Virus record (IMG/VR): IMGVR_UViG_3300024224_000007
Span: 1 to 45,445 of that record
From: a virus
Length of the DNA: 45,445 bases
Strand: one strand, 5' to 3'
Shown here: positions 1 through 45,445 of the stretch, in pieces
Layout of the letters: each line of letters starts with the position of its first letter
Position numbering within the stretch: the first letter of the stretch is position 1
Program-made: the position numbers and the translations under genes
Notes under the pieces: generated by a model
Told to the model about the DNA's origin: nothing
The model's input: the letters and a program-made list of their open reading frames with translations, nothing else
Database searches by the model: none

Positions 1-147
1 ACGATTCCACCTACTCGGGCAGTACGCACTTTAGGCAGTCTCGTCACGATGACGACGAACTCTCCGCATAACTTGCAGGCGGGAAACATCATCCAGGTGC
101 AAAGCGTCTCCGATTTGAGCTTCAACGGAACGCAGACCGTACTGGCG
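1..147. repeat. Terminal direct repeat, left copy
   Basis: Positions 1-147 match 45299-45445. The match is exact from base 22 to 147 (126 bp). The first 21 bases differ at 9 (a/t), 16 (c/g) and 21 (a/c). A coding frame continues across the join, so the repeat is best read as the overlap of a circular assembly and not as a biological terminal repeat. The mismatches may be population variation or contig-end error; one changes Gly to Arg in the protein. Confidence 0.95.
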
Positions 148-864
148 ATTCTCAGTCCTACACAATTTACCTATACCAGCACGGGAGCAAATGTCACGAG
201 CGGTAACGGAATCATCTCGCCGGTAGTGCAAGGGGACGTTTACACGGATACCGTGCTCATCCCTCTGGCTAACAAGGCTTACCGCAAAGTACAAAGCAGA
301 TTGCAGGAAAACGGCAGCAAGACGATGACGAGCGAGAACTATCTGACGCTTCCTGCAAATGCCACGCAACTCCTCGATACGACTAATCCCCAACTGCCTG
401 CTGACTTCCTTGGGCCGCGTGACGTTTCAGAAAGAATCAACGGGTCAGGACTGGCCTATGCGCCAATGGGACAGGTGAACGTACTTCCCAGTTTTTCGGA
501 TTCTTCCGTGAGGCAGAGAAATGGAGTCTTTGCCTGGTATGAGGATGGGCTTTACTTTCCAGGCTCCGTAAATTCTATGGATATAAGGCTTCGTTACTTC
601 GTGGCTTTCCCTGATATTTCAGATGGCAACGGCCAGTTCACAATCCGTGGCTGTCAGGATGCCATTGCGACATACACAGCGTTTCTGGCTTCGAATGCAC
701 GAGGCTCGCAGAATGCCAGCATCTTCCTCGGCATGTTTAACGAGGACATGAAGGAATTGCTCAATCTGCAAGCGCACGCAAGGAACTATCTTGTAGGCAG
801 GCGCAGGGCGAACAACTCCGGGCGCGGCTCAAACCGCTACTGGGGAACAAATAGAATCTTGTAG
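1..864 (+). CDS. Head-tail adaptor/connector-like protein, 3' part (gene starts at 45203)
   Basis: This is the C-terminal part of a 319-aa protein whose first 81 codons lie at 45203-45445; the frame is open from base 1. The N-terminal part holds a small beta domain with the signature D-L-S-F-N-G-T followed by T-Q-F-T-Y, shared with several other virion proteins here. After it comes a helical region (IPLANKAYRKVQSRLQENG) and a segment rich in Tyr and Phe, then a basic, Arg/Asn-rich tail. Position directly before the large hub protein and after the coat gene matches podoviral head-completion or adaptor proteins (P22 gp4 / tail tubular A class). The assignment rests on gene order and general character, not on a diagnostic motif. 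Confidence 0.6.
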   Translation, partial: TIPPTRAVRTLGSLVTMTTNSPHNLQAGNIIQVQSVSDLSFNGTQTVLAILSPTQFTYTSTGANVTSGNGIISPVVQGDVYTDTVLIPLANKAYRKVQSRLQENGSKTMTSENYLTLPANATQLLDTTNPQLPADFLGPRDVSERINGSGLAYAPMGQVNVLPSFSDSSVRQRNGVFAWYEDGLYFPGSVNSMDIRLRYFVAFPDISDGNGQFTIRGCQDAIATYTAFLASNARGSQNASIFLGMFNEDMKELLNLQAHARNYLVGRRRANNSGRGSNRYWGTNRIL

Positions 865-909
865 AGCCAAAAACAAACGGGTGAACTCAACCCTGAAAAG
901 GAGCAGCAA

Positions 910-1254
910 ATGGCGGCAGCAGCGACAATTACGAAAAAGAAATACGATGGGAAACAGCTGTGGGTCTACGGAACGATTGCACTATCCGGCAGCTATGTGC
1001 AGGGCGGCGACACGCTGACCTTTGCAGGATTGGGTATCCCGTCTTCGCTTGTACCCTTTGCTGTTCAGTTTGAGAGCCAGATTGGCACGGCGGCACAGGC
1101 GCTCAACAACTACACCTGGGTACCTGGAACTACGCAAGCCAACGGAAAGATCAGGGCTTTTATTGGCGCGGTAGCTGAACTGGCTGCTGGCGCTTATCCT
1201 GCTGCGGCTACCGGCGATCTGATCAGCTTCACGGCACAATTTGAACTGAGGTAA
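910..1254 (+). CDS. Small hypothetical virion protein
   Basis: This 114-aa protein starts at ATG 910 behind a good ribosome site (AAAAGGAGCAGCAA). It is rich in Ala, Gly and Thr with alternating hydrophobic stretches, which suggests an all-beta structural subunit. It has no Cys and no signal peptide. It sits between the adaptor-like gene and the large tail hub gene, two bases upstream of the latter, so it is probably co-translated with it. Candidate roles are a tail or head decoration subunit. I do not recognise the family. Confidence 0.75.
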   Translation: MAAAATITKKKYDGKQLWVYGTIALSGSYVQGGDTLTFAGLGIPSSLVPFAVQFESQIGTAAQALNNYTWVPGTTQANGKIRAFIGAVAELAAGAYPAAATGDLISFTAQFELR

Positions 1255-1256
1255 CA

Positions 1257-4160
1257 GTGGCACTTAACGGCTATCAGGCGATGAAGGTTAGGGAGTTTGG
1301 CGGGCTGGCCACTTGGACAGACCCGACTAACCTTCCTCACTTTATGTCGCCTGATTGTTCTGACATTGAGTTCCTGCCGGGGTTGTGGAGAACACGCCCC
1401 GGCCTCACCACGGAACTTACTTCCGCTAACCCCGACAAAATCAACTACCTCAAGAGCTTCATTTTGCGGGATGGCACGGTAAGAACACTGTGGCTAGATT
1501 CGGACGGAAACCTTTTCTACGAGAATGTGACTACCGCTCCCGGCGTTGCGGTTCCGATTACCGATGCCACGATGATTCCAGGAGACTTCGGCAACTCCGT
1601 AACTCTATTCGGCAGGGAATACATAGCCTTTCCTCAAGGGCAATTTGGTTCTGATATTCCAAGAGCCTATGACGGAACAAACACGGACAGGGTCAGCCAA
1701 GTAGGTCCCGGCGCTGCTCCTACGGCTACGGATGAGGTTTCCGTACTATCTACCCTGGGAGCGCCTAACGGATTAGGATTCCTTGCGCAGGGCGTGATTG
1801 TAGCTTCCCCTAACGGTCTTACCCAAACGGGAAATGTTGTGACTGTTTCGATTACCGGAGGGGGTGGCGCTACCGTCCCCTTGGTCTTACAACCCGGAGA
1901 TTCCGTAACGATTGCCGGGGCTGGCGTTGGTGGCTACAACGGTACCTTTGCCGTTGCGAAAAGAATTTCCGCCACTAAGTTTCAGGTCTATAACAACACG
2001 CTGGGGCTAGCTAATTCTGGCGGCGGTACGGTTACTTGGCCTATCTATGTCGCTACTCTGACGGCTCCCGGTCCTTGGCCTTCCACTTTTACGATGACCT
2101 CACGATTTTCCATGACCATCGCCGGAGCGGGAGTAGCTGGGTATAACGGTACATGGCAAATCCGCATGGTGGGCAATACGGCAATCTATTTCATAGGGCC
2201 AGCATTGGGATTGGGGCTTTCTGGCGGAGCGACCGTAACGCTAATTGGAAACATTCAGGCCGGTGTGCATCAGGTTACGGTGATGTTCCTGACGCGCAAT
2301 GGTTATATCACCGCACCGGCTCCGCCTCTATCATGGACAGCAATTGGCGGGAAAAGGGTGCAGCTTACCAATATCCCCATAGGTCCTCCGAACGTAGTAG
2401 CGAGAATCGTGGCGTTCACTCCTTTTTCAAGCGACAGCTTCTTCTACATCCCGGATTCCACTAATTTCGCTTCCATAATGATTATCAACGACAACACGAC
2501 TACTTCCCAGGTATTCGATTTCACGGACGTGGATTTGCTGAACGGGACAAACGTAGACAATCTTTTTGAATTGATTACCCTTGGCCCAGCAGCGGGAGTT
2601 ACTTCCTACAATAATCGTCTCGTCTGGTGGGGAGAACTAAACAAAGTAGATGATTTCGTTAATCTCTCCTTTGACGGCGGATTCACCACAAACCCCGTAG
2701 GAACTTACCCGCTTGGCTGGACGCCCGACGCCACCAGTTTTACAGGCGGCGGATTTTCAGGATTCGGGCAGGTATTCGGAAATGCCTACGCTATCAGCGG
2801 CGATGGAGTTACAGCGACCAGAGGGCTGATTACACAGCCAGCCTTTCAGGATGCCTTCGGCGCACAAATCTTGCAGCTAAATACGAATTACAGCGTACGG
2901 GTCAGGCTAGCAAGCGTGGGGATAGGCCCTTTCACGCAAGGAACGCTGCATCTTGAGTTTTTTAGCAGTGGAACGCTTGCCGGTTCATTTTCAATTCAGT
3001 GCAAGACGCTGACCTCTCAATTTCTTAGCTATAGTGGCAGCGTTCTTTCCTCGCTGGCCAATATCCCCACCGACCTGACGCTAAGAATTTATGTCGATGG
3101 AACGCCGGACAATCTGGCTACTGTAGCGATTGATGAGATTGAGTTCTTTCCGACCTCGCAACCTTTTCTAAATACACAAGTACGCTTCTCGAAGGTAGAG
3201 GACCCTGACAGCTACGATGGACTGACTTCGATCTTGCAGCCGGCGGAAGAAAGCGGCCAAAGCGTCAATTGCTGCTTCGTTTTGAGGGATTATCTGTATT
3301 TGGTCAAGGATAGGAGCCTATTCGTTACGCAGGATACAGGACAAACGGAGCCGGACGAATGGGAAGTGGACGAGATTTCCTCAAAGGTAGGAACGCCTTC
3401 GGCTCGTGGCGTAGGGCTGGGCGACGAATGGGCGGTAATCGCTTCAGAAAGCGGACTGTGGCTATTTTCTGGAGGAATCCTAACTGACGACAGGAACCTC
3501 GCTAAAGAAATTCAACCGACATGGGATTCAATCAACTGGCAATACGGATTCCTGATTGATGTGAAAGTGGATACAGCCAGAAAGAGAATCTATGTTGCAT
3601 GTCCCTTGGGGACTGCCACGCAAAACAACACGATTCTGACGCTTGATTACACGCAAGGGTTTCAATCGGCAATCGAAAACGATGGCGCTGGCCGCAAATG
3701 GTCTCCGTGGAAGATTGGCTCAAACTCGCAGAACATTGTCCTTCGGCAGAATGGGATTTTGCAGTTCTACATCGGCAGCAATGCGACGAGCGGAAAGATT
3801 TATTTACTCGATGAAACGGCGCGGTCAGATGACGGCGTTGCGATTGACGGCTACTGGCAGTCGGGCTACTTCCAGGATAGCGAACGCCTGAACTACGGCT
3901 ACATTACGGCGAATGTCATCGGAAGCGGAGTCTGCCAGATTACTCTGCGAAAAGGCGACCAGGGATGGTCTAGCGCCATTCGTGGCTGGTTCTTAAATAC
4001 ACTGGGATTCAAGAATGTCGAGAGGCAAATCCAAAAGCAGGGCTACAGAATGGCTGTACGGTTTGAAACCAACGCCGTAGGTAGCTGGATGAGCATGCAG
4101 GGAATGGCGATGTATGTCGCACCGGCTGTTTGGTCCCCTGTTCAGGGAGTGAATGCGTGA
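1257..4160 (+). CDS. Large tail hub/nozzle protein (P22 gp10 / tail tubular B-like)
   Basis: This 967-aa protein starts at GTG 1257, with GAGGT five bases upstream. The N-terminus (residues 28-50) has the pattern H-F-x-S-P-D-C-S-D-I-E-F-x-P-G-x-x-R-T-R-P-G, typical of large podoviral tail nozzle proteins. Two tandem copies of a small beta domain follow (about 192-261 and 263-331), each with TIAGAGV-x-GYNGT. A jelly-roll-like, carbohydrate-binding-type insert is likely around 480-650, where the text reads like a CBM (Y-x-V-R-V-R-L, T-L-H-L-E-F-F). The rest looks like beta-propeller blades (RDYLYLVKDRSLFVTQD, GLWLFSGG). It overlaps the next gene by one base (TGATG). The role is inferred from size, position and N-terminal pattern. 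Confidence 0.65.
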   Translation: MALNGYQAMKVREFGGLATWTDPTNLPHFMSPDCSDIEFLPGLWRTRPGLTTELTSANPDKINYLKSFILRDGTVRTLWLDSDGNLFYENVTTAPGVAVPITDATMIPGDFGNSVTLFGREYIAFPQGQFGSDIPRAYDGTNTDRVSQVGPGAAPTATDEVSVLSTLGAPNGLGFLAQGVIVASPNGLTQTGNVVTVSITGGGGATVPLVLQPGDSVTIAGAGVGGYNGTFAVAKRISATKFQVYNNTLGLANSGGGTVTWPIYVATLTAPGPWPSTFTMTSRFSMTIAGAGVAGYNGTWQIRMVGNTAIYFIGPALGLGLSGGATVTLIGNIQAGVHQVTVMFLTRNGYITAPAPPLSWTAIGGKRVQLTNIPIGPPNVVARIVAFTPFSSDSFFYIPDSTNFASIMIINDNTTTSQVFDFTDVDLLNGTNVDNLFELITLGPAAGVTSYNNRLVWWGELNKVDDFVNLSFDGGFTTNPVGTYPLGWTPDATSFTGGGFSGFGQVFGNAYAISGDGVTATRGLITQPAFQDAFGAQILQLNTNYSVRVRLASVGIGPFTQGTLHLEFFSSGTLAGSFSIQCKTLTSQFLSYSGSVLSSLANIPTDLTLRIYVDGTPDNLATVAIDEIEFFPTSQPFLNTQVRFSKVEDPDSYDGLTSILQPAEESGQSVNCCFVLRDYLYLVKDRSLFVTQDTGQTEPDEWEVDEISSKVGTPSARGVGLGDEWAVIASESGLWLFSGGILTDDRNLAKEIQPTWDSINWQYGFLIDVKVDTARKRIYVACPLGTATQNNTILTLDYTQGFQSAIENDGAGRKWSPWKIGSNSQNIVLRQNGILQFYIGSNATSGKIYLLDETARSDDGVAIDGYWQSGYFQDSERLNYGYITANVIGSGVCQITLRKGDQGWSSAIRGWFLNTLGFKNVERQIQKQGYRMAVRFETNAVGSWMSMQGMAMYVAPAVWSPVQGVNA

Positions 4161-4603
4161 TGGCTCTGCCTAACCCCATCTCGATTACCGCCATCGCGGG
4201 GCTGAAGGAAAATCCTCTCAACTACGAGAGCCACCGCAAAATGGTACAGGAGCATAATCAGCTTATTTCTGCACTGGGTCCCGGAACGGCTGTAAGGCCG
4301 CTTGATTTTTCTATAACTGGTTTCGGAACCGGTGCAACTATTTCTTCCGTAGACGGAACCTTTAAACGTGGAAAGCTGACAGTGACATGCGGGACGGCAG
4401 GAATATCCGCCAATCCAAAAATCGTGCTTACCTTCCCGTCCGGTCTCTACAATTCGGCTCCGTTCGCGCAGGTAGTACGAAATGGCGGTACCGGGACTAT
4501 AGGTTTCACTTATACTGAGTCAGTGAACAATTTGACAATCAATATGGTAGGAACTCCGGGAGCCTCACAGACCTTCACTTTGCAATGGGCGGTGCGCGAA
4601 TGA
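4160..4603 (+). CDS. Hypothetical tail-associated beta protein
   Basis: This is a 147-aa protein with start ATG 4160, sharing its A with the preceding TGA stop. Residues 1-45 are helical (a Glu/His-rich stretch around ESHRKMVQEHNQLISALG), followed by a beta domain rich in Gly and Thr and ending in QWAVRE. The N-terminal helix plus C-terminal beta layout resembles small tail needle, knob or adaptor subunits in which a helix anchors a beta head. No catalytic motif is visible. Translation is coupled on both sides: it also overlaps the next gene by 4 bases. Confidence 0.7.
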   Translation: MALPNPISITAIAGLKENPLNYESHRKMVQEHNQLISALGPGTAVRPLDFSITGFGTGATISSVDGTFKRGKLTVTCGTAGISANPKIVLTFPSGLYNSAPFAQVVRNGGTGTIGFTYTESVNNLTINMVGTPGASQTFTLQWAVRE

Positions 4604-5202
4604 GTTTTCTTGGTCCTACCTTCGGGTCGCTCGACAGTCGCAAAGGTGTCCAGCAGGGAATTACCTCGCAATCCGGCAATCTTGGCGCACAGGCGGGCAA
4701 GACGGCGGGGCAACGAAGTTCAGAGTTTGGCGCACTCATGCCGGGGTTCAGTTCCTTGCTCAATTCCGGCTACTCCGACGCGGAAAAGTCTTCCATCAAT
4801 CAAAGCACGCTAGGCGGAATCAACGAGGCTTACGGCGGAGCGACCGACGCGGCTTCGCGCAGAATGGCTAGAACGGGCAACTCAGCTGGGTTTAGTTCGT
4901 TTCTAGGAGCGGCAGCTCGTGGTAAGGGCCGGGACTTGGCCAGCCAGAACTTGCAGAATCAGAAGGATTTTGCCGATGAGTCCTTGCGCAGAAAGATGAT
5001 TGGCTTGCAAGGAATTGCAGGGCTTTATGGGATAGATAGTAGTTTTCTCAATAGCCTTAACAGTCAACAAAATCAATTGGTCGGGCAAGCAAACCAGTTG
5101 TACGGAACGGTCAAAGGGCATCCGGGCTTTGGCGATTCGTTTATGAGCAACTTCGGCGGCTCACTTGGCAGTAATCTCGGTTCGCTGCTCACAGGGCATT
5201 AG
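4600..5202 (+). CDS. Internal virion / ejection-type protein
   Basis: This 200-aa protein starts at ATG 4600, overlapping the upstream stop by 4 bases (ATGA). It is Gly/Ser/Ala/Gln rich and mostly helical, with a central SRRMARTGNSAGFSSFLGAAARGKGRDLASQ-like segment (broken by glycines) and a C-terminal run of Gly-Ser (residues about 180-200). Proteins of this composition located after the tail hub in podoviruses are commonly injected with the DNA (T7 gp14, P22 gp7 class). Sequence similarity to those is not evident by eye; the role is inferred from composition and place. Confidence 0.6.
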   Translation: MSFLGPTFGSLDSRKGVQQGITSQSGNLGAQAGKTAGQRSSEFGALMPGFSSLLNSGYSDAEKSSINQSTLGGINEAYGGATDAASRRMARTGNSAGFSSFLGAAARGKGRDLASQNLQNQKDFADESLRRKMIGLQGIAGLYGIDSSFLNSLNSQQNQLVGQANQLYGTVKGHPGFGDSFMSNFGGSLGSNLGSLLTGH

Positions 5203-5211
5203 GAGGAAGAG

Positions 5212-5484
5212 ATGTCATTTCTAGGGATGCAAATGCGCAGGCCGGGACAAGGCTATCAGGATGAAAACGGAATTGACATGGGGCAATCGCAATACGGAGA
5301 TATGCCTAGTTTTCTCGATGCTGGCCAGCAGCAGCCGGGTAGGCCGGGAGCAAGACAAATGTTTCTTGGCGGCATAAAGAACGGCCAGCCCGGAGGAAAC
5401 AAGATAATGCAAGGGCTGTCAGGCTTTTCAGGTTCCGGTGGAGCGATGGGAGCATTAGGCGGAGTGGCGAAATTCCTCTTATGA
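5212..5484 (+). CDS. Small Gly/Gln/Met-rich hypothetical protein
   Basis: This is a 90-aa protein with a near-perfect ribosome site (AGGAGGAAGAG) ahead of ATG 5212. It is Gly, Gln, Met and Pro rich, has no Cys, and ends with a Gly/Ala-rich hydrophobic segment (GAMGALGGVAKFLL). Its first four residues, MSFL, repeat those of the preceding gene (MSFLG), and both are Gly-rich, so the two may be distant paralogues. It is probably another small internal or tail-lumen protein. Confidence 0.65.
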   Translation: MSFLGMQMRRPGQGYQDENGIDMGQSQYGDMPSFLDAGQQQPGRPGARQMFLGGIKNGQPGGNKIMQGLSGFSGSGGAMGALGGVAKFLL

Positions 5485-5490
5485 GGGCTT

Positions 5491-6771
5491 ATGGCAACAA
5501 TTAGAAAACTCCTGAATCCGCAGACCTTCGCAGGGGCATACAGCCCGTGGACGAGTGGAAGTTCTAGCTACGCTGGTGACGAAAATCCAGCTCCTGACGA
5601 TGCCATGCAGCCAGCTCCAGCGAATGCTCGTAGCGGAGTTTCCTTGTCGCCTGCATTCAATCCGAATACCAGCGGCCAACCCGACGTGACGCGAGACATC
5701 TATCAGCCGCAACTTAGAGACATCAGTGCAAGGCTCAGCGAGGCCTACAATCCCCCGGAAGTTGGAGTTGGCGGAACGATTCGGCACGTTCTGGGCGCAA
5801 TCATGTCTCAGAGGAATCCCCAGCTTGGCAGCATCATCAGCGGATACTATCAGCGGCAGCGGCAGATTGCAGGACTCACAAAGCAATACGGGCTGACTGA
5901 AGACGCCATCAAGCAGGACCAAGCACAAAAACTGGCGGCTCTTAACGCCCAGAATATCGGCTCTGAGATTACACATCGCACGGCGCAGGAAGGCTATTGG
6001 GATAAGCTCGCCAATGCGAAAGAGAATCCTCCTGCCAAGACGCCGGATGAGCAAACATTTGAATCCCTGACGGCTGGCGGCATGAAGCCGCTCGATGCGC
6101 TGGAGAAAATAAAGAACACCAAAGAAACTGATACAAAGGGCGGCACTCTGACCGATTTGGATATTGGCGGACAGAACCACAAAGTACTGGTAGATACGAA
6201 GACAGGCGCAGTTATCAGAGATATGGGTAAGTCAAAGTTGCCTGTTCCTCCGACTGCATCAGGTGATAAAGCGTTTGAGAGTGAGAATGCCAAGCAGGTT
6301 ACGAAGGATTTGGTTACGGCTCGCGGTGCTGACTTCCGGTTGCGTTCTATGAACAGCTCCTACAAGGATGCAACGGAAAAGAACGACCAGCAGGCCATGC
6401 TGAATCTTTTGACGAACCATATCGGCATGACTCTAGGACTTCAGAAAGGCGCACGAATCACGAAAGATATTCTCCATGAAGCAACGGCTTCGGCTCCGTG
6501 GCTGCAAACCGTGGCTGCCAAGTTCGATAGCGATGGCTATTTGAGCGGCGTTGTTCTAACCAAACCTCAGATGGATTCCATGATGAAGCTAGCGCATGCG
6601 CAAAGGCATACGGCTTGGCAGCAAGCGCACGACTCAGCTTCACAAGCCGGATTGACTGATAAGGTACAGTTCCCCAAAGACTTCTCCCCCGAAGGAGACA
6701 CGCCAGCAAGCGGAACGGGCGGACTAAAGATTATCCGTGACGCCAACGGCAGAATTACAGGAGTGCAGTAG
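5491..6771 (+). CDS. Putative internal/ejection protein, 426 aa
   Basis: The start is ATG 5491, 6 bases after the preceding stop. Residues 1-70 are Pro/Ser/Gly rich and probably disordered. A helical region follows (about 75-180) with RHVLGAIMSQRNPQLGSIIS and many Gln/Ala/Lys. The C-terminal half (about 250-400) is predicted helical and includes an H-A-Q-R-H-T-A-W-Q-Q-A-H segment. It lies in a row with 4600-5202 and 6771-8078, the arrangement of podoviral DNA-ejection proteins. No lytic transglycosylase motif was found. Family not recognised. Confidence 0.6.
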   Translation: MATIRKLLNPQTFAGAYSPWTSGSSSYAGDENPAPDDAMQPAPANARSGVSLSPAFNPNTSGQPDVTRDIYQPQLRDISARLSEAYNPPEVGVGGTIRHVLGAIMSQRNPQLGSIISGYYQRQRQIAGLTKQYGLTEDAIKQDQAQKLAALNAQNIGSEITHRTAQEGYWDKLANAKENPPAKTPDEQTFESLTAGGMKPLDALEKIKNTKETDTKGGTLTDLDIGGQNHKVLVDTKTGAVIRDMGKSKLPVPPTASGDKAFESENAKQVTKDLVTARGADFRLRSMNSSYKDATEKNDQQAMLNLLTNHIGMTLGLQKGARITKDILHEATASAPWLQTVAAKFDSDGYLSGVVLTKPQMDSMMKLAHAQRHTAWQQAHDSASQAGLTDKVQFPKDFSPEGDTPASGTGGLKIIRDANGRITGVQ

Positions 6772-8078
6772 TGGCTGATGACCAGAATCTGAGCCAGCAA
6801 GACGTTGCGGACCTGCAAGAGATTGCGGGGAAGCTGCCCACTGGCCATCCGATGCAAAAGAAGATTGCGCTACTGCTTTCTTCTCAGCCAACACAGTTCG
6901 AGAAAGATAGGCCGGGAAGTGACCGAGAAGGTGGAGGTTTTGCATCCAATTTCGGTCAAGCATTCATTCCTTCTGGCGTTAGTCCTTATCCCGGAATGGA
7001 TTTAGAAGCCAAGTCCGCAATGGCCGATGCTTCGCGCCAAGCTGATGAGCGGAGGAAAAAAGAGGGTGCAGGACTAGCTTACCGCGTCGGGGCTGCACTT
7101 CCTTTTACGAACGCTTCCGCCATGGAAGAAGCTGCACGTAGCGGAGATACTTCAGGAGTTTGGGGCGCAACAGCGGCTCCTATGGTTCAAGCTGCATCTC
7201 CTCTTGTCCCGGAAGCACTGAGAAGAACAAAAGGTGCTATCAGCGATGCGGCATTTTCACCTGATGGCAATATGCGTCCTGGCGTCAGAACGGCTTCTCA
7301 GATTGGCGGCGCAGCAATAGGCAGTGCTTACGGGCTATCGCATGGAAGTCCTTACGGGGCGATTGCTGGCGGCGCAGCTGGTTATAGAATGGGGCCATCC
7401 ATGATGGAAGCAATGTTCAAGCCTTCCCCGAAACCTGTCTATCCAGGTGCAATGCTTCCTGCCGCTGATGAGTTTTACGCGAATCGCGGGGCCGAGATAA
7501 ATTCCATAAATCGCATTGCAGCAAAATTCGACAAACTCAATGCAGTCGAGCCGGAAGTAGGTAGTCCTGAGAATCCCGGTTTTTCTTCTAAATTGCCGAC
7601 TCGTTTGCCTTCCAATCTTCGTGGCGACCCATTTTCTCCACAAGCACAGGCTGCACCGATTGCCACGAATCCTTTCACGCCAAAAGGTGAAATCCCGTAT
7701 GGCAGCGTGATTCAGTTGCCGGAGCCAAACGAAGCAGTTTCTCCAATCAACCCGAAGTACATGGGTTCTGTTCCGCGCAATGAACTAGTGGGCATGGGGA
7801 AAAGCGGGACACCGGGCGCTGGCACGCAGCTCCAGCAAATCGGCAACAAGGTGATTTACACGCCGCCCGAAGGATTCAATCCCCCGAAGGAAGTCACCAG
7901 CTTTTCGTCAGAGGGAAAGCCGTACACAATTTCTAACGCAATGGGTATCAGGTGGGCAAAAACTCCGGGGATTCCTGACATTTCAATTCCCAACGGCATG
8001 GCTGACGCGGACATTCCCGCTTATGTAGCAGAGAAGCAAAAGCTGCAGATAAACGGCAGCAAGGGGCTATTTCAATGA
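6771..8078 (+). CDS. Putative internal/ejection protein with glycine-zipper segments, 435 aa
   Basis: GTG start at 6771 overlaps the upstream TAG by one base, with GGAG upstream. Residues about 180-215 are a Gly/Ala-rich stretch (IGGAAIGSAYGL then AIAGGAAGYRMG) typical of membrane-inserting glycine zippers, fitting a protein that forms part of a DNA translocation channel. The C-terminal half is Pro-rich and low in predicted structure. Its stop overlaps the first giant tail gene by 4 bases. The role is inferred; no homologue is recognised. Confidence 0.6.
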   Translation: MADDQNLSQQDVADLQEIAGKLPTGHPMQKKIALLLSSQPTQFEKDRPGSDREGGGFASNFGQAFIPSGVSPYPGMDLEAKSAMADASRQADERRKKEGAGLAYRVGAALPFTNASAMEEAARSGDTSGVWGATAAPMVQAASPLVPEALRRTKGAISDAAFSPDGNMRPGVRTASQIGGAAIGSAYGLSHGSPYGAIAGGAAGYRMGPSMMEAMFKPSPKPVYPGAMLPAADEFYANRGAEINSINRIAAKFDKLNAVEPEVGSPENPGFSSKLPTRLPSNLRGDPFSPQAQAAPIATNPFTPKGEIPYGSVIQLPEPNEAVSPINPKYMGSVPRNELVGMGKSGTPGAGTQLQQIGNKVIYTPPEGFNPPKEVTSFSSEGKPYTISNAMGIRWAKTPGIPDISIPNGMADADIPAYVAEKQKLQINGSKGLFQ

Positions 8079-11000
8079 AACGATGGTTTCTAGCACTGGC
8101 GCTTCTTTTCCCTGCTCTGGCTTATGGGCAGGGAAGTAACTATCAGGCCATCATTCTTGGCTCGACAGGAAGGCCAGTTGGCGGAGCGCAAGTCACTGTC
8201 TGTACGGCTGGTTCTCCCGGCGTTCCTTGCTCGCCTACGGTGAATATCTTTCAGGACCAAGCCCTTACAATTGCCCAATCCAATCCCATCATCACGGATG
8301 CCTTCGGAAACTTCTCCTTTTGGGCCGCTCCTGGAACTTATGAATACACCGTCACGGGGTTAAACGTCGTTGCGCATGGGCCATTTACCGTCGTTCTGCC
8401 TTGCATCGTAGGGGCTTCGTGCGCATCTGCTGGAGGACTGCCGAATAGTTCCGTAACCTTTTCTACCACGCCGTCTTTTGCCGCAACCCAGAATGCCAGC
8501 TATTCCACGGTACTGACAGCCAACATCACGGCCATCACGATTACCGGGACTCCGGTAAACGGAAATCTCTTGCGGTTTTCCTTTGACCAGGACGCAACAG
8601 GCGGTCACACGGTAGTTTGGCCCGGTAACTTCATCTTTGCGGATGATTTCGCTTTCAGGATTCTGCCGCTAGCCAAGAACAAGATTACTTTTGTTTATAA
8701 CGGCACGAACTGGCATCAGCTGGACAACATACCGGACGGGGCACTCGACTATTACCCCGTAACGTTTTCAGCCACTCCTACACTTTCCAATTCGCGTTCC
8801 GCCGTTTTCGACATGACGCTCACTGGAAACGTGACTTCTTCCGTCTTTACGACTACCGGAAGAGCAGGCACGCAGTTCATTCTTAATGCCTGTCAGGATG
8901 GCGTTGGCGGAAGGACATTTGCCTTCCCTGGAAACGTCAGCAACCCGCAAGGCTTCACCTTCGATACGACAGCCTCGCACTGCAACAGAGTTTTGTATTC
9001 CTGGACAGGCGCTCTGTGGATAGGAATAGGCGGCGGAACGGGAGGCGGCGGAGGCGGTACACCAGCTAACCCTCTAAACTGCCTGCAAAAGAACGCTTCC
9101 GGCTCTTTCGGGGCATCGAACGTCTGCGAGAACGGGACTGCTCTTTCGATTGGCGACGATTCCATTCCCAAAGGGCCTAACCCTTATGTGGACCCACGGG
9201 CTTATGGTGTCAGGGCACTAGACTCCCGCTTTATTCCGGGCGTACCTGGAATTACCGGAACGATCAACAGCACGTCTACTTCTCTGACCGTCTCCACAAG
9301 CAACTGCCCTGCTCAGGCAAGCAGTCAGTGCTTTACGAATGGCGACGGCATCACAATCGTTGGGGGCGGTGCTCCTCAGTCCATGACTGCCCCAGTCCCA
9401 ACTGTCGTTCCCAGCCTAGCCGCTGGACCTACAGGCACAACGGTTGTGGTAACAGGGCCAACCGGAGCCACGACTTACAACTACAAGATTGTGGCCGTAG
9501 ACAAGGGCCGGGGCATGACAGTAGCGAGCGCCGCAACGACCATCACGAACGGCAAAGCTAATCTTGGTGCGCGGTCGGTTGGCATTACTTCCTGCGCCCG
9601 TTCCGGTCAGACTGTCACTTGCCTCACTTCAGGCGTGCACGAACTGATTGCCGGAGCCGCTGTCATCATCAATCAGGTCAGTGATGGAAGTTTCTCCGGC
9701 ACGTATATTCTGGCCACGGTTCCAGACAACACCCACTTCACTTATACGAGTGGATTTGACACGGCTTCAGGAGCAACGACTTCCGCAACAGGCGGCACGG
9801 TTCACTGGTTCAATGAAAATCTTGTTTCTTGGAGCCATGTCGCTGGAGCGCACCAATACATCATTTGCTCAGACCGTGGCGGGGCTGGATACGTCCCTAT
9901 CGGAATCTCCGCTCCCGACAACACAGCAGCCAGCATCACCGACATGGCCTTGGCATGGGATGACCTTGGCTCACCTTTGCGGGATAACTTCCTCGTTCCT
10001 TACTGGGCTGGCACTAATCCTTGCACAGCAGGCTCCGCACAGAATGATGAACTCGTCACAACGATTGTCAGTGGAGCACCGGGAACCAGCTTCACACTTG
10101 CTAATGCGGCTTCGACTTCCGTAACGAATCAAGTCGTGCTGTTCGACAACGTGCCGAATCTTTTGACGGCTTTGGCCGCATCCGCGAATGCTCCTTTGAA
10201 CATCCCGGTCTCTACTGTTTCCAACGGAAACATGGTCTTCAATTCCTACATGCAAATGCCTTCGCAGTACGACATCTGCCAATTGGGTACGGTGGTTCTG
10301 AACGACACCGTGCAATTAGCCTCTGGGGGGAAATGGTCTGGAGCATGTCCACCGGCTAATGGAAGTGTTCCTTCTTCTGCTTGGCAGGGTTACACAACCA
10401 TCTCGACAGGACCGGCCTATCCCGGAGCCTACCAAGCTAATGGCGCAATCAACATGGATTCCATTCAGTGGACTAACGCCACTGGGACGAACAACAAAGT
10501 CTACATGCTTATGGACCTTTCCGGGGTTCCCAGCGGCACGCTTGGAGGCATGAATTTTGTAATCGGCGGGAACATGGGGATTGGGCTAGTCTCTCGCGGC
10601 GCACCCGCAGGAGCCAGCGGAGCAACAAAAGTTCCCATGAAAGGGAACTGGCTGTTTTCTTCTCCAACGGTAAGCGTAGGCGATAGTACGACTCCAGCTT
10701 TTTATGCAAGCCCTGCCGGGTACCTCATGGAGAACATCTCTCTCGCCGGAAGAGGCCTGGTATTCAAGACTCCTTCTCAGCCGTTCGGGGATACAATCCC
10801 CATCAAAACGCTCTACATGAATGGTGGAATAACTCCGCTGATTACGATGGTAGGTGGTGGAGCAAATCAGTTTATCCATCTCGGCTATGCGGCCATAGAT
10901 ACGGTAGGTCTGCCGCTGTTCGCCAATCTAAACGCTGTTGGCTCAAAAATAACCGTAGAAGACTTGGCTTCAGGCCCCAGCAATGATGGTGTGAGCGTTC

Positions 11001-13438
11001 CTCCGCTTGTCAGTGGGTTTTCAACTCCAGTCATAGGGGTTTCAATGGGCGCTGGATATACCAGAAATGCCGCAATAATAACTGGCACTGGGCACAGCTC
11101 CACCATGTCACCCGGAAGTCCTTTGTTGCAGCAGATTATCGAAGGCGACATATGGGTTGGAACTCTGCACTCGATATTCATAAACGCTCCGGCGCTTGCT
11201 CCGCCGACTGGAGCTGTCGCGGCAGGCGGCTCCGTACCTGTCGGAACCATTTCCTACAGAGTAGTTCCGGTCTGGCAGAACGGCGGAGAGGGGAGATATT
11301 CTGCTCCGGCGTCGTTCACGACAACGGGCGGAAACCAGACAGTCAATCTAAGCTGGATTGCCGCCCCCGGTAATCCCACGGGCTACAACCTATACAGAAG
11401 CACTGGTGGCGGATTCGCAATCCTTTGCGGCGGGCTGATTACGACCACTTCCTTTTCGGATACAGCGGCAGGCACTTGCGGGCAAGTCTCGGAAACCATT
11501 CCAACCGGCGGACCAACGATGCTTATGCCGGGGACGCAAGGCATAGCCGCGCCAAAGTTTCTAGGAGGCGGATACGCTAGTACTCCAACGGCATCAAAAA
11601 CGAGTTCTTATACACCGACGGCGAACGACAACATCATTCCAGCCGATGCTAGTGCTGGCGGCTTCACTATCTCTCTGAATCCTGCAATCGTAGGTTCGCA
11701 TTGGACGATTTTGCGCGTGGACAACGTCCCCGGAAACGTACTGACCATCAATACTACTTCCGGCACATTGGACGGGGCAGCCAGCGCAACGATCAACGTC
11801 CTATCAGGGAAAATATTTACCTGTACGGGAGGGAACTGCCAGACGGAAGCCACTTCCTCGGCAGGCAGCATAACTGTCACGCCTGAACCGCAATATGCGG
11901 ATACCTATTACACGGGCGCGGGGACTTCTTCGACCCTAGGGGGCAATGCTCCGCAGACTGTAAACGGGACATATGTGCGCGTTCATGCAGTCACGGCTTC
12001 GGCTGCTGTTGCGCCCTCGGATGCCCTGCTTGGTATTCCAGTCAACACTCAGACCTGTTCCGGTTATACGCTACTTTATTCAGACAGAGCCTCGAGATTA
12101 AATTGTACTGGCGGGACTACGGCCACAGTCACTCTACCGGCCATTGCATCTAACTTCGGCTCGAACATGCCGTTTCAGGCGTTCAATGGCAATTCCGGTA
12201 ATTTGACTCTTACAGCGACTTCCCCGAATACGATTGACGGCAGTGGAGCAGGTGGTTCCAGTGTCATCTTCCCCGGCTGGTTAGGGCATGTCACCTCGGA
12301 CAACACTCCTTCATGGCTTTCTTTGAAGGTCCCGACCTTCGCCGCATTCCCGCCTTGTCTCGATACCGCAGGCCAGCACCTAAACTTCAGCCTTACGACA
12401 GGCATCCTTTGTGGAACTTCGAGCAGTGGCGGTGGCGGAGGTTCTTCGGCATGGGATTTGATTACCAACCCCGCTACTGGAAATCTTGCTCTGACGATGG
12501 GCACGCATCTCTCCGAATGGGATTATGCGACTGCCTTATCAAATGCATGGAAGATTACGAACAACACAGCGGCTACGGTTACAACGCCGCAAAACGGGCC
12601 AATCGTTAACCTGGCTTGCGGGCAGGAATGGACTGGAGCGGGGGCATCGACAGAAGGATGCTTCCAGGTACAGCTTACTCCGGGAACTGGCCTAAACGCT
12701 CAATCGCTTGTGGCCGTAAAAAACACGTCCTCTTCCACGAACACAAACAACGGATTTAATTTCAATGGAAACATCTATGTCCCTGCTGGCGGAAAACTGG
12801 GAATAAACTCTCAGGGCAATGAAAACGCGCAGTTCAGCGCTGGCGGCATGTCCTGCGCTTCCGGCACTCGTTGCGTGGCTTTCTTTAATACCGGCAACAC
12901 GGATACGGGCGGTATTGATGGAACGGTCAGCCGTATGGCTGCAAGCCTTATCGGTATCGGGTCTGGCTCTGCCGGGAGTCGCGGCGGACTGCTTCTAAGC
13001 GCGAACAATCAGCCGCAAGTCACTGCGAGCTACACCAACGCCACCACGACGCCTTCTACATTTCAGACTTGGACGCTGCCTGCTTCGGCTCAAAACTATA
13101 GCTATGAATGCCGTGGAGTATATTCCTCTTCCGCTTCTACGGCTACTTTGGCCCTTTCCGTTAACTCGTCCGTTGCGCCAACCAGTCTCATGGCCAGCGC
13201 AAGAATCTTTACGACACTGACCGGTACGAGCACGGACGCGACAGTCACGACAACTTCCAGCGGAAACCAGGCTGTGCTGACCGGCGCAACGCCAAACGCC
13301 ACTTCCACGAACTATCAGTTCAGCATCTACGGAACGATTGAAGAACCAGGAGCAGGAGGAACGTTTGCAATCCAAGCAGCGGCAGGCGGGGCTGGTACTG
13401 TGACGATTCTGAGGGGAAGCACATGCACCCTTTACTAA
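8075..13438 (+). CDS. Giant multidomain tail fibre/tailspike with Sec signal peptide, 1787 aa
   Basis: ATG 8075 overlaps the previous stop (ATGA). The first 20 residues form a classical signal peptide (MKRW, hydrophobic WFLALALLFPALA, then AYG before Q). Residues about 20-110 look like a transthyretin/carboxypeptidase-regulatory fold. Two copies of a roughly 90-aa beta domain follow (about 128-218 and 227-318; each begins VTFS-T/A-TP), then a Gly linker and an R-A-Y-G-V-R-A-L segment at about 373 that resembles the entry of pectate-lyase-type beta helices in tailspikes. A fibronectin-like domain lies near 1045-1140. A second Gly linker is at about 1450, and a Ser/Thr-rich C-terminal region follows. 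It is probably the receptor-binding or polysaccharide-degrading protein; the catalytic residues are not identifiable. Confidence 0.75.
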   Translation: MKRWFLALALLFPALAYGQGSNYQAIILGSTGRPVGGAQVTVCTAGSPGVPCSPTVNIFQDQALTIAQSNPIITDAFGNFSFWAAPGTYEYTVTGLNVVAHGPFTVVLPCIVGASCASAGGLPNSSVTFSTTPSFAATQNASYSTVLTANITAITITGTPVNGNLLRFSFDQDATGGHTVVWPGNFIFADDFAFRILPLAKNKITFVYNGTNWHQLDNIPDGALDYYPVTFSATPTLSNSRSAVFDMTLTGNVTSSVFTTTGRAGTQFILNACQDGVGGRTFAFPGNVSNPQGFTFDTTASHCNRVLYSWTGALWIGIGGGTGGGGGGTPANPLNCLQKNASGSFGASNVCENGTALSIGDDSIPKGPNPYVDPRAYGVRALDSRFIPGVPGITGTINSTSTSLTVSTSNCPAQASSQCFTNGDGITIVGGGAPQSMTAPVPTVVPSLAAGPTGTTVVVTGPTGATTYNYKIVAVDKGRGMTVASAATTITNGKANLGARSVGITSCARSGQTVTCLTSGVHELIAGAAVIINQVSDGSFSGTYILATVPDNTHFTYTSGFDTASGATTSATGGTVHWFNENLVSWSHVAGAHQYIICSDRGGAGYVPIGISAPDNTAASITDMALAWDDLGSPLRDNFLVPYWAGTNPCTAGSAQNDELVTTIVSGAPGTSFTLANAASTSVTNQVVLFDNVPNLLTALAASANAPLNIPVSTVSNGNMVFNSYMQMPSQYDICQLGTVVLNDTVQLASGGKWSGACPPANGSVPSSAWQGYTTISTGPAYPGAYQANGAINMDSIQWTNATGTNNKVYMLMDLSGVPSGTLGGMNFVIGGNMGIGLVSRGAPAGASGATKVPMKGNWLFSSPTVSVGDSTTPAFYASPAGYLMENISLAGRGLVFKTPSQPFGDTIPIKTLYMNGGITPLITMVGGGANQFIHLGYAAIDTVGLPLFANLNAVGSKITVEDLASGPSNDGVSVPPLVSGFSTPVIGVSMGAGYTRNAAIITGTGHSSTMSPGSPLLQQIIEGDIWVGTLHSIFINAPALAPPTGAVAAGGSVPVGTISYRVVPVWQNGGEGRYSAPASFTTTGGNQTVNLSWIAAPGNPTGYNLYRSTGGGFAILCGGLITTTSFSDTAAGTCGQVSETIPTGGPTMLMPGTQGIAAPKFLGGGYASTPTASKTSSYTPTANDNIIPADASAGGFTISLNPAIVGSHWTILRVDNVPGNVLTINTTSGTLDGAASATINVLSGKIFTCTGGNCQTEATSSAGSITVTPEPQYADTYYTGAGTSSTLGGNAPQTVNGTYVRVHAVTASAAVAPSDALLGIPVNTQTCSGYTLLYSDRASRLNCTGGTTATVTLPAIASNFGSNMPFQAFNGNSGNLTLTATSPNTIDGSGAGGSSVIFPGWLGHVTSDNTPSWLSLKVPTFAAFPPCLDTAGQHLNFSLTTGILCGTSSSGGGGGSSAWDLITNPATGNLALTMGTHLSEWDYATALSNAWKITNNTAATVTTPQNGPIVNLACGQEWTGAGASTEGCFQVQLTPGTGLNAQSLVAVKNTSSSTNTNNGFNFNGNIYVPAGGKLGINSQGNENAQFSAGGMSCASGTRCVAFFNTGNTDTGGIDGTVSRMAASLIGIGSGSAGSRGGLLLSANNQPQVTASYTNATTTPSTFQTWTLPASAQNYSYECRGVYSSSASTATLALSVNSSVAPTSLMASARIFTTLTGTSTDATVTTTSSGNQAVLTGATPNATSTNYQFSIYGTIEEPGAGGTFAIQAAAGGAGTVTILRGSTCTLY

Positions 13439-16377
13439 GACTGGCTTTTCTGCTTCTCATTCCGTCCGTAGCGGCAGCGCAATGGACCTACACTCCGCCG
13501 TCTCTTGATACCTACCTTGGACTAACAGCAGTTCCCTGCACAAACACCAATACTGCGTTCAAGATCACGACAGTGACGATTGGAACAGACCAGCAAGCGG
13601 TATTCTGCACGCCATTGGCTCACGTTTTTCCTTTTACGCGCGGCACGATTGGTTTCGATGCAACACTCGTTGGCGGAACGGATGAAAGCAGCACCAGCTA
13701 TCTGACTTACATCACCGCCAAATACGGAAGTACAACCAACTGGATTCAGGAAGAAATGCCACGCGTAAAAGCCTTTGGCCTCAATACTCTTGCTACTTAC
13801 GTCACTATCAACGCCAAACCCGCTCGTTCTACGCAGAAGATGCCTTTTGTAGCGTTTCAGATCATGTCCACCTATTCGCAGACCAGCCAGTCAACGACAT
13901 GGGGCAGCGGCCCTGTCAAGAATCTCATTTCAATCACCAGCCCAAACTGGGCAGGCTACACGAATGTAGGCGGCGGAGTGGCCGATTATCCTGACCCTAA
14001 ATGGGCGACACTCTCTGCTAACGTTTTGACCAATGACCAAGGTGCGATTGAACTCGGAAGTTCCAGCGCGGCAAACAAAGGCTATTTGTTGGGGTTTTCT
14101 TATGACGATTCCGACAACACGCACTGTTTCGGAGCAGGCAATCAGGCAAACACCGCTCCTACAGGAAACAATGACTTTCGCTGCGGGTACCTGCCTTTCT
14201 TTCTGGCTTCACTCAACTGGGCAAACTCTTCGCGTGGAGTGATTTATCCTGACGGAGCGGTCTACTGGAAAAAGAAGTGGAGAGATAATCTGGTAGCGAA
14301 GTATGGAACCATCGGCGCTCTCAATACTTCGTGGGGTTCATCTTTCACGACGTTTGATTCCTCCGGTACCTGTGTGGGGACGGTTCCAGTTACCTGCGCT
14401 TCGTCCGTAGCGGAAGATACGATTGGAACCGGCAATGCCTCTACGACCACATTCGCGGCAACATTAAGTCATATCCCTGTCACAAAATGGAGCGTTGGCG
14501 TTTTCCTCAATGGGACTTTGGTAGGCGGAGGAGCTTCGGGGGCTTTCAATTCAGCGGGCACGTCTCTATTCGGGGCGACTATTTCCGGTACGGTCAATTA
14601 CACGACCGGCGCTATCAGCGTGACATTTGCACTCCCACCGGCTAACGGAGCGACCATCACCGCCCGTTACGTCCAGAACGGCTGGGGCATTGGTACAGGC
14701 CTCATGGACGAAGATTGCAGGGCAGGGCATTCTGCTTATTGCGGAACGGGTGGCGGAACGGACCCTGTGCAACTGACAAGCCTCCCCGCCAACGTAAAAA
14801 CGGACGTGAACGCCTTCACCCAGTACATTGCCGGTCTCTACAGCAGTACGATTAAAAACTCCATCTGCACGTGGGCGGCGACAAAGAGCTTCACTGGCTG
14901 CCCGATGTATTTAGGCCCGACCGTTCTAGGAACCTGGACGATGGTTCCAGACCCTTATGTCATGGCTGGATTCTGCGGCAACGCTGACGCCTGGATGTAT
15001 GCAGCGGCGCAAGGAGATATAGCGCAAGGAACTCTTGATGGAGTGAACGCGGCCTGCCCGAATCAGCCTATTTTTGCAGTTCTCTACAAGGTTTCTAACA
15101 GGGATTCAGAATTTCAATGGGTGAATAGCCCCACAACCAGTGTTGGCTCGACGGTGACTGTCGTTGTGGCTACGCCTAATAAAATCAACACGTCTGACCT
15201 CTTTGACGTGAATTGCGCGGACTCTTCCTATAATCGCTTGCAATTCCGGGCTACTAGCGTCACGTCTACGAACTTCGTCTACACGCAGACAAACAGCGGC
15301 TCTCCCACGACTTGCAATCTCTATCTTGACGACAACAACGTTGGCGGGTCGGCCAATCAGACTGCTAGAGGCGTGGATTTCCAATCTTCGGCTGATGCTC
15401 TGACCGCCAAGAAATATACAGGCGGTACGTTCCATCCCTACCTTGGGTACTGGTCATGGGAACACTATTCGGATTGGTCAGACAAACATGCCTGGGGCTA
15501 CGAGACAATCAGAGGCAATCTCTATACCCCTGCCGAGACAACGACAGCAGTAGTTGTCTGCCAGCCGCCAACGGCTGCAAGGAATTGTGGCGGAGAACTC
15601 GCCCTGCATGGGCCTCCTTATGGAAACTACATCTCTGCGGTAGCTACGGCAAACACTAATATCGACAACTACTTTCTGACAAGCGGGGCATTGGTTCCGG
15701 GAGTCTCCCTTAACCCGACCTCCGCTGCTTTTGGCAACTCCCCGCAGAACTCCCCCGATACTTCCTGCAATGTCTCGCTAAATCCTTGCGTCATCCAGCT
15801 TACAAACTCAGGCGGCGCAACGCTCAACATAGCTTCCGTAACCATCGTGACGGGAACGCATTTCGCCATCACCAACACGACTTGCGGTTCAACACTAGCC
15901 CCATCAGCTTCCTGCAATATCACCGTGACTTTTACGCCCCATGTGCTGGGCGCTCTTTCTGATACGCTGCGCTTCACGACAGATGCATCGACAAGCCCAG
16001 ACAACGTTTCTCTCACAGGGACAGGCGTCATTCCCACGGCTCCAGCGGTGCAGATGGTGATGAATGTATTGCCTTTGCCTGCGGCGGCTCCAGTCCCCGT
16101 GCTGACAAAACTTTCGCCAGCCAACTCCTATCTAAGTGCCAAAGGCTGGTCTCAGGACGGCATACTGTTTGTGCCCAATCTTACCGTCACGGCGACGGGC
16201 ACTGGATTTACCTCCACCACGCAATGCTGGTTTGACGGCATAAATGTTCCTTGCGGATGCAGTGCCACTCAATGCACTATAACGCTCAGTCAAGCATCCG
16301 TGGCCATGCCGCTTGTAAAGACGGCGCACAATATCGGTATTTCTAATCCGGCAGTCGTGGTGCCTACGGTGAATTGA
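13423..16377 (+). CDS. Signal-peptide-bearing TIM-barrel glycoside-hydrolase-like tail protein with HYDIN-type Ig and IPT-like domains, 984 aa
   Basis: The start at ATG 13423 lies 16 bases inside the upstream gene. Residues 1-20 are a signal peptide ending AAA before Q. The barrel-like part has EEMPRVKAFGLNTLATYV (about 110-127), GYLLGFSYDDSDN (about 220), a KKKWRDNLVAKYGTIGALN-type stretch with following W-G-S-S-F (about 282-307) and YLGYWSWEHYSDWSD (about 674), the text of retaining-type glycoside hydrolases (GH42/agarase-like). Two beta inserts interrupt it (about 330-418 and 565-640). A choice-of-anchor-D/HYDIN domain (about 760-867; ends VSLTGTG) and an IPT/TIG-like domain (about 890-982) follow. 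Probable capsule or exopolysaccharide depolymerase. The catalytic acids are not assigned. Confidence 0.7.
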   Translation: MHPLLRLAFLLLIPSVAAAQWTYTPPSLDTYLGLTAVPCTNTNTAFKITTVTIGTDQQAVFCTPLAHVFPFTRGTIGFDATLVGGTDESSTSYLTYITAKYGSTTNWIQEEMPRVKAFGLNTLATYVTINAKPARSTQKMPFVAFQIMSTYSQTSQSTTWGSGPVKNLISITSPNWAGYTNVGGGVADYPDPKWATLSANVLTNDQGAIELGSSSAANKGYLLGFSYDDSDNTHCFGAGNQANTAPTGNNDFRCGYLPFFLASLNWANSSRGVIYPDGAVYWKKKWRDNLVAKYGTIGALNTSWGSSFTTFDSSGTCVGTVPVTCASSVAEDTIGTGNASTTTFAATLSHIPVTKWSVGVFLNGTLVGGGASGAFNSAGTSLFGATISGTVNYTTGAISVTFALPPANGATITARYVQNGWGIGTGLMDEDCRAGHSAYCGTGGGTDPVQLTSLPANVKTDVNAFTQYIAGLYSSTIKNSICTWAATKSFTGCPMYLGPTVLGTWTMVPDPYVMAGFCGNADAWMYAAAQGDIAQGTLDGVNAACPNQPIFAVLYKVSNRDSEFQWVNSPTTSVGSTVTVVVATPNKINTSDLFDVNCADSSYNRLQFRATSVTSTNFVYTQTNSGSPTTCNLYLDDNNVGGSANQTARGVDFQSSADALTAKKYTGGTFHPYLGYWSWEHYSDWSDKHAWGYETIRGNLYTPAETTTAVVVCQPPTAARNCGGELALHGPPYGNYISAVATANTNIDNYFLTSGALVPGVSLNPTSAAFGNSPQNSPDTSCNVSLNPCVIQLTNSGGATLNIASVTIVTGTHFAITNTTCGSTLAPSASCNITVTFTPHVLGALSDTLRFTTDASTSPDNVSLTGTGVIPTAPAVQMVMNVLPLPAAAPVPVLTKLSPANSYLSAKGWSQDGILFVPNLTVTATGTGFTSTTQCWFDGINVPCGCSATQCTITLSQASVAMPLVKTAHNIGISNPAVVVPTVN

Positions 16378-18665
16378 ATATGCGAAAGATACTGATTGCA
16401 GCTTTGTTTTTGTTTCTGGCAGGAAGAATAGAAGCGCAAACCCAAACGCTTGTTTCAGGGACGCTCGTTGACCCAAGCGGAGTAGCTTATTATCCAGCAA
16501 CGGTTAAAGCCTGTCTTTCTCCGTCAACGCTCAACCCCACAGTAGGCGGAAATGCCGTAAATCCCAATCCTGGATCTAACTATTGCGTTGGCCCGACCAG
16601 CACGAGCAATTCCGGCTTTTTCTCAATGGCGCTTTGGCCTAATGCAAATATCGTTCCAGCATCAACGACGTGGATATTCACCGTACAGGCTTCTGGCGCA
16701 GCGCCTCCAGCAGGAAATGGAACGCTGAACTTCTCTTCTTCTGGCATAACCATTTCCGGTGCAACGCAGGATGTCGGAACAACGGTTAGTGCGGCTGGAA
16801 CCGTACAACTTAAAACCAGTGGAGGCCTCTCTTCCGTCTCTCCCTCAGTCTATCAAACTGGCCTAATTGGATACTACCAAGCCCTTCCCACAGATACGAT
16901 TGCATCGCTAAAGGATTACTCCGGCGCGGGAAATGATGCGACCGGAACAGTAGGCACCGCCCCCACGTTGGTCGCAAATACGGGAGGAATAAGCTGTCCT
17001 GGAAATGGGGCGATTGCGTTACCAGCTACCTTAAATTCTGCCGTAACTATCCAGTTAGAGATAGGCTTTCAGCCGGCGGGATTGGCTCAAGGATTTTATG
17101 CGCCAGTCATGGGAAACGGCACACCCGCTACAAGCGGTGTAGGAATTGTTATTCAGACGACTACCGCCAATCCTGCCGCCACTTCATTTGGAAGTTTCGT
17201 TAACAATTTCTCCGGTGGAGGAGTGCGGTTCGACCAGGGGATTGCAGAAATCGCAGGTATTCAGGATGTAGCAATTGTTTTGAGTGCGGCAGATACTCTT
17301 TATAACAATGGATTTGCTACCTCTTCAGGGTCAGTCGGGAATGGCTTAAACAAGCAAACGACTGGAGTGTACGCTTTATGCGGAGCGGCAGGCGGAGCGG
17401 GTAACACTTCGCAAACCTATTTCAATGGGAAGATATATTCGGCTCTTTTCTATAGTGGAGCCTTAAACAGCGCGCAGATTTTTCAAAACCATGTCGCACT
17501 ACAGCAGGCAATGCTTGCTAGGGGGATTAATCCTCTCCCCTATAGAAGCGACACGGGTGATCTTGTTTGGGCTTACGGTGATTCTACCACGGCGGGGGCG
17601 GGTTTCATTTCATGGCCAACCCGTGCTGTTGGATTAAACGGGACTTGGAGTGTGGCCAATCTTGGTATCAGCGGAATATTTGCGTCCCAACTTAATCTCG
17701 GCGCGCTAGGGACTGGTGGTTCTACCTGTAGCACCGCAGGTGGAAGGTCGGCGGTAGTTTTACTTACCGGAGCAAATGATTCCGTGGCGACAACAGTTTT
17801 TGGCAATATCCGTGGTATTTTCGGCCAATTAACTACGGCTCCATGTGGAAGACAGTCTCGCATCGTGATGACTATGATGGATAAGGGCAGTTCGGACGCC
17901 TTTAAGAATGCCACCAATCTTTTGATCAGGAAGAACTGTTCAAATATAGCTGATTATTGTATCGACTTAGGCGGAACCGTGGCATTGGGAGCAGATGGTG
18001 CGGCATCGAATGCTTCGTATTTCCAAGGAGACTTCCTGCACCCTACACAAGCCGGTGCGGATGTATTGACGTGGATTACACAACGCGGAATCAATCGCTA
18101 TTTTGGAAATCACAATTTAAGTACAGCTAACGTTTATGTCGCTCCTGCCTCCGCCGCCGTTGCAGTAACCGCAGCCTCGGAAACGGGGAATGTGATGACA
18201 TTCACTACTGCGGCTAATACGTTTACGGCCGGTCAGTGCATTACGGTAGCTGGAATAACACCGACGACCTACAATAGCACTTTCGCAAATAGTGCCGGTT
18301 TAGGCTGCTGGTACGCTCTCTCAGTTACGGCCACATCTTTTACTGCGTGGAATCAAAATACTGCTATCGGCACTCTGTCAGTCGCAGGGACGGCGGTAGC
18401 GCCACAGCAAGTAGATGCAGATCAGGCAGCAATTCTTAATTTCGGTGCAGGCAACTTCACATTGCAATCGTGCGAAGGCTTGACGATGGATGATATAACT
18501 AGGATTACGAATATCAACGCAGTCGCATCCACGCTCGTTCCGTTTGGAACTCAGACAATTAACGGAGCAGCAAATTCAACTCTCGCCGCTAATTCAACTG
18601 CCATTTTGCAGGCTCAACTTGTAAGCCCCGCAGCGGGCGGCTGCAACTGGCTAAGATTACAATGA
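16374..18665 (+). CDS. SGNH/GDSL-hydrolase tail protein with LamG-like domain and signal peptide, 763 aa
   Basis: The start is TTG 16374 (TTGA overlap with the upstream stop) or ATG 16380. The signal peptide MRKILIAALFLFLAGRIEA ends before Q. Residues about 22-145 repeat the N-terminal style of the first giant protein. About 160-385 looks like a concanavalin/LamG lectin domain (LIGYYQA to IYSALFYSGALNSAQIFQNH). About 398-577 is a complete SGNH hydrolase: GDST (nucleophile S404), block II Gly around 432-434, GAND (N468) and DFLH (D553, H556). A copy of the shared small beta domain follows (about 600-680). Probable O-deacetylase acting on host surface polysaccharide. The catalytic set is complete. 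Confidence 0.85.
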   Translation: MNMRKILIAALFLFLAGRIEAQTQTLVSGTLVDPSGVAYYPATVKACLSPSTLNPTVGGNAVNPNPGSNYCVGPTSTSNSGFFSMALWPNANIVPASTTWIFTVQASGAAPPAGNGTLNFSSSGITISGATQDVGTTVSAAGTVQLKTSGGLSSVSPSVYQTGLIGYYQALPTDTIASLKDYSGAGNDATGTVGTAPTLVANTGGISCPGNGAIALPATLNSAVTIQLEIGFQPAGLAQGFYAPVMGNGTPATSGVGIVIQTTTANPAATSFGSFVNNFSGGGVRFDQGIAEIAGIQDVAIVLSAADTLYNNGFATSSGSVGNGLNKQTTGVYALCGAAGGAGNTSQTYFNGKIYSALFYSGALNSAQIFQNHVALQQAMLARGINPLPYRSDTGDLVWAYGDSTTAGAGFISWPTRAVGLNGTWSVANLGISGIFASQLNLGALGTGGSTCSTAGGRSAVVLLTGANDSVATTVFGNIRGIFGQLTTAPCGRQSRIVMTMMDKGSSDAFKNATNLLIRKNCSNIADYCIDLGGTVALGADGAASNASYFQGDFLHPTQAGADVLTWITQRGINRYFGNHNLSTANVYVAPASAAVAVTAASETGNVMTFTTAANTFTAGQCITVAGITPTTYNSTFANSAGLGCWYALSVTATSFTAWNQNTAIGTLSVAGTAVAPQQVDADQAAILNFGAGNFTLQSCEGLTMDDITRITNINAVASTLVPFGTQTINGAANSTLAANSTAILQAQLVSPAAGGCNWLRLQ

Positions 18666-18705
18666 AGCGACTTTCTTTCGGTAAACTGAAGGCCAAGGGG
18701 GATAG

Positions 18706-19062
18706 ATGGCGGATGCAAACCTGGCTCTAACGACGGTGACGGCTAGCGGCATCACTGTGGCCGCTATCCAGTGGCTCAAAAACTCCAAATACTTTCCGTG
18801 GATTACAAAAGAGAAAATCGTTCTGCTGCGGTTTATCTCTGCATTTGGAGCGGTTCTGGCCTCAGTCGGAATCAGTTACGTCTGGTCGCCAGAAACGCAT
18901 ACGCTCGTCATCAATGGATTGACCCTTGGCGCGGCCTTTACTGCCACATGGGTGTTCATCAAGCAATGCGTCATCAACGAAATGGTTTGGAAGATGACCA
19001 AGCCTGTGACAGCGCCATTGCCTCCGGCAGAGGTTAAGGAAGTTCTGGCGCCAAAGCCGTGA
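18706..19062 (+). CDS. Putative holin
   Basis: This 118-aa membrane protein sits behind AAGGGGGATAG and ATG 18706. It has two clear transmembrane segments (about 41-60, LLRFISAFGAVLASVGISYV; 67-88, LVINGLTLGAAFTATWVFI) and a weaker N-terminal one (about 10-22) before AIQWLKNSKYFPW, a phrase seen in small phage holin-like proteins. The C-terminus is Lys/Pro rich and hydrophilic, as in many holins. It opens the lysis cassette that includes a transglycosylase gene 1.6 kb downstream, and overlaps the next gene by 4 bases. Confidence 0.7.
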   Translation: MADANLALTTVTASGITVAAIQWLKNSKYFPWITKEKIVLLRFISAFGAVLASVGISYVWSPETHTLVINGLTLGAAFTATWVFIKQCVINEMVWKMTKPVTAPLPPAEVKEVLAPKP

Positions 19063-19412
19063 ACCCGGTTCTTCAATACGGCTATCCGGTCGTCGTGCCC
19101 ATCATAACGTTTCTCTTTATGCGATGGTTGCTCAAGCCGGAAGAAGTGGAGAATAAGCTAACGGCTGCTATCGAGCAAATAAAAAGGGATATGGGCAAAC
19201 AAGCCGACATCGACCGGCTCGTTAAACTCAATTCAGAACTAGAAGACGAGATGCGGCGTGCGGCAAGGGAATTTGAAGATAAATTGCACGAGCAAGAAAG
19301 AGAAAGTTGGACTAAAATAGGCAGCCTAAACGAACTGGTGGTCGGTTTGCGCGGCGATATAAAGTATTTGCAGTCGCGCATTAACGGGCATCAGTGGAAA
19401 TCGCAACCATAG
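19059..19412 (+). CDS. Membrane-anchored coiled-coil protein (spanin-like)
   Basis: GTG 19059 overlaps the holin-like stop (GTGA). The 117-aa product has one N-terminal transmembrane segment (about 8-25, YPVVVPIITFLFMRWLL) and then a long charged coiled coil (about 28-105, with LNSELEDEMRRAAREFEDKL). This is the layout of inner-membrane spanins (Rz type). No obvious outer-membrane lipoprotein partner is nested within it, so the spanin reading is moderate; a holin regulator is the alternative. Confidence 0.6.
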   Translation: MNPVLQYGYPVVVPIITFLFMRWLLKPEEVENKLTAAIEQIKRDMGKQADIDRLVKLNSELEDEMRRAAREFEDKLHEQERESWTKIGSLNELVVGLRGDIKYLQSRINGHQWKSQP

Positions 19413-19421
19413 GAGGATACC

Positions 19422-19613
19422 TTGTCCGGAAATCCGCCGCCCCGTGAAGTCGTGGGCGTTTTTGAAGTGAAAGAGATGTCAAAAGATACCGTCACCCTTG
19501 TAGGGCCGAACGGCATCTGCAAGTTCACTGACCTTTCCGCCGAAGATGTAGCGTACTTCGTCGCCAAGGGCACCAAGTTCACCATCTCCGCTACGCAGAA
19601 AAAGGACGATTGA
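19422..19613 (+). CDS. Small hypothetical protein, 63 aa
   Basis: The start is TTG 19422, chosen because a strong ribosome site (AGGAGG, 6 bases upstream) points to it and no ATG exists at the right distance. The product is a small soluble beta-rich protein with VGVFEVKEMSKDTVTLVGP, and a charged C-terminus. It sits in the lysis cassette between the spanin-like and seven-helix membrane genes, overlapping the latter by 4 bases. Function unknown. Confidence 0.65.
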   Translation: MSGNPPPREVVGVFEVKEMSKDTVTLVGPNGICKFTDLSAEDVAYFVAKGTKFTISATQKKDD

Positions 19614-20209
19614 TTGAACTTCTGAGAGTGGGGTGCTTGCTCGGCGCTTGCTCATTTGCGGCATGGCGTTCGTGGAGGCATCCCATCATCTTCTTCTACT
19701 TCGCAGTTGAACTCCTCGCCACAATAGCCGGTAGCTGGGTTGTAAACGCCGCTGGCGACTCTTCCCGCGTCTACTCGGTAATTTACCTGTCTTTTACGAT
19801 TCCTATCGTCCTAGCGGCTCTGGGCGTCGTCTGGGAGGCTATCCTCGGCTACACCTACCGCCTGAGGCGGATGTCCCTTGCCGTCCTCGTCACGCTGTTT
19901 ATCTCGCGCTCAATCTTCTTTGGTATCCACAGAACAATGGATTTTAACGACTGGCTCATGTTCCTCAGGGCAGCCATATTTTACGGGCTTGGCTTCATAC
20001 TGGCGAGCGTGTCGTTTTTCTCCGGCAAGAGAATCGACGTGTATTTCATTCTGGGTATCCTGTGGATGAGTTTGTCGGCCTTCTTCTGGGCGTGGCTCAT
20101 CGAGAAGCCCGATGCAGGATGGATGGAATCAGGTTGGATAGTCCCCACAGCGTTTTGTGTCGTTGCTTTTACTGCGGTAGGCGTTAAGATGCGAGACAGA
20201 CATGGATGA
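19610..20209 (+). CDS. Seven-helix integral membrane protein
   Basis: The start is TTG 19610 (TTGA overlap). The 199-aa product has about seven hydrophobic segments: roughly 4-19, 25-45, 54-80, 88-106, 115-137, 143-163 and 175-191, with short charged loops (YTYRLRRM, GIHRTMDFNDW). That many helices is unusual for a phage lysis protein. It could be a transporter-like or signalling-like membrane protein, or an elaborate holin or superinfection factor. No family signature is recognised. It overlaps the next gene by 8 bases. Confidence 0.7.
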   Translation: MIELLRVGCLLGACSFAAWRSWRHPIIFFYFAVELLATIAGSWVVNAAGDSSRVYSVIYLSFTIPIVLAALGVVWEAILGYTYRLRRMSLAVLVTLFISRSIFFGIHRTMDFNDWLMFLRAAIFYGLGFILASVSFFSGKRIDVYFILGILWMSLSAFFWAWLIEKPDAGWMESGWIVPTAFCVVAFTAVGVKMRDRHG

Positions 20210-20537
20210 TGAAGTCCATATAAAGGAATATATCGACTCCCTCTGGTTAGGTCATCACAGGGAGCATGAAGCCCTGCAACGCTCTCTTGATTTGGCGCGG
20301 GACCAGATGAGAGACAAGCTCATGGAAATGAATCAATTCAGGGCGCAGATTGACCAGGAACGCGGCAGATACATTACGCGGGAGAATTACGATTTGCGCC
20401 ATGACGAACTAACGAAACGCATGAACGCTTTCGACCAGTATAGGGCGAACCTAGAAGGCAGACTTTGGATGCTAGGAGCAGGACTTACGGCGGCGGGTGT
20501 GCTCATCAACGTTGCGTTTCACTACTGGGGCAAATGA
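20202..20537 (+). CDS. Tail-anchored coiled-coil membrane protein
   Basis: This 111-aa protein starts at ATG 20202. Residues about 15-85 are charged helical and coiled coil (LQRSLDLARDQMRDKLMEMN; YDLRHDELTKRMNAF). One C-terminal transmembrane segment (about 88-107, LWMLGAGLTAAGVLINVAFH) ends in YWGK. This inverted spanin-like topology is common among small phage proteins next to endolysins. It overlaps the zinc-ribbon gene downstream by 4 bases. Confidence 0.65.
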   Translation: MDDEVHIKEYIDSLWLGHHREHEALQRSLDLARDQMRDKLMEMNQFRAQIDQERGRYITRENYDLRHDELTKRMNAFDQYRANLEGRLWMLGAGLTAAGVLINVAFHYWGK

Positions 20538-20686
20538 TGCAGTGCGCTAGGTGCAAAAAGGAAGTGCCAAAGAGCGAAATACACACCGTGCGGCTGAACG
20601 GCGAGGAGCCGCTAGATTACTGCCAGACCTGCGTGAAGCTGATTAAAGAGCAGATGAAGAACTACCCGAAGAGGAAGGGCAAATGA
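20534..20686 (+). CDS. Zinc-ribbon peptide, 50 aa
   Basis: ATG 20534 overlaps the upstream stop (ATGA). The product has two Cys pairs, C-A-R-C near the N-terminus and C-Q-T-C about 23 residues later, a compact zinc ribbon, then a basic tail (MKNYPKRKGK). Its stop overlaps the transglycosylase start by 4 bases. The role is unknown; it may bind nucleic acid or act as a small scaffold. Confidence 0.7.
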   Translation: MMQCARCKKEVPKSEIHTVRLNGEEPLDYCQTCVKLIKEQMKNYPKRKGK

Positions 20687-21111
20687 CGCAAGACGAACTG
20701 ATGGTATTGGCGATACAGAAAGCCACCGAGCACAGCCTCAGCTATACTTTGGTCTGCGCAGTCGTAGAACAAGAGAGCGGCTGGAATCCGTGGGCGATAC
20801 GTTGGGAACCTGCCTTTTTTGCGAAATACGTTGTGCCTATCCCGAACCTCAGTCCCACCGAACGAGAAGCGCGAGCCTTCTCTTGGGGACTTATGCAGCT
20901 CATGGGGCAAGTAGCGCGAGAGCATGGCTTTGCGAATACTTATCTCGCTTCGCTTTGCGACCCTGCGACCGGTCTAGATTGGGGCTGCACGCACCTAATA
21001 GGGAGGTTAAAAACTGCTGGCGGAGATGTTCACGCCGGATTGCAGCTCTGGAACGGCGGAGGAAACCCAAACTATGCCGATGAAGTTATGGCGCGAATGA
21101 AGAAATACTAA
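20683..21111 (+). CDS. Lytic transglycosylase-type endolysin
   Basis: This 142-aa protein matches the SLT/goose-lysozyme-like fold: VCAVVEQESGWNPWAIRWEP carries the catalytic Glu (E31 in the ES motif), SWGLMQLM (67-74) is the conserved G-L-M-Q block, and the C-terminal LQLWNGGGNPNYADEV matches the Y-N-x-G...Y block. It would cleave peptidoglycan between MurNAc and GlcNAc. It has no signal peptide or membrane segment, so release would depend on the upstream holin. Four-base overlap with the zinc-ribbon gene. Confidence 0.85.
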   Translation: MTQDELMVLAIQKATEHSLSYTLVCAVVEQESGWNPWAIRWEPAFFAKYVVPIPNLSPTEREARAFSWGLMQLMGQVAREHGFANTYLASLCDPATGLDWGCTHLIGRLKTAGGDVHAGLQLWNGGGNPNYADEVMARMKKY

Positions 21112-21176
21112 ATTTCTCTTGCTTGTGCTTTTGAGGACAGATATTCTCGCGGTGAACAGGTAAAAATGAGGCCATC

Positions 21177-21368
21177 ATGCCGCTCATTACGATAGTAATC
21201 ACGCTCATCGTCGTCGGAGTCCTGCTCTGGCTGGCGAACACCTACATCCCAATGGCTGACCCCATCAAGAAAATCATCAACATCGTGGTGGTCATCGCCG
21301 TTGTGCTGTGGCTTCTGAACGTATTTGGCCTGTTTGCTGGCCTAAGTAACGTGAGGGTAGGGCATTGA
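21177..21368 (+). CDS. Small two-helix membrane protein (Thivi_2564-like)
   Basis: This 63-aa protein is almost entirely hydrophobic: helix 1 about 3-23 (ITIVITLIVVGVLLWLANTY), a short loop IPMADPIKKI, and helix 2 about 33-56 (IINIVVVIAVVLWLLNVFGL). This helix-loop-helix text is known from small bacterial and phage membrane proteins. It could act as a second holin or antiholin. It sits 65 bases after the endolysin and overlaps the Ig-domain gene by 4 bases. Confidence 0.75.
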   Translation: MPLITIVITLIVVGVLLWLANTYIPMADPIKKIINIVVVIAVVLWLLNVFGLFAGLSNVRVGH

Positions 21369-21796
21369 GTGATTTGGAACGACTCGAAGTTTACGACCTC
21401 GGCATGATCAGAAATGCCGCTAGGCGCATTGCCGACGCCTTCGAGGAGCTTGTAGAGCTTTTAAAGAAACTTTCTCAGCCACAGCAGTCAGTCAGGCTTG
21501 GGATTCGTACCGAAAAAGGAGAAACATTCATGCCAGTTCAATTGCCAGTTGGTAAGACCGCAACAGCCGTAGCGCATCGCTTCTCAGGCACTACGGAAAT
21601 TCCGCTCAAGGGTGCAGCTGTATATACGTCCAGCGATGCCTCGATTGCTACGGTGGACCCCGCGAGCGGTCTCATCACGGCAGTGGCAGCGGGAGTAGCA
21701 ACAATCACAGGAACGGACATTGATGGCACGTCGGGAAGCGATACGGTTACTGACCAGCCCGTTGAAACCGTTCAACTCGTTATCACGCCCAACTAA
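21365..21796 (+). CDS. Bacterial Ig-like (BIG2) domain protein, possible dual start
   Basis: TTG 21365 gives 143 aa: a helical N-terminus (about 1-50, RNAARRIADAFEELVELLKK) then a BIG2 Ig domain (about 60-140, with Y-T-S-S-D-x-S-I-A-T-V-D and G-x-A-T-I-T-G-T). An internal ATG at 21530, in the same frame, has its own strong ribosome site (AAAAAGGAGAAACATTC) and would yield the Ig domain alone. Both products may be made. Such domains decorate phage capsids and tails. It is the last rightward gene before the convergent terminators. Confidence 0.75.
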   Translation: MSDLERLEVYDLGMIRNAARRIADAFEELVELLKKLSQPQQSVRLGIRTEKGETFMPVQLPVGKTATAVAHRFSGTTEIPLKGAAVYTSSDASIATVDPASGLITAVAAGVATITGTDIDGTSGSDTVTDQPVETVQLVITPN

Positions 21797-21819
21797 CAAG
21801 TTCCCCTCAGTGCAGTAAG

Positions 21820-21861
21820 GCGCAGCCGCCGACCAAGACCTTCCCTGATTGACGGCTGCGC
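21820..21861. terminator. Convergent terminator hairpin
   Basis: A perfect 9-bp inverted repeat, GCGCAGCCG (21820-21828) and CGGCTGCGC (21853-21861), encloses a 24-nt loop between the last rightward gene and the last leftward gene. It is G+C rich and followed by TTCCTCCTTT on the plus strand. The position suggests a bidirectional terminator; there is no long U tract. Confidence 0.5.
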
Positions 21862-21876
21862 TTCCTCCTTTGCTAA

Positions 21877-21903
21877 TAGCTACGGGCGCCAGCCCTATAG
21901 CTA
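21877..21903. terminator. Second hairpin at the convergence point
   Basis: TAGCTA-c-GGGC-gcca-GCCC-ta-TAGCTA (21877-21903) folds into a 10-bp stem with a small bulge. It overlaps the stop codon of the leftward HNH gene and may complete the bidirectional stop. Confidence 0.4.
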
Positions 21904-22230
21904 ATCCTTCCTCGTGGTTAACCCGTGACATTTGGAACAGAGCCAGATTACTTCTAATGGTTTGGAGTAATCCCCATGGTGTGCATGGATTAAATGCGAT
22001 GCGGTTTCTCTATTGCACCTAGAGCAATAATTTGGTTTTTTAATTTTACCCTGTTTAATTTGGGATGATAATGTCATCCTCGCCCGGTCTTTTGGTTCAA
22101 ACCAGTCTCTTTGATGCAAGGTGCCGCGAGTAGCTCTGCGTCTGCTTTTTTGCCTGCCCTTCTCTCGGCTTTTTTCTATGTTTTTCCAGTATAACCTTCT
22201 ATGTCTTTCCCTTTGTTTTGAATCTGCCAT
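21901..22230 (-). CDS. HNH endonuclease (small, basic)
   Basis: This 109-aa basic protein has an HNH-type zinc site at the C-terminus: YCSRCNRETASHLIHAHHGD then WLCSKCHGLTTRKD, i.e. two CxxC pairs and an A-H-H-x-D-Y. The core H-x-x-Y/D-x-x-P-L-E-V-x-W-L-C is almost the same as in the HNH gene at 36052 (HHADYDKPLEVTWLC vs HHGDYSKPLEVIWLC), so the two are related copies. The DNA here is visibly more A+T rich than neighbours, suggesting acquisition. It is the last leftward gene. Confidence 0.8.
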   Translation of the reverse strand: MADSKQRERHRRLYWKNIEKSREKGRQKSRRRATRGTLHQRDWFEPKDRARMTLSSQIKQGKIKKPNYCSRCNRETASHLIHAHHGDYSKPLEVIWLCSKCHGLTTRKD

Positions 22231-22236
22231 AAGAAC

Positions 22237-22464
22237 TCAAGGAACGGGAGTTTCTAACGGTATTTCTGTGATGCTGAACGGCTTGCCCGATTCCTGTTGA
22301 TAGGCAGCCAGTGCGTTCATCAGGATGCGCTGAAGAGCCTGTTCTAGCGCGATAGGAGCGCCAAGCCCCGGAACGAGAGCCAATCCCTGGAGCGCGAAAT
22401 TGATTATGTTGAGTATCGTCTGAATTTTGGAAGGGCCGGGAATTGCCACGGGTACAGTGCTCAT
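22237..22464 (-). CDS. Small hydrophobic hypothetical protein, 75 aa
   Basis: ATG 22464 shares a base with the upstream gene's stop (TAATG). The product has a Pro/Ile N-terminus, a hydrophobic helix (about 17-38, ILNIINFALQGLALVPGLG) and a helical A-A-Y-Q-Q-E-S-G-K-P end. It may be membrane-associated. Proteins of this style occur beside phage lysis or accessory genes; function unknown. Confidence 0.65.
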   Translation of the reverse strand: MSTVPVAIPGPSKIQTILNIINFALQGLALVPGLGAPIALEQALQRILMNALAAYQQESGKPFSITEIPLETPVP

Positions 22465-22685
22465 TAAAGTTTTCCTTCCAACGCAATAGCCGCATTCGCT
22501 GTCATTACGGCTTCCCGTACCTTGCGAATAGCTGCGGTTTGGTCAGGGCCTTGTGGTGAATTATCAACAATGGCTTGAGCGAATGCCTTAGCCGCAGCTC
22601 TAAGTTTTTCATATTTCGGAAGCTGGTCAGATGTCGGTGCATGGTACTTGAATATATTTTCTAGGTCCGGTGTTGGGTATTGCAT
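22464..22685 (-). CDS. Acb2-like protein (probable anti-CBASS cyclic-nucleotide sponge)
   Basis: This 73-aa protein reads like the Acb2/Tad1 hairpin family: an N-terminal I-F-x-Y-H-x-P (11-17), x-K-Y-E-x-L-R-A-A-A-K (24-33) on helix 1, then a second helix with V-x-x-A-V-M-x-A-N-A-A-I-A (55-69). Acb2 proteins bind cyclic di- and trinucleotides made by CBASS and so block the host defence. The ribosome site is AAGGAGG, upstream of ATG 22685. It is in the leftward accessory block between a lipoprotein and a small hydrophobic protein. Identified from memory of family text; binding residues are not mapped. Confidence 0.7.
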   Translation of the reverse strand: MQYPTPDLENIFKYHAPTSDQLPKYEKLRAAAKAFAQAIVDNSPQGPDQTAAIRKVREAVMTANAAIALEGKL

Positions 22686-22686
22686 T

Positions 22687-23103
22687 TCAATTTCCTCCTT
22701 TTGCGGCGGTGAGGGCAGTCACTGCGCTATTCATGTCCGTAGCTTTTGCTCTCATCTGTACGTCTAGTGCCGGTGTGCTTTGCCCTGCAACGGCTAGCGC
22801 ATGGTAGGAAGTCGCTGCACAGGAATCCGTTGGGCCGGCGCCCTGAGGCGGGTTACAGTAGAGCGTATCGGTGTCGTTGTAGATGGCGATGAGCTTGTTG
22901 AGAGCGGCTTTCACGTTCGGGGCGATGCTGGGAGAGAATGAGTTATTCGAAAGCTCCGTCTTGGTGCTCTCAATGACGTTGTGCGTCACCAGCAAGGAAT
23001 CATAAATACTAGAGTCAAATGAATTTGCCGTACCGGGATGGATTGGACGTGCAGCACAGCCATAGAGGGATAAAGCTAAAAGCAGAACTGCTAGTTTTCT
23101 CAT
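22687..23103 (-). CDS. Putative lipoprotein, 138 aa
   Basis: The N-terminus MRKLAVLLLALSLYGCAARP is a type II signal peptide with lipobox L-Y-G-C (Cys16). After that comes a helical Ser/Asn-rich domain with one Cys pair (TLYCNPP...DSCAA). The +2 residue is Ala, which favours outer-membrane sorting in Gram-negatives. Phage lipoproteins of this type often mediate superinfection exclusion or serve as outer spanins; which applies here cannot be said. The ribosome site is AGAAAGGG, close before ATG 23103. Confidence 0.75.
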   Translation of the reverse strand: MRKLAVLLLALSLYGCAARPIHPGTANSFDSSIYDSLLVTHNVIESTKTELSNNSFSPSIAPNVKAALNKLIAIYNDTDTLYCNPPQGAGPTDSCAATSYHALAVAGQSTPALDVQMRAKATDMNSAVTALTAAKGGN

Positions 23104-23259
23104 AAAGCCCTTTCTGAAGCTACACTAGTCTCAACGAAGCCCTTTTTCAATGTCTTTTTGCGGCTGCGGTGCCGCTGCGACTGGGTTGGCCAGCCCTGCT
23201 TTTACAAGTTCGTTCCACATATGTACAGTGACGCAGCCACAAGCGCCGCTCGCATTCGT
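23104..23259. other. Intergenic region with only doubtful mini-ORFs
   Basis: Between the lipoprotein and the 56-aa gene, the minus strand has two very short frames: 23270-23202 (22 aa) and 23220-23131 (29 aa). Neither has a convincing ribosome site or family resemblance. The region also holds the candidate promoter at 23122-23150. Confidence 0.4.
23122..23150 (-). promoter_or_regulatory. Candidate leftward promoter before the lipoprotein
   Basis: On the minus strand TTGAAA (23150-23145), 17 bp, TAGTGT (23127-23122). The -35 is good and the -10 weak (3 of 6). It would give a leader of about 12 nt that still holds AAAGGG ahead of ATG 23103. Confidence 0.3.
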
Positions 23260-23430
23260 TCAGTCTCCATTTCGCTTCTCTTTCTCAAATCGTCTTTGTG
23301 CCTCGCTGGCAGCGTCCGCATATAAATACCTGTGCCCGTAAACAATCAATGTCTGCTTTCCTCCGCGTAACCCATCCCAAATCTCCCAACGCCACCATCC
23401 GCGTTCAGCCGGAACAATGCTTATCGTCAT
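23260..23430 (-). CDS. Small hypothetical protein, 56 aa
   Basis: The product begins with ATG 23430 and has a Trp-rich core (RGWWRWEIWDGLRGG), a beta-like I-V-Y-G-H-R-Y, and a C-terminal helix (ASEAQRRFEKEKRNGD). The pattern of short strands plus a terminal A-x-x-A helix is common among tiny phage proteins. It sits between the MazG-like and lipoprotein genes. Function unknown. Confidence 0.55.
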   Translation of the reverse strand: MTISIVPAERGWWRWEIWDGLRGGKQTLIVYGHRYLYADAASEAQRRFEKEKRNGD

Positions 23431-23460
23431 CGTTAAGTCTCCATTAGCGCACCAGCCTTT

Positions 23461-23682
23461 CTACCATCTCCGCGATTCTTTCAATCGCGAAATCGCTTCT
23501 TCGAGGTCAGTGACTTCGCGCCGGAGCCACGCCTCGTTCGTTTCGGTGCTCGCGCCCGGTAACGGATTGTAGCTGCTCCAGCCAAACCGGACTGTCTTAC
23601 CCGCCGCTGCAAGGGCCTCGCCACACTCTTCGATGAACTTCCCGAGCGCGTTACCTTTGTTCTTGAAATCTGGATGGCTCAT
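23461..23682 (-). CDS. MazG-like nucleotide pyrophosphohydrolase-type protein
   Basis: From ATG 23682 the product is 73 aa, with GKFIEECGEALAAAGKTVRFG (broken by G) carrying an E-E-x-x-E motif (18-22) and R-R-E-V-T-D-L-E-E-A carrying E-x-x-D (56-59). These are the four metal-binding acids of MazG/all-alpha NTP pyrophosphohydrolases. The single-unit size fits small phage homologues. It may adjust nucleotide or alarmone pools. Longer in-frame starts up to 23745 exist but lack a site. Confidence 0.65.
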   Translation of the reverse strand: MSHPDFKNKGNALGKFIEECGEALAAAGKTVRFGWSSYNPLPGASTETNEAWLRREVTDLEEAISRLKESRRW

Positions 23683-23763
23683 TCGCCCGCCGCCTTCTGG
23701 AGTTCGGCCCCGCGCTCGCAACTCCTCATTCCCCTGCCTATGCAAACTGGCTCGCAGTCCCTT

Positions 23764-23979
23764 CTAGCCGTGCGGCTGGGCGGCCTGAATGTCATACGGC
23801 TTTAGGCGTACACGCCCAATCTTGCGAAACTTTACCGTCTTGCCGGACATGCCACGGTATTTTCGCTTAAGCCCAACTGGATGGTTGATTACCTTTATGA
23901 CCTTCAGCAAAGTCTGTTTGTAATAGGTCAAATCGCCAACCCGCAGGTCGTCTCGCCAGTCTTTGATTTCAATTAGCAT
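23764..23979 (-). CDS. Small basic hypothetical protein, 71 aa
   Basis: The start is ATG 23979, overlapping the upstream gene by 11 bases. It begins MLIEIKDWRDDLRVGDL, then has many Lys/Arg (RKYRGMSGKTVKFRKIGRVR). It looks like an SH3-like or KOW-like small barrel; possibly nucleic-acid binding. No family recognised. Confidence 0.6.
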   Translation of the reverse strand: MLIEIKDWRDDLRVGDLTYYKQTLLKVIKVINHPVGLKRKYRGMSGKTVKFRKIGRVRLKPYDIQAAQPHG

Positions 23980-24196
23980 CCCGCCCCTCCACCTGCTGCG
24001 TCTGCCGCAGGGCCTGCTCGATTACGGCCATTGCCCCTTCACTGTCTCCCGTCAGCTTCCACAACCTCACCGCGTTCCTCACCGCCGTTAGCCCAAACAG
24101 AGCTTCTATATCGCGCACCATGTCCGCATAACCGTAGTGCTCGTCATCGTCTCGCCTGCGGATGATCTTGAACATCTCTTGCTCAAGGTGCGTCAT
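23969..24196 (-). CDS. Small helical hypothetical protein, 75 aa
   Basis: ATG 24196 is fixed by a 4-base overlap with the upstream gene's stop. The product is acidic to neutral and helical (M-T-H-L-E-Q-E-M-F-K-I-I-R-R-R-D-D-D-E-H-Y), ending with Gln-rich helix. No Cys, no membrane segment. Function unknown. Confidence 0.6.
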   Translation of the reverse strand: MTHLEQEMFKIIRRRDDDEHYGYADMVRDIEALFGLTAVRNAVRLWKLTGDSEGAMAVIEQALRQTQQVEGRDAN

Positions 24197-24444
24197 GCTT
24201 TGCCTCTGATTCTTGCTATTTGGGCTTGGCCCCTCTTTTTTCGATTCTCCACGAAATCCAGCCATTCTTTCCGCAACGGCACCCGAATCTGCTCCTTTGC
24301 CTCCCAAACAGCCTCTAGGGCACGCGAAATAGCGGGTTCCGGCCATTCCTTGCGCTTCCTTGACCGCCAAAGATGATGCCCGACGCGAATCAGCAATAAT
24401 TCATGCGTTGCGGTCGGCCTGCCGTCCATGCGTTTGTCTCTCAT
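24193..24444 (-). CDS. Basic hypothetical protein, 83 aa
   Basis: ATG 24444 overlaps the upstream stop (ATGA) and its own stop overlaps the next start by 4 bases. It is strongly basic (MRDKRMDGRP; WRSRKRKEW; FVENRKKRGQAQIARIRGK) with aromatic residues. It is probably nucleic-acid binding; family not recognised. Confidence 0.6.
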   Translation of the reverse strand: MRDKRMDGRPTATHELLLIRVGHHLWRSRKRKEWPEPAISRALEAVWEAKEQIRVPLRKEWLDFVENRKKRGQAQIARIRGKA

Positions 24445-24680
24445 CGTCCACCCAGGCCCTCTAAAAGCCAGTCCATGAATCCGTTGGCGACGACCCATGC
24501 CAGCCAGATAAAGCCCAGCCCCACCGCTGCCCAGTAGAATGCCTTGAGTACTAGGCCCAGCTTGATGCCCCTGCGCTCCCGCCGATAGAAAGCCCTGAGA
24601 TCGTCGGCCTCAAGATCGTCCAAGCCAAGCCCTGCAATAGCGTTCTCGACTTCCTTTCGGCTGACGTAGTCGCGGCTCAT
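24441..24680 (-). CDS. Single-pass membrane protein, 79 aa
   Basis: Charged N-terminal half (MSRDYVSRKEVENAIAGLG then LRAFYRRERRG) followed by one transmembrane helix (about 45-70, LKAFYWAAVGLGFIWLAWVV) and a short tail. Four-base overlaps on both sides place it in a chain with 24677-24997 and 24193-24444. The function is unknown; early phage membrane peptides often alter host envelope processes. Confidence 0.6.
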   Translation of the reverse strand: MSRDYVSRKEVENAIAGLGLDDLEADDLRAFYRRERRGIKLGLVLKAFYWAAVGLGFIWLAWVVANGFMDWLLEGLGGR

Positions 24681-24997
24681 GGCCTACCTGCCAAGTGAAT
24701 CAACCAGCCGAAAAATAGAGCGAATATAGGATTGGCGATTGCGAAAGCTAATGTTTCTCCGAACTTGCTGTTGTCCTTGACATATTGATGGGTCATGTGA
24801 CTCACGATGAAAGAGACGCCGATTGCTTGCCATAAGCCGAGCACTGGTAGGTTAAACACTGGGACAATGAACCACGCCCATAGCTTCACAAGTACCCATC
24901 CGTTCGTAAGGGCTGTTACAAAAAACAGAATTGGCAGCCCCGCGATAGCGCCGAAAACAATCAGCAGTCCCGCCATCAATTTGTTATCGTCACTCAT
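24677..24997 (-). CDS. Three-helix membrane protein, 106 aa
   Basis: Three hydrophobic segments (about 7-30, LMAGLLIVFGAIAGLPILFF; 36-66, VKLWAWFIVPVFNLPVLGLW then IGVSFIVS; 80-103) separated by charged loops. The W-A-W-F-I-V-P-V-F-N-L-P-x-L-x-L-W-Q-A motif is found in small phage/bacterial membrane proteins. Overlaps both neighbours by 4 bases. Possible envelope-modifying early protein. Confidence 0.65.
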   Translation of the reverse strand: MSDDNKLMAGLLIVFGAIAGLPILFFVTALTNGWVLVKLWAWFIVPVFNLPVLGLWQAIGVSFIVSHMTHQYVKDNSKFGETLAFAIANPIFALFFGWLIHLAGRP

Positions 24998-25121
24998 CTC
25001 CCTGGCTCCTTTTGCTGGCGGCGTGCGGCCAACGGCCTGCCACAGCTAATGCATTTCTTCGGCTCAGGCACTCGCGGAATCCATTCCGTCTTGCAGGTTG
25101 GGCATTTCACCGTTGGCAATT

Positions 25122-25125
<4 letters not shown>
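24994..25125 (-). CDS. Zinc-ribbon peptide, 43 aa
   Basis: ATG 25125 to TGA 24994 gives 43 aa with C-P-T-C (8-11) and C-I-S-C (25-28), a minimal zinc ribbon, followed by a basic tail (RPLAARRQQKEPGR). Exact 4-base overlaps with the genes on both sides strongly support it. Role unknown; possibly binds nucleic acid or a host protein. Confidence 0.7.
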
Positions 25126-25649
<524 letters not shown>

Positions 25650-25652
25650 AGG

Positions 25653-25937
25653 CTATATGCTCCAAGGCGCTGCTTCAAACTTCGTAGCCGCATCGGGCGT
25701 TGTCTCGGAAACTGAAGTTACATCGGTGAGCGTGAGCTTTGGAACCTTCGGCCCCACCTTGCAGGACGAACTCGGCCCAGTCGCGGCAAGGCCCAGAAAG
25801 CCCTTCACGTCCGCAGACCAGTAGATGCAGTTCCTCCCATCCTTAATCGTGATGCTCTTGCCCTTCACAGGCGCAGTGGCATAGCCGAAAAACACGCCGC
25901 GATGAATCGTTGTTACCAGCACTGGAATTCGCTTCAT
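25653..25937 (-). CDS. DUF6948-like protein, 94 aa
   Basis: The text MKRIPVLVTTIHRGVFFGYA, then I-T-I-K-D-G-R-N-C-I-Y-W-S-A-D-V-K-G-F-L-G-L-A, then A-T-G-P, and the C-terminal P-D-A-A-T-K-F-E-x-A-P-W match a domain widely found in phages (DUF6948). Function unknown. It is the first full-length gene behind the strong promoter at 25955-25983, with GGAGG ahead of ATG 25937. The GGAGG is itself inside a 4-codon minicistron. Confidence 0.8.
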   Translation of the reverse strand: MKRIPVLVTTIHRGVFFGYATAPVKGKSITIKDGRNCIYWSADVKGFLGLAATGPSSSCKVGPKVPKLTLTDVTSVSETTPDAATKFEAAPWSI

Positions 25938-25948
25938 ATTGCCTCCAT
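25934..25948 (-). CDS. Four-codon leader minicistron (M-E-A-I)
   Basis: ATG 25948 lies 7 bases past the -10 hexamer, so it should be at or next to the transcript's 5' end. The frame is ATG GAG GCA ATA TGA, and its TGA overlaps the ATG of the DUF6948-like gene by 4 bases. Ribosomes on it would end on the downstream start. It may only be the ribosome site in disguise (GGAGG). Confidence 0.35.
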   Translation of the reverse strand: MEAI

Positions 25949-25954
25949 GCGCAC

Positions 25955-25983
25955 ATTATCATGATGCTGATGATTTCTGTCAA
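25955..25983 (-). promoter_or_regulatory. Strong leftward sigma70-type promoter
   Basis: TTGACA (25983-25978), 17 bp, GATAAT (25960-25955) on the minus strand: -35 perfect, -10 five of six. Predicted start is about 25948, the A of the minicistron ATG. Confidence 0.75.
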
Positions 25984-25992
25984 GACCCAGTA

Positions 25993-26007
25993 CTAAAGAT
26001 TCTTTAG
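25993..26007. promoter_or_regulatory. Palindromic operator candidate
   Basis: CTAAAGA-T-TCTTTAG is a perfect 15-bp palindrome ending 9 bp upstream of the -35 box of the leftward promoter. The half-site text (CTTTA/TAAAG) recurs as the inverted repeat inside the terminase promoter (34088-34104). Confidence 0.45.
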
Positions 26008-26049
26008 CCCGCGCCCCCTACCCGCTCTTCTCGCCCCGCCGCCCCGCGC

Positions 26050-26292
26050 TCAATGTAAAAGTCTGTCGTAATCATCAAGGCTCGGTTTATGGCCTAGCGT
26101 TCTCTGGCTGGTATCTCGCGGCTGGCTGTTCCAAGCGTTGCAGCCCAATGCCTTATCGCCTGGTTGCCCCGAGTGCTCATCAATCATGTGCCGCTTCCAT
26201 TCACGCTGCGTAGAGAAACTCACATCTTTGCAGACGCGGCATTTATATCGAAGAATCTTGATGTTGTTTGGCTCTTGCCCTTGCGAGCGCAT
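26050..26292 (-). CDS. C2H2 zinc-finger protein, 80 aa
   Basis: The start is ATG 26292 with GGAGATAATAG before it; it overlaps the upstream gene by 50 bases. Residues 17-40 form one classical C2H2 finger: Y-K-C-R-V-C, then thirteen residues, H-M-I-D-E-H. The rest is hydrophilic and probably disordered. Single C2H2 fingers are rare in phages; here it may be a DNA-binding regulator of the adjacent promoter (25955-25983), which lies just downstream. That link is inference. Confidence 0.75.
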   Translation of the reverse strand: MRSQGQEPNNIKILRYKCRVCKDVSFSTQREWKRHMIDEHSGQPGDKALGCNAWNSQPRDTSQRTLGHKPSLDDYDRLLH

Positions 26293-26485
26293 CTATTATC
26301 TCCGTGTGCTTTTGCTGGAGTTCATCTTTCGTGCATTTACAGTGTTTCCGGCATTTGTGGCAAGCAAAGCAGCCCATATCCCACATGCCAGCCATCGAAC
26401 CATTGCAGCCGCAACGCGTCCCAAGGATGCACCCACTAGTTGCTTCTCGTTCTCCACAACACCAGCAAGTTCTAGGTCCAATCAT
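26243..26485 (-). CDS. Cys-rich zinc-binding protein, 80 aa
   Basis: ATG 26485 is chosen since it overlaps the upstream stop by 4 bases and has GGGAGGGCAAGAA ahead. About ten Cys and one His lie in the first 52 residues in CxxC-type pairs (C-W-C-C-G, C-I-L-G-T-R-C-G-C, C-F-A-C-H-K-C, C-K-C). It is a treble-clef or multi-zinc module, followed by a Lys/Gln helix. Probable nucleic-acid or protein binder. Family not recognised. Confidence 0.65.
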   Translation of the reverse strand: MIGPRTCWCCGEREATSGCILGTRCGCNGSMAGMWDMGCFACHKCRKHCKCTKDELQQKHTEIIDALARARAKQHQDSSI

Positions 26486-26703
26486 TTCTTGCCCTCCCGT
26501 TTCGCCCATGCCATACGCTTTACGCGTTCAAGCCCTGATTCTGACCACCTTTTGATAATTGCTTGGTTGACCACATACCAGTCCACCCGTTCACTGGATT
26601 CCATCGCCATCGCGTAAGTCAGCGCCACGGACTTCTGCGTAAAGTGCTTGTCGGCTATCTCTTCCAGCAAGACGTTCTGGCAATCACAAAGCTCAACCCG
26701 CAT
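26482..26703 (-). CDS. Hypothetical protein, 73 aa
   Basis: ATG 26703 lies directly behind GGAGGGACG. The product begins MRVELCDCQNVLLEEIADKH, continues with helical MESSERVDWYVVNQAIIKRW and ends basic (RVKRMAWAKREGKK). A longer start is less likely since it lacks a site. It is the first of a three-gene chain with the Cys-rich and C2H2 genes. Confidence 0.6.
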   Translation of the reverse strand: MRVELCDCQNVLLEEIADKHFTQKSVALTYAMAMESSERVDWYVVNQAIIKRWSESGLERVKRMAWAKREGKK

Positions 26704-26826
26704 CGTCCCTCCTACCACTTTCCTGCTGCTCCCGCCAGACAAAAGGACGCCTTTCTTTCCCGGTCCCTCTTACGCCTTTGATTCTGCTTTTGCTGTTGGT
26801 TCTAAAACAACTACCAACTCAAATGT
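26704..26826. other. Short non-coding gap
   Basis: About 120 bp without a start codon that could open a credible minus-strand frame. The A/G-rich stretch on the minus strand ends in the ribosome site of 26703. No clear promoter: TTGAGT occurs but no matching -10 follows at 17 bp. Confidence 0.4.
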
Positions 26827-27159
26827 CTAGCAGTAATCAGCAGCGAGGTCTAGCAAGGCAACCTCGAAAGTTCTGTGTAACTCTGGCCGCCGCACGCGTT
26901 TCTCTCGCCCGCTTGCATGCGTCCGTGGTGGTATGCAAGTCGCCGGAAGAGATTTGAAACCAACTTTGTGGTAACGCTGTTTTAAGGCGAGCTGTAGCGG
27001 GTTCATGCTCGGCGCGATGACATTTGTGGAGAGACCGGTTTGAAGGCGAGACCACCAGAGCCCAAATCTCCACTCCCGATGTCCAATCGCAGCATACATA
27101 GGTAGAACTGTCCCACGCCAGATGTGGGCCGAAAGGTCGCGGATTTTTGGGAAGCTCAT
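26827..27159 (-). CDS. Hypothetical protein behind a pseudoknot leader, 110 aa
   Basis: ATG 27159 was chosen because the interleaved inverted repeats end on its first base and a promoter lies about 100 bases upstream. The product has GTVLPMYAAIGHREWRFGLW near the N-terminus, then a basic middle and C-terminal ALLDLAADYC. No family is recognised. A competing frame (27208-26837, GTG start, 123 aa) lies in another phase and would run through the pseudoknot. I prefer the ATG frame, with moderate certainty. Confidence 0.5.
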   Translation of the reverse strand: MSFPKIRDLSAHIWRGTVLPMYAAIGHREWRFGLWWSRLQTGLSTNVIAPSMNPLQLALKQRYHKVGFKSLPATCIPPRTHASGREKRVRRPELHRTFEVALLDLAADYC

Positions 27160-27238
27160 TCGCCGTGAGTCTTTCTCGGAATAAGTCGCTAGGCTTGAAA
27201 CGGCTCACGGCGAAGTGGGGTACGCCTCAAGCCTAGCG
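27159..27238 (-). promoter_or_regulatory. Interleaved inverted repeats: predicted H-type pseudoknot leader
   Basis: Four perfect arms in the order A-B-A'-B' on the plus strand: A TTCGCCGTGAG 27159-27169, B CGCTAGGCTTGA 27187-27198, A' CTCACGGCGAA 27204-27214, B' TCAAGCCTAGCG 27227-27238. On minus-strand RNA this is a two-stem pseudoknot (12 bp then 11 bp; loops 12, 5 and 17 nt) whose last base is the A of ATG 27159. Predicted 5' end is about 27253. It may gate translation of that gene. As DNA it could instead be overlapping protein-binding dyads. Confidence 0.7.
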
Positions 27239-27259
27239 GGAACTTGTTCCGTAGCTCGG

Positions 27260-27288
27260 AGCATAAAAAATTCTGCGCCGTGCGTCAA
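27260..27288 (-). promoter_or_regulatory. Leftward promoter with a structured leader
   Basis: TTGACG (27288-27283), 17 bp, TATGCT (27265-27260) on the minus strand (five and four matches). The predicted start near 27253 gives a leader of about 94 nt before ATG 27159, unlike the leaderless geometry of other promoters here. Confidence 0.5.
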
Positions 27289-27289
27289 G

Positions 27290-27730
27290 TTAAAACTTTA
27301 TGATTTCCTGTGTATCGGGTATTTTCTTGAAAATCTGCAAGCAACGAACCTGCTTAAGAGGACCCATGGTTATAGCTACCATCGCTTCGCGTTCAGCTCG
27401 TTCAAGCCAAGCTCTAGGCCAAATGAAAGTATGAAGTATCGCCAATCTACGGCAAACACGCCATATTTCTTGACCTTCTTTCTTATAGAGCTTGTCATAA
27501 GGCGGATCCCAATATCCGAAGCTATGGAAATCATTAGCTAACGGCAATTCTTTCCATTCAAAACCGTTCGTTTTATCGTAAAATGACAAATTATCTGGAA
27601 CTTGGTCTTGGCGTCCAAAACAAGCATCTGGTAAACCGAAATTCTTTTCAATGCGTTGGAACACCTGACCGGATCCCCAATGTGAAGTTAACGGGCGACG
27701 GCAAGCCCAGAAATCAAACTTAACTTTCAA
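27290..27730 (-). CDS. DPPY-motif methyltransferase-like protein, 146 aa
   Basis: TTG 27730 (TTGA overlap; GGAG upstream) is the start. Residues 74-78 read W-D-P-P-Y, the catalytic motif of N6-adenine/N4-cytosine DNA methyltransferases, followed by a segment A-I-L-H-T-F-I-W-P that fits the next strands. The FxGxG-type SAM-binding motif is not evident, and at 146 aa it is about half the usual length. It could be a minimal adenine-methylase-like protein, a SAM-pocket-lacking derivative or a repurposed fold. The stop comes just before the promoter at 27260-27288. Confidence 0.6.
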   Translation of the reverse strand: MKVKFDFWACRRPLTSHWGSGQVFQRIEKNFGLPDACFGRQDQVPDNLSFYDKTNGFEWKELPLANDFHSFGYWDPPYDKLYKKEGQEIWRVCRRLAILHTFIWPRAWLERAEREAMVAITMGPLKQVRCLQIFKKIPDTQEIIKF

Positions 27731-27900
27731 TTTTCTCCTGCTGCTGCGCTCTGCACGGCGTCGTGATTGTTACGCTTGACCTGCTGATAGGCCATGAAAA
27801 GCACGAACTGGAGAGGGCTGTCCAGCGGCGTTTCAGCGGAAGTTTCGTAGGAGCCGCGCAGCATGCCATCGGCTGCAAGTTGGCGGATGGATTCGCTCAT
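27727..27900 (-). CDS. Small hypothetical protein, 57 aa
   Basis: ATG 27900 overlaps the upstream stop by 4 bases; its own stop overlaps the methyltransferase-like start by 4 bases. The product is a soluble helical protein (SIRQLAADGMLRGSYETS; FVLFMAYQQVKRNN). No motif is recognised; the coupling on both sides supports it as real. Confidence 0.65.
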   Translation of the reverse strand: MSESIRQLAADGMLRGSYETSAETPLDSPLQFVLFMAYQQVKRNNHDAVQSAAAGEN

Positions 27901-28010
27901 AAGGGGTCACATCTCCACCGCCCCGTACCGTCATTCCAGCGGAAGTACAGCCAGTTCCCAAGCCGCCATATTTCATAATCCGAATCGCATTTCAATAGCT
28001 CAAACTTCAT
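27897..28010 (-). CDS. Tiny hypothetical protein, 37 aa
   Basis: ATG 28010, with GGAGG 6 bases upstream, to TGA 27897. Trp/Tyr-rich beta text (YEIWRLGNWLYFRWNDGTG) with two Cys. It overlaps the HNH-like gene by 11 bases and the next by 4. This style of tiny Trp-rich protein recurs in the leftward arm (compare 23260-23430). Confidence 0.55.
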   Translation of the reverse strand: MKFELLKCDSDYEIWRLGNWLYFRWNDGTGRWRCDPL

Positions 28011-28407
28011 TACCGCCTCCTATACCTGGACATTTGAACTTTGGCTCTTTGCGCGTCGAGCGGCCTACTTGGACGTGGACGGACAGGTGATACGCATGAC
28101 AAACCCATTTTCTATTTGCCACGCAATCGCACCGACCGGAAAGCCCGCCTTGACGATGATGCCATTCGCACTCCTGTCCGATGTAGTGTGAGGGTGTGCA
28201 GCCTTCACACCAGCCTGTAAACGTTGCCAGCATCTCGCTATATCGGCGGGACTTATCCTCGCCAGCCAGCAATTCATGCAGCGACATGTCGGGCGCTCTC
28301 CCGATAAATGACCGCTTGTGCTTGTCCGTGAATCTGCCCGTCTCATACGCTTCCCTCGTTTCCGCGATTGCTATTTGAAATCCTCTAGGCATCCGATAAA
28401 GTCTCAT
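28000..28407 (-). CDS. HNH-like zinc protein, 135 aa
   Basis: The start is ATG 28407 (or 28392). The C-terminal half has G-W-C-E-G-C, then G-Q-E-C-E-W-H-H (about 90), C-D-C and W-V-C-H-A-Y-H-L-S-V-H, i.e. the Cys pairs, H-H and H-x3-H of an HNH/treble-clef nuclease. Its place between RecT and the methyltransferase-like gene suggests a DNA-processing role (NinG- or recombination-type nuclease). The classic Asn is not obvious, so activity is uncertain. Confidence 0.6.
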   Translation of the reverse strand: MRLYRMPRGFQIAIAETREAYETGRFTDKHKRSFIGRAPDMSLHELLAGEDKSRRYSEMLATFTGWCEGCTPSHYIGQECEWHHRQGGLSGRCDCVANRKWVCHAYHLSVHVQVGRSTRKEPKFKCPGIGGGNEV

Positions 28408-28750
28408 CTTCTGCGTAATCTTTGGTATCCGTCAGCGCCATGACGAAGTTACGTACTTCCTCGAAGGGGTGAAGCCGCAAAGCCATGATGATCGCGTCAG
28501 TGCCCAAAACCGGGTTTCCACCCGCTGCTAGCATGTACTTCTCTTTCTCTTTGTGGAACTCCGCAAAGCTATCCGGGTCTACGGCGTCCCAAGCGATGCG
28601 CGTCTTGCGCATGCCTTTCTCATCCGGCGCATTGGCAATTTTCTTTTTCTGCTCGTCTTCGATGCAGACCGGATGATTAGCGTGGAGCTGGCCCTTGCCT
28701 TTGGCTATCTCGGCCTCGGCCCATTCCTTGACTTGGAAAATCGTCGGCAT
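28385..28750 (-). CDS. Hypothetical protein downstream of RecT, 121 aa
   Basis: ATG 28750 shares its base with the RecT-like stop (TGATG). The product is acidic-to-neutral and helical, with VCIEDEQKKKIANAPDEKGM, and ends in an acidic tail. No Cys motif beyond one Cys. Its tight coupling to RecT suggests a recombination accessory; no family recognised. Confidence 0.6.
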   Translation of the reverse strand: MPTIFQVKEWAEAEIAKGKGQLHANHPVCIEDEQKKKIANAPDEKGMRKTRIAWDAVDPDSFAEFHKEKEKYMLAAGGNPVLGTDAIIMALRLHPFEEVRNFVMALTDTKDYAEDETLSDA

Positions 28751-29691
28751 CAGTTCGCATCTTTCACGGACGGCCCTTCGGGACGTTTCGGCCAGACTAT
28801 CTTCGGCTCTTTTACTGGCTCAATCGGTTTCAAGGAACCCTTCAGGAGTACAGATTCCGGCGATTCCCCAGCCTCTAGGAGCGATAATTGCTCCTCGCTT
28901 GGCAGTTTACCCTTCGTCAGCGTCTTGAACGCTGTAATGCGCTCATCTATTGCAGATACCCTTGCCTCAGCAAGTTTCGCGTTCTCGCTCGGCTCGTAAG
29001 CCTCAACCATGAACTCTTCTTGGATGTAGAGACCGTCCGTAGCGGGGTAGGCCGCCCTCACGCCTTGTGCTTTGGCGCATTTACCGAGCATGAGACGCGG
29101 CATCTGGCGGACGAGCGGCGAGGAATCTACATTCGGGTAAATCTCTTCCCAGTAGACTTCGCCAATCGTTGGAATGGGGTCACCACGCTTATAGACTTCG
29201 ACTCGCGCCCATTCAGGAGCCTTGAACGTTCCAGATGGTTTGAATGTGCGCGACGATTCGTCCCACTTCGACCATTCGCGGTCAATCATCGGGCCATATT
29301 CCGGTCTGCCGATGGAGCCAAATTGTTTTTTGTGGTCGCGTGCGGCGATATGCAGAAGTCCATTGATGCCCACAATCGGTATCCAGCGATAACCCGTGAT
29401 TTTCTCTTTCTTCTCGCGGTCGTATCGGTCGAGATTCTTGTCTCTGCGCTTCACGAACCAGATTTGCCCACGGAACGGGTCGAGCTTGTAGCGTCTAGCG
29501 ACACCCAAGCAGAATCGCAATTCATCATCCGATGCGCCTTTAGCGATATGGTTGCGAACAAGCTCCACTTCCTCAGTGGAAAGCTCCCACGGCTTCTTGG
29601 TCGGCGCAGGCACAACGATTGCGGCAGGCGGTTTCGGCTTGCGTTGCTTTTTGGGCTGCTCTGGCGTTGCTGCTGGCTGGTCGCTGCTCAT
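28750..29691 (-). CDS. recT: RecT/Bet-family single-strand annealing protein
   Basis: ATG 29691 is fixed by a 4-base overlap with the upstream stop; the product is 313 aa. After a Pro/Lys/Gln-rich disordered N-terminus (about 1-35) comes the annealing fold: FCLGVARRYKLDPFRGQIWF (59-78), then Y-R-W-I-P-I-V-G-I-N-G-L-L-H-I-A (105-120), G-x-P-E-Y-G-P, and M-P-R-L-M-L-G-K-C-A-K-A-Q-G-V-R-A-A-Y-P (about 200-219). These are the conserved blocks of lambda Bet/RecT proteins. It anneals complementary strands, usually with an exonuclease partner. The zinc-finger nuclease at 30750 is the only candidate partner in this arm. Confidence 0.85.
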   Translation of the reverse strand: MSSDQPAATPEQPKKQRKPKPPAAIVVPAPTKKPWELSTEEVELVRNHIAKGASDDELRFCLGVARRYKLDPFRGQIWFVKRRDKNLDRYDREKKEKITGYRWIPIVGINGLLHIAARDHKKQFGSIGRPEYGPMIDREWSKWDESSRTFKPSGTFKAPEWARVEVYKRGDPIPTIGEVYWEEIYPNVDSSPLVRQMPRLMLGKCAKAQGVRAAYPATDGLYIQEEFMVEAYEPSENAKLAEARVSAIDERITAFKTLTKGKLPSEEQLSLLEAGESPESVLLKGSLKPIEPVKEPKIVWPKRPEGPSVKDAN

Positions 29692-29879
29692 GTCGTTGCT
29701 CTCCTGAGTTGTTTCTTGCCGCATTTGCTGCACTCGCGCTCTTGCCGGATGAAATAGTTTGAGATGAACTTTTCCGACTCGTTCAGCTTCTCGCCAGTTA
29801 GATGATTGTATTCGACGCGCAGAAAACCTTCCCCTGTCTGCTTCCATTTATCCCAGCGATGCCAGCAGAAACGGCTCAT
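29688..29879 (-). CDS. Small hypothetical protein with Cys pair, 63 aa
   Basis: ATG 29879 overlaps the upstream stop by 4 bases, and the stop overlaps the RecT start by 4 bases. It begins MSRFCWHRWDKWKQTGEGF and ends E-C-S-K-C-G-K-K-Q-L-R; the C, H and CxxC may form a zinc site. Function unknown; possibly a partner of RecT by position. Confidence 0.65.
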   Translation of the reverse strand: MSRFCWHRWDKWKQTGEGFLRVEYNHLTGEKLNESEKFISNYFIRQERECSKCGKKQLRRATT

Positions 29880-30031
29880 TTCTCCTCCAAGTTCTCAGCG
29901 GCAGCGACGTTTTCTGCAACATCTGCAATTCTTTCTAGCACTTCGATGAATCTGTCCAATTTCATCATCCAAGCTATCCCCTGCACTAAAAACCCCAATC
30001 CGACTGCGAAGATAGCGCTTCCTGTATTCAT
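29876..30031 (-). CDS. Small membrane/helical protein, 51 aa
   Basis: ATG 30031 gives an ATGA overlap with the upstream stop (an ATG two codons earlier, at 30037, is possible). The N-terminal half is one transmembrane helix (SAIFAVGLGFLVQGIAWMM), the rest an amphipathic helix (RFIEVLERIADVAENV). Topology and size fit small phage membrane peptides. Confidence 0.6.
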   Translation of the reverse strand: MNTGSAIFAVGLGFLVQGIAWMMKLDRFIEVLERIADVAENVAAAENLEEK

Positions 30032-30177
30032 TTCCATTCCTGCTCCTCGCGGTCAATGGCCGCTACTTCGCTTTCAATATCCTCCCACCACGCCTCATCG
30101 TCTTCCGGTTCTTCGAGCAGAGGCACATCGCGGTCAAGCCCCCAAAAGCTGTGCATGTCTTCCATCAGCGCAGCCAT
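30028..30177 (-). CDS. Small acidic protein, 49 aa
   Basis: ATG 30177 lies behind AAAAAGGAAGG. The product is very acidic: LLEEPEDDEAWWEDIESEV. Such DNA-mimic-like acidic peptides are frequent in early phage regions; whether it inhibits a host enzyme is speculation. It overlaps its neighbours by 13 and 4 bases. Confidence 0.6.
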   Translation of the reverse strand: MAALMEDMHSFWGLDRDVPLLEEPEDDEAWWEDIESEVAAIDREEQEWK

Positions 30178-30365
30178 CCTTCCTTTTTGAGTCTGTGCAA
30201 CATCTCGATTTGAGCTTCGACGGACATTTGAATTAAAGCCAGTGGCGCATTCACTTGAACGGTTGCAGGCGGTCCATTCATAAGCCTTTCTATTGAATTT
30301 CCACCGGTATTTGCAATACAGCCCCTATAAGGCTCCATCCATTCCGGCATTTTCCATTTGCCCAT
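30165..30365 (-). CDS. Small hypothetical protein, 66 aa
   Basis: ATG 30365 starts just past the upstream stop. N-terminus MGKWKMPEWMEPYRGCIANT, then a helical C-terminus (LIQMSVEAQIEMLHRLKKEG). One Cys only. No family recognised. Confidence 0.6.
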   Translation of the reverse strand: MGKWKMPEWMEPYRGCIANTGGNSIERLMNGPPATVQVNAPLALIQMSVEAQIEMLHRLKKEGWLR

Positions 30366-30366
30366 C

Positions 30367-30564
30367 TCAGTTCACCTCTCCAAACATGGCTATGCCTTCG
30401 CTGCGAATCCACTGCATTGCCGTAACGGGCTGCTTTTCCTGAGCCTCGCCAAGCTCACGAGACGCCAGCGCCCATTCCCACGCCAGCGTATCAGCAACCT
30501 TAAGAGCCTCCTTGTAGCGTAGAAATGCTTTATTCTCAGCAAGTTCCAGTTGTGTGATGTTCAT
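30367..30564 (-). CDS. Small helical hypothetical protein, 65 aa
   Basis: ATG 30564 overlaps the upstream stop by 4 bases and has GGAGG close by. The product is a long amphipathic helix (LELAENKAFLRYKEALKVAD) and a short second helix. Function unknown. Confidence 0.6.
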   Translation of the reverse strand: MNITQLELAENKAFLRYKEALKVADTLAWEWALASRELGEAQEKQPVTAMQWIRSEGIAMFGEVN

Positions 30565-30722
30565 GCGGCCTCCATTTGTTCGAGTAAGTCCTGAATTGCC
30601 TCAGCTTCCGTCCGGCCCCAGCCAATCGCAGAACCCGGCTCGTAGGTCTCATCGTTCACGGCAGACCAATCGCAGTCCCGGCTGGGAATCGGCGGCGGGT
30701 CGTATTTGGTTTTGATTTGCAT
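30561..30722 (-). CDS. Small hypothetical protein, 53 aa
   Basis: ATG 30722 lies behind GAGGAGAGCCGA. The text S-R-D-C-D-W-S-A-V, then G-W-G-R-T-E-A-E-A-I-Q-D-L-L-E-Q, is a phage miniprotein pattern: a beta hairpin ending in a G-x-T-xx-E-A-I-x-D-L-L helix. Function unknown. Confidence 0.65.
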   Translation of the reverse strand: MQIKTKYDPPPIPSRDCDWSAVNDETYEPGSAIGWGRTEAEAIQDLLEQMEAA

Positions 30723-30749
30723 TCGGCTCTCCTCGTCTGCTGGCCCTGA

Positions 30750-31433
30750 CTAGCTGCTTGCGCCAGTCAGTTCTTCGTACAACTTCACCGCTGGCGCTAG
30801 TTCCCGAATCATCTTTCTGAGACTGAAATGCATGGTCAGGACGCCAAGAGGCGCTTTGAAAGCGGCGTACAAAGCACCTTTCTGGCCCGGAACTCCTAAA
30901 AACTGGAAGATATAGTAGTGCGAGACTTCGTTGAGCTTGCCGTGACGGTGGATATTAAAGCTCCACTTCGGCATGCCGTCATTGTCCTGCATCTCCGCAG
31001 ACTTCACTTCGATGAGAATGCGATTGTCTATCAGCAAGTCGCCATCCCCCATCCTGTGACGCCTCTGGGTAATGTGGCCATGAGCGCGAAAAATAGTCTC
31101 TAGCTGGCGTTCGGCGTTATTTGCCTTTTCTGCGTGTTTGCTGATTGGGGCTAGCGGGTCTCCCAGCCGTACTTTCCGTTCGTAATGCCGAATGCATAAG
31201 CCGCCCTTGCCGTAGTATTCAAGAAAGGTGCAGTCAGGAATAGAGCATGGCTTAGGCTGGAAGTTAGCTCTGCTATTATGTACGGGAAGGTCCACTGTGC
31301 CCAACCGCCTCCAGCGTTCGTAGTGAGTGTGGCAGTAACCCCGCGAAAAGTATCTTCCGCTAGCGCCAACGCCCTTTCCCTTGCATCCGTCAACGATGCA
31401 TCGGGTGTGCTTTTGTTTGTATACTCTCGCCAT
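30750..31433 (-). CDS. PD-(D/E)XK-type nuclease with two N-terminal zinc modules
   Basis: From ATG 31433 the product is 227 aa. Two copies of a zinc motif open it: C12-x4-C17 ... C34-x2-H37-Y-E-R and C63-x4-C68 ... C80-x2-H83-Y-E-R. A helix follows (E108), then G-D-G-D-L-L-I-D-N (D130/D132) and I-L-I-E-V-K-S (E142, K144), the PD-(D/E)XK core. As the first leftward gene and the only nuclease in the arm with RecT, it could serve as recombination exonuclease, or attack or protect against foreign DNA. GTG 31439 is an alternative start. Confidence 0.7.
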   Translation of the reverse strand: MARVYKQKHTRCIVDGCKGKGVGASGRYFSRGYCHTHYERWRRLGTVDLPVHNSRANFQPKPCSIPDCTFLEYYGKGGLCIRHYERKVRLGDPLAPISKHAEKANNAERQLETIFRAHGHITQRRHRMGDGDLLIDNRILIEVKSAEMQDNDGMPKWSFNIHRHGKLNEVSHYYIFQFLGVPGQKGALYAAFKAPLGVLTMHFSLRKMIRELAPAVKLYEELTGASS

Positions 31434-31439
31434 ACGCAC

Positions 31440-31469
31440 ATAGTTGCAAATGTATCCGCCTTGTGTCAA
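31440..31469 (-). promoter_or_regulatory. Candidate early leftward promoter
   Basis: TTGACA (31469-31464) is perfect; the -10 at 18 bp is AACTAT (31445-31440, three of six), ending 7 bases before ATG 31433, the same spacing as the other leaderless starts. An alternative is TTGGTA (31476-31471), 16 bp, TACATT (31454-31449). Confidence 0.4.
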
Positions 31470-31494
31470 GTACCAATCTGCGACTAGTACCATT
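31469..31494. promoter_or_regulatory. Direct repeat in the divergent control region
   Basis: AGTACCAAT (31469-31477) and AGTACCATT (31486-31494), 17 bp apart, lie between the two diverging promoters. They could be binding sites for a regulator controlling both arms. Confidence 0.35.
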
Positions 31495-31500
31495 TTCCCC

Positions 31501-31529
31501 TTGAAACGTGGGAAATTGTGCAGTATAAG
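31501..31529 (+). promoter_or_regulatory. Strong rightward promoter (leaderless)
   Basis: TTGAAA (31501-31506), 17 bp, TATAAG (31524-31529): five of six in both boxes. ATG 31537 begins 8 bases after the -10 end, so the transcript would start at or one base before it. Confidence 0.75.
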
Positions 31530-31536
31530 TACGTGC

Positions 31537-31674
31537 ATGGAGAAAACGGACATCAATAAAGTGGCCAAAGACACTGTTTACCGATGGGCGAAGCGGCGAG
31601 GCACGCATTCAGAACTTGAGAAAGCGATAGCGCGGGCCATAAGGCTAGTACTTCGCAGGGAGCTTCGCGCATGA
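31537..31674 (+). CDS. Small basic protein, first gene of the rightward operon, 45 aa
   Basis: ATG 31537 coincides with the predicted transcription start. The product begins MEKTDINKVAKDTVYRWAKR and continues with an Arg-rich helix (ELEKAIARAIRLVLRRELRA). No Cys and strongly basic, so possibly a DNA-binding regulator or a ribosome-loading leader gene. Its stop overlaps the nuclease start by 4 bases. A longer in-frame start at 31444 would lie inside the promoter and is rejected. Confidence 0.65.
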   Translation: MEKTDINKVAKDTVYRWAKRRGTHSELEKAIARAIRLVLRRELRA

Positions 31675-32024
31675 GCAAACGAGCGGCAGGCGGCAGGAAG
31701 GGCAGCGTGGCAGAGATTCTCCTGGAATTGCATTTGCGGGAGCTGGGCTTGCCGTTCGAGCGCGAGAAGAGATTCAGCGAGCTAAGAAAATGGCGTCTAG
31801 ATTTCTATTTGCCTGAACAGGCGATTGGAATTGAAGTGGATGGCGGAGTCTGGAGCGGCGGACGGCACACACGCGGCAAGGGATTCGAAGCAGACTGCAT
31901 AAAAGCAAACCACGCAATTATGGCAGGGATTCGGCTCTTACGATTTTCGGCTACGCAGGTCAAGCGAGGAATAGCTAAAGCATTTATTTCCAGTCAGTTG
32001 GGGCAGAAAGGGCGCGAAGGATGA
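31671..32024 (+). CDS. PD-(D/E)XK endonuclease (Vsr/DUF559/resolvase-like)
   Basis: This 117-aa protein has the compact nuclease core: E15, W-R-L-D-F-Y-L-P (D44), I-G-I-E-V-D-G-G (E55-V-D57), then G-G-R-H-T-R-G-K-G-F-E-A-D (H66, K70), and R-L-L-R-F (88-92). This text is common in phages and is thought to resolve branched DNA or nick during packaging. In this phage it may act as the Holliday-junction resolvase. Start and stop are chained to neighbours by ATGA overlaps. Confidence 0.8.
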   Translation: MSKRAAGGRKGSVAEILLELHLRELGLPFEREKRFSELRKWRLDFYLPEQAIGIEVDGGVWSGGRHTRGKGFEADCIKANHAIMAGIRLLRFSATQVKRGIAKAFISSQLGQKGREG

Positions 32025-32194
32025 GCAGCGTAAGTAAAAGCCTGATTTGGGCCGAGATCGAAACGTTGGAAAACGTCATCGCGCTCGCCAAGAAGAATAA
32101 TCTTCCTGAAACGCACCCGTTTATGTGGGAACTTTTGCAGTACAAGAAGCGCATCGAGGCGGATTTGATTGAAGCTACTGAGGCCAAACTGTGA
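32021..32194 (+). CDS. Small helical protein, 57 aa
   Basis: ATG 32021 overlaps the nuclease stop by 4 bases; its stop overlaps the next GTG by 4 bases. The product is a two-helix protein (SLIWAEIETLENVIALAKKN; then LLQYKKRIEADLIEATEAKL). The chain of overlaps is the main evidence. Confidence 0.7.
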   Translation: MSSVSKSLIWAEIETLENVIALAKKNNLPETHPFMWELLQYKKRIEADLIEATEAKL

Positions 32195-32346
32195 GCGCTC
32201 TAGAAGGATTGAAGCCGCTAATAGAGCTTGCGATGGAGTGTGCTCAGTGGAAACAGAAGGCCACTGACCTTGAGGAAGAACGGGATTATTTGCGCGAACG
32301 GCTAACCTACTTGGAAAAAGTAATTGCAGAAAGGGATGGAGAATGA
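32191..32346 (+). CDS. Small coiled-coil protein, 51 aa
   Basis: GTG 32191 (GTGA overlap) to TGA 32346. The C-terminal two thirds is a clear coiled coil (ATDLEEERDYLRERLTYLEK). One Cys. It may pair with the coiled-coil protein encoded next. Supported by 4-base overlaps at both ends. Confidence 0.7.
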   Translation: MSALEGLKPLIELAMECAQWKQKATDLEEERDYLRERLTYLEKVIAERDGE

Positions 32347-32972
32347 GCGAGCGGATTTGTGGACAGAAGATGATGGCAACCAATGTCCCTGATGATCAAT
32401 CGCTATTCTGTAATCGGCCTCTAGGCCACGATGGATTACATGCATGGAAGAGCGATTTCCAGTTTTATAAGAGACCGCCAGCAGCAGCAGGCGACCTGCA
32501 AGCGCAAATAGCGGCGCTCGTGGCAGCAGTGACGGCAAGAAACCAGCAAATCAGCAGCCTGTCAGAGCAAGTGCGTTTGGGCTTTGAAGCCTCCACCAGC
32601 CAGCAGAACGCGGCAGCGGCAAGAGCGGAGAATCTGGCGGCGGAATTGAAAGCATTGAGTACGCGAGTACACGATATTCAGCAGTTCCAGTTTGATAGAG
32701 CTGGTGCCCTAAGGGATATTTTGACGACTATTGAGCAGGAACTCAGCGCATTGGAAAGTGGGTTAGTGGAACATGACGCCTATGCCAAGGCCCTGAACGA
32801 GAAAATGGCTTCCAGCGAATATGTGAAGGTTACAAATCAGATGCGTGAGTTTATGGGCGCAATCGCCTTGCATGTCGCAAACGGTGAAATGGAAATAAAG
32901 CATAAATCGGCGCAACTCCAGCATAATCAGCAACTAAAAGCCAAAAAGGCAGCGAGGAAGCGCAGCAAATGA
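32343..32972 (+). CDS. Coiled-coil protein with N-terminal Cys/His motif, 209 aa
   Basis: The first 40 residues have C6, C23, H28, H33 (I-C-G-Q-K, L-F-C-N-R-P-L-G-H-D-G-L-H), the C-x-R-P-L-G-H-x-x-x-H mini zinc motif seen in several phage proteins. Residues about 50-200 form long coiled coils rich in Gln/Ala (LVAAVTARNQQISSLSEQVR), and the end is Lys/Arg rich (KAKKAARKRSK). Overlaps by 4 bases on both sides. Function unknown. Confidence 0.65.
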   Translation: MSERICGQKMMATNVPDDQSLFCNRPLGHDGLHAWKSDFQFYKRPPAAAGDLQAQIAALVAAVTARNQQISSLSEQVRLGFEASTSQQNAAAARAENLAAELKALSTRVHDIQQFQFDRAGALRDILTTIEQELSALESGLVEHDAYAKALNEKMASSEYVKVTNQMREFMGAIALHVANGEMEIKHKSAQLQHNQQLKAKKAARKRSK

Positions 32973-33325
32973 GCAGGAGATTTAGCATATTTATTATTTC
33001 ACTGGGGCTGACGGCATGCTTCGTATGGTTCGAAGTGGGCAAGACTTATGCCGAGCGCGAATGTGCGGCACATCAGGTGAAGTGCGAGGCCCCAGAGGGA
33101 AGCGCGGATGGCGGTAGCGTTCCCGTAGGAGACCAGCCTTATAAGCTGAGTGCAAAAGCTGACGAGATAATCAAAGACCTAAAAAAACGCAACGAAGAGG
33201 ATAAGTGGCGGGATGACGGATTTATTTTGTTGAAGGATTGTAGCCGAGTAGATTGGGCAACGTGGAAGAAAAAGAATTGCGCCAAGCGGAAAGCTGATTG
33301 GTTCGCTGCGGAGCCAAAGGAATGA
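32969..33325 (+). CDS. Membrane-anchored or lipoprotein-like secreted protein, 118 aa
   Basis: The N-terminus MSRRFSIFIISLGLTACFVW contains a hydrophobic helix and the lipobox L-T-A-C (Cys17). A non-lipidated signal anchor is possible because the residues after the Cys are still hydrophobic. The outer part has four further Cys (C32, C39, C91, C104) and a helical Lys/Glu-rich region (ADEIIKDLKKRNEEDKWRDD). An early-expressed surface protein could block superinfection. Chained to both neighbours by 4-base overlaps. Confidence 0.65.
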   Translation: MSRRFSIFIISLGLTACFVWFEVGKTYAERECAAHQVKCEAPEGSADGGSVPVGDQPYKLSAKADEIIKDLKKRNEEDKWRDDGFILLKDCSRVDWATWKKKNCAKRKADWFAAEPKE

Positions 33326-34068
33326 GTGCGCCAATCCACGATTATCCAATTAGAGATGAGATTCTCTGGCAGTTCGGGCCGAAGATGGACGGGCTAGAAA
33401 TCTTGGAAATTGGGCCCGGCAGCGGCTACACGGCATGGAAGCTGGCTCCGCGTGTGGAGCAGATGGTAGTAGCGGACATTTCCAGCCTGCCACGAATTGA
33501 CCGGGTACTGTCTTATCAGGCGGACTTCACGAAGCCCGGAGCGGTGCGCTGTCTCGGCAAGTTCGACGTCATCTACAGTTTGGACATGCTGGAGTGCATT
33601 GAGAATGGTCGGTTTTTAGAGTCATCCACGCCAGTATTCCAGAACGTCAAAGAGTGCCTAAAACCGGGTGGACAGGCACTCATAACTTTCCCGAATCACA
33701 AGAAATTCCCGAACTATTACGACACCCTAGACCAGCTAATTTATGAGATGCGGGTAGCGGGCATCGCGTACAACCAATTCCGCATCACGACTGTGGAGCT
33801 AAGAGGCTGGGCACAATTCTGGTATCGTTGGGGGCATGACGTGCCGATGGGCATACTCCGCGATCTGCGTAAAGCAGAATCCGGCATGAATTATGAGCAA
33901 ACCTGGGCGTTCAAGAAACGGAACAAGCTAGAGCGTTTCAAGCCCATCATTCATGGCTATTGGGCTATACTCAATGGAATCATCAAGTTAGGTGGGCCAG
34001 TCTACCGGCAAAAGCAAATTAAAGGCGAGATTCTGGGCAAGCAAATTCTCATAAGGATTTTCGCATAG
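33322..34068 (+). CDS. SAM-dependent class I methyltransferase
   Basis: ATG 33322 (4-base overlap) gives 248 aa. Motif I is L-E-I-L-E-I-G-P-G-S-G-Y-T-A-W (25-39), motif II V-A-D-I-S near 52-56, motif IV F-D-V-I-Y-S-L-D-M-L-E (about 84-94) and motif post IV L-K-P-G-G-Q-A-L-I-T-F-P (about 114-125). The C-terminus (about 150-248) is the substrate domain with many aromatics. This is the small-molecule/lipid/sugar-type fold (UbiE-like), not a DNA methylase (no N/D-PPY or PC). Its substrate is unknown; it closes the operon. Confidence 0.8.
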   Translation: MSAPIHDYPIRDEILWQFGPKMDGLEILEIGPGSGYTAWKLAPRVEQMVVADISSLPRIDRVLSYQADFTKPGAVRCLGKFDVIYSLDMLECIENGRFLESSTPVFQNVKECLKPGGQALITFPNHKKFPNYYDTLDQLIYEMRVAGIAYNQFRITTVELRGWAQFWYRWGHDVPMGILRDLRKAESGMNYEQTWAFKKRNKLERFKPIIHGYWAILNGIIKLGGPVYRQKQIKGEILGKQILIRIFA

Positions 34069-34080
34069 TACTAGAACCTA

Positions 34081-34109
34081 TTGACAGACTTTAGATTGTA
34101 AAGTAGAAA
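34081..34109 (+). promoter_or_regulatory. Terminase promoter with internal inverted repeat (near-leaderless)
   Basis: TTGACA (34081-34086), 17 bp, TAGAAA (34104-34109). ATG 34119 begins 10 bases past the -10 end; no Shine-Dalgarno is visible. Between the boxes is the inverted repeat ACTTTA-gattg-TAAAGT (34088-34104), a probable operator. Confidence 0.65.
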
Positions 34110-34118
34110 CGAATTAGA

Positions 34119-34451
34119 ATGAGCAGACCTACAGGACTCGCAAAGACGGGTGGCCGACAAAAGGGCACTCAGAACAAAAACACGCCCGAAAAAAAAGAGC
34201 AGGTCGAGCAATTCTTTCATGCACTGATTGACGACGAAACAGAGGCAAAGTTCTGGCGCTACTTCATGTCAGGCTATGTGGTTGATATTCAGGAAGATGG
34301 CACGCAGCGAATCATTCCTATTCCGCTCGACCCAATTAAATGGAGTTCGTTCAAGCGAGCGGTTGAGTACAAGCGCGGAATGCCCATTCAGCCTGTCGTT
34401 GGCAAGTTTGAGGGTGAAATAACCGTCAAGGTTCGTCACGTTGGGCATTGA
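34119..34451 (+). CDS. Terminase small subunit (putative)
   Basis: This 110-aa protein is directly upstream of the large terminase, overlapping it by 11 bases. Its N-terminus has G-G-R-Q-K-G-T-Q-N-K-N-T, the basic G-R-x-x-G-x-x-N-K motif of DNA-binding small terminase subunits, followed by helical EKKEQVEQFFHALIDDETE. It would recognise the packaging site and load the large subunit. Small subunits are poorly conserved, so the call depends on position plus motif. Confidence 0.7.
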   Translation: MSRPTGLAKTGGRQKGTQNKNTPEKKEQVEQFFHALIDDETEAKFWRYFMSGYVVDIQEDGTQRIIPIPLDPIKWSSFKRAVEYKRGMPIQPVVGKFEGEITVKVRHVGH

Positions 34452-35997
34452 AATCACGGTTTCGCTGCAGCCAAAACAATCCCACCTACTAGAACTCTGG
34501 AACGATTCACAGACAACACGCATAGGCTTTGGCGGAGCGCGAGGCGGAGCGAAATCTGGTGGTGGCCGCAGATGTATGCTGCTCAGAAGGCTGGAATACG
34601 CGAATACAACAGGCCTGATTCTCCGCAGAACGTATCCAGAGCTTTACAAGTCGCACATAATCAAGATGTTTGAAGAGTTTCCGGTAACACGCGGCTGGTG
34701 GAACGAACAGCGCAAGGAAGTAGCCTTTCCGAATGGCTCAAAGCTGTTCTTTGGCTCAGCAGAGCACGAAAAGGACATGGCAAACTTCTATTCGGCTGAG
34801 TTTGCTGACATCATGGTCGATGAATCACAAGAGTTCAGCCAAGATGAGCTGGAGAAGCTGACTGGCTCAAATCGCTGCACGAGCAACAGGGCGATCACTC
34901 CCAAGATGGTCTACACGTTCATGCCAGGGCTTTCTGAGGCAGGAATCCCGCCAAAGGGCTTGAACTACCTGAAACGCGTGTTTCCCGATGGGCAACTAAG
35001 AGGCGAGGAAGTTCGGAATAAGTGGGCATTCATTCAAGCGTTTGCGTGGGATAACGTGGAGTGGGCGAGAACAGAGCTTGAGAAAGATGGCCTAGACGAG
35101 GAAGACTTCTACTCATGGGACGAAGATCGTAGGCGCGAGTATTTCATAAACAGAACGCAGTTTGGGGCAACTCTGGCCGGGCTGACGAATGCTTATTTGA
35201 GAGAGGCCTGGCTTTACGGCAAATGGGGAGCGTTTGAAGGGCAATACTTCCAGAACTTCCGCTATGAGAAAGACACAGTTGAAGCCGAAAGCATCATCAT
35301 CCAGCCATGGCACAAACGCTGGATTAGCGGAGATTGGGGATTCGAGCATCCTGCTTGTTTTCATTGGCATGCACAGGACGAAGAAGGCTTTGTCACAACT
35401 TACAGAGAGTTCTGGAGCATTGGACTAGGCGAAGCGGCTTTAGGGCACAAGATCGGCGAACTATCGAAGGGCGAGCCAATCAAGAACTTCTATCTAAGTT
35501 GGGATGCGTTCGGCAAGCTCTCAAAAGAGACTCGAAGGCCGATTACCGAGCTGATTGCAAACGCCTTACCATCGAATGTGGCCTATCCCACGCCAGCCGA
35601 TGCCAGTCCTGGTACCAGAATCTCTGGCTGGCGACTGATGCACCAGCTAATCGAAGCAGAACAGTGGAAGATCAGCAGAGAGTGCAAAAAGCTCATAGAA
35701 TGCCTGCCAACGCTCGTCAGAGACATGCAGCGCAATTCAGAAGACGTTCTGAAGGTTGACCACAGCGAGAACTACGTAGGCGATGACCCGGCAGACTGTG
35801 CTCGGTATGGATTGGCTGAAGAGCGAATCACGGTAGTTGGCAAGCCTCTTTCCCTCAGGCTCAAGGAGCGCGTGCAGGAAATCGTCAAACAAGCGGCTCC
35901 TGACATGATGGTGCAGTACGAAAAGGCGATAGCGGAGAGCAAGAAGCAGCCAACGACAATCCCTATCAAGCGGAGACACTGGAGATTTGCACGGTAA
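34441..35997 (+). CDS. terL: Terminase large subunit
   Basis: This 518-aa protein starts at TTG 34441; a later start would remove the ATPase motif. Walker A is G-G-A-R-G-G-A-K-S (31-39), Walker B A-D-I-M-V-D-E (122-128). The nuclease domain has I-S-G-D-W-G (D298), Y-L-S-W-D-A-F-G-K (D355) and V-G-D-D-P-A-D (D448-D452), the three RNase H-like acids. It cuts and pumps the DNA into the prohead. Size is within the usual 450-620 aa. Packaging type (headful or cos) cannot be read from the sequence alone. Confidence 0.96.
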   Translation: MGIEITVSLQPKQSHLLELWNDSQTTRIGFGGARGGAKSGGGRRCMLLRRLEYANTTGLILRRTYPELYKSHIIKMFEEFPVTRGWWNEQRKEVAFPNGSKLFFGSAEHEKDMANFYSAEFADIMVDESQEFSQDELEKLTGSNRCTSNRAITPKMVYTFMPGLSEAGIPPKGLNYLKRVFPDGQLRGEEVRNKWAFIQAFAWDNVEWARTELEKDGLDEEDFYSWDEDRRREYFINRTQFGATLAGLTNAYLREAWLYGKWGAFEGQYFQNFRYEKDTVEAESIIIQPWHKRWISGDWGFEHPACFHWHAQDEEGFVTTYREFWSIGLGEAALGHKIGELSKGEPIKNFYLSWDAFGKLSKETRRPITELIANALPSNVAYPTPADASPGTRISGWRLMHQLIEAEQWKISRECKKLIECLPTLVRDMQRNSEDVLKVDHSENYVGDDPADCARYGLAEERITVVGKPLSLRLKERVQEIVKQAAPDMMVQYEKAIAESKKQPTTIPIKRRHWRFAR

Positions 35998-36008
35998 CGT
36001 TTCGTTAC
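35994..36008. terminator. Short hairpin after terL
   Basis: GTAACG-TTT-CGTTAC, a perfect 6-bp stem with 3-nt loop, spans the terL stop codon. No U tract follows. It could be a weak attenuator. Confidence 0.3.
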
Positions 36009-36051
36009 ATGAACGTTCCACTAGAAACTCCATATAGACTGTGCTAAGGTC

Positions 36052-36357
36052 ATGCCCATGCCAGCATGTTCATGCGGAAATACATCCAGAAAAGGCCAAC
36101 GGGATTGCCTAATTTGCCACGCTGCCTTTATGCGAGAGTGGCGCAAGACTCATCCTTTGATTGGGTTGGCTCGAAAGAAAATGAATGCGCGAGCCTACGC
36201 CAATGTTTATCTTCGTCGTGGAAAGATTGACCGGATGGCCTGCAAGGTGTGCGGTTCTGATAAAAGCCAGATGCATCATGCCGATTACGACAAGCCGCTA
36301 GAAGTGACGTGGCTGTGCAGAAAGCACCATTTGGAAGTTCACATAAACACCAATTGA
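36052..36357 (+). CDS. HNH endonuclease next to terminase
   Basis: 101 aa from ATG 36052 (36058 is also possible; AAGG upstream). Two Cys pairs near the N-terminus (C-S-C-G, C-L-I-C) and the HNH core C-K-V-C-G ... M-H-H-A-D-Y-D-K-P-L-E-V-T-W-L-C-R-K-H-H. It is closely related to 21901-22230 (see there). HNH proteins beside terminase assist genome-end cutting in some cohesive-end phages; alternatively it is a selfish homing gene. Confidence 0.8.
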   Translation: MPMPACSCGNTSRKGQRDCLICHAAFMREWRKTHPLIGLARKKMNARAYANVYLRRGKIDRMACKVCGSDKSQMHHADYDKPLEVTWLCRKHHLEVHINTN

Positions 36358-36385
36358 TTGACTCTCTGCGTATTTAGTCTATCTT
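36357..36385 (+). promoter_or_regulatory. Leaderless promoter
   Basis: TTGACT (36357-36362), 17 bp, TATCTT (36380-36385); ATG 36392 starts 7 bases past the -10 end and no ribosome site is visible before it. The -35 begins in the HNH stop region. Confidence 0.6.
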
Positions 36386-36391
36386 GCGCGT

Positions 36392-36649
36392 ATGGGCCGC
36401 TTTGCGTCCTTCTGGGAAAGAATAACCAAGTCGCGCTACACCTGTTACCTTGAGCAGGAGCTAGAACGTACCCGCACTGAGCTGCGGCAGTGGCAAGAGA
36501 TATTCCTCACTGAGCAGGGCCTTCCCAAGCTGACACCAACCGCACCACAGGCTTTGCCTAAGACGCATGGCCGGATGCTGCCCAGCCAGTTCAAAGCAAA
36601 ACTAGCGGCATTCACGATGCCAAAGGACAAGTCAAATGGCAGCGCGTAA
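36392..36649 (+). CDS. Small hypothetical protein, 85 aa
   Basis: ATG 36392 is at the predicted transcription start. Residues 1-45 are helical and charged (YLEQELERTRTELRQWQEIF), the remainder Pro/Thr/Lys rich and probably disordered. It overlaps the mini-gene at 36636 by 14 bases. Function unknown. Confidence 0.65.
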   Translation: MGRFASFWERITKSRYTCYLEQELERTRTELRQWQEIFLTEQGLPKLTPTAPQALPKTHGRMLPSQFKAKLAAFTMPKDKSNGSA

Positions 36650-36722
36650 ACCCGGAAGGCCAAAACGCGATTTGCCACCAAAGAAAGTATTGGCGGCGTT
36701 GGTCAGGGAATTGAAATCATGA
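36636..36722 (+). CDS. AT-hook-like micropeptide, 28 aa
   Basis: ATG 36636 to TGA 36722. It starts MAARKPGRPKRDLPPKKVL; the P-G-R-P-K core flanked by basic residues is an AT-hook-type minor-groove binding motif, as also seen at the end of the protein at 44516. Its stop overlaps the HNH start by 4 bases (ATGA), which favours a real, translationally coupled gene. Confidence 0.5.
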   Translation: MAARKPGRPKRDLPPKKVLAALVRELKS

Positions 36723-37159
36723 CGTGGGGACATACCAAAGATTGGCGCGGAACGGCGGACGAACGCTTTCTAAATGCGGTATGCATTGTCGCGAGCGGCT
36801 GTTGGGAGTGGCAAAAAGGAATTTTCGGTAAAAATGGTTACGGGGCACTCGATGTAGACGGAAGAACGATAGGAGCACACCGATTTTCCTACGAGAGATA
36901 CGTAGGGCCTATCCCTAAAGGAAAGCACATTGACCACCTATGTCGTAATCGGAAGTGCGTAAAGCCTTCCCATTTGGAGTTGGTAGAACCCGGAGAGAAT
37001 GTACTGCGTGGAATTGGAATAAGCGCTCGCAACGCAAAGAAAACCCATTGTAAGCGTGGCCATGAGTTCACGGTAGAAAATACGTATGTTCGCCCGCACA
37101 AAGGCGGTAGGGCTTGTAAAATTTGCAAAGCAAATCAATATCTACAGAGCAAGGCGTGA
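36719..37159 (+). CDS. HNH_3-type homing endonuclease
   Basis: 146 aa from ATG 36719 (4-base overlap). The HNH_3 pattern is clear: G-C-W-E-W-Q-K-G (28-35), G-Y-G-A-L, A-H-R-F-S-Y-E-R (about 57-64), H-I-D-H-L-C-R-N-R-K-C-V-K-P-S-H-L-E (76-93), then a C-terminal zinc knuckle (C-K-R-G-H-E-F, C-K-I-C). These cut DNA site-specifically and spread themselves between phages. Likely a recent insertion, fully placed between a micropeptide and a structural gene. Confidence 0.85.
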   Translation: MTWGHTKDWRGTADERFLNAVCIVASGCWEWQKGIFGKNGYGALDVDGRTIGAHRFSYERYVGPIPKGKHIDHLCRNRKCVKPSHLELVEPGENVLRGIGISARNAKKTHCKRGHEFTVENTYVRPHKGGRACKICKANQYLQSKA

Positions 37160-37401
37160 GCATGTCCATGCACATCGACAACGTCAGAATGAATCTAGAC
37201 GGCACGATGACCGTTACTCTGTCAGCAGACATCAATCCCACGGTAGCAGCTTCGTTTGCCGGGGCAGTTGTAAGCGGCGTAGCGACAAACCCAAACCCTT
37301 CGCAGGTAGACTTGGTGATTACAGTTACGCCAAGCGTTCCTGTGCCCAGACAAGTAGTGACGCAAGACCCCGGCGGTTCAGAGTCAATCGGTGGCGGCTA
37401 A
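37156..37401 (+). CDS. Small hypothetical protein, 81 aa
   Basis: GTG 37156 overlaps the upstream stop (GTGA); ATG 37162 is an alternative. The product has beta-type text (DGTMTVTLSADINPTVAASF) and a Pro/Val stretch, ending in Gly-rich SESIGGG. No motif is recognised. Confidence 0.6.
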   Translation: MSMSMHIDNVRMNLDGTMTVTLSADINPTVAASFAGAVVSGVATNPNPSQVDLVITVTPSVPVPRQVVTQDPGGSESIGGG

Positions 37402-37412
37402 AGGAGAAGCGA

Positions 37413-37733
37413 ATGATTTTAACGAAGGAACTACTCGACAGGTTTTTTGGCGTGGTTAATAGGGGTAATCAGACCGATGCACGGGAATGGCTCCTGGAGA
37501 TGCTGGGCAAGACTCCCAAGGAAGCAAAGGCAAGTGCGGCTGACCCTACGCTCTTTTCAAAGGAAATCAATGCCTTTGCTCCGCCCGAACGCCGCAACGC
37601 AGCGAAGGATACGCGGCCAGAACCAAGAGAAGAACGCAGACATGGAGCGCCTGACCTTCGGCCATTTGTGAGCGTGGTGCCGGTTGCGCCTGCCGTTACG
37701 CCTGTTGTGCCACTTGTACCACCGAGCAAATGA
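37413..37733 (+). CDS. Hypothetical head-region protein, 106 aa
   Basis: ATG 37413 sits behind AAAGGAGAAGCGA. The N-terminal half is helical (LLDRFFGVVNRGNQTDAREW), the C-terminal half Arg/Pro/Ala rich then V-P-V-A-P-A-V-T-P-V-V-P-L-V-P-P. Probably a structural accessory of the head; unknown family. Confidence 0.6.
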   Translation: MILTKELLDRFFGVVNRGNQTDAREWLLEMLGKTPKEAKASAADPTLFSKEINAFAPPERRNAAKDTRPEPREERRHGAPDLRPFVSVVPVAPAVTPVVPLVPPSK

Positions 37734-37918
37734 TAAATATAAATCCTGCCAATCGCGGCCTGTTCACGAAGAAAGCCCATGCGGCTGGAAAGTCGGTACA
37801 GGCTTATGCGAATCAGAAGGCTGGTGCTGGCGGGAAACTTGGCAAGGAAGCAAACTTCGCTAGAATGGCCCGTAGACATTGGAAGCCACTCAAAAAGAAA
37901 GCTGGTTTCAAAATATAA
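37730..37918 (+). CDS. Small basic protein (DUF5872-like), 62 aa
   Basis: ATG 37730 overlaps the upstream stop (ATGA). The text N-P-A-N-R-G-L-F-T-K-K-A-H-A-A-G-K-S-V-Q-A-Y-A, then L-G-K-E-A-N-F-A-R-M-A-R-R-H-W, matches a basic protein found in virions of many phages and viruses. Likely DNA-associated inside the capsid. Length is typical. Confidence 0.7.
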   Translation: MININPANRGLFTKKAHAAGKSVQAYANQKAGAGGKLGKEANFARMARRHWKPLKKKAGFKI

Positions 37919-38251
37919 ATGGCAGCCAACAAGGTAATTCAAACCGGCAATGCGACCCTCATCGATTCGGCGGTCACAACTCCCGCAGCAGGAAACACAT
38001 TTTCGTTCGCTGAGCATAAAGGCGCTGGAGACTTCAGTGCGACATTTCAGGCCGTTGGCACAGTCACTACGCTCAGCGGCGATCTGCAAATCAGCCTGGA
38101 TGGTGGCACCACGTGGACTACAGTTGCCACGGCCCAGCTTACCAATGCCGCTCCATTCAAGACCATCACTCCTGTTATCTGCGGGGCGCTCTACCGATTC
38201 AATTACACCACGGCTTCAGGCTCATCGAATGTCTGGGTATGCTCGAACTAA
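37919..38251 (+). CDS. Putative capsid decoration / head protein, 110 aa
   Basis: ATG 37919 directly follows the preceding TAA. The product is an all-beta Ig-like protein with D-F-S-A-T-F-Q-A-V-G-T-V and L-S-G-D-L-Q-I-S-L-D-G-G-T-T-W-T-T-V, typical of capsid or fibre decoration domains. Its stop directly abuts the portal start. No further assignment. Confidence 0.6.
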   Translation: MAANKVIQTGNATLIDSAVTTPAAGNTFSFAEHKGAGDFSATFQAVGTVTTLSGDLQISLDGGTTWTTVATAQLTNAAPFKTITPVICGALYRFNYTTASGSSNVWVCSN

Positions 38252-40630
38252 ATGGCGACAAACCCCACACCGCTACAGGCGCAAACACAGGGAGGACCTC
38301 AGCCCGACCCGAATAACCTGCCGCGTGAATTGTGGTATCCCATTTGGCAATTGCTCGTAGACCTCGAACGCATTGACGACATTCCGCGCAGGGAAGAAGT
38401 GAAGCTCATCCTTCAAAGACGCCTCTACATGCGTGGCGAGCAGTACTGGTGGTATGACAATTCAGCAGGAGCCTGGTATCCGCCGAACATGCTGCCAGCA
38501 GGCTTTGACGAAACGGACACAAACAGCGGCAATTTCAAGAACGTAACAAACATCTTTCAGGCGACAGGGCTTTCGCTTTCCAGCGTCATCACGCAAAACA
38601 ATACGAGGGCGCAGTTCTTTCCTGCAAAGGCTTCTGACCCGCAGGATGTATCTACGGCCAAGAATGCCAGCAAGTTCACCGATCAGATGCACCGCAAGAA
38701 CGATTGGCCAAAGCGCATGGATGAAGCAGGTTATTTCATGTGCACAGACGGGTTCTTTGGCGCTCATGTGCGGTATGTCAGCGATGGCGACAAATTCGGC
38801 CATGATGAAAGAGACATTCTTTCACCGGTAGAGGTTCCGATAGGGCCAGCTACGGTTTCCTGTCCTTCCTGTGGATATGAAGCGGAAGGCAGTCTCGATA
38901 CACAGCCGACTTGCCCCGATTGCGGCCAGCCAACACAGGAAAATCCCCCTCCGACCGCTACAGGCCTAGAGACTTTAGGCACTTTGCAGATTCCCAAAGG
39001 GCAGGAAGTTGTCAGCATCGTTCCGGCGTTGCAGATTCGTAGAACGGCTTATGCCGATGAACAATCTGACTTCCTGTACATGGACTGGGTAACGGACATC
39101 GACAAGTCCGTGGCGATTGCGACTTACCCGGAGAAAGAGGATTTGCTGTCAGGCACGACAGGCGGCGACGATGCAGGAACAGCAGCCAGCTATGAGCGCA
39201 TCGCACGCAGGCTTCTTTATCTTGGCACAGGCAGACATTCAGGAGTGACACTTGAGGGCCTCGGAACGTTTCAACGGGCATGGATACGGCCAAAAGCCTT
39301 TTACCGGATTACGGACAAGGTGCTTCGGGCGCAGTATCTCCAGATGTATCCAAAGGGCGTCAAGATTGTTTTCTACAATGGCCAGTATTGCGAATCGAAG
39401 GCGGAGTCGATGGATGAGGCGTGGGAATCCATGCAGACGATGCCCGGCGAGGGGTCAATCCGAGAGACGCTGATCAGCTCGATTCTGCCGATTCAGGACC
39501 AGCTCAACGATTGCACGAATCTTTTGTTTGAGATTTGCATGAATGGAGTGCCGGAAGGCTTTGCCGCAACAGACCTTTTCGATATTGAGGCTAGAAACGA
39601 GCAAGTAGCGAATGCGGGCAATATTACGCCCGTGACTTTGGCTCCAAATCAGGACATTCGGCAGAAGATGCAGTTTACACAAGCCGTAGAGCCTTCGATG
39701 GCCATGATGAAGTACATCGACATGCTGATGAACGCCATTCCTCAGTTTCTCTCAGGTAACTATCCAGCCCTTTTTGGCGGAGATACAGGCTCAAACGACA
39801 CTGCGGCTGGCATTGCTATCCAAAGAAATCAGGCAATGGGCAGAATCGGGCGTGTCTGGCGCAATTTCCAGCAATTTCTGGCGAATGTCGATGCAAAAGC
39901 AGTGAAATGCTTCGCCAATAACCGCACTGAGGACATGGAAGTAGCTCAGCAGGGCGATACAGGCGAATTTGACACCGATTTCGTGCGGCTTGAGGACATG
40001 CAGGGCAATATCGTTGCCTTCCCGGAAGTTGATGCGCAGTTTCCGGTCCTCGAAGCAGATGTACGAGCGCTTTTGCTGAATATGTTCAACGGCGGGAACC
40101 CGATCTTCCTCCAAACCGTGGCAACGCCTGAAAATCTTGAGTATACGTTCCGCATGCTGGGTATTTCCGATATTCAGGTGCCTGGCGAGCAGCAGAGGAA
40201 GAAAACCAATCTTGATATTGCCCAGCTTTCCCAGGAACAGCCGCAACCAGGACAGCCCGGCGTTGGACCCGATGGCAAGCCAACTCCTCCCCAGCCTGTA
40301 CCGAGTATTGTTCCTGACCCGAATATTGACGATCTAAAAGTAGCGGCGGCAACGGCAAAGGCATGGCTCATCAGCGATAAAGGTTTGCAGGTAAAGCAAG
40401 CGAATCCTGCCGGCTACATCAACGTGTATTTGTTCTCAAAAGCCTGCGCAATGATGGAGAAGCAGCAGGAGATGCAGCAAGCAGTCGCGGCAATGGCCCT
40501 GCAAGATCAAGGACCACTTGCCGACGCCGGAGGGGCTGGAGCGATGCTCCCACCGCCTCATCTAAAGCCAGCGGAGAAGAATCCGCCTAAACCGAGTTCT
40601 GCTTCTGGAAGTCCAGGAGCGGGAGCATAG
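38252..40630 (+). CDS. Portal protein with internal zinc ribbon, 792 aa
   Basis: ATG 38252 directly follows a TAA. Size and text fit large podoviral portals: an N-terminal stem/clip region with R-R-L-Y-M-R-G-E-Q-Y-W-W, and a C-terminal helical barrel that is Gln/Pro rich. A zinc ribbon is inserted: C204-P-S-C207 ... C221-P-D-C224. Position between terminase and scaffold/coat supports the role: the dodecameric ring through which DNA enters and leaves. The Cys pairs are not a general portal feature. Confidence 0.88.
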   Translation: MATNPTPLQAQTQGGPQPDPNNLPRELWYPIWQLLVDLERIDDIPRREEVKLILQRRLYMRGEQYWWYDNSAGAWYPPNMLPAGFDETDTNSGNFKNVTNIFQATGLSLSSVITQNNTRAQFFPAKASDPQDVSTAKNASKFTDQMHRKNDWPKRMDEAGYFMCTDGFFGAHVRYVSDGDKFGHDERDILSPVEVPIGPATVSCPSCGYEAEGSLDTQPTCPDCGQPTQENPPPTATGLETLGTLQIPKGQEVVSIVPALQIRRTAYADEQSDFLYMDWVTDIDKSVAIATYPEKEDLLSGTTGGDDAGTAASYERIARRLLYLGTGRHSGVTLEGLGTFQRAWIRPKAFYRITDKVLRAQYLQMYPKGVKIVFYNGQYCESKAESMDEAWESMQTMPGEGSIRETLISSILPIQDQLNDCTNLLFEICMNGVPEGFAATDLFDIEARNEQVANAGNITPVTLAPNQDIRQKMQFTQAVEPSMAMMKYIDMLMNAIPQFLSGNYPALFGGDTGSNDTAAGIAIQRNQAMGRIGRVWRNFQQFLANVDAKAVKCFANNRTEDMEVAQQGDTGEFDTDFVRLEDMQGNIVAFPEVDAQFPVLEADVRALLLNMFNGGNPIFLQTVATPENLEYTFRMLGISDIQVPGEQQRKKTNLDIAQLSQEQPQPGQPGVGPDGKPTPPQPVPSIVPDPNIDDLKVAAATAKAWLISDKGLQVKQANPAGYINVYLFSKACAMMEKQQEMQQAVAAMALQDQGPLADAGGAGAMLPPPHLKPAEKNPPKPSSASGSPGAGA

Positions 40631-40677
40631 AGCAAATCGCCTAGTCAGCGTTAAATGACGCAGCTCTAAGGAGAAAA

Positions 40678-41952
40678 ATGGCAACGACAGTAGTAACACC
40701 CCCCGCCGACACTCTTGAGCAGAAGTTTGCCAAGATTGAAAGCGGCGCAGCAAGCGCGGCTGCGACACCGGAAGTGCCTCCGCCAAGCACAGAAACGCCT
40801 GAAACTCCGGCAGCGGTGCCGGGGCAGGAAACTGCCGAACAACCGACCCAAGGCGTGGAACCGGAAGAAACAGAAGTTAATCTGGACGAAGTGCCGGAAG
40901 GGACTGGAGAGTTTTCGGAGTTCAAGGACCAAATCAAGTCAGCTCCAAAGCTCAGACAGATTCTCGGCCAGCACAAAGCCTACGTAGAAATGCGTGGGGA
41001 CCAGCCGTGGGAAGAGTTCAAGGGCATACATGAACGCGTACCGACACTTGCCGACGCTGAAAAGCTGGTGGAAGAGTCGGAGCAGGCGCGAGCTTTCGGT
41101 AAAACCTACCGCGAAAGCCCTGCCGAGTTCATGGAAAGCCTGAAACAGTCCGATTCCCATGCGTTTACGAAGCTAGTTTCCGAACTGCCGCAGATTCTTG
41201 CAAAGACGGACCTGAACGCCTGGCGCGATCAGGCAGCCAGTTACATTGACCCTGTGCTGAATAATCTCTATGGGATTGCAGCGCGGGATAAAAACGAGGC
41301 ACTGGCTCAAGCGGTTCAACTCGTAGCTCAGTCACTTGGCATTGCACCGGGACGCACCGCGTCACCGGCCAGCAATCCTGAAGTCGAAGAGTTGCGCAAG
41401 AAACTGCAAGAGAAAGAGCAGTCGGAAGGCACGCAAGCGTTTGAATCGTTCTGGGGACAGACCGACAGCGTAGTCATCAATCGCACGGTTGCCGAGATTG
41501 AGAGCACTCTAAAAAAGGCTGCTCCCAATGCTTCGGAAGCGACGATGAAACGCATGGTCAGGGAAGTCTACGACAAGACGCTTCAAGCCCTCGGTGAACA
41601 GCCGCAATTTGTCGCACAGATGGAGAGTTACCGTCAAGGCGCACAAAAAGGGCGGCAAGGAATTTCCGACCATAATGCCATCGTTGATTTCGCCACAAAG
41701 CGGGCAAAGCTCGTCATTCCGCGTGTGGCGCGAGATATTGCAAGCGAGTGGAGCAAATCCATCTTGCAGACGAGCAAGCAGACGATTGAGACAAAGCAGG
41801 CAATCGCCGCAAAGACCAAAGACGTTGGTTCCGGTCCACAAGCAACCTCTTCCGCTGCCGCCGCCGTGCCGAAGAACGGTAAACGAACATCGGAAGACGT
41901 ATGGAAAGAAATGGAATCCGGGAACTACGTTCCGCCTAAAGCGCGGGTTTGA
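40678..41952 (+). CDS. Scaffolding protein (putative), 424 aa
   Basis: ATG 40678 with AAGGAGAAAA. Residues 1-80 are Pro/Glu/Thr-rich and disordered; the rest is helical and charged, with coiled coil near 235-255 (VEELRKKLQEKEQSEGTQAF) and a basic C-terminus. It sits immediately before the coat gene, the place of scaffolds; acidic disordered N-terminus and basic C-terminal helix match how scaffolds bind coat. No protease domain is seen. Confidence 0.75.
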   Translation: MATTVVTPPADTLEQKFAKIESGAASAAATPEVPPPSTETPETPAAVPGQETAEQPTQGVEPEETEVNLDEVPEGTGEFSEFKDQIKSAPKLRQILGQHKAYVEMRGDQPWEEFKGIHERVPTLADAEKLVEESEQARAFGKTYRESPAEFMESLKQSDSHAFTKLVSELPQILAKTDLNAWRDQAASYIDPVLNNLYGIAARDKNEALAQAVQLVAQSLGIAPGRTASPASNPEVEELRKKLQEKEQSEGTQAFESFWGQTDSVVINRTVAEIESTLKKAAPNASEATMKRMVREVYDKTLQALGEQPQFVAQMESYRQGAQKGRQGISDHNAIVDFATKRAKLVIPRVARDIASEWSKSILQTSKQTIETKQAIAAKTKDVGSGPQATSSAAAAVPKNGKRTSEDVWKEMESGNYVPPKARV

Positions 41953-41983
41953 TTTTTAGCGGGGATGCCAAAAGGAGATTGGA

Positions 41984-43276
41984 ATGGCTTCAGTTGAGGC
42001 AAACGTTCAAGGCCTAGAACGCGAGCTGATTGTTTACAAAGATGGTATCCCCGAACTTTTGGAGATGGACTCCGTCCTCTACAACCTGATGGAAAAGCAG
42101 GAAGCAGATCCGGCATCGAACAGGGCAACGCGTATTCCGTTGCTTCAGTCGATTGGCGGAACGTTCCAGCAGGTGAGTATGGACGGCGGTTCGGTTGGCG
42201 ACACCGGAGGCCCGGTGTGGCAGACCGCAACACTTACCCCGTTCTATTACACGTCAGGCTTCAGCTATACCTTGCTTGCGAAGTATGCAACCACGGGAGC
42301 TGAACGCGGCGTGAAATCGGCAACGGGCGAGGTTATGCGTCTTGCGGTAAAGCAATTCAAGACGTTCCTCGACATGCTGATGAACACGGCAGGCAACGGC
42401 GTAATCGGCACGATTACTTCGGTGTCCACCAATACCTTCACAATGACAACTGACGGCTTCAAGGAAGAACTCGTCATGGTCGGCCAGAACGTGCAGGTGT
42501 ATAACGCGGCGCTTACGACTAACCGTGGTTCTTCAACGGTTACGGCATTTGACCGCGTAGCTCACACCATCACGGTAGCGGCGGCTCCGGGCGGCAGTAT
42601 CGCCACGGACCTCCTCGTTATCGGCGGTCTTTCCGGCACGCTTACGGCGCAGTCTTCGCTGTTCGGCATCCAGTACCACCAGTCGGACGCGACTTCCGGC
42701 ACTTGGCTGGGCTTGAACCGGGCGACTGTTCCGCAGGTTGTGACGCCATCCGTCAATGCAGGCTCTTCCACGCTGACAACGGGCATGGTTCGTGCAGCTT
42801 TGAACCGCATCCGTTTGAATCTTGGAGACAATTTCTTCAACACGGAAATGACGAAACTTATTTCCTACCTGCATCCGGCACAAGCTGATTCCTACGAGTC
42901 GATTGCGCTGCTCATCAGCAACATCTGGAAAGACCCAACCGGCAACCAAGCAGTAGACCTGATGTTCAACAACCAGTCGGGACTCAAGATGTCGAATGTT
43001 CCTGTGGTGCAGTCCATCCACCAGGACCGTACGCGCATTGACTTCCTCTGCCTTGGCTATTGGGGGCGCATCGTGGCCACCGATACCGGCTTCCTGACGA
43101 TTGGCGACAAGATTGTCTGGCCGAAGATTGACACTTCCACCGTTCCAGGCGGCTTGCTTGCACAGGAGCAGTTCTGGATGAAGGCTGGAATCCAGACCTA
43201 TAACAGAAATCCAGCGGGCTCTAGCTACATAAAATCCCTGGGATTGCCTGTAATCGGGTCATCGAGCATTTACTGA
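41984..43276 (+). CDS. Major capsid protein (HK97 fold), 430 aa
   Basis: ATG 41984 behind AAAGGAGATTGGA. N-terminal arm helical; a helix with E-V-M-R-L-A-V-K-Q-F-K-T-F-L-D-M-L-M-N (about 116-134) is the spine-helix-type motif. An inserted beta domain lies at about 142-215 (T-S-V-S-T-N-T-F-T-M-T, then L-V-I-G-G), and the C-terminal part has the A-domain text (FLCLGYWGRIVATDTGFLTI). Position after the scaffold and portal supports the call. Length equals that of P22 coat, which also has an inserted domain; direct homology is not claimed. Confidence 0.85.
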   Translation: MASVEANVQGLERELIVYKDGIPELLEMDSVLYNLMEKQEADPASNRATRIPLLQSIGGTFQQVSMDGGSVGDTGGPVWQTATLTPFYYTSGFSYTLLAKYATTGAERGVKSATGEVMRLAVKQFKTFLDMLMNTAGNGVIGTITSVSTNTFTMTTDGFKEELVMVGQNVQVYNAALTTNRGSSTVTAFDRVAHTITVAAAPGGSIATDLLVIGGLSGTLTAQSSLFGIQYHQSDATSGTWLGLNRATVPQVVTPSVNAGSSTLTTGMVRAALNRIRLNLGDNFFNTEMTKLISYLHPAQADSYESIALLISNIWKDPTGNQAVDLMFNNQSGLKMSNVPVVQSIHQDRTRIDFLCLGYWGRIVATDTGFLTIGDKIVWPKIDTSTVPGGLLAQEQFWMKAGIQTYNRNPAGSSYIKSLGLPVIGSSSIY

Positions 43277-43857
43277 AGAGTAGTTTTACTCTCTTGGGGC
43301 GGGAGAATAACTCGCCCCACCTTAGAATTATATTTCTTGCAGTTGCAGGAAAGGCACGCGGGGACGATATTAGAAGCCCAATCAGTCCCGCCCTTAGATA
43401 GAGGAATACGATGGTCTTTGGTAGCGGTCTTGAAGGTGAGAGGGATTTTGCAATAAAAGCATCGCCATCCGTAAAAGGCCAACCGGGATTTCCATTGCTC
43501 AAATGTATGCTTACTTGCAGAATGCTTTTTATACAGCCTTCTTTTATGTTGGTTGCGCCTAGCAAGATGAGAGAACTTTTCAGGATTGTTTTTCCGCCAA
43601 CGATTAGCATTATCTATAGCTTTTTTCTTGTTGGCAGGATTGGATTTGAACTTAAAATACCATTTTCTCTTATACTCTTTCATTTTTTCTGCATTGGCTT
43701 TAGCCCATTTCTTATTAGCGGCCAGAATCTTAGCTCTACGGATTGGGTTTGTATGGAAAGCTTTATTGCAGGATTTTCTAGAAGATTCTCTCAGTTTTTC
43801 AGGGCGACTAGCTTTGGCTTTGAGGTATTTCAAATGTCGTTTGGCAGGGTCGTACAC
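43270..43857 (-). CDS. Antisense HNH endonuclease inserted behind the coat gene, 195 aa
   Basis: Minus strand, GTG 43857 to 43270. A very Lys/Arg/Asn-rich helical N-terminus (about 1-110) precedes an HNH domain: W-R-C-F-Y-C-K-I-P-L, then T-K-D-H-R-I-P-L-S-K-G-G-T-D-W-A-S-N-I-V-P-A-C, then L-S-C-N-C-K-K. It lies exactly between the coat stop (43276) and the ribosome site of the next gene (GGAGGT 43858), on the opposite strand. The DNA is distinctly more A+T rich than neighbours: a clear homing-type insertion. Confidence 0.85.
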   Translation of the reverse strand: MYDPAKRHLKYLKAKASRPEKLRESSRKSCNKAFHTNPIRRAKILAANKKWAKANAEKMKEYKRKWYFKFKSNPANKKKAIDNANRWRKNNPEKFSHLARRNQHKRRLYKKHSASKHTFEQWKSRLAFYGWRCFYCKIPLTFKTATKDHRIPLSKGGTDWASNIVPACLSCNCKKYNSKVGRVILPPQESKTTLQ

Positions 43858-43871
43858 GGAGGTATTTTACC

Positions 43872-44507
43872 GTGAAAGTCCCTGCCTATTTGCAAAAAAG
43901 TATTCGGGAAAAAGGGGGATTAAATCCTCATGGTCTACCTAATTTCAGGGTAATTTGGGGAGGGGACAGATTTACATGGATTGGGGGTAAATGGAATCAC
44001 CATGACGACAGCGGTAACGTAATCGGGTCGCATATCGGTCTGGAACGTGTGCACAAGCATCCGGAAGCTAAGGACCGTTGGATTCTTGAAGTGTGGTGCC
44101 CACCAGAGAATTATGGCTCTGAACTTGTTTGGGAAACTATGTTTACCGAGTACATAGATGGAATCCGCGTAGAAACAATGGGTCCATTTCCCAGAGAGGG
44201 CGAATATGAGCTAGTAAAAGTAATTGAACGCGAGTACAGAGATTCAAAAGGCGTGACGTGGAAGAAAGAGTTTGTTCCGCTTACGCCGACTATCTGCGAT
44301 GCCATCGTGGATACGGCTATCAGGAATCGGGATTTACCGGAACGCATCAAGAAAGAAGCGAAGCGGGCCATGTTCGCGGAACAAGAGAAGGCAGAAGACG
44401 ATAAGTTGTGCGACAAAATCAGGAAGATTGAAGAAGCACGTCCCGAATGGGCAAAGAACGAGCATGTCATCATGCCCAGTGATTTTGAGATTTCTAAATT
44501 CAGCTAG
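43872..44507 (+). CDS. Head-region hypothetical protein, 211 aa
   Basis: GTG 43872, with GGAGGT eight bases upstream. N-terminal half beta-like (FRVIWGGDRFTWIGGKW with HHDDSGN), C-terminal half charged helical (RIKKEAKRAMFAEQEKAEDD). No catalytic motif. Its place after the coat gene suggests a head completion or decoration role; family not recognised. Confidence 0.65.
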   Translation: MKVPAYLQKSIREKGGLNPHGLPNFRVIWGGDRFTWIGGKWNHHDDSGNVIGSHIGLERVHKHPEAKDRWILEVWCPPENYGSELVWETMFTEYIDGIRVETMGPFPREGEYELVKVIEREYRDSKGVTWKKEFVPLTPTICDAIVDTAIRNRDLPERIKKEAKRAMFAEQEKAEDDKLCDKIRKIEEARPEWAKNEHVIMPSDFEISKFS

Positions 44508-44515
44508 GAGGAAAG

Positions 44516-45202
44516 ATGGGAAGCATTCAGATTTGCAATACTTCAAAGGAACAGATTCAGCTTCCGCGAAGGACGTACAACACGCTCGGCTGGAGAATTC
44601 CCGCTTGTCCCGCAGACAAGCCATTCACCAGCATCGTGATTGACGACCAGATGGATGTGAAGAAAATCTACGTCACGTATGCGGAAAGCGAAGCGGAGAA
44701 AATCCCCGTGCCGATTCCTTACCAGCAGGTAGTTGCAGACTACTTCGCCAATGAACGGCTTACAGAGCGTGGCTGCTTTACTTGTGCGCCCGACCATATC
44801 CCCACTGAAGCGGAAGTCACCGCCGCGCGCCAGACACGCATCAAGTGGCTGCAAAAGCTCATTGAAGCGGGTGACAAAGAGTTCATGCGGACAAAGAAGA
44901 TTGAAGAGATTCCCGACATTTGCAAAATGGCCGTTGATGAACTGGGGCTGAAGAGGGAATGGGCGATTGTCGCTCCTCCGCCAATGACGCAGTGCCCTGC
45001 TTGCGGAGAATCCATCAACGTTGGAGTCGCAATCTGCAAGGGCTGCCATGCAATACTCGATTTCGAGAAGGCAAAACAGTTTGGCCTTGTTCAGGAATCG
45101 GAAGAAGAAAGCGTGCCGGTTGCACCGAAGCGTGGACCGGGACGCCCCAAAAAGGAACCTGTTCCTGAACAGGATTTGGATGGACCCATCGGGGGAATCT
45201 AA
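44516..45202 (+). CDS. Zinc-ribbon and AT-hook protein, 228 aa
   Basis: ATG 44516 behind a strong AGGAGGAAAG. The N-terminal region is beta/helical; a Cys pair C-F-T-C lies near 87-90. A zinc ribbon follows around 160-180: C-P-A-C-G-E and C-K-G-C. The C-terminus has a basic K-R-G-P-G-R-P-K-K-E AT-hook-like tail. Its place between head and adaptor genes suggests a virion or DNA-binding protein. Function not known. Confidence 0.65.
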   Translation: MGSIQICNTSKEQIQLPRRTYNTLGWRIPACPADKPFTSIVIDDQMDVKKIYVTYAESEAEKIPVPIPYQQVVADYFANERLTERGCFTCAPDHIPTEAEVTAARQTRIKWLQKLIEAGDKEFMRTKKIEEIPDICKMAVDELGLKREWAIVAPPPMTQCPACGESINVGVAICKGCHAILDFEKAKQFGLVQESEEESVPVAPKRGPGRPKKEPVPEQDLDGPIGGI

Positions 45203-45445
45203 TTGCCGGTACTTGGCACAACTGCGTTTCCGTTCGGTAGTGAGTGTTTCTCTCTCACGAGAGCAATGCTCATGGATGCGGACATTCCGTTCACCGTGAC
45301 GATTCCTCCTACTGGGGCCGTACGCACTTTAGGCAGTCTCGTCACGATGACGACGAACTCTCCGCATAACTTGCAGGCGGGAAACATCATCCAGGTGCAA
45401 AGCGTCTCCGATTTGAGCTTCAACGGAACGCAGACCGTACTGGCG
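45203..45445 (+). CDS. Head-tail adaptor-like protein, 5' part (continues at 1-864)
   Basis: TTG 45203, behind GGGGGAATCTAA and directly after a TAA, opens the frame M-P-V-L-G-T-T-A-F-P-F-G-S-E-C-F-S-L. It runs through the terminal repeat and joins base 148 onward, giving a 319-aa product. See the entry at 1-864 for its domains. Confidence 0.7.
   Translation, partial: MPVLGTTAFPFGSECFSLTRAMLMDADIPFTVTIPPTGAVRTLGSLVTMTTNSPHNLQAGNIIQVQSVSDLSFNGTQTVLA
45299..45445. repeat. Terminal direct repeat, right copy
   Basis: Matches 1-147 with 3 differences in the first 21 bases. The two copies define a circular unit of 45,298 bp. Confidence 0.95.

Follow-up and report, generated by a model that had tools for sequence, protein, structure and literature searches.

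The window considered here is the whole 45,445-bp virus record, and the question it raises concerns a short part of the minus strand in which two pairs of inverted repeats are interleaved directly in front of an ATG: is this arrangement due to chance, is it a DNA site, or is it the fold of an mRNA leader and, if so, what would that fold control? Direct reading of the minus strand from 27288 to 27157 gives a promoter, a leader of ∼90 nt and then the ATG. The features are:

27283-27288, minus strand: -35 element TTGACG, common to a second phage, L007, in the alignment described below
27260-27265, minus strand: -10 element TATGCT, with a spacer of 17
27252, minus strand: putative transcription start, an A 8 nt past the -10 element, predicted from the sequence
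27251-27247 with 27181-27177, minus strand: outer stem 1 helix CGGAA/TTCCG (5 bp) of the minimum-energy fold
27245-27242 with 27186-27183, minus strand: outer stem 1 helix AAGT/ACTT (4 bp) of the minimum-energy fold
27238-27227, minus strand: arm A of stem 1, CGCTAGGCTTGA, 12 nt, read directly
27214-27204, minus strand: arm B of stem 2, TTCGCCGTGAG, 11 nt, within the 20-nt apical loop of stem 1
27198-27187, minus strand: arm A' of stem 1, TCAAGCCTAGCG, read directly
27170-27176, minus strand: purine tract AGAAAGA, directly 5' of B', a weak Shine-Dalgarno candidate
27169-27159, minus strand: arm B' of stem 2, CTCACGGCGAA, its last base being the A of ATG 27159-27157
26827-27159, minus strand: ORF110, an orphan that starts on the structure

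The pairings A/A' (12 bp) and B/B' (11 bp) are both perfect, occur in the order A-B-A'-B' and span 80 nt. If G-T pairs are allowed, the pairing of arm A continues to 27223, which gives stem 1 a core of 16 bp. This is the only site in the whole window where interleaved arms are both at least 9 bp long. None of 200 Markov genomes of the same composition contained a case with both arms of at least 11 bp, and one of 200 did at 10 bp. The perfect interleaved repeats whose last base is the A of ATG 27159 and the promoter at 27260-27288 (TTGACG-17-TATGCT, a 9/12 match) had both been pointed out in an earlier note on this DNA, and both were borne out on re-reading.

The nested fold predicted for 27254-27155 has an energy of -40.8 kcal/mol, compared with -24.3 ± 3.3 in shuffled sequences (z -4.9). 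A sliding scan confines this folding excess (z about -5) to the leader, with values of ∼0 across the following 400 nt, and the excess ends at the start codon both in the window phage and in L007. A long structured non-coding RNA is disfavoured, because the folding excess stops at the AUG. The leader is also the only one with a minimum free energy near -42 among the promoter-like sites in the window.

Fully zipped, stem 1 has 25 bp and leaves 7 nt to reach B'. This is not enough to bridge 25 bp, and stem 2 should therefore form only in competition with the lower part of stem 1. The model energies for the window are -42.4 for the nested fold against -26.8 for the core plus -19.1 for stem 2, before any loop cost. 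Those for L007 are -40.2 against -22.4 and -14.7, and there the nested fold is favoured. As modelled, the energies do not clearly favour the pseudoknot over the nested fold.

L007 was reached via a conserved small gene at 27727-27900 (75% identity) and not via the leader. This gene encodes 57 aa, and the block QLAADGMLRGSY within it is nearly invariant across all four of the related contigs. The L007 leader lies one gene beyond the shared neighbour, after a TTGACG and a -10 element, and has the arms A GTTGGAAGGGT, B TTTGCCGGAA, A' ACTCTTCCAAC and B' TTCCGGCAAA. Here too B' finishes on the A of an ATG at the same offset, with AAAAAGGGA in the position occupied by the purine tract AGAAAGA in the window. 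Dimensions in the window and L007, respectively, are 16 and 16 bp for the stem 1 core, 11 and 10 bp for stem 2, and 8 and 9, 1 and 5, and 17 and 15 nt for loops L1, L2 and L3. The L007 hairpin folds at z -3.4. Aligned over promoter and leader, the two phages score 81, compared with 48.8 ± 7.9 in mononucleotide shuffles; common to both are the blocks TTGACG..CGG..AGAATTTT, ACAAG and CGGCRAATG, as well as a GAATTTT run in the promoter spacer.

Under a structure-guided comparison of these, the only two members, all 11 compared pairs of stem 1 and 3 of the 10 in stem 2 are changed on both sides, and none is broken in either stem. Since the structure itself determined the register, this tally counts pairs kept rather than independent events. 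Compensatory changes in a related phage, which the earlier note had proposed to look for, are thus present, and together with the shared anatomy they support its suggestion of a structured RNA, in the form of a leader with pseudoknot potential. That L007 has the same fold with almost wholly different letters points to a functional RNA switch preceding an early gene.

The same comparison bears on whether the repeats act instead as DNA, either as repressor operators or as a recombination site. Their arms match perfectly at the DNA level, the leader is located at a mosaic junction (see below), and the promoter spacer carries, at 27276-27286, GACGCACGGCG, a 10/11 copy of the B' core GACTCACGGCG. 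A binding site should keep its letters, whereas in L007 the letters differ and the pairing is preserved, and outside the leader B' and A recur in the window no more often, or hardly more often, than expected by chance. A role as a DNA site is therefore very unlikely.

The frequency of such arrangements was assessed with a control pattern made up of the promoter letters and GGCRAATG only, blind to the stems. Over IMG/VR it found 21 loci, and only that of L007 (as L062) had pairing; the pairing scores were 25 for the window and 20 for L007, and the remaining IMG/VR loci had none or at most 13. A slightly tighter promoter plus CGGCRAATG pattern, applied to 84,980 bacterial and archaeal genomes, gave 75 loci, none with pairing (best chance score 17), and hence no prophage copy was found. 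Across viral and bacterial contigs, none of ∼94 unrelated pattern matches had comparable pairing, and ∼575 kb of loci held no further match as good as L007. A background of 2.18 Mb of unrelated strand sequence contained 12 interleaved hits of at least 20 pairs, one of which ends on an ATG, and this background count corresponds to a chance of ∼0.00015 per 330-nt interval, before a promoter is required. That sole background hit on an ATG has 13+10 interleaved pairs at 5710-5802 (plus strand) of L133, a betaproteobacterial MAG.

Other relatives differ at this locus. Between about 27100 and 26000 the sequence of L002 matches the window at 98-99% identity, but its promoter, leader and upstream gene are swapped relative to the window. 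Its upstream gene encodes an N6/N4 methylase (PF01555), its promoter is TTGACT-17-TAAATT, and its leader is unrelated in sequence yet more stably folded than shuffled controls (z -3.2 and -3.8). Thus window 27100-27730 and L002 4177-5030 carry different methylase-like genes, promoters and leaders between the same neighbours, and an abrupt mosaic junction a short way into ORF110 joins them to the 98-99% identical downstream DNA. A possible short pseudoknot in L002, beside GGAGGG, would consist of 12 bp (2 G-T) and 7 bp with L1 and L2 of 0; its score of 17 is expected in ∼1 in 70 leaders of that size, judged from the 2.18 Mb background, and this fold is only suggestive. The folded leader of L002 also has a long-range 9-bp repeat, GCGAGCTTC/GAAGCTCGC, at 4861-5050.

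No such leader was seen in the relatives of the RecT gene (L014-L016, L020 and L021) or in those of the upstream gene (L003 and L004), and the sequence of L008 stops before the leader region and is uninformative there. L014 has a long nested hairpin, not interleaved, at 8840-8910, in a similar position after another methylase-like gene (arms GAGGCTT..GGAAACC..GGTTTCC..AAGCCTC). The earlier note had held that related phages in which the pairing is lost would speak against the fold; the outcome is mixed, since L007 keeps the pairing and L002 has a different structured leader.

This pattern of inheritance also bears on the possibility that the ORF110 product binds its own leader, as gp32 does. 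Such a product would be small and basic, and there is a phage precedent in T4 gene 32 (PMC3014915). However, the window and L007 share the leader and not the ORF, while the window and L002 share the ORF and not the leader. ORF110 has no known domain, and its AlphaFold model is uninformative (pLDDT 49), as is that of ORF75 from L007 (pLDDT 58). Because leader and ORF are inherited separately, autoregulation by ORF110, which the earlier note had offered as one function, is hardly to be expected.

The nature of ORF110 itself is doubtful. Its sole relative is an ORF of L002 in IMG/VR (86% identical over the best segment), and none was found in INPHARED, Pfam, PHROGs or bacterial genomes, nor a match in PADLOC. 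Its codon usage is unlike that of this phage's genes: it scores -0.10 bits per codon, against a range of -0.08 to 0.33 for the training genes. Coding scores close to or below zero are, however, also seen for some of the other small genes in the window. The ORFs that follow the leader in the window and L007 have neither a coding score nor a strong Shine-Dalgarno sequence. ATG 27159 is no more than a candidate start codon, because the ORF is not coding-like, the Shine-Dalgarno candidate is weak and the only relatives are in L002. On the same strand, 26837-27208 holds two long overlapping ORFs (110 and 123 aa) in different frames, neither of which scores as coding. Three substitutions relative to L002 in the near-identical part are, by eye, non-synonymous in both frames. 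A weak hit of L007 ORF75 to L027 lies by eye in a different, GcrA-like frame and was taken as chance.

The gene 5' of the promoter (27290-27730) has a DPPY motif, by eye, but no Pfam match, and a RecT-family gene lies upstream at 28750-29847. Downstream of the leader is a run of small minus-strand ORFs, and no terminator was detected that would separate the leader from the next genes. ORF 25122-25649 includes a long GSGSGYGYG repeat tract, partly common to L002. INPHARED gave no useful match in a DNA search or in protein searches with ORF110, the upstream gene and the L007 ORF, and no tRNA or tmRNA genes were found.

If ATG 27159 is incidental, the structure might mainly guard the 5' end of an operon mRNA or block 5'-end-dependent decay, the first gene then being that at 26742. 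Stem 1 starts within 1-2 nt of the predicted 5' end, and all three phages with sequence at this locus (window, L007 and L002) have a structured leader, though the sequences differ. The ORFs after the leader that are not coding-like and the missing terminator would fit as well, and a guanidine riboswitch pseudoknot is reported, in work cited in PMC9373788, to act as a road-block to RNase E. A hairpin would suffice for such protection, which needs no stem 2 ending on the same base of an ATG in two diverged phages, and this role is considered unlikely. The orphan ORFs without coding signal would also suit a small non-coding RNA with a trans-acting pseudoknot and with AAUG as part of the motif, and CGGCRAAUG is among the best-conserved blocks. 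Against this, no terminator follows the structure, the next 400 nt have no folding excess and no Rfam match was obtained, which makes a trans-acting RNA improbable.

The preferred reading, to which a probability of about one in two is given, is a 5'-leader pseudoknot whose stem 2 hides the start site of a minus-strand phage mRNA. In a transcript from the promoter at 27288-27260, stem 1 would form a long hairpin starting almost at the 5' end, and arm B in its 20-nt apical loop would pair with B' just downstream to form stem 2 and an H-type pseudoknot. As B' spans from the purine tract to the AUG, including its A, stem 2, once formed, should block access of the ribosome to the start by occupying the landing site of the 30S subunit. 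Opening of stem 2, or refolding to a zipped stem 1 that strains stem 2, would expose the start. The two states of the window leader are similar in energy, which would fit a switch that needs something to tip the balance. We infer the transcription start, the formation of stem 2 in the cell, the use of the AUG and the direction of control from the sequence; the translational switch suggested in the earlier note thus agrees with the position of B' and is otherwise inferential. More tentatively, the leaders could represent an undescribed leader-pseudoknot family of a little-known soil phage group, in which stem 2 ends on the start codon, the helices are almost completely rewritten with pairing and dimensions kept, and the promoter-leader module is independent of the gene. 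If true, such a leader would amount to a modular element of RNA control, open to direct testing by reporter fusion and paired mutations.

Several known systems are comparable. The gene 32 leaders of T4, T2 and RB69 contain an H-type pseudoknot that exerts translational control, with related structures in T4 and RB69; it measures ∼28 nt, is located about 40-67 nt before the AUG and serves to nucleate gp32 binding to a start region that is A+U-rich and unstructured (PMC535899, PMC3014915). The leader described here resembles it as a phage mRNA leader with, at the level of sequence, an A-B-A'-B' arrangement in the window and L007. In contrast, the start codon here is overlapped by stem 2, stem 1 is much longer, B' runs up to the A of the ATG with no A+U-rich spacer, and no recognisable single-strand binding protein follows, ORF110 being without a Pfam, PHROG or PADLOC match.

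The SAM-II riboswitch is a compact 5'-leader pseudoknot, formation of which hides the ribosome binding site (PMC9373788). Unlike SAM-II, the present leader has no Rfam match: the whole window gave none at the gathering threshold, and a relaxed search of 26700-27320 and L007 gave only sub-threshold chance hits (E up to 10). In tisB, a pseudoknot at the 5' end influences translation start, activating it from a distance of ∼100 nt (PMC7708055). A comparable standby role, in which the pseudoknot aids binding of 30S or protein S1 and raises translation, would agree with a pseudoknot close to the mRNA 5' end together with an occluded start, a combination put forward for tisB (PMC7708055), but the tisB site is ∼100 nt upstream of the start whereas stem 2 here overlaps the AUG, and such a role is quite improbable.

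PeSL cassettes of T4-like phages, cited in PMC4503421, combine a promoter and a stem-loop and are tied to gene shuffling; the likeness is that promoter and leader here are also at a mosaic junction. The cassettes are titled promoter-terminator composites, whereas this leader has no U-tract terminator and has an extra interleaved stem. RNAs of type III toxin-antitoxin systems (ToxIN) are recognised by tandem short pseudoknot repeats, a terminator and a ToxN-like endoribonuclease; this assignment was rejected, as the structure is single copy and without a terminator, and the ORF has no PADLOC or Pfam match.

The position of B' would place the leader among those that sequester the start codon. 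It is likely, as far as sequence comparison goes, that it works like a translational pseudoknot and is not a member of a named family, because the layouts differ, there is no Rfam match, and both the gene and the A+U-rich spacer of gene 32 are missing. Leader pseudoknots that control translation are already known as a functional class from gene 32, SAM-II and tisB; what would matter here is a pseudoknot that covers the start codon, is kept by compensated change and is inherited apart from the gene that follows it.
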